A DNA stretch of 64,000 nucleotides, from assembly GCA_000787465.1 (NCBI GenBank), contig JSYX01000032.1, forward strand, positions 1 to 64,000, given 5' to 3'. Made by a program: the position numbers and the translations under genes. This document shows positions 1 to 64,000 of the stretch, in pieces (the stretch's first letter is position 1; every line of letters begins with the position of its first letter). A model generated the notes under the pieces. It saw nothing but the letters and a program-made list of their open reading frames with translations, was not told the origin of the DNA and ran no database searches. This stretch comes from Thermomucor indicae-seudaticae (taxonomy: Eukaryota; Mucoromycota; Mucoromycetes; Mucorales; Lichtheimiaceae).

Positions 1-1719
1 ATATGCGTAATGTTTAATCGTATGTTAGCGCCAATTCGGCTTGCAGTTGATGTAAAATGTTATTTCGAGTGACGCAAATGTTCAATTAATAAACAGTATT
101 TAAGAAATGTCTATAAAGCAGACACATAAGGCCCAGCCAAACAACCAGAGCAACGGTGCGCCTTAAAGCAACATCCCTTGTTCGCAGGGTATGAAAACTG
201 GTTTATTTGCAGTCTTGAGAGCAGTAACGGATACTCGTTCATAAGCTGTGGCTACGGGATCAGCGAAAAGGGGCCCATTGGTGGCGGTTATGCATCCTTC
301 ATTCTAATTGAGGTGTCCAACTTAGAAACACGGGCCGATATTTCGTTTCACTTGTGCCAAGAACATCTGTAAAAAGTGAACGGAAAAGCGCAATAAAACT
401 GGGCAAGACAACAGTAAAGATGCTCCAGCCGATGTTGCCTCCTTGACATAAAGAATTGAAAATCGGCACGCAAGATTTTTTTGTACAGTCACCAGATCTC
501 TTAGAGAATTATGAATGCAAAAAGCGCTTTTACATAATGTAGCCCACCCCGACGATTGCAGTTAATAAGTACAAAAGCCGTTTAGAAAGAATGTTTGCAC
601 AGGAATGTTAAGATCACCAAAAGGAACACGACCGGGTTTGCGTCCACACAGCGTTGTCTTGCATTTTGAAAGTTGACATTGCATCAGCACACGAAAGCAA
701 GATGCGATTAACCATCTTTACAAACTTTATGACATCGCCCGGTATAAATACTCGTTCATTTTTCTTCTAAACATGCTTAGGCTTGGCTGCCGGAAGACAC
801 ATCTTTGTCATCTACCCTGCACCAAGTCTTAGACTGGTCCTTCCGGGCCACTTAAAAAAGCCACCCGGGAAGAACTTTACCATTTTCTTTATCTGAGAAA
901 AAAAATAGGTTATCAGACTACAGCGTCCTCCTGGTCAATGCTTTACACAGAGACCGAGATCCTCAACTCCAGAAACCCATCCTAGCAGGCAGGTAACTGG
1001 ACACTTCACTCATGGGAAGCGCTGCTACGAGTCATCGTCTAACCCGGATAATGTGTCTAGTTTGAAAAACATAGACATGGTTATGTACTGCATACAGATC
1101 CTGTAGAGTACGGTCCTAAGAAAAGAACGAAGGTCCTGGTGAGAGCGCCTTTTTATACTGTTCGGTTGTCGCACAACGAAACAGAACTTGGAACACAGTG
1201 TGCACCAATCAGGCTTTTCTACCGGTCCGCGGCCAATAGAAAACTTTTCATCTGCATTACCAAATAGGGTAATACGTATCTTGTACTGCGCTCTGGCACT
1301 AAGGTGCCTGAACGACTATACATCTCTGCTTGATTGCGACAGCAGGCCATGATTTCAACAGGGCAACTACAGAAATGTTTATAAGAGAACGTATTAATGG
1401 AGGTTACGGCAAAGTCTTCAGCGTGATCAAAGTTGATCAGACATCTTCACAAGTTTAACATGAACGATGTCTGTTGATTCACATGTCCATGTCTCTCGCG
1501 AAACTACCAGCAATCATATGAATTGAGAAGGACACATTTTTTGCAGTGCATATTCGTAGCAGGACTATCTGGATCTGCATTGATCGTAAGGTCATTTAGC
1601 TCCTCACTTTGCAATCATGTTTTGTTCAAGGTACTGCCATAGCCAAACAAAACAGATACTTTGTTATTATGACTACTATTGTTTAACAACAATAATAATA
1701 ATAAATTAGAGAGGATAAT
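1..1719. other. Intergenic stretch, no gene seen
   Basis: No reading frame with coherent protein character was found on either strand; the frames present are short and lack splice-compatible partners. A short AAT-type microsatellite lies near 1665-1710, just past the stop of the neighbouring minus-strand gene. Part of the 3' flank probably holds that gene's 3' untranslated region. Confidence 0.5.
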
Positions 1720-2948
1720 TTAACGTCGACGACTGATCTTCCATTGGCCTTCTGACGTCCGGTTAGGCATCACGTTCAATGGATCGGGGTATCGTTGTTG
1801 GTAATGATGAAGGAGCATACTGCCCTGTTGTCGAGCAGCTGTTGGTGCAGATAACTGTGGTGGCGTTGAGTGTGATACCGTTATACTATATCTTCGTTGC
1901 TCTTTGAGTTCCTCATTTGTCTGGAAAGCCGATGGAAAGATGGTGGAGAAAGGTCGACGGCGTGCACGACGAGGGCTCTCTACGGGTGCCGTTTTCTTGT
2001 TGCTACCGCCCAGCAATACGCTGCTTGCCTTTTTAACAAGTGTCTGCATTGCCTGTTGAGGACGAGTGACCTGTTTATTGTTCTCGGTTATGTCGCTGTT
2101 GACAGGAGAATCGGATGATGTCGGTTCATCGTCCAGGGAGCTCAACTCTTCATCATCTTTTGCATCGTTGGCGCTATTGCCTTGTTGGAAACATGCAAGC
2201 CCCTCTTCAATAGCTTTTATCATATCCTACGACTCACAAGGTTTTAGCCTAGATCGAAGCATGCTTGAAACAATAATTGCATTACAGAAATTTCGCAAAG
2301 AACAGCCTCGGTCTTGCTACGCTCCAATACCTGTGATGCTGCTCGCTTATACGATTCCTTTGAGGTACATCGTGAGTTGCTTCTTTTGTACAATGCAAGG
2401 ATCAGGGATTACCTCTGCCACTGCGCAAGGGTCAGGCTCATTCGTACTATGGCCGTTGGACTGTAGCTGCTCAATCCTGTTGGAGAGTTCTCGGATAGTC
2501 TCTGCGGCCTCGTCCACTTGCTTTACATGCATTTTTTTCAATGCTTCGAGCTCTGCTTGCAGTATCCGTTCGCGTTCTGTTTGATAAAGTCGGTAAAGTG
2601 GAAGGAACAAAATAGTTCATGGATGAGTTCATATACCACGTAATCTATCTTGGGCTTCTCGACAGGCTCGTTCATTTTGTTGAGCTAATGCTTTCCAGCC
2701 CATTACGGCTTTCCGAAGCAATGCGTTCTCTGACTACATAAAATGTACTTGATATTATAACGGAGAATTTGATGAAGCTAAAGGTACGGTTCTACCTCTT
2801 TCCTTTGAAGATCCATTTGGATCTGTACCAGTTCTTCTGTCCACCAGGCACGATTCGGTGAACTACTGCCACGCGAGTATTTCCAGTCGCTGCTTTGGAT
2901 GCTAGTAGGTGTTGGAGGTAACTGTTGTGGTGCAGAAGCTTTCGTCAT
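1720..2948 (-). CDS. Coiled-coil protein of unknown function, 4 exons
   Basis: Four exons join in frame (2796-2948, 2640-2733, 2413-2576, 1720-2226) and give 305 residues. GT-AG introns are 62, 63 and 186 nt; the last is long for this window. I do not recognise the family. The N-terminus is Pro/Ser-rich. A heptad-rich, charged segment at about residues 35-115 (RERILQAELEALKK and following) should form a coiled coil. An acidic Ser/Asp stretch follows, then a basic tail with PRRARRR and ending in SRRR. No signal peptide or membrane segment is seen. I chose the ATG at 2948; an in-frame ATG at 2975 would add nine residues. It is head-to-head with PEX19 at about 320 bp, so promoters may be shared. 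Exon joins are well supported by phase; function is unknown. Confidence 0.7.
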
Positions 2949-3269
2949 TTTTCTACAAGACAGACAGGGAAACAAACTGTAAAAGAAGATGATCCAACCC
3001 CACTCTTTAGAATTGTTATTTTGCCATGTGTTAACCGAAAAAGGGAATTGCTTTTGTTTTCCACTACGAAAAGCTCAACTATTGTTGCCAATACGCGTAT
3101 TCCCTGCTGTAGCATCTTAGCACTTGCTGTCTGTCATACAGGATACATAGGCTTTGGAACAGTCATTTTCCCCGGCACAAATAAAATACGGGCCTTGAGA
3201 GGCATGTGAAAAACTGACTTTGTATTCTTTGATTTCTTTTTGGTTTTTTCTTTTGACTAATCGTTTATA

Positions 3270-4384
3270 ATGACAACACCAGATGATTCGGACTTGGACG
3301 ATTTACTTGACGGTAGACATTGACTGAAGAAAGCTGGAGAGGAGACAGACTGGGTCGTCTTATGATGACAACTCTCTCTTTAGATGTCTTGGACGACATG
3401 AGCAACTTGTCCACGACTGACCGGGAAAAGACGACCCCATCAAAAGAAGAAGACGATAAGAACAAGCAGAGCGAAGAGTCCTTGGACGACCTGCTGGACC
3501 AGGAAGAATTTGCTAAGCAGCTTGCTGCGGGCATGGAAGAATTAATGGGACGTATCAACCAAGACCAAGAAATGAAGGATACCTTTGAAAAGATTTGGAA
3601 ATCGTTCGAAGAAGCAGAATCATCAACAACAAGCAATAGTCGTGAAGGAGCAGGACCATCACGGCCTAATCAATCATTTCAGGAAACTATTGCACAGACC
3701 ATGAATAAGCTCAAAGACAGCTCAAAGCAGGTTGATGTAAGTAAGAAAAAGAGGGGGCATTATCGACACGCTGCGACTAAGATGGAGGGATACCAGTCAT
3801 CGATTGCTGAGGAAGGTCAGATGGATGATGCTTTTATGGCGGAAATGATGCGGCAGATGGAGTCCTTGGCTGAGAACGGCGAGTTTGAAAATGTCCTGGA
3901 AGGCATGATGCAACAGCTCATGTCAAAAGAGTTACTATACGAACCAATGAAGGATATGGCTGAGCGGGTAAAGTTTTGATGGGAGGAGTGGGAATTCATA
4001 GTGAGAGTGATCGACTGACAACTCATTCATGAAGTATCCCGAGTGGCTCAAGAAGAATAAGGAAAAGTTGTCCAAGGAAGAATACGAAAAATACGAGAAG
4101 CAGTACGATCTGTGCAAACAAGTCGTGGCCAAGTATGAAGCACGTGACTTTGATGAAAAGAGTGAAGCGCAATCCAAAGAAATCTTGGATCTTATGCAAA
4201 AGGTAAAAGAAAGATAGATAGATGGACAGGGAGGAGTATCGCTGAACTTCAGACGGTTTGTTTCTAGATGCAAGACTTGGGTCAACCACCCGCGAGTATG
4301 CTAGAAGAAATGGCTCCGGGTATGAATATGGGACCTGACGGCATCCCGGACATGAAGGATCTGGAGAATTGTAATATCATGTAA
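3270..4384 (+). CDS. PEX19: Peroxin-19, peroxisomal membrane protein import receptor
   Basis: Five exons (3270-3312, 3384-3736, 3797-3967, 4035-4202, 4268-4384) give 283 residues, the usual size. Pex19 is the cytosolic chaperone and shuttling receptor that delivers membrane proteins to peroxisomes through Pex3. Visible marks are the acidic N-terminus (DSDLDDLLD, repeated as ESLDDLLDQEEF), the helical cargo-binding core (FMAEMMRQMESL, MKDMAERYPEWLKKN) and a C-terminal CaaX box, CNIM, for farnesylation. The 60-nt intron at 3737-3796 has good splice signals (GTAAGT, ACTAAG, CCAG) but is a multiple of three with no stop, so retention would insert 20 residues between QVDV and SSIAEE. Family members lack such an insert, so splicing is the likely main form. 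PEX11 lies 6 kb away; two peroxins so close may be chance. Confidence 0.96.
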
Positions 4385-5967
4385 TGAAAGAATACCTAGT
4401 TTGTTAAATATTTGACTTGCTGGCAAGGCAACACAGGGAATTGATACGCACACCATGTTTTTTTCTTACGCACACCATGTTTTCTTCCGCTTGATCTGCT
4501 CGGCAGCCTCGATACAACGGTTCTAAATAGACTTTCTTATTGATGTTGCCGTACAAAGTCCGCTAAAATTATCTAGTAATACAGAAGAACATAAACAATG
4601 CCATTGTCGAGGCACTCTTCAAACTTCACGTAGGTCCTTGGCAGCAAGAAGCATTTGTCAGTCACCTTCGCCGCGACGAAAAACATCATCCATGTGATAT
4701 AATGTGTATAAATATCCTTGATACCCTACAGTTGCCCGATATAAAGATGTGTTATCCGCTACCCAATAATCCACTTGCCTATGGCATCAATGGCCATGGA
4801 GCTGATGAGCTGTCAACGGCACCGTGAATATCGAAGCGTTCCTGTAAATTGGACAGAATACACGCATTTGTTTGGATATTCTTATTCTGTTGGATGAACT
4901 AACAACATCCCGATGGGATTTAATATCGTGCCTTCTCTATAGTGAAGAATAATGCAGTTACCTGTGTCCGCATACACCTCGGGGCCAGTGTCCCCATGTA
5001 AAGACGCTCAAAGATGATGAGGTGGCATTCGCCCTGCACGACGAATCGCCCATTGTTAATAAAGAGGGCCGCCCGCCCAACATGATTGCAGACTCAAAAG
5101 GCGTCCATTCTTGACAGCTTGATGATGTCCACACAGGTTTGCCGCCTCGGACATGGCAACATGACGTTCACATGCAACGATGGAAGGCAGAGAGCCTTGA
5201 AGACAAAGAACAGAAAGCAAAAGAACAAAAACGAGTTTTCGTCCATTTTATATGGTCTGATGATGTGAGCCATAAGTTTCATGCAACTTGTCTGTTTCAT
5301 GTGATTCTTGGCAAAACTGGATCCTCACTTGCTATCGAAAATCTTTTTGGTGCTGTCAGCTATATGGCATCTGGTTTCACATTCGCCTCTGAGAATATAC
5401 AATAAGTCTAACAGGTTGGAACCATGATGTTAAGACGGACAGGTAAACCTAATTTTTGCTTCTATCAGGGGAATAGGAAGCTGCAGTTTTATATTTCCTT
5501 ACAGAAGATGGTCAGTGATGAGCCAGTAAATGCTGGGTTTACAAGTAAAAACTGCGTTGTGCAAATGGTAAGGTGTCCGGCACTGTGCTGGGCCAGCTCT
5601 GCTTGCCTATTAGCACTCTGAGCGCTTTCCCTTTTGGGTTTGATATGTGCGTATCAATTCCCGGCAACACATCACGCTACTTTTTACCGCAAAGGATCGA
5701 ACCTTGCATAGGCCAAGCTTATGGACGTACATAGTGCCTCTCTACTATGGCGTCATTGTAGACATTGAGTAATCTCAGTTCGTTTTGTTTCTTGTATGCT
5801 TTACAAGCGTAAACGAAGACTATACTTTGGATATTGCATGATTCCATGACTTGAAAGAAAATGTACAAGATAATCTTAATGCAAAGAAGATGTAAAGGAG
5901 GAAAGGGCAAAATGAGGAAGAGGGGGGGGGATGTGAAAGAGACAGAAGCAGAGTAAATGTTCTTTCT
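4385..5967. other. Intergenic region with decayed frames
   Basis: No intact gene is visible. An imperfect 22-bp direct repeat (ACGCACACCATGTTT) starts at 4446 and 4468. Ankyrin-like broken frames occupy about 4567-5114 and are listed separately. ORFs at 5139-5405 and 5424-5621 have no recognisable features. The right end should hold the 3' untranslated region of the desaturase, with an oligo-G run near 5921. Confidence 0.4.
4567..5114 (+). pseudogene. Possible decayed ankyrin-repeat-like gene fragment
   Basis: A frame with no ATG at its start is open for 86 codons (4567-4827) and ends with HGADELS. About 100 nt further on, a piece reading NAVTCVRIHLGASVPM stops, and the adjacent frame continues as LKDDEVAFALHDESPIV and GRPPNMIADS until 5114. 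The H-G-A-D/S motif and the VRIHLGASVP pattern resemble ankyrin repeats, but no full repeat is intact and frames shift between pieces. It could be a relic, an unannotated multi-exon gene or chance. Low confidence. Confidence 0.22.
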
Positions 5968-7516
5968 TTACTCGTCCTTCTTGCGGGACATGACTTCCAT
6001 GCCTAAAAGAGGTGATTATTGGGTGAATAGCCTATAATTGGTCAAGGATTATCTACCACAAACATACCGTGCTTCAAGACACCGACACGCATGGTGGTCA
6101 AAAGGTTTCGAGCACCGTTCGAGTGGTTATAAACACCGCCGTTAAAGGCCGTTGTCATATCTTTACCGAGAGAAGACTGGATGTACTTTTCACCACCTGG
6201 GTGCTCCTTAATAAAGTTCTCCATATCGTAAAGGATGCCTTCCAGCAGGATCCACTTCTTGTTGTGGTTGAGAACGAGATCCTGGAATTCGTCCCAGGTG
6301 TAGACGGGCAATTCTTCGAGGGGTGTACCGTACTTGAGCCCTTGCTTCAGAGCAAGCAGCTTCTTTTCCTGCATCTGGATCCTGCCCTTGGTCACTTCGT
6401 TCGAGGGGAACGTCTTGAGGTCATAGGCGAGACCAAAGAACGAGAGGAACTTGATAAGCCATTTGGTGGGGTCATATTGGTAGAACAAGATGGCGTTGCG
6501 GTAATCCTGAGGGAACTCATGGTGGAAGTTGTGGTATCCTTCACCCATCGTCACAAGCGCAGTAATCCAGTGGTCGCGTGGAGTGTGATGGTCATCGAAG
6601 GTGTCCTCACCAAGGAAGTGAGCCAGACTGTTGACACAGAACGTAGCATGGTGAACAAAGACAAGACGAAGAATGCCGGCATAAAAGTATCCGCCCTAAA
6701 TCATTATTCATCATCAGTTTTTTTTCGGCTGGGCCGGAAAAAAGTAAATAAACAAAGGTACTTTACCCTGTAATCGCCCCAACCGAGACCAGCCACGAGC
6801 GTCGGGAAAAGGAAACCCATGCCAAGGGCAAACCAAGGATAATACTTGTGCTGGAATGCAACAACAGGATCAGCCTTCAAATCAGCTACATCTGCATAGC
6901 CGATGCGGTTCTTTGGTCGAGAAATAAGCATCCAGCCGAGATGAGAGAAGAAGAAACCACGGTGAGCACTGTAGGGGTCCTTATCGGTATCCGTCCATCT
7001 AATATTCCGAATTATTATGTCAGAATATACGTACACATGTTGTCCGATTGCTTGTTTACCTGTGATGAGCACGATGGCCTCTTGACCACCAGTAGACGGA
7101 TCCTTCTACGGCACCACTGCCTGCCAGGCATAACACCCATCGCAATCCAAGGACTGCACGGTATGCTCTGTGAGCCCACATACGATGATAGCCTAATTTA
7201 AGTGCAGGGTTAGCCAAATCTTTTTACCCCTGACTAGACAGACAACATTACCAGCTGTAATACCGAGACCAGTGATATAGTAATAGATGATAGACCAAAT
7301 CAATGTCTTGGTTTGTAATTCTGTCGTCAGCGCACCGTAGAGACCGATCAGAGGAGTGCCGAGCAATAGAACGCAATGGAACCAGTTGACGTGCTTGTAC
7401 CAATTCCGTAGCGTCGTCTCTTCGTCGAACAATGGAGGCAACTTTTGCTTAGGCATTGGAGGCTTTCTCTCCTCCGTCTTCGTGTATGCATAGACGATAT
7501 TAGTTGTTGTCGACAT
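5968..7516 (-). CDS. OLE1: Stearoyl-CoA (delta-9) desaturase with C-terminal cytochrome b5 domain
   Basis: Five exons (7252-7516, 7060-7192, 6767-6998, 6068-6695, 5968-6002) give 430 residues. The enzyme is an ER membrane di-iron desaturase that places the delta-9 double bond in palmitoyl- and stearoyl-CoA, using electrons from its own cytochrome b5 domain. All three histidine boxes are present: HRMWAH, GHRAHHR and [15 protein letters not shown]. Hydrophobic pairs flank the boxes. The C-terminal b5 domain carries the haem-ligand motif HPGGEKY. The first histidine box begins right at an exon join, which supports the splice choices. The last exon is only 35 nt and encodes the basic tail VMSRKKDE. 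An apparent continuation past the 6003-6067 intron would stop early, so the spliced form is preferred. Confidence 0.97.
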
Positions 7517-8922
7517 CTTGGGAGGAGAAGAAGAAACAGGGAAATGAAAAGGATTTTTTGTTGTCGGTTATTTTATATATCGACTGGCTTTTTCTGAGAC
7601 AACAACAATAGACAGCGAGACAGGTCTGGCCGGCTTTATATTGGATTCGGAGTGTAGCGTTGGGTTGTTGGTCCTTGGCTTTGGGGCAGTGGGGCGGAAC
7701 TTTGTCCAATGGGAATGGCCCGCTTGTTTCTTCACGATCGCTTATTGCTGCCATCATGCCCGTTTTACCTGAACTCTTTTTTGCTTATCCTTCACCTGCT
7801 GTCGAAAAAGATGCCTCTTATCTTCTCATGTCTTGGACGAATGGGCGTTTTAATTGATCAGTTCAACGTAATTCACTGTATGGAGAGTGTTGAAGGGGGA
7901 AAGTATCCGGGAGGATGCAGTACGCACGCCGATTTTATTTGAAACGGATCGTATGATGTATTTCATATAGTCTCGTGGTAAAAGAAACCGATAAGCAACC
8001 TAGTGAACGTAAGCAGGGCCCCAATGTTTGTCCTGGCCCAACGCTTTTTGATCCAGCAGCGACAGCAAACAATACCCACGTGAAAATTTCTCAACAAAGG
8101 GGAGCACGGGCCGTGGATCTACTGCAACCGGATAGTATACTACGATCCAATAATAAGTTCATTAATGACGCCTCATCTCCTTGACGAGGACCTTTCCTTG
8201 AGTCAAAGGGACTCAAAGAGCTTATCGCATTTTGGGGTATATAGACAGGTCATTTAGTAAAGGACAATGCCACAATACGAAATTGCCCTATTTTGTAAAG
8301 TACAACAGTCCTGTCTGATCGACTATCGTTGACTCGGATTCTTCAATAACTTATGAAGCATAAGGAGGAATGAGGAGGAAGATCTTTATTACTGAAACTA
8401 TGATCGGTCTCAATAGAAAATCGCAAGCACGGTTGATCATTGCAAGCTAGTGTCAATGCCGGTAATTTCTCTATACGTAGCTTATCAGACAATACATTAT
8501 CCGCCGACCAAGCTTCAGATGACCGCAAGACAGATGATGGAAAATCATATAGTGAAGACTATCAATGGCCGTTTTACCTCTACCCGTATCATAGCATAAG
8601 CACCTGTCAAAAATTGTGGGAAATGCATGTGGTACTTGTGTCTATGTCTATGTTCACGTCGCTAATTACCGAGCTTTGCAGAGAATACTCCTGTATTTCG
8701 TCATCTAATGCCAAATTTGCGCCATGAAAAAGCTATGATGTCTGTTTGCTCGCTGCATTTTTCTTTCAGTGAGCAGTTTTAGAAAAATGACTTCACCGTC
8801 CAATTGCCTTTTAAGTTGTGACATACCCATCGCATGCTACAGGATACGTCAATTTTCCGTATTTCAAGGGTATCTGCCTTCTCAGCTTTCTCTTTCTTTC
8901 TGTTTCTTGTTGAACGTTCATC
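7517..8922. other. Divergent intergenic region (desaturase / ISH1-repeat gene)
   Basis: No supported gene. It separates two divergently transcribed genes and should contain both promoters. A 95-codon ORF at 8440-8727 has no recognisable features. Pyrimidine-rich tracts just before 8923 are compatible with a transcription start region. Confidence 0.45.
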
Positions 8923-10442
8923 ATGCATTCCGGAAAGTTTCTCTTGATTATAGCACTTGTAGTGTTGTGCACGTTACTGCTTTTGACGGGAACGCATGCA
9001 AGAGGTGGGTTAGAAGAGAGAGCGAAGGGAGCCAATTCTCTAGAGTACGGTTTTTGCACTAATACAAGGGCCTTTCTTTAGTGGAAATCGTCGAAGATAT
9101 CACAACATGGACACAGGATCAACTGCAAAGCTATCTGGACAAGTACAATATCCAGTACCACTGCGATGAAGAGTCGTCTCTGGTGCAGACCGTCAAGTCC
9201 TATCGCGACGCCGTGGCGGAAAACGCAGCAATGTTTGGTGAAAAGGTGGACGCAATCACCTCTGGTCTAAAGAACAAGCTTGAAATGCAAAAGGACCTCT
9301 CAAAGAGCAATATGGATGCACTCTTGTCAGAAATACAGCATAGCTTGCGACAGCTTGAGCTTCAAGGCGAACTATCGCGCGATCGGGTCAGCCAAGCGCT
9401 CGATCGACTTCGCAAGAGAGCTATCAAGCAAAAGATCGTGACCGAAGCGCAGTGGCGTGACATTTACAATGATGTGCTCTCACCCTTCGAGAGCCAGACA
9501 TGGTATCAACGTGTCATCCACCGTTACCCAACCAATGCAGGTGCCTCAACCTCCTTGAACCGATGGCTTCAGCACGTCGCCAGCCGTCTCTTGCGAGCCA
9601 AGGACCTCACGGAAGACCAGGTTGGTAGCGTGATTGATCAGCTCCGAGCATCGCTTGGCTCCACACGCGATCTCTCGCAGCTCGGCGACAAGCACTGGTG
9701 GCACAAGTTCCAGCGCGATCTCCGGAAGCAAAACAAGCTGACGCAGGAGCAGGTCCAGAAAGTCACCGATGATCTCAGACATAACGTGAATGCCTACAAA
9801 ATCTTTGCGACAGACTACCTCGGCCGTGGCTACGACCAGGCTCAGCAATGGACTGAAGACTGGTCCAGAAGGATTCTGGATAGCGGCTACAAGACGATCG
9901 ACTGGATCTATGACTGGATGGGCGAACTGGATGCCCGACTTCGCACAATATGGCCGCCAGTCCGTCAGCTTTGGCGACGAGTGCGCCGAGAAGAAAAACA
10001 GCACCCGGTTTCGGCTTATGAGACTCTTCGGTCTGCTGCCAGCTCTGTCTCTGCAGACTGGCAAGCTTCAGCCAAGTCCGCGGCTGCGTCCGTCACTGAC
10101 GCTGCTGCCGCTTCGGCGTCATCGATTCGTGCCCAAGTCACCGATGCCGCCAACGCCTGCAGGGATTCCTTTACTCACTTTTGGCGCGATCAAGAGCGAG
10201 AAGCTTATCGTCGCTTGGGATACACGGAAGCTCAACTCGATTGGATCCAAAAGTATCTCAGCAAGGTTTTCACGGATCAAAAGTCGTTTGCAAAGGCCAA
10301 TGTGGATCAGGCTCTGCAGAATATCCGCCACTATCTGCAGGATGCGCAGGTGCAATCGCAGGCTCAAGTCCAACATCAGATCGACCAGTTGCGCTTGCAA
10401 ATCGAGGAATGGAAGACTAAACAACTCCGAGAAGCAAAATAA
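8923..10442 (+). CDS. Secreted or ER-lumen ISH1-repeat (Ish1/Msc1-like) stress protein
   Basis: Two exons (8923-9004, 9082-10442) give 480 residues. Exon 1 encodes a signal peptide or N-terminal anchor (MHSGKFLLIIALVVLCTLL, ending near THAR). The rest is helical with several ISH1-type units. Visible ones begin WTQDQLQSYLDKYNI (about residue 36), LTEDQVGSVIDQL (about 200), LTQEQVQKVTDDL (about 245) and YTEAQLDWIQKYL (about 420). The pattern of an aromatic residue, T/S-x-x-L and a following leucine helix is that of S. pombe Ish1 and yeast Msc1, stress-linked nuclear-envelope or ER proteins. An Ala/Ser-rich linker lies near residues 350-380. The large exon is more GC-rich than its surroundings. 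Family assignment is good; the exact role is not visible. Confidence 0.85.
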
Positions 10443-10652
10443 TGCTTTACCCCACTTGTTTGAATGCTACCACCACTTGTAACACGATCTTGTTTTGTTA
10501 TCAGTATTCTTAAAAGCTTGCAAATAAAGCGCTTCTATTAAGCGATCTGCAAAACAATAATGCATTTGCATTTAGCGGCCTTCTTTTTTATTTCCCTTCT
10601 AACGCCCTCCGTATCTTTTGCACCCCTTTTTCTCTCTCTACAAGACGCTTAC

Positions 10653-11537
10653 ATGGTGATGACAGATAAAGTGAATACTCAAGTAGACTCAATCAACCGA
10701 TATCTCAATACAACGACGGGTCGCGAGAAACTCTGTCGTCTGATCCAATACTTTGCGCGGTTTTATGCGTTTTACCTGTATCGCTGTAATGCACCTTACG
10801 CTGAGGTCGAGCGCTGGGCTAACCTCAAGCAACATATTGGCAACGGTCGCAAGTTATTTCGCCTACTGAAACCCGTCGAATTCGTCCAAGCGGCTGCCCA
10901 ATGTTTGGATGCGTCAGATGAAGCTTTGCATGTCACTGGCATTGTCAAGCATCTAGGGAACGCGCTATACTATTCTTCGGAAGTCTTCGTGTTGGTTCGT
11001 TTTGACTCCTAACACGCGGAACGGGAGGGTGGATGCACTGAACGGGAGATATATTACATAGACAACGGCAATTGGATTCTATAAGCCAAAGAATATTCAG
11101 AAGATCACCACGTTTGGTCAAAAATGCTGGTTCTTTAGCTTGCTTGCTTCCATTGTGTCGGGATTGCAGAAGTATAGGCTGCTCAAGATGCGGGCTTTAA
11201 TGATTCAGAAGGCCGAGGACTCGGCAGAACTTAAAGCTGAGGAAAACGCTGCGATCAAGTGAGTTTTTTGGCTCTATACTATAACAAGGTCCGTTTCGCT
11301 TATTGTCGGCTATAGGGAAACTCCGTCGGTGTCGTATCAATTACTGCAAGATATTGTGGACATTGTCATTCCCTTAGGAAACCTTGGTTGGCTGTCTGTG
11401 GACGAGGGTATCATCGGTTTAGCTGGGTAAGGAATCGTAAAGACATTCGAGATAGACGAAGAAACTGATGAAGCTCCTTTACTAGCATCATTACGTCTTT
11501 CATGGCTATGAAGACACAGTGGGACAGGGTTAGATAG
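10653..11537 (+). CDS. PEX11: Peroxin-11, peroxisome elongation and proliferation factor
   Basis: Four exons (10653-10994, 11062-11258, 11316-11426, 11486-11537) give 233 residues, normal for the family. Pex11 inserts into the peroxisomal membrane and drives its elongation before fission. Seen here: the N-terminal amphipathic region (INRYLNTTTGREKLCRLIQYFARF), the central RKLFRLLKPVEF segment, a hydrophobic stretch KCWFFSLLASIVSGL, and the C-terminal GLAG/IITSFMAMKTQW membrane segment. I start at ATG 10653 because the upstream in-frame extension to 10560 lies in a pyrimidine-rich leader and is hydrophobic unlike Pex11. The first donor, TTG/GTTCGT, is weak; it was chosen by frame and by the family pattern before the TAIGFYKPKN join. 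It is followed 216 bp later by WBP11 on the same strand. Confidence 0.92.
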
Positions 11538-11753
11538 TCTAGTGATAATAACTGGAAATGTTGCTTGCGTCAAATGGAAAGCTTATAAGTCACATATACT
11601 ATTAGAAATGTCTTCTGGATAATGCGTTACATTATCTATAATTATCCATTTCTTGCAATTGCTTGGACCGACTTCGACAGCATCTGTATGAGCGGAGTCT
11701 TCTGAAAGACCAATGTAAAGTCGCGGTGGTTTGCCTGACTCTTGTCTTCGATC

Positions 11754-13355
11754 ATGCCGAAATCAAAACGTGCGATTAACCCGGCCGACGCTTTACGTAA
11801 GATCTCACAATGTACACCTGAACCGCATTCCACTCACTTGAGCTTGAAACGAACCAGGCAAGGCTCAGCGAAAGCGTGAATTGAAAAAAGTACGCTGGAT
11901 TCCGCTCTATCAGTGAATCGATAACTAAACCCTATCGACTGTAGAACAAAGAAGAGCGAAGGAAAGCCCGCGAAGCAGCACTCGCCAAGAAAGATACTGG
12001 CCGTCTGAAAGCCGAGATTCAACGTCTAGAAAACCAAGGTAAGTTTGACCATCAGTCAAACCGGCAAGGCAAGCTGTTCTAAAGCCATAATCTTCTTTGA
12101 TTCAGCACGGCATCGGTCACTTGATAAAAATGAAGAAGCTCGATTAGCACAACTTAAAGAAGATTTAAGAAAGATAGAGAAAGCAAAACGCGTAGGTGTA
12201 ATGTACCGATATTTCTCGACAGTCCAACTGATCGTTGTCTTTCAAGGCGCAAGGTTTGATTCTTACAGGGTAAATGCAAGACAAGTTTATATACTATCGT
12301 AAGCCAAAAACTTAACGTTAATCGTAGAGCGCAGGCAGCTCTGGCAGCACGTCAAAAGAAGCAAGAGCAAGAACTGGCGTCGCGCAAGCTGGTTTATGAT
12401 CCAAAGACTAACAAATTTGTTCCTGTGAAAAAGAAAGGTATGCGGTGGCAGGACGGTAGATGGCATCAATTGCTAATCTTGGTCGAGCAGAGCCGTCTAA
12501 AACTGTTGCCGAAACCAGTACGCGCAAATCGGAAGAATCGTCAACCTCGTCCGACTCAGACTTGAGCAGCACAGATACGTCTGACGAAAGTGAATCTGAA
12601 TCGGACGAAGTAATGTCCGAGAAAGAAGAAGAGGATATTGACGATGACGATATTCCCCTTCCTGAAGGTCCGCCACCTCCAAGCGCTAAGATAACGCAAA
12701 ATGCTGAAGAAGAAGAAAGCGAGGATGATATCCCACTGCCACCTGGCCCGCCACCTCCACAACCCTTTCAAGAGCAACTTGCACCTATCAAAGCCGCACA
12801 AGCTCGCCCACCACCACCACCATCATCATCCATGGCACAGTTTCAACAGTCTTATCCACCAACCGCAATGGGACCATATGGTTATCCGACGATGACACCA
12901 CCTCCGCCACCACCAGGACGCCCGCCGCTACACGCCATGCGTCCACCCATGATGGTTCCACCGCCACCTCCACCGAGTAAGCATGCTTGTTTTGAAATGA
13001 AGGAGACTTCTGACTAAACAATGGGGTATTGTCTATAGGACCTCCATATATACGTCCGCCCCATGTTTACGCTCAACCGCCATCTGTGGCTCCACAGCCC
13101 CAGCCTCAACCGGAACGGCCAGACGACACTGTGCAACCACGACCAGCCACAGCTGCTGAAGCAGCCCCAGTGACAATTACTGCAGAACCTCAGCTACGTG
13201 ATTTACAGAAAGAGCTTCTTGGTCTAGTACCTGCATCTCTGCGGAGGAAACAAGCGGCCAAAAAGAAAGCCGATGCATTGCCCAAAGCAGCACGACCTAG
13301 CATTAACGCCACACCTGATGTGTATGAAGAACAACAATACGAAGCAGCAGAATAG
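11754..13355 (+). CDS. WBP11: WBP11-like spliceosomal proline-rich protein, 8 exons
   Basis: Eight exons (11754-11796, 11858-11889, 11945-12038, 12106-12191, 12247-12269, 12328-12437, 12488-12976, 13039-13355) sum to 397 residues. The N-terminus MPKSKRAINPADALRKAQRK followed by RELKKNKEERRKAREA is the Wbp11 domain. Then come a coiled segment (LKEDLRKIEKAKR), an acidic Ser/Asp/Glu block, PPGPPPP-type proline runs typical of WW and PQBP1 binding, and the conserved C-terminal LRDLQKELLGLVPASLRRK. WBP11 is a nuclear pre-mRNA splicing factor. Two microexons of 32 and 23 nt are needed to keep the frame. The 23-nt one (AQGLILT) rests only on phase and flanking AG/GT signals, so that junction is the least certain part. 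Confidence 0.9.
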
Positions 13356-13450
13356 CAACGGAACTTCTTTTTATCTTTTTCCTGGTACTCTTTTTATTCA
13401 TTCATCATGGACCACAATAACGATGATAATAATAAATCAAGCTTATCGCA

Positions 13451-14110
13451 TTACTTGTCAGAGAACACTGAGCTTAAATTCACCGTGGTGATCAGTATCA
13501 ATGTGTTGCTTCTCAAGGCCGGGGATAGCTTTGCGCAGGCGCGTCGAACGATCGCAGCATCCCTCCCGTTCTCTGTCCATATGTGCAGTATCTGACGCTC
13601 GAACCGGCAGTTGGAGACCGACTTGCTGGAGTAACAAATGCCGTAGAGTTTCTTCTCGAGTATCCGGAGCGCGTCCGCTTTCGTAAAGCGACGGCGGAAA
13701 GCAAACGCGCGTGTAACAGAGACACCGAAGCATCGACGACTGTTGGGATGTTGTTGGAGGAGGACGTGGCATGCGTAATCGGTGATGGGACCTGAGAAGC
13801 TGTACTGAAGCTCCATCTCTGTGACGATCTGATGGACAGGGAACAAGCGATCGATCAGTTCAGCAGAGAGAGCCTCGCTCAGGACACTGTTACCACCTGC
13901 GTTGGGATTTATCAGGACGCGTTGAGCGGTATCGTGAAACTCGATTGGTTGGCGTTGGTGCACGTTGATGTTGGCGTAGAGGATCGCAGACACGGTAGGG
14001 TCATGGAAGGCTCGGTATAGACCATGCAGTGTAGCTTGGGTCAGATGAATGCTAAAGTCAGAGTACTGGATGCAGCAAACACGAGATGCTGCGGCTGCAG
14101 CTACCACCAT
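13451..14110 (-). CDS. Uncharacterised protein, start and frame unresolved
   Basis: A 219-codon frame runs from ATG 14110 to the stop at 13451. I do not recognise it. It has a folded-protein look: mixed hydrophobic and polar residues, SIHLTQATLHGLYRAFHD, INPNAGGNSVLSEALSAELI and GVSVTRAFAFRRRFTKADAL. No signal peptide or membrane segment is clear. A second open frame, 14058-14360, overlaps its 5' end in another phase and encodes a Tyr/His/Ser-rich stretch (YQLYYYHHHQDGG). No intron of normal length joins the two, so either translation starts near 14110, or a frameshift or sequence error sits near 14060-14120. The WBP11 gene ends 95 bp away in convergent orientation. Confidence 0.5.
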   Translation of the reverse strand: MVVAAAAASRVCCIQYSDFSIHLTQATLHGLYRAFHDPTVSAILYANINVHQRQPIEFHDTAQRVLINPNAGGNSVLSEALSAELIDRLFPVHQIVTEMELQYSFSGPITDYACHVLLQQHPNSRRCFGVSVTRAFAFRRRFTKADALRILEKKLYGICYSSKSVSNCRFERQILHIWTENGRDAAIVRRACAKLSPALRSNTLILITTVNLSSVFSDK

Positions 14111-14319
14111 CCTGGTGGTGGTGATAGTAGTAGAGTTGGTACGATGGATGATGTTCTTCTAACGGCAGTCGAGTCATGGAGGAGAGATCGTAGTAAGTAA
14201 AGGACTGGTTGTTATGCGTCGTGTAGCTGGAAGGCTGTAGCGTTGTCATGGTACTATATGAAGGTTGTGTTTTACTGTAGTTACTACTAGCTGAGAAAGA
14301 AGAGGGCTCCTCCGTATCA

Positions 14320-14327
14320 TATATATA
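14320..14327 (-). promoter_or_regulatory. Candidate TATA box for the uncharacterised minus-strand gene
   Basis: TATATATA sits inside the N-terminal part of the upstream 14058-14360 frame. If used, transcription would begin near 14290 and the first usable ATG in that frame would be at 14249, not 14360. This weakens the longest-ORF start. Confidence 0.35.
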
Positions 14328-14360
14328 CTTGCAGAGAGGTTGCGCAACCCTATCGTTCAT

Positions 14361-15313
14361 TTTGCTGCGGTTAAAGACGGATGTTGCGCAGCTATTTCTT
14401 GGTGCATGTGATGCTCATTTGGATACGGTATCTTTTATGGCCTCTTTTGTAAAGTGTAGATAACGGTTTCTTTTGCCTGTTATGACAAGAGAGAATCGAA
14501 TGCGTAACAGATTTAGGCCAAAGCGTTCTTTCTCCTGGACAAAGCAATCTCCTGCTGTATATAGAAGAAGTGGCCTATTTCGTTTCTTACTAGATCACTG
14601 TCTCTGCCGCTGACCGGATTCTTTGCTGTTCTTAGACACTTCTCTTCGCGCACATGTGATAATGAGTGTCCACTGAATACCTTTCAAATTATGGAGAAAT
14701 TTCCCATAGCGCAAGTAGGATATACAAGTTTAATGTCATCGACCACCATGCGCAAAAAGCATGCCTGAAGTGATACGATAAATGGTCAACTATGTATGAT
14801 GGTTTCTATCTTTTTGCGCGCCTTACTTCTTTGAATAACGTTACAAAAGGAATCGTCAGGCACCATATGATTTGACCTGGTTTCGTAAATATCCTTTCCA
14901 GGGGGGCACATCAATTTTTGGCCATGGAGTTCATGGCTTCATTTTGACGGGACGCTTTTTTTGCGCTTTATCATATAACATTTATCTTCGTACTCCTTCC
15001 TTTGTCCTTTGAAGAGATATCCAGTGGCCGTTTATCTTTTAAAAAGGATGCATATCAATATCCTTGCGCTTTGAATAAGCTAAATACGACGGATGAAGCT
15101 TACAAAGGACCGAAATTCTGATGGGAAATTGACAGCAGCAACCCAGGGACTAGCACGCTTATTGTGGCCCCTGGAGAGACTGGGTCTGGCGCATTTCCCT
15201 CAGCGATCAGATATCTGCAGGAATACTGACTGGGTTCTTCACCACTCTAGAAGTACAAGAGAAAGAGGGGTTCCAGCCCCGTCTCAGCTTTCCATTTTAT
15301 TCGACTTCCTGAA
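14361..15313. other. Intergenic, no gene seen
   Basis: No coherent coding frame on either strand. Several TTTTTTGCGC/GCGCAAAAA-like patches near 14750-14820 and 14955-14965 are the only noticeable texture. An 80-codon ORF at 15093-15335 shows no domain-like features. Confidence 0.4.
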
Positions 15314-15652
15314 TTACTCTCTTTCTAAGGACTGATTTACAGCAGTGATTGCATAATAAGCAGCCAGACTTGGACGGTTAGCGTGCACAAGGTAGTCTGT
15401 CAGAAGCCTGGAATAATTGACACGCTCTCCTCGGGCAAGGCTTGATAACCATTGGTAAACTATGCCGGAAGCACGCCCGAATTGAGGGCCAGAGAACACC
15501 AAGGATTGAACGTATGCATCGAGTGGTTCTTCACCTTGCTGAATGGCAATTCGGAAGGCCATCATCTGCTCGTGTTGACGCTGGATTGACTCGTACAACA
15601 TGGCATAGAACAGTTGACGCAGTAAGCGTTTACGTTGAGAAACACGCGGCAT
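15314..15652 (-). CDS. Short ORF resembling the N-terminus of a DDE-transposase-associated protein
   Basis: The frame from ATG 15652 encodes 112 residues starting MPRVSQRKRLLRQLFYAML. The N-terminal pattern MPRVSxRxxLLRxL resembles the leader of fungal PIF/Harbinger-type element proteins, recalled from general knowledge of such elements rather than from a search. It ends a few residues after a GTAAAT that could be a splice donor, so the true end may be elsewhere. No DDE catalytic domain follows in the neighbouring sequence. It could be a transposon relic or a domesticated fragment. Low-to-moderate confidence. Confidence 0.35.
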   Translation of the reverse strand: MPRVSQRKRLLRQLFYAMLYESIQRQHEQMMAFRIAIQQGEEPLDAYVQSLVFSGPQFGRASGIVYQWLSSLARGERVNYSRLLTDYLVHANRPSLAAYYAITAVNQSLERE

Positions 15653-15733
15653 CGTTGCTTTGTCAACGGAAGCATAGTAAAACAAACAGGGGATTCATTT
15701 CTTCAACTCGCATGGCCTTTATATCCGCGATGA

Positions 15734-15841
15734 CAACGATGACTCATATCTCGTCATTGATGCCACTTCCCTTTTCACATATGTCTCTTACCTGCAACGA
15801 TGACTCATATCTTCTGATAAATGCTACTTCGCTTTTCACAT
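15734..15841. repeat. Two-copy 61-bp diverged direct repeat
   Basis: The segment beginning CAACGATGACTCATATCT at 15734 recurs from 15795. Both copies end with CTTTTCACAT, with several substitutions between them. The period is 61 bp. It may be a small tandem duplication; no gene overlaps it. Confidence 0.7.
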
Positions 15842-18410
15842 CTCCATTTCCTTTAGCTATCGTTATGTTAAGAAAAACACAGACAGGGCACCACTTGATA
15901 CTTTGCATTTACAAGTACCAAAGGAGTCTCCTGTGTCACCTTAAAATAAAGGTTGAGTGTTCGAAAAGAATAAGACAATGAGCATACAGAGAGCGCGCAA
16001 GAAGCGAAAAAAGATCTTGGCAGTGGCTGGCAAGATCGGGAGCAGAAGAGGTGCAAAATGCAGATTAAGAAGTTATAAATCGAGGAAAAAAGAGGTCTCG
16101 ATGACGCTTGCAACATTAAGCCAAGAATCAAGGGATCAAGATTAACCTCGACGAGCAGAATGAAAGTGCATGCAGGTTTAGATTAAAGAATTAGGAACTG
16201 TGTCACGCAGCGACAGCAAAGCTTTCGCCCAGCGATTTGCGCAAAGCAAAAAAACAGCCTTTTCACTCTTCATTATGAAGACCAGACTTGAACATTGAAA
16301 CGGCATTCGAACGTCAGCTTTGAGATGCTCATCCGTTTGCACTAACAGACGGCCAGCTCATGGCCGAGACGCACGACTATGGTCAGGTTTCCCTCGATAG
16401 CTGTGCTATTAATGAAATCAGTAGGGTGGACGATGCGCATGTAGCCGTGAATATATTGGCTTCAAAGGCCTTTGAGTCGATTGTTTCTTGGGGTGACAAC
16501 TGACTGTATATCACCCAGTGTAATTCCATCTGCGCGACTGACTGTCGTGAGGAAAAATGTCCCAATGGGCTGGTCCATCCTAAGGTCATAAACATCGTCG
16601 CTATGGACGTATCTCATTTGTTCCCATAAAAACCAGCATGTCGCTCCAAGTGTGTATCTTCCAAAGTCGTTGGTAGGAAATAAGCGCGAATATTTCATTC
16701 GAAGGACAATGAAAATGCATCGACGCAAGGCAAATCTTGGCCAAAGGGGAAAGGGTGCCAGTTTGACAGGAACAAACCGAGCAACTGTAACCTAACAATA
16801 TTTAGGCCCCAAGTTAATCTCCAACTTATTATATGAGCGGTGCATAAAATCAGCGAGCACCGCAGATGTTAGCGCCGGAATATGATAGCAGATCGACAAC
16901 TGACAAAAATGGGATGACGTGCAGAAAAAGAGAGGTACTTCCCGAGCGTGGGGGTGATTTGCTAAGAATTTTCCCAGCATCTTGGTGACCCGTCCATTTG
17001 ATTCTGTTCTGATTGGCTTGTTATGCGCTTTTTAGTTAGAGGTCATATCGTTATGTATTAGTTTGAATCAATGTGACGGGAATAAACACGCCAAGTACGC
17101 AGCCTATCCTTTGAATGTAAGGCTGTTTGGTAGTTGTATGCTGGCAGGCGTGACCCTTTATTCTCAAGACATTTCAAACCAAGATGCAGATGCAGCAAGG
17201 AGCAGACATGTCACATCGATTCTCCATCTCTCTTTAGCAGTGATAATGTTGATGCTTGAACCGAAAGGCGATAGCAGTTACACTATAAACTGGGGCATCA
17301 GCTTATGACGTTTTCTTTTGCAATGGAAAGCCCCGAAGATGCTAGCAAAACGACTTCCTGTTTTTCTCTGTTGCCACCTGTTTCATTTGTTCTCCGCTTT
17401 CTCAAACCAAGCCAATGGCCTAATAATATAGAGTCGCTCGTCTCCAAGATACAATGTCGGGCTCTTGATCTTTTAACTGCGTCGTCTCAGTTGCCCGCGG
17501 CAATTTAACCCATGTAACATCCGCAGAAAAAGAAACTGCGGAGACAAAGAAGGTTTGGAGGGGAACCGAAAAGTTGATCCTGACTACGTTTACGTAATGT
17601 CCGTTACAGACATTTGACCAGACAGACAAAAAGAAATTACGCAGCAAAGATTTCTACCATATAACAGGGATGTTTTTTGTCAGATGATGGATGACCCCTT
17701 CGGCAGATGCCGGTTCTGGATAATTTGGGAAAGACGGGTTGAAACAGAAAGAATGGCTATTGGATGGGAGACGGACCAGTCATAGCCCGCCAACCTCTTC
17801 CTCTTTTTTTCCTCATTGAGGTCCGCGGGTGTCTTGGAACCGGTATAACACTTATCGATAGAGTGGATAGATAGCAAGTGGTAGACAGGAAAGGGCTTAT
17901 TGCTTGTCTCCAATGCGGTTTACCATGCGTCTCCATGGAGCTGAGTGGCAAAAGAAGGTTTCATTGTTGCACATGATCCCAGTGGGAAAAAGCGGGGCGA
18001 AGTGTGGGGAAAAACGGACCCCGGCAGTGGTTGGGTTACCTGTGTAACGATTACGGCATCATCATTATCCCGCCCAATTCAACCATGTCCCGGAAATGCA
18101 AAGTTAATCTGTTCAGGAAGAAGCTGTCGTGTTTCGGGGAACTCCCGATATAGTTAAATAAAGGGACACTGCTTTGCGGAGGAATACGTCAGATAAGTGG
18201 AGATTCCAAAATAGAGATGGTCCTATCGTTCCATCATTTTCTCCACTCTTTGTCAATGAAACCTGGAGAACAAAAATTAAATTCAGCTGTAACCTTAAAT
18301 GGAAACCCGTCCGCTGTCTGGTTGCTTGGCTGGCTGGAACCCAAAAAACAAGGCAGGGCCACGATAAAGGATGACGACCCGGCTAAACTGAATGCAGTAG
18401 AATGATTTGC
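15842..18410. other. Gene-poor region upstream of the sugar transporter
   Basis: No intact gene. A minus-strand frame at 16462-16728 has protein-like composition (WFLWEQMRYVHSDDVYDLRM, PIGTFFLTTVSRADGITLGD) but no ATG at its 5' end and no clear splice partners, so it may be a gene relic. Small ORFs at 15957-16145 and 17063-17308 have no features. The last few hundred bases should contain the transporter promoter. Confidence 0.4.
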
Positions 18411-18418
18411 TATAAAAG
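18411..18418 (+). promoter_or_regulatory. TATA box of the sugar transporter gene
   Basis: TATAAAAG lies 77 bp before the transporter ATG, followed by a pyrimidine-rich leader (TTTCTCTTTTTCTCGCTGC). Position and sequence fit a strong TATA-driven promoter. Confidence 0.7.
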
Positions 18419-18487
18419 CGGAGGGTTCCCCCATGTTTCTCTTTTTCTCGCTGCTTCTTGCTTCTATAAATTTCTTATTAATACACA

Positions 18488-20363
18488 ATGATGAGCGACG
18501 AGAAACACGATGCTCATGGGTCTGATATCAATACATTCGACCCAGTGTCTACTCTTCACCAAAACAAAGGCGGTGCAGGCATTAAAGGCATTATACAGAA
18601 TCCATATGTCTTTGCAGTTGCCTTATTTGCTTCCCTCGGCGGTGTGCTTTTCGGGTACGACCAAGGTGTCATTTCTGGTGTCCAAGAAATGAGGGTAAAT
18701 ATGCCGTAAAATTATTATCCTGACTCGTCACTAAAAATTTCCAAAGACATTTACTGCCAGGTTTCCTATGAACTCGACCCAAAATGGTTTTGTCGTGTCC
18801 ATTCTTGAACTCGGTGCCTGGGCTGGTTCCTGGAGTGTCGGTTATTTTGCTGACAGAATCTCTCGTAAATACTCTATTGTCATGTTCTGTACAGTCTTTC
18901 TGTTGGGCAGTGCCATTGTAAGTCTTCGCTCAAGGTCACCACCCTGCAGCCAGAGAGAGTCCTTACCTGTTTTCTATTCTATTAGCAAGGAGGTGCCCAA
19001 AATATCGGATACCTTTATGGCGGTCGTTTCGTTACCGGTATGGCAGTCGGTGCTCTCAGTATGCTTGTGTAAGTAAATGAACTTACCACGAGGGTTGATT
19101 TCATATATTGATGCGTTGTATTCTTTTGCATAGACCACTTTATCAGTCTGAAATTGCACCACCTGAAATTCGTGGTTCGCTTGTCTCGTTACAGCAGCAG
19201 GCAGTGACCTTTGGTATCCTGATTTCGTTCTGGATCGACTATGGCACGCAATACATCCCCAACGAAGGACAATGGCGTGTCCCCCTCTGTCTCCAGATTG
19301 CTATTGGTCTCATTCTCGGCTTTGGTATCCTCTTCTTCCCCTTCTCGCCCCGTTGGCTCATGAGCGTCGATCGAGACGAGGAAGCCCTCCGCGTGTTGTC
19401 AAAGCTTCGCCGACTTCCTATTGACCACCCTCTGGTCCAAGCCGAGTGGCGTGAAATCAAGGTCTCCGTCGAATTCGACCGCCGTGTCCAGCGCGAAATG
19501 TACCCTGACTTGGTTGACCAAGGCACCAAGGGCAAGCTCAAGATGAACCTGCTTGGCTACGTCGACCTGTTCCGCAAGGGCATGTTCCGTCGCCTCTTCC
19601 TCGCTTCCGCTATCATGTTCTTCCAGCAATTCGTCGGTGTCAACTCGCTTATTTACTATGCGCCCAAGATCTTCCAATCTGTCGGTCTCACAGGTGACAC
19701 CGTATCTCTGCTTGCCACTGGCGTCATTGGTATCATCAACTTTGTCATGACGATTCCGACGGTCCTCTTCCTCGACATGTTTGGACGCAAGCCCATGCTG
19801 ATGGTCGCCTCCTGCATGATGTTCTGCAGCATGTTGATTATCGCTGTTATCGTTGGCATGTTCTCGAGCGACTGGCCCGCCCACACACGTGAAGGTTGGG
19901 TTGCTGTCGTCTTCGTCTACATCTTTATTGCCAACTTTGCCTACTCTTGGGGTCCCATCGGTTGGGTCTATGGTTCAGAAATCTTCCCTCTTCGCGCCCG
20001 TGCCAAGGCCATGAGTATCACGACGTCTGCCAACTGGATGTGCAACTTTATCATTGGTCTCATTACTCCACCCATGCTCGCCAACATTGGCTACGGTACC
20101 TACGTCTTCTTCGGTGTCTTCTGCTTTCTCTCCTTCTTCTTCGTCTGGTTCTTTGTGCCAGGTAAGAACCGTCTTTATCTCGCATTATCAATGGAGCTCT
20201 TTTCACTCATTTATCTCGTTCGCATATAGAAACCAAGGGTCGTTCTCTTGAAGAAATGGACGAAATCTTTGGTGGCGAATCCGCTGTGCGTGACGCTGAG
20301 CTGATGGCCAAGGTCCAGGATGAAATCGCCGAGAAAGCAGTTCCCGGCATCTCATCCGTGTAG
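18488..20363 (+). CDS. MFS hexose (sugar) transporter
   Basis: Five exons (18488-18694, 18747-18917, 18986-19068, 19134-20161, 20230-20363) give 540 residues, the usual size for fungal hexose transporters with 12 membrane helices. Family motifs are visible: GGVLFGYDQGVISG in helix 1, DRISRKYSI after helix 2, PLYQSEIAPPEIRGSLVSLQ, QQFVGVNSLIYYAPKIFQ in helix 7, YSWGPIGWVYGSEIFPLRAR, and the C-terminal PETKGRSLEEMDEIF signature split by the last intron. It should import glucose or related sugars across the plasma membrane by proton symport or facilitated diffusion; the substrate cannot be told from sequence alone. The first acceptor was set at CCAAAG (18746) because it restores frame and the TFTARFPMNSTQNGF region. 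A TATA box and AATAAA-like signal flank the gene. Confidence 0.95.
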
Positions 20364-20599
20364 ATTATCAATAAAAAGTAATCCTCCCGCCCCTTTCCTT
20401 TCCTTCTTCACGACGACGTGTACATAATATCCCACCAGTTACCGAGCTACACTGTGTACTGGATGCGCAGAGAATAAATTTTACACATATATTTATACTT
20501 CTACATACATACATAATATATAAATCTAACTCTGAGAACAAAGAGGAGGACAGGCGGACAATGCAAGTCAAAAGTGCGTGAAGGAGGAAGGGGGAATAT

Positions 20600-21787
20600 C
20601 TAGAAAAGCTCCTGCAGATCTTTAAGGGTAACCACGCCCCGCCATGGCTCTTGCGGATTCTTGGGATCTATGACGGGTAATAAGGGTAATTCGACGTTCT
20701 TGGGGTTGTTCTCTACCATAATTTTCATGGCTTCTGACGCCAGGTCATCCACCGAGCAAACCACGGGAACACATGTCATAACATCTCGAGCACAGATGTC
20801 AAAGATAGAATCTCTGGCTGCAGTCTTTAGGACATGATGGATATTGCTATGCGTGATGATCCCCAGTATGTCTTCTGCGCCTACTGACAGCGTATCATCC
20901 AAAGCATGCACAGCATTATTGGCCGTCATGGGATAGGATTGATCTTCGTCGGAGGTGGCAGAAGAAGATGGCGGTGTGAGCAAGTTTTCGTCTTCACCAT
21001 CTCCTGCTGTTGCTAACTTTGGTGACAAGCGACGGAGGACGACGACGCCACCACACTTTGGATACCGCGTCATTTCCATAATCACAACGTCCAGCGATGC
21101 ATCGGCCAGTACGGATGCTATTTGATCAACCGGTACCATGACATCCTTGACTTTAAGCAACAAACGGCGACCAAGCGACCCACCAGGATGATTCAGTGCA
21201 AAACCATGCTTTGTAAACTGCCGCTGCCGGGCCAGCGAAAGTGCGATGGCATCGCCCAATGCGAGCGCGAGCGTTGTGGAACTTGTCGGCGCCGGCACGT
21301 CGGGGCAGACTTCGTGTGCTACGAATCCATCAATCCACGCCTGACAGCACTTTGCGAGCTGCGATTTGGGATTCCCACTCAACCCGATGATCGGTACCCC
21401 GCGATGATTCAGGCTTGGCACCATGCGCATCAGTTCCTCCGTATTGCCCGAGAACGACAAGGCCAGTACCACGTCTTTCTCCCCAACCACACCCAGATCG
21501 CCATGCATGGCTTCTACGGGATGCAAAAACGTGGCATGGGTGCCCGTCGAAAGCATGGTCGCCACGATCTTTTCGGCGATCTTGCCCGACTTCCCTACGC
21601 CCGTCACCACAATCTTGCCGCCACTCTCCAATGCAGCATTCATGAGCTGAATGGCTTGCCGATAACCCTTCCGAGAGGCATCGCTGCGCTGTAAACGTTC
21701 CGCGCACTCTTGCAGCGCTCGCGCTTCGTCCAAGAGAACCTTCGCGGCGTGCTGAATTATATCATTTTCGTTATGTCTAAGCTTCAT
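20600..21787 (-). CDS. KpsF/GutQ-type SIS-CBS protein, putative D-arabinose-5-phosphate isomerase
   Basis: One uninterrupted frame of 395 residues in a region where nearly all genes have introns. The N-terminal SIS domain (about residues 45-195) has KIVVTGVGKSGKIAEKIVATM, the FLHPVEAMHGDLG loop, SFSGNTEELMRMVP and the PAPTSSTTLALALGDAIA segment typical of KpsF/GutQ isomerases. ALNHPGGSLGRRLLLKV leads into two CBS-type halves, separated by an acidic low-complexity insert (about residues 255-300). Bacterial homologues interconvert ribulose-5-phosphate and arabinose-5-phosphate for KDO synthesis, which fungi do not make. Homologues occur in fungi, so the physiological substrate here is uncertain. 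Lack of introns is compatible with bacterial origin but does not prove it. It is tail-to-tail with the transporter. Confidence 0.9.
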   Translation of the reverse strand: MKLRHNENDIIQHAAKVLLDEARALQECAERLQRSDASRKGYRQAIQLMNAALESGGKIVVTGVGKSGKIAEKIVATMLSTGTHATFLHPVEAMHGDLGVVGEKDVVLALSFSGNTEELMRMVPSLNHRGVPIIGLSGNPKSQLAKCCQAWIDGFVAHEVCPDVPAPTSSTTLALALGDAIALSLARQRQFTKHGFALNHPGGSLGRRLLLKVKDVMVPVDQIASVLADASLDVVIMEMTRYPKCGGVVVLRRLSPKLATAGDGEDENLLTPPSSSATSDEDQSYPMTANNAVHALDDTLSVGAEDILGIITHSNIHHVLKTAARDSIFDICARDVMTCVPVVCSVDDLASEAMKIMVENNPKNVELPLLPVIDPKNPQEPWRGVVTLKDLQELF

Positions 21788-22342
21788 CGAATACTGCTTT
21801 GGCTTCTCTTTTTTCGAAACGAAAAAAGGAACAAAGGTTGATCAAATAATCAAAACAATCTGATATGTATGTCGGAGAACGCTCAGTCCCATCAGATAGC
21901 GCTTAATCATAATTAGACTCACTGGTTTTTGCTATCGCCGCTTTTTTGTCTTTGCAAACCGGGCATTATCTGTCTTCCTGAACGGCATTTATCTTGACCA
22001 ACCAAGCCACATAATGACACTTTATATAGAACAGTGCGGGTATCTGTCTTTCTATTGACAGACCTTCATGACGCCATCGCATGCTCCTGTGGCGTATCTA
22101 GAAAGTGGAACAGTTTCAGTGTAACACGCTTGTGACCCATCAAATCAGTTAAATGATCTACGCCTAATCGCGAATCAAAGTGTCGTTTTACTGTAACATA
22201 GGTATTGCAATATCAATAAAACCGAGGACCCGATCCAATTGTTTGCAAATTTTAGGTTTATAGAATCTTTATAGGCTAGCTAAAGTACAGACAATATAAA
22301 CACTTATGGCGTTAATGATGAATTTTGCTTGTAATGATTAGT
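21788..22342. other. Intergenic: promoter of the SIS gene and 3' flank of KOG1
   Basis: No coding frame is supported. The stretch is AT-rich and should hold the SIS gene promoter and the KOG1 3' end. Confidence 0.5.
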
Positions 22343-25300
22343 TTAGTGATGCGGTCGGTACAGCTATTATGTATAACACATCGTTAAGCACATATCTTAT
22401 ATCTGATTTTCCGGATAATAATCCTTACCGTGATATATCCGTCGTCTCCGCCAGCAGCCATAACCATAAGGTTAGGGTGGAAAGCGAGAGCACGCGTAAA
22501 AGCATTCCTTTGTCCCAAAAATCCGGCTGAAGGACGGATCGTGGAAAGATGTGTACCACTGATATTCCAAACTTTGATAACATGATCATCTCCAGCACTA
22601 TAAATAAATACAATGCGTTAGGTCATTCCAGACAGAACAAAAAGACGCTGCCAAACGTGTGCAATTTTACCTGGCAACTACCGGGCTATGATCATGCACA
22701 GCTAACGCCGTCATATCCGCATGTGTATGGGCTTCGATCGTGTTAAGCGAACGCGCCTCTCGAATATCCCAAATCTTGATATCCCCGCTGAATCCACCGG
22801 ACACCAGTTCCCGATTGCCGTCCTTCTGAAGATGTACGCCTGTAACCCAAGCTTTATGCTCGTCCCAGCGTCGAACCATTCTAGAAAAAAGTGGGTCTCA
22901 GTAAATCCTAATAAAGAAAGAAGCATATCACAACAATAAAAACAAATTGCGTACGCAGAGGTAGGTTTTAACCGTCGATCGTATACACCAATCATACCGT
23001 CTCCAAAACCGGCGACAAGAATGTCACCCTTAGTCTTGTCACAAGTGATGCTTGTAACACAACCCGTAGACTGGGTAACAATGTCCTAAAAAGGTGATTT
23101 CTGTCTATAGCCACGTTTCCATGACAAACTTTAAACAGCGTGCATACCATGACTGGCATCTCCTGTTGCGCGTCCCACACCTTGATGATACGTGCATCAC
23201 CTCCTGTGAATAAGAGGCCATTCCCTTGATGCCATTCGCAGACAAGCCCGCTTTGCCGTATACTACTCTTTTCCATATCCTTAAGAGCTCGCCACGCACT
23301 CACGAGCACTGCGTCTTCCTGTTCCGCTCCGTCATAATTTTTATATAACCTGACAGCGCCATCGTCTTTATGCAAGCAGAAAACATTAGATTTCTCAATA
23401 GAACAAACCTTCATATTGATAAGCAAACAAACCTGAAGCCGTTAATAAGATCGCCACGTCGTCTTCGTTTATAAACTTCATGTCAGTGATCCGACTGTTT
23501 GGTGGATTATGGTTATCAATGACACTGAGTGGAGTGGACGTTTTCCAATCCCAGACTCTACAAGGCACACGTTAGATATGAACAGATGGTTAAGTCGAAA
23601 AGGGGTGGCTGAAGCATACAAGAGATAATTGTAAGCGTCAGCTGCAACAAGGTGTGGTTCATATTGATGGAACAAAAGTTTTGTTGCTTCCGTTTCGTTA
23701 TGAATAGATGCAATTTGCTCGTCCCATCGGCTGGTCCCTGTTATTATCAGTTAGCAAACTGTCGCAACTAACCTATGTGAGTCCAATATCCCAAACTCCC
23801 GTTACCTGCCGCGCCTTTGGTAGCACGAGCTTCAAGCAAGATCTTTTCATTTCTTGTTCTGCGCCATTTGCGCTGGGTATATACAACACTTCCAGGCTCT
23901 TCTGACTCTGCTGGCTTTTTTAAGAAGTCAGTAATGAACTACAGTACTTTAGGAACACGATAAAAAAAGCTTACTCTCATTTGGGGTTCTGTAAAGTATT
24001 CACAGCTCCAGTCGTAAAAGTCGGATTTTAGTGGTAATACATTCGAGTTTTGATGTGGTGTGGTTGATTGATCTGTAACCCCTACAGAATTCCTCGGCGA
24101 TGTTACAGGTGTGCTGCCCCGTGTGCTTGCGTTACGCTGTCCGGAGAGATCACGGCTGTTGTCGAGTGTTGCTTTACCGTTTGTATGAAGCGATTCGTTG
24201 ACGGATGTTGTACTGAGTGAGGCGTTGCTAAAATTATAGATAGTACGTAAAGTTGAGGCGAAGGAAACCGAGCGAGTTAGTTTGACGGGTCTTCTTAGAG
24301 GTGTACCTGCAGCTGAAGCCGCTGCTGCACGTTCATCATGTGTGTGGAAAGACTGTGAGCGATCCATTGTATGATTCTGCTGTCTGTCAATTGCGTGCTG
24401 CTGTATTGACTCGCGGATTATCGATGATGCATATTCACTGACGGACGGCGTGTGAAGGAGCATGGAATTGACGTAATCGACTACAGTGGATGCTGCCTTG
24501 GCGACCTCTGGAGCTGGATCGACAGACAGATTCAGCAAAGCTTTCCATATCACTGCATATACCGAATCATAACTCGTAGATCCAAAATGATGTCCATCCA
24601 TTGTTGAAGAGCGCCACTCCGAGGGCCGGTTGCGACCGAACTTGCCTCCACGTTCGTCAGCAGCAGAACTATGTCGCTGTGAATAGTCTTCTTCAATCGT
24701 TTGGCTGGCGGCCATGAGAAACTTTGCAGGGCCGGTCTGATGAACAATGTATGATAAAGCAATCACGAATTCTTTCCGAACAAGGGGTGAACTGTCAGAC
24801 ATCACTACTAGTGCTGATATGACAATATTGTGCTCAATGTTTACGATCTGCTCCGTCTTGTTTGGATCGCTAAAGAAAGTACCCAGAGCATACATGGCAG
24901 ATGCGCGAACTTCTGGTGTACCGTCGTGCAACAAGTTACACAGTTTCTCGTGTGCGTTCTCAGCAATCGCCGCAGCCTTTGCCTCGCTGTTGTTCATCCA
25001 CACTTGAGCAAGACACAAGCAAACAAATTGTCGTAATAACGGGTCTGGGTCTTTGATGTGAGCCAAACACGCTGGTATCACGTTTCCTCGCAAACAGGCC
25101 TGCTGTCCGAGCTTAAAGTTCGTGCAAAAGACGGATAAAATAAATGCGCTCATCGCTCTATGTTCGGAGACGTGCGGAATGCTGAGCATGGCGTTATTAG
25201 GAGTCAAGATATTAATGAAATAGGCGTAACCGTGGTCTTTGAGAAGGTCGTTCTGGCAAGAGCGATCAACAGCCAATATACGAGCCCAGATAAACACAAG

Positions 25301-27058
25301 CACAGGCTTGAGTTCAGCAGCTGGACTCTGGAGTAGTTTGAGGACGTAAGGGAAGATGCCGACAGATAATGCTGCATTCACTGCCCATGGTCCCAAATCC
25401 AAGAATCGACTCAGTAGTATAAGAGCTCGTAAACGATGCACTTGGCTTAGTAATACTTGTAATACAATCGGTAACTGTTCTGGTATACGTGGATTATTCA
25501 CTGCGCCTTCCGACAGCCAAACCTCAAAAGCCGTCAGCTGCTCCGTGAAAAACGGATTGGGTTGGTATTGGTATGGTGGACCTCCAGCCTCGGCGGCCAG
25601 TAATGCAGGTAACTGGAATAAGCACATGTCAACCGCAAGGTCCCAAGCTTGCCACATGGGATGATCATGTGTTTCGGGTAGTTTGGGCGTAGACATTGGC
25701 GTACATTGATACGATCGCATTATGCGCTCGGCCAACAGAAAGTTTCTGAACATCGATGCCACCATCAGATCCTGCCTGAAGAGACGTTTAAACAACTCTG
25801 GCTGATCCTGCAGAACACACCAAGCGATGGTATCCGTAACGGCTGTAAATATCCAATTTAATTCTCCCAGTGGCGTCCTCCTTTCCGACGCACGTCCAGG
25901 TAATTGCAAAACCATGTCCATTGTAATGTTGCTTGTTAGCAGTGGGTTCCGCATCACGACCCAGCGAAGCGACATTTCGATAGGAGTTGTAAGACACGCT
26001 GTAAAAACGTCTGCTGGAAGATCCGGATTCATTGGCAACGTCTCGTTTGGTCCACATGCAGCAAGCTGGATACAATCTTTCCAAGGCGATGATGGTACAC
26101 CAGTTTGATGCTGCTGTGGCATCCGTAAAGCCTCTGCGTCGCGTTGTTCAGCAAATCGGTTGAAGGCGTTGACAATATTTCCGGCTGACGAGCAATCCCA
26201 CACGTAGATGACGGGTGATCCCAACCAAGACTGTAAATCGATAAGTGATACGGGAATGTATTGTGTATAGTTCCGATTAAAGACCCATATCTCTCCACTT
26301 GATGTCGGCTTGGGAACACCGTGTCCATTGTAGTGAAACAGGATCCGCTCCTCTTTTGCGTTACGTCTCATCTGACAGCATAATTTCTTTGTTTCTTCCA
26401 CAGATGGGTCAAGCGAAATTTTGAAACGTGTTCGTCCATTGATATTCTCGTACTGTGTCTGTAGGTTCTTTCCAATCGCTTCAAGTGACTTTTGGGGAAC
26501 AAGTAAGAATGGGTCAATCCAACATTCCAATTTCGCGCATGGATTCGTCTTTACGATATCCGGAGGGTCCGTGCCGATATTCAAACATATAACTAGTAGA
26601 CCTGCAGAGCACGTACTCTGTCAGTCATCCCCGTCCCCAACAAGCTCCTTGTTGTCATACCTGATACTGTCTTTATTCTTTCTCGTAATCGCTACACAGA
26701 GTGAAGGAAAACGTAAGGAGTCGGTTGAACTTGGAATAAACAATATAAAGAACGTTACCCAATCTAAAGAAAGGTTTCGTACAGCCGGGTTGGGTTTGCC
26801 GTTTGTTTCATGTCGCTTCTCTGAAAAATGTAAGTAACTCAAAAGCTCGTCTTCGTGTACTCCATGATCAAAACCGTGGCGAACAGTTGACGTATTGTGA
26901 TTTGAGGTTACAGAAAGTCTATCCTCACGTTGTCGACCGTCTTGCTCACTCTCGTTTTGTCTGTTGCAGTTTTCTCCATTAACAAGCGTGCTGCTTGTAC
27001 TTCTCGCGTCTTCATTATTAGCATCCGAAGCACCGACTTCCACCGTAGCAGTGGGCAT
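22343..27058 (-). CDS. KOG1: KOG1/Raptor, scaffold subunit of TOR complex 1
   Basis: A multi-exon gene spanning 4.7 kb and coding for roughly 1,340 residues, close to Raptor size. The first exons are 26759-27058, a 31-nt exon 26661-26691, then the main exon 23975-26601; a WD40 part follows in several short exons (23806-23914 and onward). KOG1 recruits TORC1 substrates and couples nutrient state to growth at the vacuole. The raptor N-terminal conserved domain is clear: DPPDIVKTNPCAKLECWIDP, FHYNGHGVPKPTSSGEIWVF and SPVIYVWDCSSAGNIVNAFN, a caspase-like fold. HEAT-type repeats follow, then a Ser/Thr-rich linker. The linker leads to KWRRTRNEKILLEARATKG and WD repeats (HQYEPHLVAADAYNYLL, VWDWKTSTPLSVIDNHNP, SGDIKIWDIREARS, AGDDHVIKVWNISG). 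The last exon encodes only LYRPHH. The ATG at 27058 is the first of the open frame. Confidence 0.96.
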
Positions 27059-28284
27059 CACGACCTATGCATGAGCAAATGAGGAAACCGAGCTCAATTA
27101 GCGGGTCCACAGAAAACGTTGCTTCTAATAATCGTTGCTCTAGCCTTCATGGACTGTGGAGGAGACATGCAAAACCATTCGGAGACTTACCTGCTCTTGT
27201 TATCTGTTGAAACGTCAAGTTGGGGCTTTTGAAAAGACACTTGAATAATGAGGCGGACGACGTGACTGAGTTACTGTGATTTGTCAGAATAAGCTCCAGG
27301 TCTCAAGCCTGATATCTTTGATACAGGTTCGGATCAATGCACACACAGTCAAACCTCTGGTGGACGACCATCGAGTGTCACGCGGCCACTAATGGCTCCA
27401 TGAGCGAGCAGTACAACCGCGACACTGGTCTTATGGAGGTGAATCAAATTAAGCCAGAGTTGAACTTTGAGGGCCGTCTATTCATGATCCTTTTCCTCCC
27501 TCTTCCAACTTTACTTTTAGGGTGCTCGGGATTTGACCTGGTCGCACGCTGCTTTCATCAGCGCCGCCAAGGCGAAGCTGGACACGCCAGTTTACTAATG
27601 GATATACTCATATTTATCCATAACATGTTTTATCATATCACTGAAATAAATACTTACTTATAATACTCAATACACGTCTTCAGTATGATAACTGCTTGTG
27701 ATTAACTATCTAAAGTTCATTGTTGAATAGCTGTTATTAGTACTGTATATTATCTGTGAAATATACCCTGAGCGCGACAATATGCTCCACTTAGAAATGC
27801 AAGTCGATGCCCGTTGATCGTGCCGGTTTGTAAGTCTTAAATGGTTTAGCTCGCTGCTTTGTGGCAATCAGTGTTTCCGTTTCTCAGTTAGATACACCGA
27901 AAAGTGCCATCCATAAGCGCTTTCTGCTTGTCGGGTACCCGGCCTTATCTTTTCGAGCCATCGATTCAGGAGCTTTTCTGCTTATGGTGGTTTCACCCGG
28001 AACAGCAGACGGCTGAAGCCGGTTTGTTCTGCCAAGTGAATGCGTTGATACATGGTCATATCCTCATCAGTACTTGTGTGGAAAGATATGAGCAGCTCGA
28101 CTCTATGCTGTTATGTGGCAGCAGCATCGAATACTTTGTACCTATAGTGGGTAAAGTAATTAAGGGCTTTATTGTGCATGATGTCCACACATCTACAGAG
28201 TAATTCTCATCATTTCACTACTTCTGACTATTTACAACATAGATATGTGTGTGGCATCCTGATATAGGGGAATCGTGCGTTTTG
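27059..28284. other. Intergenic between two minus-strand genes
   Basis: No supported gene. ORFs at 27337-27663 and 27904-28203 (+) lack recognisable motifs and neighbouring exon partners. The left part should carry the KOG1 promoter; the right part, the 3' end of the kinase gene. Confidence 0.4.
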
Positions 28285-30531
28285 TTAGGACGAGGGAGAT
28301 GACGGAGAAGCCCGAGCCAGCGGACTCTTAGGACTTGGATGCTCTTCAACAGCGCAGTTCGGTTTGCGACGACGACCCAACAAGGTCGCATTGTCCATGC
28401 TCAGTTCAAACACAGGCTTACTCTTGCGAGCTTTTGTTTTCGAAAGAAGCTTATTTGTAGCTTCTTGTGTAGGCGGGGGTGCAAGCTGAGGCTCTGGATT
28501 TCCCAAGCTCGAAACCTCGTTCAGGCGAGCGGTTGGTTCATTTGCGTCAACACTATTGCTGTTGACCCTTGACTCAAGCTTGCAAGCACGGCGTAATCGT
28601 TCATTCAGCATTTGTTCTTGTTCATCTTGGTCACAGTCATACTGAGCATCGATCGCGGCAGCAAAGGCTCGCCGTGAGCTCCTTTGACTGGAAGTCTGTT
28701 GTTGTCGACCCTTTTCTTCTGTGATCCGTTGCACTGCATAGGATACGTCAAACATTTCTTTCATGGCCGTAATGTCCGGCGAGAACAGATCACGCCGCCG
28801 GCTGTTTGTCATTTCCGTCGAAGAAGAATAGGGTATATTGCGTGGTGCGGATACTGCACCCACGTCTGTGATGGGGTAGCGAGCAGACGACTGCTTCACT
28901 GAGGGTATATGGACATCGGAGTCCGCAGAGACAGGATTGGTCTTGACTTCATCGTCCGTATCGCTACTTGTAGCTGTAGAGGAATCAGGAGTCGATTCAT
29001 CATCGTCTGCGTCGTCCTCGCTCACAGATGCCTTATCTTCGTCCATGGCACGCTCTTCTTTTCGCTGACTCGTCGAAGGCTTATCCGGAACAGTCCTTGT
29101 TAGCAAGGGGGTAGAGTTAAGGCTATAATTATTATTAATTACCTTTTGCTGCATCCATGGATGTGCGAAAAACTGATCAATGGTAAATCGCTCATCAGGG
29201 TTTATGCAAAGCAAGTGTGAAATTAAATCCTTGGCCGAATCGGAAATATTATCCCACCAAGGACTCAGGAAGGAATACTGTCCACGGGCCACCTTTTCCG
29301 TGAGTTCCTTCACGTTGTCGTCGTAGAAAGGTGGAAAACCACACAAGAGCGTGTACAGGACACAGCCAAGTGCCCACATGTCGACGGATTTAGAGTAGCG
29401 CTCGTCCTTGATAATCTCGGGTGCAGTATATCCGACTGTTCCGCATGGTGTCATGGTCTGCTGGTCCCATACCACCTTTGACAAACCAAAGTCGGCAATC
29501 TTCACTCTCCCGATACCGCCGCCGCCTAGACCCGGTACAAACTCTCCTTCATCTTCTTTTGGTTCATCATCGTCCATTGGTTGCTGTGGTGGTAGCGGCG
29601 ACACACGTTCCATGAAGGGGATCGGTTCAAATAAGAGGTTTTCGGGTTTGATGTCTCTGTAAAATGCATGGTTCAGCCCCGCATGAAATAGTAGGTACAC
29701 GCAGAAGTAATATACTTGCCTGTGCACAATGCCTTTTTCTTCATGCAAGTATCGGATACCTTCCGCAACTTGTGCAATGCAATGCCGCGAAAGATCTTCG
29801 CTAAAATAGGTCAGTCGGACAATACGATGAAACAGTTCCCCGCCCTCGCATAGCTCGAGTATCAGAAAATAATGCTAATGTATATTCTGTAAGTCTGAAA
29901 GCTTAACGACATAGGTAGACGCTGTAGCAATTACCTCCTTGGTCTCGACGAACCGGTACAACTTCACGATGGACGGATGGTTGATCGTTCGCATTAACTG
30001 GACTTCTTTAAGTACGCTTGCTCTCTATACAATGGAAGCTGTTAGATTCGTGTCCTATTCAGTAGTTCATCATATGCTTGCCTGTGTCTGTGAGAGTTCG
30101 AGTTTACGAACTGCTTTAACGGCAACCATCTGGTCTGTTTCCAGATCAACAGCCTTGTAGACATTAGAAAATGCACCACTACATGAGAGTGATAAAGTAA
30201 TAATGAGCTTCTTTGTCGGAATAGAGACGCAAAGGGTGACACCGAATCTAAACGATCGGCCAGTGTCACTTTACGACACATACTCTCCAAGCTTGGCAAT
30301 AAGCCTGTAACGTTCTAAACCCTGATAGCAAGGCAGACGCTGCTTTTTGTCTGGTTTATTTTCTTCGCGCACAATATTACGATCTGATACTGCGGCATAC
30401 TTGCTGGTCTCATTGCTGCTTCCTTTCTTTTGTGAAGCTGATGACGGCAAACCATTCTGCAATCGTGTACTGCCGTGGTGGTGGTGGTGGTTGCTGCTAC
30501 GTCGAAGGAGGCTTTTCAATTGGTCAAACAT
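28285..30531 (-). CDS. Srk1/Rck2-type Ser/Thr protein kinase (CAMK group)
   Basis: Several exons from ATG 30531 to the stop at 28285. The N-terminus is Ser/His-rich (RRSSNHHHHHG) and precedes the kinase domain (YRLIAKLGE at the first exon join). Kinase motifs: AVKAVRKLE, HRDIKPENLLFEPIPF (catalytic loop), DFGLSKVVWD, PCGTVGYTAPEIIKDERYSK, VDMWALGCVLYTLLCGFPPFYD. A Gly/Asp-rich insert between the catalytic loop and DFG, with EGEFVPGLGGGGIG, is typical of S. pombe Srk1 and yeast Rck1/Rck2, the kinases activated by the Sty1/Hog1 stress MAPK. The C-terminal third is acidic, Ser/Thr-rich and probably disordered. The catalytic loop is interrupted by a GC-AG intron, 29657-29719. Upstream introns were located but not all refined. 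Confidence 0.92.
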
Positions 30532-30954
30532 TCGATATCAAGACTTTTTATCGATTTCGTTTGTCGTTACAGTTTGGCAGCGAATAAAGAATTGATTAAA
30601 AGTATAATTTGGTTTCTTTTAAACAAGTCGTGTCAAGTCAGCCGAGGACGCAACAGGCTGTCAAAGGGCGAAGGCTGTATACCTTGGAATAGTGATATGT
30701 TGACGGTGGGGTATGGTATTCAGTTTAAAGAATAGTTCAAGTGGAGTGCCTTTTTATATGTACGAAGAAAAAGAAGAATGAGAGAGAAAGAAGTGTCTGA
30801 CCCCGTGCGACATCAAGGGAGAGAGGGGAGGACAGAAAGACCGCGCCCAGCGTGCAGACAGGTCGGACCAACCAATCAGGTACAGCATGCCATGTCCCTT
30901 TCCCAATGCATCACAGCACTCCACCCAACCTATGACTTCACATAATCATGGGAT
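30532..30954. other. Kinase upstream region and HIT-gene 3' flank
   Basis: No coding frame is supported. Both neighbours are on the minus strand, so the kinase promoter must lie here along with the 3' side of the downstream gene's neighbour. Purine-rich runs at 30768-30835 are the only texture. Confidence 0.4.
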
Positions 30955-31610
30955 TCATACAGGACTCAGTCCATGTCGAAGGCGTTCCAATACATCGGTA
31001 GCTTCGGCAAACCAGGGATAACCAGCGGTGTACTTCAACTTTCGGAATGCGTTTCTAAAAGGGAGTCCCAAAACGTGCATATGCAGATGATTAATGGAGT
31101 TGAACGGGGGAACATGAAACCCGAGCCTAATAATAAAGATCTGTGAGACCCAAGAAAAGGGACACGGACAACTCCCTTCATACCGCGCCTGGGTATCGTC
31201 ATCTGGCTTGAACCCTTGATCCAGAAGGAGCTGCCGTCCAAGTGCTATCATCTTTTCCACTGTACCGCACACAAAAAAGGAGAAAGCGTGTGCCGTTTTG
31301 TTCATATTACCGTTCCATAACTTTCCCCACACTTCCCCCACATCAGCTATGACTCACGTAACGGAACGTCACTAGAGTCCAGGGCTTTGACTGTCGTAAT
31401 GTGTTCACGCGGTATAATGAGCAAATGGAGTCTAGCCGCTGGTGACCGGTCATGAAACGCAATCATTTCCGCGTCCTGGATTTTCACCATCAATGGAGGC
31501 TGATCGACTGTGCGTTTCAAACTAAAACATCGTACCTCATGCACCACCCGAAACCCATTCTCAGTCGAAACGTCACAAAAAGGACATGGGCAAGAAAAAC
31601 AACAAGGCAT
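30955..31610 (-). CDS. HINT3-like histidine-triad (HIT) nucleotide-binding protein
   Basis: Four exons (31536-31610, 31358-31475, 31184-31259, 30955-31126) give 146 residues. HIT enzymes hydrolyse nucleoside phosphoramidates or acyl-adenylates. The histidine triad is in NHLHMHVLG near residue 105. CPFCDVSTENGF at the N-terminus, DAEMIAFHDRSPAARLHLLI and GFHVPPFNSINHLH match the HINT3 branch, whose members have the same PPF-xSIxHLHxHV layout and C-terminal WF motif (here GYPWFAEATDVLERL). The first intron (31476-31535) is 60 nt and stop-free in frame, so reading through would insert 20 residues between VVHE and DAEM; the family lacks these. A non-ATG codon precedes the frame upstream, so the start is ATG 31610. 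Confidence 0.92.
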
Positions 31611-34009
31611 GTCTTTCACTTATGAACCTCCTCTATGAGTTGTGACGGAATACATGGTTTTCAATAACCTAACTTGCCTTGTCAGATATTACGCGCACCG
31701 GGCAGTATTACACGAACAAGGCTCTTTTTTTAATTCCCGTGACGTTACACGGCGTCTGATGTTTTCGTTTAGCAAATGATGCGTCTATGCAGAGGTCCTT
31801 CGGAATTGACAATGATGATTTCTGTTGAACGGTGCACTGTAAATAGGGATTCCCCAAACAACAATGCATTAGAGTTACAATTAACAAATATTGCATCCTC
31901 GCGCGTCCATCATACGACTTTAGGTCATATGATACACTGCTTCCGTGGAATGGTAACATGCTTCAATTTGAGTGCGGCTAATCCCGAAATTTGATGTGTA
32001 AGCACGAAAACAATGCTCTTGCCGAAGCAACTAGTGAAGCATTGTCGGCAGAAGGCAGACAATCGAGTCACTCCCTCTGCTAAAAAACAGCATTTTTTCA
32101 TTGTTGTGCTTTCTTAAAGGAAAGGCCATCTACTGCACTCCTTAACGATAATCAGCCACCATTGTATCTCATCTATGGACTATTTCAAAAGTGTGCATCA
32201 ATGTGCACAAGGTTTTATTGTTGCTGTTATTTTATTATCCTTTGACCAATCGACATCAACGATTTGGTGGATAAACGCTACGACTCCCCTATAACAGGTC
32301 ACGTATCGATTCATTAAGAACCTACCATAGATAGCCCTATGTCACCGTAGAGCAAGTGATTGGCGTGATCAGGTATCCCCGTCTGAGTGTATGACGCTAT
32401 GTGATGAAAAATGTTTCCATCCACATTTACATGATAATAACATCCTACGCAATGTCAAAAGCATTAATTCGTGCATTAGGCACATTTCACACTCACAAAT
32501 TAATTCTGGAGCCATAGAGCCAATTGAACACTAGACTTTAAACAACATGAGACCAAGATACAATCAATGACAAATCGCAACAGACACACACAAGCAAGCA
32601 ATGTATCGGTGCTGAAAGCCAAAACATCCCATGTTCATGAGTATCATGAGAAATTGCTTTCGGGTGGCACAGGATCCTTCGGGTGCTTAGCCTTTGAATA
32701 AATGTTTGACTCATTAGTATCGTTCCGCGTCGTTCGTTCTGTCGCAAGTTCTCGGGCATACCTCCATATGCTGCACGAGCAGCTTATAGTTAGGCATTGC
32801 GGCGAAGCAACTCGGGCATTTGACCTAACAAATGTCGCTGAATGTTGGAAATCTCTGGTGTCCCGATAGCTCGTTCTTTTTGTCTATTACAGTTAACCCT
32901 GCTGCGCGAGCGCCTAGTTGTGATTTCGGCTTTGCGCGTTTGGCAGCCTCCTTTTGAGCTCTTTGCCTGATGAGGCGCTAATTAAGTTGAAGATGGACTG
33001 TTGATCCTCTGAAAATGTACGCCTTGCCTTGCTTGTTCCTTTTGGGCGCCGCGGGCCATAGTTCTTCAGTAAGGGAAAACGCAAAAAAAATGTTTCGCCT
33101 GAGAAATAACCGAAATTTCCCGCTGAGTTACTGGTTTCTCGGGACACAACCGAAATAGGTGGTATATCGTGTACTGGATTTTGAAGTAATGTTTGCGTTG
33201 CTCGAAAGGTCTCTTTTGCGTAAAAATAAACCAAAATTTGCGTCAAGCAGAAATTCAGTTACGCCGAGCATAAAGCAGGATTTACGCCAGTCCAAACCAC
33301 ATTTGAACCGAATGAAAGAAAGAGTAATTGCGCGCAACTAATATTACACATAGCTGCGACAATTTGGAACCATTCTTTGGTTTCAATCGGGTTTATTGAT
33401 GGATATTTGCTCACAGTGACGTACAACGGTAATTTTCATATAAAACGCTAGCCCTCGTTTGTTTCTGTTGGAGGATTTGCGACGAGTACGGGGATGTGGC
33501 ATGCCTTGTAGTCACCAAAAGATATTAAATGGTATAGCATCCATCGCCCGGAAAATCCCCATTCTTCTTCATTTGGATTGCTTAGTCGAGCATTTCTCGT
33601 GTTAAGGTAAGGTCTTCTTTGCGCCTTAATACATGAGGAAGTTACTCAAAATTGAGTACATTTTGTAAAGTGATTGTTTTTGCTTTGCTCTGCCAAAGAT
33701 GTCCCCGTAGCAAAAACGGGTGATGCTTACAGGGTAAGGCTTCTCTTTGCTTTTTCCTTTACTTGCAGTGGATGCTAAATGATGCACGCAAATTCCATGT
33801 CTTTGAATACGCAAATCTGATTCGTACAACACGCAATATTCTGTGTCCTGCACTGTAAATTGTCATATACATTTAGAAGCTTTATCCCTGTACGTCTACT
33901 GTTGCTACAATATAATCTACAAAAATATTAAATGCAATTTGCTGTCACTCTATGTCTTGTCTTGAAAAGAATTGTACAAGTGAAAGTAAATAATATTAGG
34001 AGTGGGCGA
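31611..34009. other. 2.4-kb gene-free stretch
   Basis: No gene is supported. A minus-strand frame at 32914-33246 contains a basic patch (GPRRPKGTSKARRTF) followed by SEDQQSIFNLI, reminiscent of leader regions of mobile-element proteins, but nothing else supports it. The rest is AT-rich with short unrelated frames. The left end should include the HIT-gene promoter. Confidence 0.4.
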
Positions 34010-35250
34010 TCACGGCAAATCGTCACTGGTATACGTTCGCAAATTCTTCCGCAGTTCTTCGTCGATAGTAATAGGCACGTCATTGTCCAACGCTTCCTTG
34101 GCGTCTTCACCAATCCAATATTTCTTTTCGCTGTATCCTACGTCGAGATCTCTCTCTTCAAGGGGTCTAGTTTTGTTCAGCACTGCTGCTACAGCGTACT
34201 TTCCAATCTCGTCGATTCGCGTATAATCAGTTATCCATCTGAACAAACGATATGGAATGTTCGTCCATCCAATGATGTTTTCGTGAGGAATATACATAAT
34301 AGGCGAGAAAGACGGAGGTAATGCAGGTTGGTCTGTGGTATGCTGACCTGTGAGACTCAGAGCGTCCGCAGCATTATCAGCCGCATTTCCAAAGGTTAAC
34401 TCGTCTTTCACTGTATGCTCTGGTTCCTGTTCCTCTAACACTTGGGCATCGTCTTTGTCCTTCAGCACATCTTGATCTTTGCCTTCTTTTACGTCCTCGG
34501 ATTTTGATTCTTCTTCGGGTAGCACCCGCAGGTCATCGTGACACCCCTTGGAGATACCGCGCAGCACTTCGCCCCACGCTCGTCGTCCAATAACTAGAAT
34601 ACCGTCGTATTTTTTCTGGGATTCTAGGCGTTTCTGAACGTCGGTCATCAGTGGTGCGAATGGGTTGCCCTGACGCTCCTTGTCGCTATTAACAGCGTTT
34701 GGCGTTCCGTTGTCTACAGGCAAAGGTTGACCAATGTCCTCCCGTTCTTTAGCAGCTGCTGCTTCACGTCTCAGCCGTAAGACTTCTTTACGGATGCTGG
34801 ATTCAACCAGACCGGGTTCATCGCCTTCTTTGACTTCATAGTCTACAGCACCAGCAACGAGTATAGGCTATCCAGCCGAATCAGAAAGGGTCGTGAACAC
34901 GGTTTGAACAGAAAAGAATCACTAACTTTGACGTATTCCCGAAACCAAGCTCGACTCTTTTCCATACTGTCGCCCGGAGGCGCCATAATATACACTGTCA
35001 CTTTACGGGGCATTTCCTAAAACATGCAACGTTTCATTGGTACTCAATCGCCAGACATTATCGTGTACATTCTTACATAGACGCCACACGGTCTGTCGGC
35101 GAGAAACGAAACTTTGCTACAGTGCGCTTTGCGAGCTTGATTGGCATAGTAATTGCTTGCATATATAGTTCCTGAAACGGCAGAAAGTACAGAGCAAAAT
35201 ACGACAGTGCCTTTGGAAGGCGCCTTTAATCCAAATGGTAGTTTCGTCAT
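34010..35250 (-). CDS. TIM54: TIM54, mitochondrial inner-membrane TIM22-complex subunit
   Basis: Three exons from ATG 35250 to the stop at 34010 give about 370 residues. Tim54 is part of the TIM22 carrier translocase, which inserts multispanning proteins into the mitochondrial inner membrane. The N-terminus has a hydrophobic anchor (VVFCSVLSAVSGTIYASNYY) followed by FLADRPCGVYEMPRKVTVYI, where the first intron joins CGVY to EMPRK. AGAVDYEVKEGDEPGLVE follows the second intron. Downstream are YDGILVIGRRAWGEVLRGISKG, an acidic Glu/Asp/Lys-rich insert, and the conserved C-terminal FRWITDYTRIDEIGKYAVAA and PLEERDLDVG. The order and motifs fit fungal Tim54. It is divergent from RPL3 with only 160 bp between start codons, so the promoter is probably shared. 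Confidence 0.92.
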
Positions 35251-35410
35251 TAACTAGATTTTGTTTGCTGTGGCCTTGACGGTAAGTTGAAAGTCTACTT
35301 GGGCGGCAATTGAAATTTTCTAATTTGGAAAAGCGATTCCCTCATTTTTATTGAAGCAGGCAAAGCCCACCTTTGATCCTCCTCTTCTCACTCATCCATC
35401 TGTTCTCGGG

Positions 35411-36794
35411 ATGGTAAGATATCGACATGCATCCATCCATTGATTGAAAGATATATCATGTCTAATCGCGTTCTTGTCGAAATTTTTACGATTAGTCTCA
35501 CCGCAAGTACGAAGGTATGCTTATCGACACTTCTCACGACATTACGAAAAACGTGGACTCATCGTGCACGCCTACTGTATAGCTCCCCGCCACGGTCACT
35601 TGGGTTTCTCTCCCCGTAAGCGTGTCAAGTCGCACCGCGGCAGAGTCAAGGCTTTCCCCAAGGATGATCCCTCCAAGCCTGTCCACATGACGGCTTTCAT
35701 GGGCTACAAGGCCGGCATGACCCACATTGTCCGTGACTTGGACCGTCCTGGCTCCAGTAAGCTTTTTCGCGATATGAATTGAACTGAACGAGGGAAAATT
35801 AACGTTTGGATGAAACACAGAGATGCACAAGAAGGAGATCGTCGAAGCTGTCACCATCATTGAGGCTCCTCCTATGGTCGTTGTCGGTGTTGTCGGCTAC
35901 GTTGAGACTCCCCGTGGTCTTCGCTCCTTGACCACCGTCTGGGCTGAACACTTGTCCGACGAAGCTAAGCGTCGCTTCTACAAGAACTGGTACCGCTCCA
36001 AGAAGAAGGCATTCACCAAGTACGCCAAGAAGTACGCCGAGGGTGCCAAGGACATCAACCGCGAACTTGAGCGTATCAAGAAGTACTGCTCTGTCGTCCG
36101 TGTCATTGCTCACACCCAAATCTCCAAGGCCCGCATTGGCCAGAAGAAGGCTCACATCATGGAAGTCCAGCTTAACGGTGGTACGGTTGCTCAAAAGGTT
36201 GACTGGGCTCGTGAGCACTTTGAAAAGGAAGTTCCTGTTGGCTCCGTCTTCGAGCAAGATGAGATGATCGACATTATTGGTGCCACCAAGGGTCACGGTT
36301 TCGAAGGTGTCACTCACCGTTGGGGTACCAAGAAGCTTCCTCGCAAGACCCACCGTGGTCTTCGCAAGGTTGCCTGTATTGGTGCCTGGCATCCTGCCCG
36401 CGTCATGTACTCTGTTCCTCGCGCTGGTCAGCGTGGTTACCACCGTCGCACTGAGTTGAACAAGAAGATCTATCGCATTGCTAACGGTGCCGACCCCAAG
36501 TCTGGCTCTACCGAATACGATATCACTGAGAAGCCCATTACCCCCATGGGTGGCTTCCCTCACTACGGTATTGTCAACAACGACTTTGTCATGATCAAAG
36601 GTTGCTGCGCTGGTGCCAAGAAGAGAGTCTTGACCCTCCGCAAGTCGCTGACCACCCACACCAAGCGCGCTGCTTTGGAGAAGGTCACCCTCAAGTTCAT
36701 CGACACTTCGTCCAAGTTCGGTCACGGTCGCTTCCAGACCGCTGCCGAGAAGAAGCAGTTCATGGGTACCCTCAAGAAGGATGTCGCTGCTTAA
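35411..36794 (+). CDS. RPL3: 60S ribosomal protein uL3 (L3)
   Basis: Four coding exons (35411-35413, 35496-35514, 35583-35756, 35821-36794) give 389 residues, the eukaryotic L3 length. L3 sits near the peptidyl-transferase centre and helps start 60S assembly. Sequence marks: [59 protein letters not shown], the [20 protein letters not shown] region around the conserved Trp/His loop, and [15 protein letters not shown]. The first coding exon is the ATG alone, followed directly by an intron, and the second is 19 nt. Codon use is strongly biased (CGT/CGC, AAG, GTC), as expected for a highly expressed gene. That bias also leaves a long spurious antisense frame. CAATAAAC occurs about 25 bp past the stop. 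Confidence 0.98.
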
Positions 36795-37041
36795 ATTTAC
36801 TAGCAAGTGCATTGACACTTTCAATAAACCGGTGGTTGTGTTAATAGTACATACACACTGACTTTGTTGATCGGATTCATGACGAGATAGTGCGAAACGA
36901 GCACAGTTCCAGTTTTGCATTATAAGCAGTGCCTGTGAGCACTATACAACATCTTTTTATGCTCTAAGAAAAATAAGAAATGATATACTGAGGGAAGATA
37001 TTACCGTGAAATCGAGGTAGAGATGTGCGGTACGCTTTTTT

Positions 37042-38155
37042 TTAGAAAGAAGCTTCAGGTTTGCCAAACTGCACAATGCCTGCATTGAGCTTTTCGCCGT
37101 CGTAATCATCAAGAGCTTTGAGTTCACGTCGGACGTATTTAACCATGAATGCCAGGTCCTCCGCATTGTTGGAGGTAGGTGCGAACAGGTTTCTGCTCTC
37201 ATAGAGATTAGGTCAAGAGCTCTGAAAAGGTCTCATCGTCTTCTCATTACCTCCACAAAGCGGCGGCCAGTACAGGATCATCTTTGCACATCCCTTCATC
37301 ATAAGCAACCACTCCACCATGGAATTGTGCCAAAAGGTCTTTGATATAACTGTTGATTACTTTTTGTTGTGTGATCTAACACGTGTCTGTTACTTTTTCA
37401 CTGTGGATTGTTAATGGCGCACTCTTCTTTGTCTTACATCGTGCTGGCGAATACGATCCTCAACATCATCAAAGAATCGATTGACGAGTTCTTGGATATA
37501 CAGTTTACCATTTTTCTCGGCTCGTAATCGGACCATCAGCATCCAGACATGCAACAGCGTCACAGAAAACCACGACTGGAAGTTATCAGGAAGACTGCAA
37601 GCTACAATATATTTCCCACATTGAGCTCACTGGGATTCTGTTGCGTCCCTCTGTTCACTCACCTTCGTTGAAAAACGCCTTGTGCTGCTCTGCTTGTTGA
37701 GCACAAGCGCGATACAGGTCGTGACTAGCACGGATAGCAATGGATCCTTTCGAGTAGTAACCCATTAGCCGTGCCATGGCAAGGACAATCTTTTCGGTGG
37801 TTGGGGAGTATCGTTTCTGCGGTTTTTCTTCCGTTGGTGGTGCAGTGGTGCTGCTATGGCTCCACCGTGCACCCGCAATGGAAGAGTGCTAGGCCGAGAT
37901 ATTATTAAAAGATAAAGGTCGTCTTTATGGTTTTACTTTCTCTTCCGTTACCCATACCATGTGTTCGTCTAGTGTTGATACTCTGCGCTGCATAGAGAGC
38001 GCCAGCTGCCGGCACATGGTTGCATTGACCGAATGAATCCGCGACTGCAGCACCGAATAAGAAGAAAAGCTCTGACTTAAGCGAACAGCTTCTATGGAAC
38101 GTACATTTCGGGCAGCCTTTACGGCATTGACTCTGATTGCCTGGCTCAACGGCAT
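37042..38155 (-). CDS. CBP3: CBP3/UQCC1-type ubiquinol-cytochrome c chaperone
   Basis: Multi-exon gene from ATG 38155 to the stop at 37042, roughly 300 residues. Cbp3 binds mitochondrial ribosomes and newly made cytochrome b for complex III assembly. The N-terminus (MPLSQAIRVNAVKAARNVRS) is basic and amphipathic, as a mitochondrial presequence should be. The conserved domain shows RYSPTTEKIVLAMARLMGYYSKG, SWFSVTLLHVWMLMVRLRAEKNGK, LVNRFFDDVEDRIRQHD and IKDLLAQFHGGVVAYDEGMC. The chain ends with NAEDLAFMVKYVRRELKALD and FGKPEASF. The codon at 38188 sometimes read as a start is TTG, so I start at 38155. The last introns were placed by family alignment and could shift slightly. Confidence 0.88.
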
Positions 38156-40199
38156 TGTCCTTTGCAAACTGTTTTTCTTTGGCAGCAAATTTTCCCCGTC
38201 CGCGTCACGAAATTTTTGCTTGTTTCATGCAGCCAAGCGGAAATGTGTGTCATATGCATGCGATAGTCAAGGACTGTAACGACATATTGACGGATTCGCA
38301 GAACATCAGACAAAGAACAAGTATTTTCGCGTTCAATAACGGGATCTTGTACCATTTTGCTTTCTACGGATCGTCTATTGGAAGCGCAGAACAGTGTATG
38401 GAAAGTGTTCCTGAACTTTGACAGATTTGGACCTGTATGGTTGAAAGAATCTGATGTAGCTGTGTGCAGCGTCTGACAAAGCTCAACAGCTCGTATCTTT
38501 CTATGATTCACTAAAGGATTGTATACGCCCACTACATTTATTTGGAGGCTTCACAATGATATTGCATGCATAATAAGGCTAACTGGTCAAAAGTATATGC
38601 TATATTCTTTCGGATAGTGTGTGTTCCACTTTGCATCTTCGGCTGATACGAACGCTCTTTACAGCTCTTGATATGTCAATGAAGTTATTTTTGGAGTTAT
38701 TTACAGCCTTGGACAAAGAGCACAAGGCGCACGGTATACTCCTACAGAACTCGACCTTGATGGTTTACGCATCGTAAATGGTATTCCGGAAGACTGTAGT
38801 CCACTCTTGTCACCATTTGGGTCAAACATATACTCTGTAAAGACCTTTATGGGTTCATTGAAACCTCCTTTAAACCATGTCTTTGCATGTCATTATTGTT
38901 ACCTTCTATATATACGGTCCTGAGCCCTCCCACTAGGTGTTAAGCGCGCTTTCCCTAGTCCCGGAACCCATATAAACTATGGTAAGACCTTTGATAGGCC
39001 TTCCATCGTGCAGAATCTAACACTGCGCTTAACCTTTTTCAAGTAACCGCGGTATCGGCGACCATACTAGATGCGTCGCTGCATACGTGGCATCTGAGTT
39101 TCGGCATTTGCATATTATGACGATTTGCTTCATTCGAGACCGGCTGCTGTGCAAGGATTTTGTCTTACCGGCGTTGTCACTTCCTCGGAAGGCCCCACGC
39201 ACTGCACCTTGGGCGCTAAGTGCATTGTCCCCCGGTTTACTTTCCGGCCTAATAGCTGAGACGCGCCCAGGCTGTGATACTACTATCTAACACGCCCGAG
39301 CTAACAATAAAGCACTGGATAAGCGGGCGGGCTGATGCTGTATGTTATGCCGGCCTTAAAATCCAAAAAGGGGGTGCTGCGTTCCGTTAGTTAGCTTCGT
39401 AAATTGCGCGTGTTTTGCGTTGATTGGTCAATCAATCCGTTGTCGCGATCTCGGGCGCATATCAAACCATCCTTTGAATGGCATGAAAATGTAGGACAAA
39501 ATGTTGGGTTCGATCTACGAGTGCAGAGAAGGAGTGATTTCATTCGCCGCAAATTTTAGCTTTTTCTCAAGGGGAAGCCCGCCACCCGGAGAGGAAATTA
39601 CCCGAGTCTGTGGCGCATACCGCAAGCTTTGATATGATAAGCGCTTTTTTCCTTTTGATTGATTGGGCGTCGATATGGTGTGCGGTCATGGGGTGGCCAT
39701 ACAATGGATTTTAGCGCGAAGCATTGTTAGGTTGCTTGAGGCGTATAGCTTGTTTTGATTCAGGCACAACCCGTCGTCCGTTCTCGGGATCATAGCAAGG
39801 AAAGGGACACAGACATTGATGACGCATGCACGCTCAATCTCCGTCTCGTGCATTTTCTTTCCAAAAATTTGGGTAATTTTCTGACTTATAACCTCCAAGA
39901 CAAATAAAAGAAAGTCGACTAGAAACATAACGGATTCATACGATGACGTTGTTCATGCCTGGACTTCATCCTCTTTTGTTTGAACGAAAGCAAGGGGAAA
40001 ATGGCGCGGGCCACCGATTTCCCGCCAGTGTATGCACGTAATTAAAGTTTGAAACTGGGCTAATTTACCATTTTTGCGCTAATGACCGGCCCTTTCACTT
40101 ATGGCCTTGGCATTGATGTGTCACAGTCATGTGTAAAAATAGGTCTAGTCCTGCAACGACACGGGCCGTGGCTCGTGTGAAATGCACGTCACAAAAAAC
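38156..40199. other. Long upstream region of the CipC-like gene
   Basis: No supported gene. The stretch lies between the divergent CBP3 and CipC-like genes. Inverted CCAAT-type sequence (GATTGGTCAATCAATCC) occurs at about 39420-39437 and GATTGATTGGG near 39656. A GC-rich patch (39140-39400) includes an ORF at 39087-39290 with no features. Confidence 0.4.
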
Positions 40200-40207
40200 T
40201 ATAAAAG
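40200..40207 (+). promoter_or_regulatory. TATA box of the CipC-like gene
   Basis: TATAAAAG stands 59 bp before the split start codon. The ATG at 40210 is only a few bases after this box and so should lie outside the transcript. This supports the split ATG as the true start. Confidence 0.65.
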
Positions 40208-40258
40208 AGATGGCAGCTGGCGCGCCGTCGCAACTGCATCACTTGAATATCGTTAAAC

Positions 40259-40638
40259 ATGTGAGTTATTTTTCCCTTCCTGCTGACGAAAATGGCCGCT
40301 GTTCTTACTCGTATTGGTCACTGTATAGGGGTCTCTTTGAATTCTTCGGTGAACAACACGAAAAGGTCCACTCTGGTGAACACGAGGCTAAGCTCTCTCA
40401 CGAACTGATTGCTGGTGCTGCCGCTTTTGAAGCTGCCAAGGCCTATAACGAACACTTGGAAAAGGAAGGCAAGCCCGCTGACCACGCCATGGCCAAGCAG
40501 CTCCTTGCTGGCTTCGCCGGTGCTGCCATTGACAGACTTATCGAGACCAAGGGTCTTGACTACCTCGACAAGGTTAAGGCCAAGAAGCACGCTGAGGAAC
40601 AGCTCCACAACTACTATGATAACGAGCTTGCCAACTAA
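40259..40638 (+). CDS. CipC-like protein (DUF3759), start codon split by an intron
   Basis: Two exons (40259-40260 and 40329-40638) give 103 residues. The AT at 40259-40260 joins the G after a 68-nt GTGAGT...TATAG intron to make ATG, giving MGLFEFFGEQHEK. That start matches the usual MGLF/MSxF beginning of the family. Diagnostic segments are HEAKLSHELIAGAAAFEAAK, EGKPADHAMAKQLLAGFAG and AIDRLIETKGLDYLDKVKAK. CipC proteins are small, abundant, stress- or drug-induced fungal proteins (first seen after concanamycin treatment in Aspergillus) whose biochemical role is unknown. Codon use is strongly biased, which suggests high expression. Longer frames starting at 40129 or 40210 cannot join exon 2 in the CipC frame after splicing, or precede the likely transcription start. 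Confidence 0.9.
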
Positions 40639-41151
40639 ATTTGTCTTCCTTCCTGATCTGTATTCCCTGCCAAACTAGCTTGAGTTCTCGCCCTCGAGCC
40701 GTTTGTCTATAGCTACTTTTTCTCTTCCATGTAAAAAATAAATTTGCCTGTGTATGCTGTATAAAAAAAGATCGCGCCATTTGATCTTGTTTCCTCTTTA
40801 CTGTGTACCAGTTCTGAAGCTTATATCCTCTCAATACAGTTCTGAGGGTTGACCTTTATTGCTTTTGAACAGTGAAATATGCCTACACACAGTGTCAAAG
40901 AAGCCGAAAGGAAGTGACACATCCGTTGTGGCACAGTGTCTTCTGAGAACAACTCGGACTTTTCAGTTTCGAGCGTAAACACCATGGAGGTTCGCAACAG
41001 CCTCTTAATCGCAATGGATCAGTCCAAACTAATGGGAGATCAAGGAATATGAAAGACGGACCAACATAGGTTTCGGTTTGATTTCCCTTCTTCTAAGAGA
41101 ACCATAAGTTGTATGAGCAAACAGAAAGCTATTTACAAGGACTCAAGATTT
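40639..41151. other. Convergent intergenic region
   Basis: Between the ends of the CipC-like gene (+) and PRP43 (-). AATAAA near 40737 is a possible polyadenylation signal for the former. Nothing coding was seen. Confidence 0.5.
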
Positions 41152-43792
<2,641 letters not shown>

Positions 43793-43804
43793 CGGTTCGC
43801 AAAG

Positions 43805-43918
43805 CTAATTGTGCGCCACCAGCTGAAGTGAGGTCTGGATATTCAACCTGTCCAAAAAGTTTTCGTAAATGTTGATGAACTCCGCCAGGTCAGACAGATC
43901 CAACCGCAGCTCTGCCAT
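43805..43918 (-). CDS. Upstream ORF before PRP43
   Basis: A 37-codon ATG-to-TAG frame (starting MAELRLDLSDLAEFINI) ends 12 nt before the PRP43 start, out of frame with it. No splice signal of suitable length joins it to the main frame. If it is in the 5' leader, it could lower PRP43 translation or act as a regulatory uORF; it might also be coding by chance. Whether it is transcribed cannot be seen from sequence. Confidence 0.4.
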   Translation of the reverse strand: MAELRLDLSDLAEFINIYENFLDRLNIQTSLQLVAHN

Positions 43919-44367
43919 TGGGCATCTACTGTGAGCTCTAAGTCAAATTGCCAAGAGAATATCAGCTTCATCCGTGGTATATAGGGAACCAGCACGAACT
44001 GTACAAATGACGTAGCAGCAGATATCAGTTTCGTGATATATTTTTCTTTAAAGGATTATTTCTCATTGAAAACTGAAAAGGCACGCCAGCTGCTCTTTGA
44101 GCAAAAGAGTCACTTGACGTGGGTTGCGTTGCGTTAGTGTGAATTTAGCAGGTTTGAAAGAAGCGGCCTCGGTTTATTAAAACTTTTCCATTAAATCGCG
44201 CCAGTCTCTTCCCTCGTCCAAAAGAACTCAAGAAGACAATCACATGATAGTATGTAAGAAAGATACCAGATGTTATTTCGATAGACTTGTTGGATATTAG
44301 TGTTAACTATTTCTCTAAAACTATTCCAAGTTCCGGAAGACTAAGAAGGTGGTGTTCCGTGGGTATC

Positions 44368-44675
44368 CTAATGGTGGTGGTGGTGGTCGCCAGCGACAAC
44401 GTGTGTGTCAGCATCGCGGTCGTTGCTAGTCAAAATACCGTCTTGCAAGACATTGTTGAGCTACATGAAAACGATCGGGTTAGCGAGCTTTTTTGATCAT
44501 CTCTTTAACATGACGCAAAACTAACCAGACCACTGGCGCCACCGTCGTTGTTGTTGCCGCCCACAACAACATCCTGGTCATCGTAGTAATGGTCGCCATG
44601 GTGGTGGTGGTGTCGTTCGGCGGAGACGGCAGCTGCGAAAAGAGCAAACAAAGCAACAATGGCAGAGAACTTCAT
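44368..44675 (-). CDS. Small secreted histidine-rich peptide A
   Basis: Two exons (44526-44675 and 44368-44460) split by a 65-nt phase-0 intron give 80 residues. A signal peptide MKFSAIVALFALFAAAVSA ends in a good cleavage site (VSA/E). The mature chain of about 61 residues starts ERHHHHHGDHYY, continues DVVVGGNNNDGGASGL, crosses the intron into LNNVLQDGILTSNDR and ends VVAGDHHHHH. It has no cysteine, no membrane segment after the signal, and no CaaX or GPI signal. I know no family for it. Paralogues B and C lie 2.2 and 4.3 kb upstream with the same signal peptide, intron position and ending. Function is unknown; metal binding through the histidines or a role as a secreted effector is only a guess. 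Confidence 0.85.
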
Positions 44676-44710
44676 GCTTGATGATTGATTGGTTGGTTTG
44701 GATAGAAGAG

Positions 44711-44762
44711 GATGAGTGAATATCGGTATTCTGCTGATTTGAGACGGCCCATATTTATATTT
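44711..44762 (-). promoter_or_regulatory. Conserved promoter module of gene A
   Basis: A TATA box (ATATAAATAT, 44751-44760 region) lies about 80 bp before the ATG, preceded by GGGCC. On the plus strand GATGAGTGAATATCGG (44711-44726) is shared exactly with the other two copies, as is the spacing. Confidence 0.7.
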
Positions 44763-46567
44763 TTCTTAGCTTTTACTTTCCATCAACGCTATAAGCGCTC
44801 TATGTAATAAACCTATTTCGAGGATAAATTAAAAGGAACAAACAATATCCATTTGCGATGGCTTGTCGACTCTGTCTTTCTGTCAGAACAAATGTCATGC
44901 ATACAGGAAATTCCATGGCTATGTAGGGGTACACGGGCCACCTTTACGAATGCACTTTATCCCTGTAACACGTGGGGGTTTTCACAAGACACTTCCTCAA
45001 CGTGCAGATCCGATGTTATCGCGCTTGTATCGGACAAAGTCATTGAGTAAAGCGCACCGGACCTTAGTACTATCATTTTTCTTGCTAGTGTATACAGGCC
45101 AAGACAAGTCTATCTAGAGAATATGTCCTAGTAATTTCTATTCATTGACCCTGTAAAAGTAAAAGTCTGATCGTGGTTACTGATTTTTCAGGGTCTACTG
45201 ACGAGTTATGCACCCCCCTGAAGATTAAAGTAGCCGCTTGCTATAATCGCCATCCCCGAAAAGCCAGAATGTGATCACTAAATGGGAAATATCACGTTAT
45301 AACAACTAAAGTTTGAAGAAGCGTGCGCTGTATAGATTATGCATGACATCTACATTGAATTTCGAATTGCTTGACAGTTATTGTAACACACAGCTTCGTC
45401 TTTATCTCTACGAGTATCTCGAGAACAAAAGAACTATTGGACAACGATTGTGTGATTGTTCACGATGAAGCAAAACCGACGGAACATACCGAAGTTGCTA
45501 ATTAACACGAAAGTCCCGGAAATATGTAACTCGGAGAATGCTTGTCATTGCATCTATAGTAGGATCGCTTCTGTTGCGTATCGCACCGACTATCGTTGGA
45601 ATATGTGGTAGTTTCTGCAATCTCCTTGGATGAATAATTAAACCGATGGCACTGGTATGGAGGGGCAAGTTACGGGAAACGGCTCCATAGAGCAACCGGC
45701 GAAGCTAGTCATTGGATATCGAAATACGAACAGAGAAACTGAATCGATGCAAGCAAAATAAAAGTAATGCGTCGTTTCATTGGCTTCTAGTACAGCATTA
45801 TTGGACCTCAAAATGATCATAGACAGTTACATCGAGTTAGAAAAATTGACCGTTAGCTCGAGCTGATCGCTACAAAAGAATCACCAAAGTTTGCCCGTAA
45901 CTGAAATGAGGATCCGCCTTACCCCACCATAACCTGCTATGTGCCCGTCCAAAAGAATAAGAAGCTTTGTGTTCGCGATTTCTGTCGTCTCGCTTGAGGG
46001 CATGGGTAGACATAGCGCAGACATGTAAGCTGAACGCAAATTCGATTTAGTGATATTGTCGAGCGCTTACTATAGTTAGCTCTCAGAGCGCTTTCTCTTT
46101 CAGGTCTGATATGTCACTTGTCTCTTTCCCAGAAGACCATACAAACATTAGGATCGCTCATTTGATGACTGCAGGCGTGGTAAGCGCTGGTTCACTCGAA
46201 ATATACAGAAAAACGATGATTGAAAAGAGTGAGAACCCACAGGAATGTCGGTAAGGGCGTCCGATCTTTCCTAGCAGATATCACTAAATGGAGTGCCCAT
46301 TGCAGCAGGTTTGGAAAAATCAAACTCAAGTTGCCCGACTATTTCCTCAGATTGAATGAGTTTCTCTTACTGTCAAAGAGAGCTCAAGCAGTCAACCATC
46401 ATGACGATTCGTCTCCTATGCGTTCCACAATAGTTTATAGCAGAAAGAAATGCCATTTACTTAGATAAACCTTTTTGGGAATCAAAACTAATGATTCATC
46501 TATGACTAGACAAAGAGATAAGATTCCCAAGTTCCAAATGGATGAGGAAGCGTGTTCCGAGGGTATC

Positions 46568-46852
46568 CTAATGGTGATGGTGGCGGTCGCCAGTAACAAC
46601 GACGGTGTCACCATGGCGATCTTGGCTCGTCAAGATACCGTCTTGCAAGAGACCGTTGAGCTAAATAGATAAATAAAGCGAGCGGGTTAGTGAGGCCCTT
46701 TCCAATCATCTTTTGAAGGTAATACAAAAACTTACAATGCCATTGGTGCGGCCATCGTTGTTGTTGCCACCCACAGCAACGTCATCATGGCGGTCGGCAG
46801 AGACAACAGCAGCGAAAAGAGCAAAGAGAGCAACAATAGCAGAGTACTTCAT
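46568..46852 (-). CDS. Small secreted histidine-rich peptide B
   Basis: Two exons (46736-46852 and 46568-46660), a 75-nt phase-0 intron, 69 residues. Signal peptide MKYSAIVALFALFAAVVSA, cleaved before DRHDD. The mature chain of about 50 residues has VAVGGNNNDGRTNGI, then after the intron LNGLLQDGILTSQDRHGDT, and ends VVVTGDRHHHH. No cysteines. Relative to A it lacks the HHHHHGDHYYDDQ block near the mature N-terminus. Conservation is highest in the signal peptide and in the LLQDGILTS segment; the mature N-terminus varies, a pattern common in secreted fungal peptide families. The splice donor GTAAGT is canonical. Confidence 0.86.
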
Positions 46853-46890
46853 GGTTGATGATTGTAGTGTTGTTGATGTCTATAGAAAAG

Positions 46891-46940
46891 GATGAGTGAA
46901 TATCGGTCCTTGGCTGACTCAACATGGCCCATATTTATAG
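46891..46940 (-). promoter_or_regulatory. Conserved promoter module of gene B
   Basis: The TATA box CTATAAATAT (46931-46940) lies about 80 bp before the ATG, next to GGGCCATG on its upstream side. The shared element GATGAGTGAATATCGG is at 46891-46906 on the plus strand. Confidence 0.72.
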
Positions 46941-48739
46941 TTTTGATTTTGCATGCACATGAGTTCTGTAAGCAATACAGACCAACCCATTTCGAGCATA
47001 AATAGGACAAGGAGCAAGTAATACAGCTTCGAAATGGTTTATTGATCGAACTTTTCTTTCAGAGCAAACGATGCGGATGTACAGGGAACCTTTGAATATG
47101 TAGGGGGTGCACACGGGCCACCTTCACAAATGTCACTTTATCCCTTTAGCACATGGAGTTTCCGTAAGGCTTTTCATCAGCCTCCAGCCCATTGATCCAT
47201 GCCATCGTCCTAGTTTTGAGCAACCTCGTTGAATAACATGCGGGTGACCTTAGCACTATCGTCGTTGATGCTCATGTATTGAGGGCCCAAAACAAGTCTC
47301 TTCAGAGAATGAACCCTACTAATCGCCATTTCTGGGACACTGCAAGAACAAGTCCCCTGATCGTTATTATTGATTTTTGAGTTCAGGTTCAGGGTTTATT
47401 TACCAGCCATACGCTCCTGAAGACAATAGTAGCCCCGTTACAATGATCATCCCAGGAAGACCAAACAAGGGTGATCCTTGGATGGAAATGTCACTAGATA
47501 CATCGACTCTGCAATTATGGAAGCACACAGCTTTGTTATTTCTAACAGCAATTCAATGGCAAGTGAATTCAGCAGCTATCATGTCATTGAAACAAGCTGA
47601 TTAAACATGTTGACTTCACTGCATATCTACATGGAAACCTAGCAAAGACGCAATGTGGAAACGAATCCGGATAACGCTTGCTAATCATACCCAGTATTGC
47701 TTACTATTCAATATTGCATCATAGTGCCACGGCTGTCACTGGAATATGCAGCATCTTCGCAAACACTCGAGAAGGATCTAACTGACCTCATTGGTAGGGA
47801 ATGAAAAGGCTAGGGGAAACTAGGCTTCGTGGCTACCGGCGAAACCTTGTTATTGGGGAAATCAGGATACAAGAGAGGGACTTGGATAATCAAACGAAGC
47901 ATAACAAGAGAAATCCGTCATCCCATTGTTAGCACGATTGACCGTTAGATTGAGCTGATCGCTCCAAAACCAACATCGCCGACCATTGTATAGTTTCCGC
48001 GAATGCATTCCGACTAAAATGCCGTAAGATTCGCGATGTATCATATGCTTCTACGCCCGGAGTGCGGGCATCCGAGTATTCGGTTCAGGGCATCTCGCCC
48101 TGGTCAGTAAGACTATTCTAATTAGCCAGTAAACACAGCTTAGACTCTGGTGGACACCCCAGTTGGAGTTATTTGTTTTGTTCACTCGTCCTGGCGTGAA
48201 TGACTTGGAAGCATCGCAACTGCCACGGCTGACTTTCACGCGCTCATCTCAACGTGCTTAATGCGGAAAACACGCTCAAAATGGTTGTTTGGTGCTCGAT
48301 CCAGCCGATAAAGGAGAAAGCTTATGCACTTAGAAGATATCTCAAGATCGCTTATTTCAGAGTGATGAATGTAGACCATGGTTAGAGCGGTCGCTTATCC
48401 GACAATCCGACCGAGCGAAAAGCATGCAAGGACCTGGCAGCCCAGTCAATGCGACTTGGAGATATTGAACCTGGAGATTGAGCGTCCCGAACCAAGAGAC
48501 ATTCCCGATATTCGTAGCAAACCAAGTTACTAAACTCTTCCTTCAACTTCCTAGCATGTCCAAAAGAACTCCAATAGACAATCATCAATCGTAAAAATAT
48601 ATAGTAGGGAGAAAGTAAATCGTGTATTTTTTCGACAAAAGAAACCTATTGGACATCAGGACTAGCTATTACTAAAGCCAGACAGGTATTCTCAAGTCCC
48701 GTATGAGCAAGGAAGAGTGCTCCGTGGGGGGAGAGGGTC

Positions 48740-49020
48740 CTAATGGTGGTCGCCATTGACAACGTGGGTGTCACCTTCACGGTGGGTGCTGGTCAAAAGA
48801 CCATCTTCCAAGAGATCGTTGAGCTAAATGAATGAATAAATAAATGTCGTGTTAATGAGGTCCTTTTCCAATGCATCTCTTGCAAGGTAATACAGAAACG
48901 TACAAGGCCACTGGCATGACCGTCGTTGTTGTTACCGCTCACAGAAATATCGTCCTCGCCGCCAGCGGAGACAACAGCAGCGAAAAGAGCAAAGAGAGCA
49001 ACAATAGCAGAGTACTTCAT
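48740..49020 (-). CDS. Small secreted peptide C
   Basis: Two exons (48904-49020 and 48740-48823), an 80-nt phase-0 intron, 66 residues. Its signal peptide is identical in protein to that of B. The mature chain of about 47 residues is GGEDDISVSGNNNDGHASGL, then LNDLLEDGLLTSTHREGDT after the intron, ending VVNGDHH. It is more acidic than A and B and keeps only two terminal histidines, so a long histidine tail is not needed in all copies. No cysteine. The donor is GTACGT, the weakest of the three but at the same position. Confidence 0.85.
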
Positions 49021-49058
49021 GGTTGATGACTGTAGTGTTGTTGATGTGTATAGAAAAG

Positions 49059-49108
49059 GATGAGTGAATATCGGTCCTTGGCTGGCTCAACATGGCCCAT
49101 ATTTATAT
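49059..49108 (-). promoter_or_regulatory. Conserved promoter module of gene C
   Basis: The TATA box (ATATAAATAT, about 49099-49108) lies about 80 bp before the ATG. GATGAGTGAATATCGG is at 49059-49074. The B and C leaders are nearly identical from the ATG to the TATA box. Confidence 0.72.
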
Positions 49109-49510
49109 CTGCGACGTTTGCTTTACATCGGCTCGATAAGCGGAAGAAGCCGAACCATTCTAAGGATATATTAAATTCAACGAGGGGCAAACGATCTACT
49201 TCAAAATGTGTCTTTCGGCAGAAATGAAGTTCATGGATATGCAGGCTATGTAGGGAGCACACGGGCCATCTTCTAATGTACTTTATTCCCGGGGCACGTA
49301 CAGTCTCCACAAGACTCTCTGACTATATACAGATTCATTCATTGTCTTATGCCACCTTGCTCGCTTTAAGCAATGTCATTGAAGAAAACGGTTGATCTTA
49401 GTACTACCGTCTTTCTTGTAGTGTATACAGGTTAAACAAAGAGTGAATCCCAATAATTGCGATACTTTGGCCCCCCTGACCGTTGTTATTGAACTTTAAG
49501 ATTAGTTCTG

Positions 49511-50028
49511 CAGTCTCTATATGGACCAGCTTCACGGATAATACAGCGGTCCAAAATTCTATTACTCCTTGAGAGTTCTTCTCCATTAATCGCTTCAATT
49601 GTTATATCTCAAAACAGTCCAGTCGCGTAAGACTCCACAGCCGGAAAGGGAAGTTGAGGAGGTGTGGTTCAAGATACAACGACTAAGTTGTGCAGTTGGG
49701 TATTACCAAAAGCTCGGGTACAATACATGCGTCGAGGAGTGTTATTCATCATTTCCTTAAAGAATTGACGCTTACTATATGCTGACGACAGCAAAAGTAC
49801 GGGACAATAATTTGACACTTCATTTTTCCCTGAATTGTCACCTGCTACGCGCACAAAGGCATGGGCGTATCCTGCAGATCGATACTCAAAGTGACGCTCC
49901 TGCACCATCAGTTCGGGCTGTCATCGCCCCTCAAACGGGAAACACACTGGATGCGTTATCGCGCCAAATGATTGAAAGGACTTTATACATGCTCTTGTTG
50001 CTGATAGGAAAGAGGAATGATCATGCTG
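49511..50028. other. Intergenic region between the array and TUL1
   Basis: No supported gene. The plus-strand ORF at 49779-50321 runs antisense into the last TUL1 exon and is treated as a shadow. Confidence 0.4.
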
Positions 50029-52756
50029 TTAACATGCTGGAAGGTAAGACCTACACACCGGACACTCCAGTTTTATCCGCATCCACTATTATAAAAACAG
50101 AACGAACAGGATTAGACAGTTTTGCCATGTTCAGTTTCAAACTTGGAGACTTTACCCTCTCCAGACATTCAGTGTGGAATAAGTGCTGGCAAGGCGTCAA
50201 CATATACTGCGCTCTGCCCAATACATTCAGACCAGCAGGACCGGCAGGAGTTGTGTCCACGGGAAGCATACATATAGCACAGTCTCGCGGATGTAACCTT
50301 AAAGGCCCATTATCGCTCTGACCATGTCCGGTTTCTTCGTCGTCAGCTGGGAGGATTGGATGGTAGTTATATGTCTGCGGAAGGTACTATACGAAGATAT
50401 CGTAAGCAAAATATCTTGAAAACAATAGTACTTGGTAATCACCTTTTCAGGAACGAAAAACCTTGGACCCAGAGCGTCCTGCAGGAAAAGTATAATGACT
50501 TGGAGTGCAACATATGCAACCAAGAGCCAAACCCATGGTGATGGCTCTCGACCGATCACATTGTACGGACATGCGTAGAAGTCTGACAGAAAGCACATAG
50601 TCAACTTATGGTCTATTGCGACGGTGGTACAAACTTACATAGCGGTATTGCAAGCCTTGTTATACTCATTCCAAGCACATACCGGCGGCTTAATGGGCGT
50701 CGACAGCCTCGCAAAACGTTTCTCATAATTTGTGGTATCCAAAATGAATGGAAGCCAAGTCCAAGCACGAAGGTAATGAGGTTTTGCACGAACGCAGAGC
50801 GGATCTCTGTCTGGTAGAACAGGAAAAGCCCGAATAGCAGAAGAGCATCTTCATATTGAGACGTGAAAGGTTATACTTCATCCTCAATAAAAGATATATC
50901 AGACACTTACAAAGTCGATAGTATATGGAGCTGATGTCCCGTCGCGGATCAGGGGCAGTTGGCGAAGGTCTGGCTGGCTGTTGACTATTAGCGAGAGGCA
51001 GAATAGGCTCTTGCTGGCTCCGCGTCTCGTTGTTATTCTCCTCTGACGAAGACCGCAAGCTTTCTGGGCGTTGAATCCTCCAAATGACCAAAAGATACCG
51101 CATACCGAATACTGCAACGAGAAGAAAGTTGAAGAATGCAGCAGCAGCAAATGGCAAGAAAACAGTTTCAATAACCACGCCCGTCGTCAAATGCAACAAA
51201 CAAAGGTAGCTGTCCATCATTGCTTGCATGGCGATGGTCCAGTAGGATACATTGGAAACGCTCTGGTTGGAGTTACCAGTTACCTTGAATGTAATAATAA
51301 CAAAGTGTACTTTTTAAGGACTTACCGAGGGTGTGGGCGTAAATTCCATTTGATGAATGAGCACTGATATCTGTATCAAAGCCAACACAATTGCCATGGC
51401 GGCATATGATATTGCTTTACTGTAGTATTTCTCGATTTTTGTTCCTTCGCCGTCTTTGACAGCAAGGGACAAACCGCAATTATGCGAGTACATCATCATA
51501 GAGATCTCGGGCGACGGCGGACTGATAGTACTCACACCTTGCGGGTTCTCCAACTCTGTGAGTACAAATGGCCGTATTAGAATAAGAATTGATGGTGTTA
51601 TTCACTCAGGCACCCAACCTTTTTCATATTCTAATAGCTGCCAAAGTTTGATATCGCTCGGTAGTGGATGTAGTTGTCCGAATATTTGAAACACACAATC
51701 GAAAGCTACCGACATTGGTCGATCTGCGTAACAATAACCGACTCTATCAGCACATTCTCTGAAAAAGTCTGTTTGATAGGAATACCATGGTCATCAACGG
51801 TTTGGCTTCCCCATGCTGCCATTTCGTCCAATTCATCAATGCGTTGCTCTATTTGTTCAAACAGCACCGATCTCGCTTGAATCATAGACTCGTTACTGGG
51901 CAGCATGTGCAACAAGTCTATAGAGCGGAAGGCCGTGCTACGGGAATGGCATTTAGCATTTCTCTCAATGAATAGGTTTGCAATGGATTGCTTACCCATC
52001 TGGAACGCCCATCACATATATCGTACCGTTACTCAGGAAATGGACGCCTTCCGCCAGCAGTAAGGCGCCATAACCACCCTTCGCATCATCTTTTAGTCTT
52101 AAATAGCCCTACAGACAGAGACGTCAGTGCCACGAAACGCCTCATACAGCAAAGCCAGACTGACAAAGCGAATATTACCTCGATGTAATTTACGGCGTCA
52201 TCCTTCGTCTTTGTCGATTTAACATTAAATGTAAACGAGCCCTCCCCTGTGGATTCGAAAAAGCTACCGCGAGCTTCTTGCTGCGCAGTGATGTTACTAG
52301 CCTTATCGTCGTGTGGCACGGTGACATTATGGTTGGTAAAGTGACCTGTCACGGCAATAGAGAGCGTTTAGAACAAAGAGAGACAAAGACCCATACAGAC
52401 TCTTCTAACGCAATACCTCGGAAGACTCCGGTGATGTTGTGGTAAAAGCGGGAATTCGGTCCTTGAGTGGCAATCGCTCCAAGTTCGCTCAGTTGCGACT
52501 CTAAACTTGTTGGTAAAGGCTAGGTACACAACCGATAAGCTGAATGTATACCAAATGCTCCAAGAGGTAAGAACCTTCTTACGTGAGTGACATTAACACC
52601 AAAGGTGACATTTCCAAGCGCTTCTTTCTCATGACGAAGGCTGTCAAGTACATCTTCAATCGTTGGTCTTCCTTGCCGAGCTGCCTCGTCCTCAGAAAAG
52701 TTTATGAACAATAAAGAAAGGACAAAAAGTAGCAAGTAGAACGTGGACCGATTCAT
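50029..52756 (-). CDS. TUL1: TUL1/Dsc1-type transmembrane RING E3 ubiquitin ligase
   Basis: Many exons from ATG 52756 to the stop at 50029. The first exon encodes a signal peptide (MNRSTFYLLLFVLSLLFINF); an in-frame ATG at 52798 would put 14 polar residues before it. The lumenal part contains GNVTFGVNVTH, FTNHNVTVPHDD and SNGTIYVMGVPD-like beta-rich sequence. Hydrophobic multi-span segments lie at about 50500-51450. The C-terminal RING-H2 is complete: DCAICMLPVD, then MLTPCQHLFHTECLER, an intron, and WMRIKLECPVCRSYLPAC at the very end. Tul1 acts in the Golgi or endosome Dsc complex, which ubiquitinates misfolded membrane proteins and, in fission yeast, activates SREBP. The RING and the domain order support the call; central exons were not fully resolved. 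Confidence 0.88.
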
Positions 52757-53186
52757 AGCCTGTCTCTGAACAATGCGCACATTTTCCGGCGAGTCCATAA
52801 AGAAGACCTGACAAGGAAAAGGTGTCGACGCATTGAATTGCAGTTCCGATATCCAAGCGCTGTCGAGCGATGCTAAACTGATGCTGTGCGAGGACTATAT
52901 GATATTACTCATCATCGTCGTTCATCCGCTGAACGTTTTTATCATAGAGTGGTTCAATATCAAGCGGTTAGACAGTTTCATTCTTAAAGCCGATCTTCAC
53001 TTATGGCATCAAATAAACCCATAACACTAAAGAAATCACTTCAGAATACTAAGTGATACTGTAGACATATGGCTTGTTAACAAAACGTACAATAGGTACA
53101 GATGGAATTGTGTGTTTATACAAAAATCTATAAGTGGAAGCGATATATTAATACAATGCCATTTGCAAACTTGTTTCTCTGTCCAT
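52757..53186. other. TUL1 upstream region and MIP 3' flank
   Basis: No coding frame is supported. It should contain the TUL1 promoter and the 3' untranslated region of the next minus-strand gene. Confidence 0.4.
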
Positions 53187-55662
53187 TTACACGTCGATGC
53201 CCCAGTCGCCAACAGTCCTCATAGCATTTTCATCACCGTCAGCTATCCGCTCGCCATCCTCGCCTCCTAACACGTCGGCGACACACTTCCAAGGGTCACG
53301 GGCACCACCCCATTTGAGAAGATTATCACGGAACGCAAGCCCTTGCTCGCGATCAAGCGGATTCTTTTCAAAGCATTTTTCCCAAATCCGTCGTGCCAGC
53401 GTCCGGTCAAAGAGGTAGGAATAGTAACCTGCACCGTACCCAAATAAATGACCAAACTGGACCGGCCACATCGTGCCGGGAACACTAGGGAACAAGCCAA
53501 CTTCGTCTTGAAGGGAATGCCATACGTCAACGCTTGAAAAATGTGGATCCAAGACTGCTTCAGAGTGGTACTGTTGGTCAAGTAAAGCCATCAAGATTTG
53601 ACTGTTCACTTCAATGCCGTTAAATCGACGTCGTTGTTCGAGATAGACGTCTATTTCTTTCGGCGATAAGGCATCGTCTTTTGCAAATAGCGGCAGCACT
53701 TTCGGATGCCAAACAAAATGTTCCATCAAAATGGATGGAAGTTCCACAAAGTCAGTTGCACATCGTGTACCCGCCACGTTGTGATAATCGGTTCGTCCAA
53801 GCATTGAATGCATAGCATGGCCCATTTCGTGGAATAGAGTCTCTACTTCAAACATCGACAGCAGAACAGAATTGCCGAAACCGCGAGAATCGGAAAAATC
53901 GCAAGTAAGTGCAATTACAGGTAGCTGATATCGTCCTTTTCGGTGACGGATTTCCTCTGATGGCTGAAAAGTTGGCGGGAAGAATCTATCGGCAGGTATC
54001 GATTGATTGGGAAACGCGTAGTAGATATCGTGTTCAGCATCGTCGTCGTCAACCCTTCGTGATGTTCTTACAGTATAATGCGCTGCATTGGTCGTTTTAC
54101 CAGGACGTGCAAATAAATCACAATAGATGGTTCCGATTTTCCCTTCCCTTTCGCACACCACGTCGAGTTTTCTGACATCGTCATGCCAGGACTCTCCAGG
54201 CTGCAATACCGCGGGTTCAAATTGAACGCCATAAAGATGTTTGAACAGACGCGATAAACCCTGAATGACGGATCCTACGGAAAAGTAAGGGACGAAAGGA
54301 GCAGCACCCTTGGAAGCTCTCTCGGTCGTGCTATACAGATGCATATAGAAATCACGATCCCACGCATTTATGGTGGGTTTTTCCTTTAATCCGAGAGCCT
54401 TTTGCTTCATTTGCTGTAGTAGCATCATGTCACGCGAAAACGCTGGCGCTTGATGCTGCAGCAATGTGCGTAAAAACGCGTTCACATTCTCTAGCCCGTG
54501 CGAGTTAATTATCAGTCTGTCACCGGGGCAGACGGTCTCACATACCAGGATCCTTGGCCATTTTATCTTGCAGATGCAGGTGTCCAAAGGATTTTTTCCC
54601 TACTAAAAGGGCGAGTTCTGCGCGCGTCTTCATTAACAGTTCTAAAACCTGGATACTCTCCGGACTGGCAGAATTCATAGCTTCATATAACTGTCTTCGA
54701 AGGTTTTCGTCGTTTGCATATTTCAGTATGATTTGACATTCCTGGGCATCCGTCGGTATATAGGCGAATCCATCGTCGCGCTTGTAAGGCTGAGTGATCG
54801 ATCGACCGAAGCCACGAAGCGAATTCGGGTTAATCTTTACATGACTGATAGCACGCGGGTTCCTCTGAATGAACTCTCGTCCAAAATAGATGATTCTATC
54901 GGAAAGTTCCACAAACTGAGAGCGCTGGCTGCTTGACAGGTGAATGCCCGATTTTTCGAAATCACGCAGAAACACTACAGCTGCTGCATGTTCGTCAGGA
55001 GTAAATTGGCTAACAATCGACTTATCATCTAGGACCTGCGCCAAAACCTGTGCATGACATCAGTAACACCTCTGCCAAAATCTTGGCAAGTACGGTGAAC
55101 ATACTTTATGCATTCTGGTGTCCGTGTTAAGCGTGTTCATATAATAACATAATTCTGCATAGGCTTTGTTTGCGGCTTCCATGATTTTTTCGTCCGGATG
55201 TGCGTTACGAATAAATTCGGCCATATCAATCACACTGCAAAGCGTATCTGAGAGGCGATCCAGATTTTTTACTACTCGCCGCATTTCCTCAGGGCCATTT
55301 TCGGGCGCCTTCCAGATTCGTTCAACAATGATCTGCGCTCTTTCGATAGCTTGTTTAGCTGCATATTCAAATCCTTCGACGCTAACAAAGTTTGGGTTCC
55401 CAAGTAGGCCAACTGATTTCGGCTTATCGACAACAGTACTGTAAGATAGTTTTCGGTGTTGGTCCCAGACATTCTGATCGTCGAACACTAAGCGCAAGTA
55501 TTCGTCAGATTCCGTCGCAGGGCAAATAGCGTCCTCCGCTCTTTGCAAAGTCGATGCACGACGGATCGTAGAATAATGCCAATTCCTCCGAAAAGAGTGG
55601 CCATGCAATACCCATCCGCAGCGCACTGGCTTAAAGAGATTCCGCAAAACCGAAATAGTCAT
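53187..55662 (-). CDS. OCT1: Mitochondrial intermediate peptidase (Oct1/MIP, M3 metallopeptidase)
   Basis: About three exons from ATG 55662 to the stop at 53187, roughly 780 residues. MIP removes an octapeptide from matrix proteins after MPP cleavage. The basic N-terminus MTISVLRNLFKPVRCGWV followed by FRRNWHYS is a mitochondrial presequence. The zinc site FHEMGHAMHSMLGRTDYHNVAG (HExxH) is followed by the third ligand region in DFVELPSILMEHF. Other M3 marks are YYCDLFARPGK-like IYCDLFARPGKTTNAAHYTV, QLPVIALTCDF and FGYGAGYYSYLFDR. The codon at 55740, at the head of the open frame, is TTG, so I start at 55662. The gene is divergent from the Pan1-like gene with 148 bp between start codons. Confidence 0.95.
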
Positions 55663-55810
55663 TTCAATAAGTTTTGCAAAACTTGGACCTTGCCAGCGGA
55701 ACGTGGTTCCGGGCTGACAGTCATTGTAGCGTCCAATCAATTTTGCTCTTCATCTTACGCTTTAAGTAACCAACTTGCTCTTCGACTTTTATCGACCCAG
55801 GCGCGAGGAA
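55663..55810. promoter_or_regulatory. Short bidirectional promoter (MIP / Pan1-like)
   Basis: Only 148 bp separate the divergent start codons, so both promoters and leaders must share it or overlap the genes. ATTGTAGCGTCCAATCAA (inverted ATTGG) occurs near 55733. No TATA box is clear. Confidence 0.55.
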
Positions 55811-58345
55811 ATGGCAGGACCAGCAGCTGGTATGTCTTTCTGTGATGATGGAATACTCAGTGAAGCTTGCATGCTGCGTAGCACACTGGGAATGCTCGTT
55901 TGTTATAACCGAGTGCAGACTTGCAGTAAACTCATTTCTCGAATCATCCGGCAGGCGTGCGATTAAGTTTTCTTGCTCAGGTGGATCAAGCCAAATATGA
56001 ATCCCTTTTTACCCAGGCATCGCAAGACAACAAGTACATGTCAGGTAGCATAGTCGAGAAACCTAAGTTCTGAAGCCTCATTTTGTACTCAGTATTTGGC
56101 TCGCATAAAATCCCACAGCGGCTTCAGCCAAGGATGTACTGTCACGATCCGGTCTTGATAGCGAAACTCTAGCGAGAATATGGTAAACCCGGTTTTCGAA
56201 AAATACAAATCATGACGTCTTCGGCCTCTAACATGTCAATTCGCTTTATGAAAGGGATCTTTCCAACGTAACCCAGGAGGCCCGACTTACGTTTCCTGAA
56301 TTTGCACTCGCCATGTACCTGACCTCCATGCGGATGGCCGGTCGTGATATACCGACAGCACTACCGGATTCTATTAGACAAGAGATTCAGTCAGCTGTCC
56401 GATCAATTCATGCAACCGATACCGCAAGAGCCGTGGCAATGCAACCAACAGGAGCGACCGCAATACCTAACATACAGCTGCCCACAATGACAGGTTTCTC
56501 AGGTTCCGCGCCTCAACGCTCCTTATCTACGTCTATGGTAAATTCAATGCCAACGGGCCAGACAGTTCAGCCACAACCGACTGGCTACCCGGCGCTGCAG
56601 CCGATGATGACAGGGTTACAGGCACCGTCGTCGAGCAGCTTGCAAGTACCGATGATCACGGGCGTCACACCCATGATGGGGAACAATATTCAAGTTTCGA
56701 TGCCGACAGGAATGAATAGCAACAATATGGCCTTCATGAACAGGATGATGCCTGGCGCTGTTTTAGGAGACGCAAATGGTCAGCAGCAAAAGTTTGAGGC
56801 GGTTTCTAGTAACGTGAAGATACCGTGGGCAGTGACGGTTGAGGAGAGGCAGCGTTATTCAAAGATCTTTAAGGCTTGGGATACCGAGAACAAGGGCTAC
56901 CTAACCGGGCAGAAAGCGAAAGAGATCTTTATGCAATCCGGATTACCACAGAACGTGCTTATGCAGATATGGTATTGCTCAAACACAGTGATCATCTTTT
57001 ATGTGTCTATTAATAATGCTCAATTGCTACAAACAGGAACTTGGCTGACCCAAACGATCATGGAAAGCTAAATGTCGATGAGTTCGCCGTCGCCATGCAC
57101 CTTATTTACCGCAAATTGAATGGCTATGACGTACCTACCTCATTACCTGCCGAGCTTATTCCACCATCGACACGTCAACTTAATGAAACTGTTACAGAAA
57201 TCAAAAACTCAATCCTGCAAGATGTGGCTAGAAAGAGAGGCCTGAACAACTTTAGCTCGTCGCCAACATTGACACCGCCGAGTCATGGGGCAGCTGGAAG
57301 AACACGATCTGTCAGCCCTGCCCGTAAGAGCACAAAGGAGAAATATGTGGATGACAGCAATGACGATGTAGGATATGTCTCGAGTGCGCGGCGAATGGGA
57401 CCAGATAGGAGCCGGTGGGTTCAGACAAAAGAGGGCGAGTCGTCACCAAGTGGATCACGTACAACGACAACTTCAAGTTACGGTTACCGCAGTAAAACAA
57501 CCAGAATCTCGGATTTGCGTAAGCAGATCGCAGAACATAAGGACCGCATAAAGAAGTTAGAGGAGGAAGCCGTGGCAAGGAAAGCCAAACCATACAGTGA
57601 ACTCAGCTATACTGAGCAAAAAGACATTGATGATATTAAAGACAAAATTCGTGAATTGCAAGACGAGATTATCAAATCTGGTGGTGGCGACGATGCTGGA
57701 AAGCTTTGGGATGTTTACAGCGCCAAAACCACGGAACTGGCAGACATTACTGACCAAGAACGATCGCTTGAATCAGAAGTCCGGTATCTCATTGAGAATA
57801 CCTTACGAGGACTCGTTCGACAACTGAAGGAAACGGAAAATGATTTGGCAGAAAAGAAAAAGCAGGTGGCAAAGAACAAGGCAGCCAAGGCTAGCAGTAT
57901 GCCTGCACTTGACATTGTCGGCACCGGACCGAACGGTGAAGTCACAGAAAATGACAGGATACGCGCCAAAGCGAAGGCTATGGTGGCAGCCCGTATGGGA
58001 AAGATAACTGGAAAGAGCGCCAATGTGGATGTAACCGCAGAACTTGAGGCCATTGACCAAGAGAAGGCAGCATTTTTAGAACACGCCGACAGTATATCAG
58101 CGTTTCTTCAGGAGATGGAGAATTCTGTTGAAGCCATCCATATGGAAATCAGTCTTATTGGTTTGGATATCCGAAAACATGAGCAAGACAAAAAGAAGCT
58201 TGAGGAGCGACGTCGTTTCGAGTTGGGAGAGAATGTCGCCGCAGATCTGAAAGCATTTATCCAGCAGCTGTCATTTGAAGCAGCGACAGCCAAAGCACCT
58301 GATGTAGATCCTAGTTTCGAAAGCCGGTTCCCTTCCTTTGAATAG
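55811..58345 (+). CDS. EH-domain endocytic protein, Pan1-like
   Basis: Five exons (55811-55829, 55991-56044, 56119-56182, 56255-56971, 57037-58345) give 720 residues. Two EH domains are seen. The first is at residues 5-100 (AKYESLFTQASQDNKYMSG, SAKDVLSRSGLDSETLARIW, LTFPEFALAMYLTSMRM). The second is at about 260-350 (RYSKIFKAWDTENKGYLTGQ, SGLPQNVLMQIWNLADPNDH, LNVDEFAVAMHLIYRKLNG). EH domains bind NPF motifs in endocytic adaptors. Between them lie repeated PTG/MTG motifs (QPTGYPALQPMMTGL), like those of yeast Pan1. The C-terminal half is coiled-coil. The protein lacks the Pro-rich, actin- and Arp2/3-binding tail of Pan1, being half the length, so it may be a shorter relative such as an Eps15/End3-type scaffold. 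Confidence 0.9.
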
Positions 58346-58670
58346 ATTTTGCCCACTGTATTGTCATCCACCAACACGTCTGCGAACTTCATTCGCGGTT
58401 TTCAGACCTGATTCTTTCCACCCGCCCTGCACTTAGATCGATTCCACTTCTCCTCTACTTCCTCCTTTGTTATACTTAATACAATATTTCAAGTCTGGAT
58501 ATTTCTATAGCTTCGTCGATTTGAGGTGCTCTCTGCATATATAGACTACCTTACTTTTGTATGGTTGGACCTTGTGTTGGCAGCGTGAATGCAATGTCCA
58601 TAAAGTCCGCAAAAAGAAAAAGTTTTGGCGAAACGGCAGCGCTCATTGATAATCTTTCAGGTCTGCTGCC

Positions 58671-60416
58671 ATGAACGAACAAACGAAAACCTGCCAATCG
58701 CCGGATTGTGACAAGCCTGCCAAGCTGCAATGTCCCACATGCTTAAAGCTAAAAATTGAAGGATCCTACTTCTGCTCACAGGAATGCTTCAAGCAGAATT
58801 GGGCAAGTAACGAGAAAGGCACGATGTAATATGTTCTTGTCCTGCCGAGCTGACCGTGCCTTTTTCTGTTTCAGGGCACCCATAAAGCTGTGCACAAAGC
58901 CAAGCGGGAAAGTAGGTATGGAATAGGTTAAACGGCCGTCCATGCTATATCAATATTTTATGGAACAGGCGAACCACACGATCCGTTCCCGAACTATCGG
59001 TATACCGGTCCATTGCGTGCCGTCTATCCGTTATCGCCGAAACGTGAAGTTCCGGACCATATTCAGAAGCGTAAGTAGTCCATTAGGATACCTGCATAAC
59101 ATATCAGCTATTAATACCTGTTACTATAGCCGACTATGCTGTGACTGGTGGGGCAGTGCTCTAGAAGAGGAAAAAGAGATAGATATTAGCATATCTTCTC
59201 ATATCGTATGAAACGTAACAGGTATTCCGGTGTCGGAGCAATCTACGCGTGCTAGTTCAACAATAAAGTGTCTGAATGCCGAGGAAATCGAAGGAATGCG
59301 GAAAGTCTGCAAAGTATGGTTGAGGTTGCACACGGAATACTTGAAGGATATTAAACAAGAGGCTGTATAGATTGCCCGTGAAGTGCTGGATATCGGTGCT
59401 GCTGCTATTCGCCCGGGAATCACGACAGACGAAATTGGTACGATGGTGTTCTCGCCAAGCTTCCGTTGGAGATTTTCTTACCGTATTGCTTGTCAGACCG
59501 TATTGTCCATGAAGCTACCATTGAGCGTGGCGCCTACCCTTCCCCGCTGAATTATTATAACTTCCCAAAATCTGTGTGCACGTAAGAGGGGGGGGACAGA
59601 GTTGTTTTCGGTTATGGTGATGCTAATATGCTGTTCTAGATCTGTAAATGAAGGTAATTGGAGCAAAAAGAAGTACATGGCTTGCCGCATGCGGACTTAT
59701 CACTTTGTTGTGTAAGTCATCTGTCATGGCATTCCAGACAAGCGGCCGCTTCAGGAAGGCGATATCGTGAACCTGGATGTAACCTGCTACTATAACGGAT
59801 TCCACGGAGACTTGAACGAAACTTATCTTGTCGGTAACGTTGACGAAAAGGGTCGGAAACTTGTACAGACTGCCCGAGAGTGCCTTGAAAAGGCAATTGC
59901 GGCAGGTAAGTCATGAGCAGGTCGCGGTAAGGAAAAGGCAGAAGCTCACGTTTGCAATTATTGACTGCAGTGAAACCTGGTACAAAATACCGAGAATTCG
60001 GTAAAATCATCGAAGCTCATGCAACAGCCAATGGATTCTCCGTTGTGCGTACGTTCTGTGGACACGGCATTAACCAGCTATTCCACTGTGCACCAAATGT
60101 CCCTCACTATGCCAGTATGTTTGCTTAAACCGATTCAATTCCTTGTGGTCCTAATCTGGCTGCGTAGACAACAAGGCCATCGGCGTCTGTAAACCAGGCC
60201 ACGTGTTTACCATCGAACCTATGATTTGCGAGGGTACTTGGCGGGACGAACTCTGGTAAGCTAACGAACAAAGAATTGATCAAAAGAGAACTATTTGTCT
60301 TATGGCTAGTGAAAAGGCCGGATAATTGGACAGCTGTCACTGCTGATGGCAAGCGATCAGCTCAGTTTGAACACACGCTTCTTGTTACCGAAGATGGAGT
60401 TGAGATATTGACGTAA
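58671..60416 (+). CDS. MAP1: Methionine aminopeptidase 1
   Basis: About ten exons from ATG 58671 to the stop at 60416, roughly 370 residues. It removes initiator methionine at the ribosome. The N-terminal zinc-finger part has [32 protein letters not shown] and GTHKAVHK. The catalytic pita-bread domain shows [54 protein letters not shown] and [20 protein letters not shown] (metal ligands D and D). [17 protein letters not shown] holds the ligand His, then [12 protein letters not shown] and the final [16 protein letters not shown] carry the ligand glutamates. Introns are dense and short. The many small exons make this gene easy to miss by ORF length alone. Confidence 0.95.
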
Positions 60417-60557
60417 AATGCTCGTACATTCTTGCTTTTTAATTTGCTTTGGTTCATGAGATGATGATGAGGGGTATATAGATACAACAATGTATTATAC
60501 AAATAGAAAAAACGCTTAATGACGGAATGCTTTACAGATAGTGGCGATGGTTTTTGG

Positions 60558-62996
60558 TTATAGAGTGCTGGTAGGCTTCAGAGTAACGAGGGTGCCGAGG
60601 CAAGCCACGAATTCTTCAGGGGTATCGATATGCCATTGCGCTAATGTTTCTTTGTCTTGAGGGCCGATGGATACACAGTAAGCCCGTTGATGACGAAGTG
60701 CACGGAACATGTCTTCGTCTGTGCGGTCGTCACCAGCGCACAAGATGAAATCAGGATTGACTTGCTGCTGTATCCGTTTGACGACTTCGCCCTTGTTGAC
60801 CAGCAACGACCGGACTTCGAGATTCATTTTTCCTCGCAGGATATCGACGCCTTTGATCTTTGTGAGTTCTTGATAGCACGCTTCGCACTGACGAAGCCTA
60901 TAGCAAGTCGCAGTTAGTTTTCGACCGAGATTTAAACCGTTTTTTAAGCAACTTACGCGTCCTCTGGGTCGAGCGCATTGCGATAATGCCATGTAATAAA
61001 GGATTTCTTTTGTTCAACAACCGTGCCTGGCGTACGCGCAGAGACAGCTTCAAAGATGTCGAGGGCCTGGCTCTTCCAGCTCATGTCAGCATCTGCCAGC
61101 ATGTCGATCCAAGATTGACCGGGCATCTTCATGAACGAGCCATGTTCGGCGCTCAAACCAAGGCCATGGATTGCGCCTAACCAAGCTTCGAGCGTTGCCT
61201 GATCACGACCCGAGACTACCCAAACCACATTGTCAGGCTGGTCGCAGAGGGCCTGTAGGTGATGCAGGAGACTGGGCGTTGGTCGAGCGTCTTCAGGCTT
61301 CGGAACAATCGGTGTCAGGGTACCGTCATAGTCAAACAGAAAGAGACGGCGTCCACGAGTCGATCGATATTGCTGAACAAGTCGTGCCGTGTTGAGAAGG
61401 CGCGGACCTTGGAGTTTCTTTAGGAACTCCTTTTGTGCGGATGGTAACGTTGTTGTTGCATGGCGGCTACTGCTGCTCTTTCTTTCCTGCTCCATAGCTT
61501 GTCGAATGGCTGATGCAACAGCTTCCGAGTCTGAGTGGTGCACAGCCCAGGTACCTTCTTGTTCGGCCATGGGTGTACCCTGCGATACAACAAGTGGTGC
61601 CGAATGGTGACGGTCCAGGAAGGCCTGCGCAGCGACGGTGGCCATGGGATGCTGACCCATAACAAGGGCAACGTCCGCCGCAGTGAGGAGGGCATCATAT
61701 TCCTCCGCGTCCAGTTCTTGGTGGTAAAAGTGGATAGGAACAAAGTCCGTGGAGCCGTACAACTGGTTGATCTGCCGAACGATATCAGGGACCGCATCGA
61801 GTGGTTCAGGTATCGTGTTGCTGGAGCATAAGTGGATGAAAACAACATCCTTGGAGAGTGCTTTGTTGGATGACAGGAAACGCTCGATGGCGGCAAGAGT
61901 CCGGAGTGCACCGTCGCTGTGCGTCTCTTGACATAAGACGATACGCTTATCGGGAAAAAGTTGACGGATGGCTTTGGACCTGGATTCGGCAGCAAAGGAT
62001 AAATGGTGGAAGAAGAGTGTGGTGGGCATTTTCATGACGGTTGTTGGAAGTGATGAAAGAGAAAGAAGGAGCGCGCAGGCGGATGAAAAGCGACGGATAT
62101 CTTGTTCGGTCTTGGTTAAAATGAAAAAGAATGATCGACATGTTAGAAAAAGCTGCTGTCAATGGGATTGGCGGGAGATATCAAACCTGGAAGCCGATAA
62201 GATCGGCGGAGAGGATTCCCTGCAGGATGTGTTTATGTTCTATAAAAGGATATTCAGCAAGGGCGTACAACGGCTTCCCTCCCAATGAAATGGCACACTT
62301 ACCAGGCACTTTTAATAGATACTCCATAGAAGGAAAACGTGCGTACATTGACAAGCCAACGGATGCTCGCGGGAGCTTTCGGCGCAAGATAGCAGGGAGC
62401 AAAAGCAATTGATAATCATGCACCCATACTGTAATTACGGAAGGTGAGATTACAAACCGTATCACTTGGCATCCGAAAAACTTACTGATATCTCGTTCCG
62501 TCTTGTATTGCTCAATAATCTTATCGGCGTATTGCTCATTAAGCTTCATATATCTTTTCCAAGCTTGTTGCTGGGACGTAATGTTGGCATTGGATGCGCA
62601 AAACAATGGGTCCAGGACTTGACAAACAATCAAGGTTAACTGGGGAAAATGTAAGATGAATGAGTAGGGTTAGTTACCATCGGTAACGTAGGCGCACGGC
62701 GTAGAAGGCCGCGTATCAACGGAGATAACGTATTGATCCTGGGCAAGAGAAGCGGCTTGGTGGATCACGTGCCAGGATGGAGGCCACATTGAGGTTTCGG
62801 CGGTAATATTCCGTCGGCATTGCAACGAGGTAACGCCAACTGTAATATCTTCATCCTCGTCAACCAAATGTGTTGCGGGCGATCGTGGTGGTGAAGGTGG
62901 AAAGGCTATATCAAATGTAGCAGGAGGAAAAGGTACTGGGATGCCATTCGATGATGATGTGAGTACAGCGTGCAGAATTTTAGCATTAGTTGCCAT
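60558..62996 (-). CDS. TPS2: Trehalose-6-phosphate phosphatase (TPS2-like) with degenerate synthase domain
   Basis: About six exons from ATG 62996 to the stop at 60558, roughly 710 residues. The C-terminal HAD phosphatase is intact: LFLFDYDGTLTPIVPKPED (catalytic D-x-D), WVVSGRDQATLEAWLG, LSAEHGSFMKMPG and FILCAGDDRTDEDMFRAL. It should dephosphorylate trehalose-6-phosphate. The N-terminal GT20 region is recognisable (VWVHDYQLLLLPAILRRKL, FPSMEYLLKVPEHKHILQGI, LSADLIGFQ) but strongly diverged and shorter than in active synthases, so it is probably a structural partner for the synthase complex, as in Tps2/Tps3/Tsl1. The 63-nt intron at 62240-62302 is stop-free and in frame. The first exon encodes a low-complexity Pro/Ser start. 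Confidence 0.93.
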
Positions 62997-63786
62997 GGTT
63001 TCTAATAGATTTTTATGCAGGAATATGGGAAAATTTGCCGAGCTTTTTATAGTCTTCCAAGACCAAGCTGGTCAAAGTTTTGAGACTCAGAGCCAACGGC
63101 CCCCGATCGGTACCCACGCACACAGATATGGATTGATTTGCTTATCAAACCAAATTTGGAGATGACGTTTTTTGGAACAGATACGCTGATGTTTACTGAT
63201 CTGCTAATTGAGACAAAATTGAGACAACCGAGGGTTGCGTTGACACTCAGTTAATAGCTTATTTTTCTTCGAATCCGTCTAAATTAGCGTACGGTGAACC
63301 ATCCCCATAGTCTAACTGTCGTATTTAGACATTCAATAGCAGTAGAGAAGTCGGATATTGAATCCTAATAATGTTACCACGACTATGTTAGACTTCCTTC
63401 GAAGAATAAATACCGTTCACACAGTACTCTTTCTTGCCTCAGCTTTATCAACAAACAACAAATACAACAGTGACGCTGTTCCTTTGTAATTGAGCTTCCT
63501 CCATTCAGGAGCAGCGTATCCGAACATGTCTCTGCTATTCTTGATGACTCGACTTGGCGCATATAAACAGCCTTTTCAGCTTCTTTCGATTGTCTTCCGT
63601 TCGATGTCGTAGAGACGAACCCTCTTCTTTCTTGTGATTTCTACAAGTCGCGCTTTTCACTCGCGCTTTGACTTTGCTTTTTTTGGATGCTTTTCTTTTT
63701 GTCTGCACATGGATGGATTGAACAAATATGCGATGGACAATATACCCATCCATGCTTCAGAATCTATAGAAAAGTTATAAGTACAA
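62997..63786. other. Divergent intergenic region at the right end
   Basis: No supported gene. Minus-strand ORF 63535-63753 is Lys/Arg/Ser-rich and shows no family features. The stretch should hold the promoters of the TPS2-like gene and of the partial gene that follows. Confidence 0.4.
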
Positions 63787-64000
63787 ATGCCTTTACCTGC
63801 ACCTATGTCCAGTGTTTCTCAAGTCTGCCGAAGAATGTTAGCCAAACGTGAACGTCAGACGCACTGGGACTGTCAGGGAAGGACCACCTTTCACCAAGAC
63901 AGACACAAGTGGCGCATTCAAGATATCATGGCGGGATGCGCCACTCCGTTTGCCACTGATTGTCAGCATAATCTTTATAAATTACGCTCTTTCGAACCAT
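63787..64000 (+). CDS. Partial unknown gene, runs off the window
   Basis: From ATG 63787 the frame is open for 71 codons to the window edge. It begins MPLPAPMSSVSQVCRRML and continues KRERQTHWDCQGRTTF and KWRIQDIMAGCATPFATDCQ. I do not recognise it. There is no signal peptide. It is either the 5' exon of a gene or chance; the stretch of 71 codons without stop is only weak support. Confidence 0.35.
   Translation, partial: MPLPAPMSSVSQVCRRMLAKRERQTHWDCQGRTTFHQDRHKWRIQDIMAGCATPFATDCQHNLYKLRSFEP

Follow-up and report, generated by a model that had tools for sequence, protein, structure and literature searches.

A candidate undescribed family of small secreted-looking proteins in Thermomucor indicae-seudaticae and other Mucorales

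Tandem genes and their paralogs

The window analysed here, which spans positions 1 to 64,000 of contig C31 in the Thermomucor indicae-seudaticae assembly (24.77 Mb, 735 contigs), carries three small two-exon genes on its minus strand, which we call g1, g2 and g3. Gene g1 (44368..44675, 80 aa) is composed of exon 1 at 44675-44526, a 65-nt intron at 44525-44461 and exon 2 at 44460-44368; g2 (46568..46852, 69 aa) of exon 1 at 46852-46736, a 75-nt intron at 46735-46661 and exon 2 at 46660-46568; and g3 (48740..49020, 66 aa) of exon 1 at 49020-48904, an 80-nt intron at 48903-48824 and exon 2 at 48823-48740. All introns are in phase 0 and end in the acceptor TAG, with GTTAGT, GTAAGT and GTACGT as the respective donors and a branch-like CTAAC (g1, g2) or TTAAC (g3) located 23–32 nt from the intron end. 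The 19-residue signal region is identical in g2 and g3 and 89% identical in g1. These gene models confirm what a sequence-only reading of the window had proposed, namely three two-exon genes of 80, 69 and 66 aa on one strand that have a common signal peptide and a phase-0 intron at the same place. Among the frames neighbouring the array, Pfam matches were obtained for a helicase, a RING/transmembrane E3 ligase and a peptidase.

Secretion was approximated with a crude rule (a hydrophobic stretch at the N-terminus, a Lys, Arg or Gln close to the start, and a small-residue pair at approximately positions 15–24), applied to the 592 ATG positions in the window that each open at least 40 codons, nested ones being counted separately. 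Only three positions passed, and these were g1, g2 and g3; the rule was designed with the family in view, and a stricter version was passed by none. Matching stretches of the three genes share 69–84% DNA identity and the synonymous differences in the core (see below) reach a pS of 0.32–0.42, so that the tandem copies are not recent, contrary to the recent duplication initially suggested.

At least five further paralogs were found in the same genome, two divergently oriented on contig C288, two in tandem on C50 (C50a and C50b) and one on C223, for a total of at least eight. A phase-0 intron is present at the same core residue, after (S)G(L/I), in seven of the eight genes, g1–g3 included. The eighth, the plus-strand gene of C288, is intronless and continuous across the predicted exon junction, and it therefore supports the splice predicted for the intron-bearing copies. 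Contigs C50 and C223 have approximately 0.8 kb in common at 82% identity, plus 89 nt at 85%. CotH matches were also found in this genome.

Homologs in other Mucorales

Profile searching in three rounds, with E thresholds of 0.01, 10 and 10, retrieved 2, 8 and 29 proteins, respectively. The first round, in which the profile contained the Thermomucor sequences only, recovered P0001 (E 6.9e-16) and a protein of Syncephalastrum racemosum (E 3.2e-4). Third-round proteins originated from S. racemosum (7), Fennellomyces sp. T-0311 (7), Radiomyces spectabilis (8) and Apophysomyces ossiformis (2), the source of the remaining five being tagged lgn or ena; P0029 (E 0.0047) and P0030 (E 0.064), the weakest matches, are of uncertain standing. 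The prefilter demands shared 5-residue words, and non-detection in Rhizopus, Mucor and other genera does not equal absence. A scan of prokaryotic genomes with 25 relatives gave 36 pattern matches, none of which was confirmed. On sequence grounds, the family of g1–g3 is real and not a product of chance, because at least five paralogs exist elsewhere in the genome, one of them reading through the predicted exon junction without an intron, and because the first-round profile matches are accompanied by a crude signal rule that singled out precisely these three genes.

Like g1–g3, the relatives are small, have a signal-like segment and an invariant G-x2-N-x5-G core, and occur in several copies per genome. 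The tails differ by genus, with at least five Radiomyces members ending in QDAF and Fennellomyces members having 0–1 His. Close locus tags on contigs of identical length suggest that the copies are clustered in Fennellomyces (6/7) and Radiomyces (7/8). The sequence-only reading considered such genes too short for ordinary ORF callers, but existing annotation already lists members as hypothetical proteins of four genera, e.g., BCR43DRAFT_482770 (S. racemosum), BJV82DRAFT_673721 (Fennellomyces sp. T-0311), BYT42DRAFT_618686 (R. spectabilis) and EC973_008180 (A. ossiformis). Their names are 'hypothetical', 'uncharacterized' or an automatic-looking label, and nothing further was seen.

Five of the retrieved proteins (P0006, P0024, P0027, P0028 and P0030) are read-through fragments that diverge, by eye, at the intron-position residue; P0006 corresponds to exon 1 and the intron start of the minus-strand gene of C288. 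A4, A5 and the tree do not include these fragments; the tree was also built without P0001, and P0029 was retained despite its E value. The tree (32 rows, 73 columns) groups the proteins largely by genus: label changes number 5 (minimum 4), whereas shuffling gives 19.2 on average. Support is weak over much of the tree, in which 11 of the 29 inner branches are drawn open, and it is also weak for the grouping of C50a with a Fennellomyces protein.

Protein architecture and comparison with known families

Members share a layout in which a signal-like segment is followed by a short variable N-terminus, a core and a variable tail. The best 12-residue Kyte-Doolittle mean of the signal-like segment is 2.28–3.12 (33/33 rows), versus at most 1.54 in the mature part. 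The core has the form GGNNxGxxSGLLNNxLxxGLLT, with the intron at its middle in most Thermomucor members. Within it, the Gly, Asn and Gly of G-x2-N-x5-G are invariant in all 33 aligned rows, those of g1–g3 included, and three more positions are conserved in 30–31 of the 33. The pattern of a conserved signal with a varying mature part, which had been highlighted initially, holds inside the tandem array but not over all pairs of the eight Thermomucor genes, where the core is best conserved (62% vs. 50% for the signal). In low-confidence AlphaFold models of two relatives (mean pLDDT 54 and 59, pTM 0.21 and 0.28), a short helix covers the core. The helical moment of the core was not higher than that of its own shuffles (median p 0.24, 33 rows), and an amphipathic helix was rejected on this ground.

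As the sequence-only reading had anticipated, no recognised family emerged. There was no match above curated cut-offs in Pfam (six of the eight Thermomucor members and 25 relatives) or in NCBIfam (25 relatives), profile searches against the PDB (six Thermomucor members, 25 relatives) gave no credible match, and profile searches that started from the Thermomucor sequences led to hypothetical proteins of Mucorales and to no well-described family. The weak library matches that appeared (DIM 0.011, Sulfate_transp 0.023, NprX 0.013, and FapC amyloid 0.018 in 2 of 25 members) are at chance level and were not taken as evidence. Among the literature matches listed for Mucorales small secreted proteins and for S. 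racemosum, no title dealt with the family. As far as family identity alone is concerned, g1–g3 are almost certainly members of an undescribed Mucorales family of predicted small secreted proteins. One study (PMC4367982) presents the IGY-motif family, fungal small secreted proteins of Dikarya that likewise form a multigene family with a short conserved motif; that family was described from Dikarya, and the comparison with the Mucorales one made here is by description.

Upstream regions

On the minus strand, TATA boxes were located at 44753..44759 (g1, 84 nt before the ATG), 46933..46939 (g2, 87 nt) and 49101..49107 (g3, 87 nt). Overall, TATAWAW occurs 59–87 nt before the ATG in seven of the eight Thermomucor genes, versus 2.8% of random 107-nt segments of the window; the sole TATAWAW of the C223 gene is at -412. 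Farther upstream, on the same strand, the element GGTGGCCCGTG precedes g1 (44932..44942) and g2 (47112..47122), and a version with one mismatch, GATGGCCCGTG, precedes g3 (49260..49270). Genome-wide, GGTGGCCCGTG has 16 occurrences, compared with 6 for a control pattern. It lies 221–270 nt upstream of g1 and g2 and, in reversed orientation, of C50b and C223; it was not found upstream of C50a or either C288 gene. As g1–g3 and C50b/C223 are duplicates, this association, which was found after the fact, amounts to approximately two independent cases. About 8 of the 12 other sites fall, by eye, inside coding-looking frames, and the element therefore points to no pathway; guilt by association through the shared element was accordingly abandoned.

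Selection between copies

Between pairs of g1, g2 and g3, dN/dS was 0–0.17 in the signal, 0.29–0.44 in the core and 0.45–0.52 in the tail; for the mature N-terminus, with only 5 aligned codons, it was 1.09 for g1/g3, the other two pairs being saturated. For C50b/C223, where the changes are few, the values were 1.69 for the signal slice (which here extends three residues beyond the predicted cleavage site), 0.22 for the mature N-terminus, 0.40 for the core and 0.84 for the tail. All of these are point estimates without a significance test.

These values bear on the rather doubtful possibility that the proteins are secreted effectors or toxins directed against another organism (a host, an amoeba, a bacterium or a competing fungus). 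Small secreted-looking proteins encoded in tandem and expanded lineage-wise are what such a role would lead one to expect, and so is a variable mature N-terminus such as that of g1/g3. In addition, two Syncephalastrum relatives (P0005 and P0011) are labelled 'RxLR effector protein', a label that looks automatic and is a database name alone. Against it, core and tail dN/dS values lie below 1 between the tandem copies, which, together with the age of these copies, weakens an arms-race reading; for core and tail the point estimates do not support it, nor the rapid diversification that effectors or toxins would be expected to show. The other close pair, C50b/C223, is also below 1 in core and tail but not in the signal slice, on few changes. 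The acidic, Cys-free composition of the Thermomucor members fits neither a cationic antimicrobial peptide nor a toxin built on disulphides. What stands of the sequence-only reading is a real family of small secreted-looking proteins with two-exon genes, a tandem arrangement and no known domain, and what is not supported is recent copying and rapid diversification.

Chemistry of the mature peptides and alternative functions

The mature parts of all eight Thermomucor members have 47–61 aa, a net charge of -3 to -11, 4–12 His and no Cys. This acidic, Cys-free and His-rich chemistry is not family-wide: of the 25 relatives, 22 are acidic, two neutral and one positive (P0001, +2), four have 2 Cys, and the number of His ranges from 0 to 9, with 0–1 in 7/7 Fennellomyces and 4/8 Radiomyces members.

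The abundance of His in every Thermomucor member raises the possibility, in our view an unlikely one, of extracellular peptides that bind metals (Cu, Ni or Zn) through their His tails and, in some copies, through a His at mature position 3, an arrangement we take to be ATCUN-like. Predicted cleavage gives the mature N-termini ERH, DRH, LPH and LPH in four of the eight members, but the four fall into two sets of closely related paralogs, and by a crude cleavage rule xxH was found in only 2 of the 25 relatives. Furthermore, no metal-transporter gene was recognised beside the array. As His-richness is not shared by the whole family, metal binding was rejected as the family function and would be, at most, a lineage-specific addition.

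Hydrophobins, repellents and chaplins are surface peptides that have only size and secretion in common with the g1–g3 family. It is improbable, though conceivable, that the family consists of Mucorales-specific self-assembling surface peptides that play on sporangiophores or spores the role of the Cys-rich hydrophobins in Dikarya; the Gly/Asn/Leu core would then drive assembly at the wall-air interface, with the charged or His-rich tails facing outward. According to a single-cell genomics study (PMC6784888), hydrophobins have an 8-Cys region and had been described only in Dikarya, the first exceptions being reported there in Caulochytrium and Mortierella; hydrophobins are also among the topics of PMC6733946. 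The Thermomucor proteins themselves are not hydrophobins, since eight conserved cysteines contrast with none in the mature parts of 8/8 members. Moreover, no hydrophobin or chaplin Pfam match was obtained at E up to 1 among six Thermomucor members and 25 relatives. A genome search with PF01185 gave no match either, but it carries no weight because its controls were silent too.

Short secreted-looking proteins with a conserved inner segment could also be precursors of a processed, pheromone-like signalling peptide, and some relatives (e.g., P0003, P0018, P0020 and P0023, by eye) do have a dibasic pair, but a dibasic Kex2-type site after residue 16 is present in none of the eight Thermomucor members and, by eye, each protein has a single core except P0001 with two, which makes this very improbable. 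Of the antimicrobial role suggested initially, the cationic form is dismissed, all eight Thermomucor members being net negative and P0001 being the only positively charged relative.

Proposed function and significance

Taken together, g1–g3 belong to a secreted-looking, apparently constrained and locally duplicated family with predicted TATA promoters. The most likely function, to which we assign a probability of roughly 0.4, is that of a peptide that is made on induction and works by way of its core, outside the cell or on its surface. The genes would be turned on under particular conditions, the signal would be cleaved off in the ER, and the mature peptide of 47–61 aa, probably largely unstructured alone, would act outside the cell or at its surface. 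There, the Gly/Asn/Leu core could fold into a short helix when it encounters a partner, which may be the peptide itself, the wall or the membrane, and the tails would adjust the charge and, in the Thermomucor members, possibly bind metals. The presence of several copies would matter for dose or for tail variety and not for an arms race.

A raw genome window has in this way yielded a family that is recognisable by its motif, by an intron in common and by a promoter signature, with relatives in four Mucorales genera. The Pfam and NCBIfam copies searched contain no model for it, and a profile is now ready for annotation. The family is a concrete candidate for studies of what Mucorales secrete and carry on their cell surface.

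Genes flanking the array and elsewhere in the window

On its upstream side, the array of three small secreted-looking protein genes is flanked by two minus-strand frames recognized by Pfam matches: one (50054-50386) matches a RING finger, the other (50726-51313) a transmembrane E3 ligase/DUF2921 domain. Together they apparently form a single Tul1/Dsc-like gene (50054-51313, minus strand). Downstream of g1, at the other end of the array, lies a helicase (42014-43804, minus strand), presumably Prp43-like, whose HA2 and helicase C domains were both placed by Pfam within the frame 42014-42880; the frame 43056-43430 in the same span had no Pfam match. The plus strand carries a DUF3759 gene (40120-40635; Pfam PF12585, E 1e-36) and a long open frame (9063-10439), for which an apolipoprotein-like and an Ish1 match were both weak and fell short of the cut-off.

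Family members and other genes outside the window

Two other contigs of this genome share a diverged duplicate segment (82-85% identity; 1761-2666 of L024, a stretch of C50, and 1263-2152 of L026, a stretch of C223) that includes one family gene. This gene adjoins the apparent end of an RRP5-type gene, named by eye. CotH-family matches occurred at 11 places on contigs C70, C199, C211, C304, and C460, in keeping with a Mucoromycota genome, as the CotH family is associated with this phylum. The relative P0001, an unnamed protein from the profile search, contains the core twice in tandem, with IQC directly after both copies, and is possibly a two-domain, cysteine-bearing form of the family.
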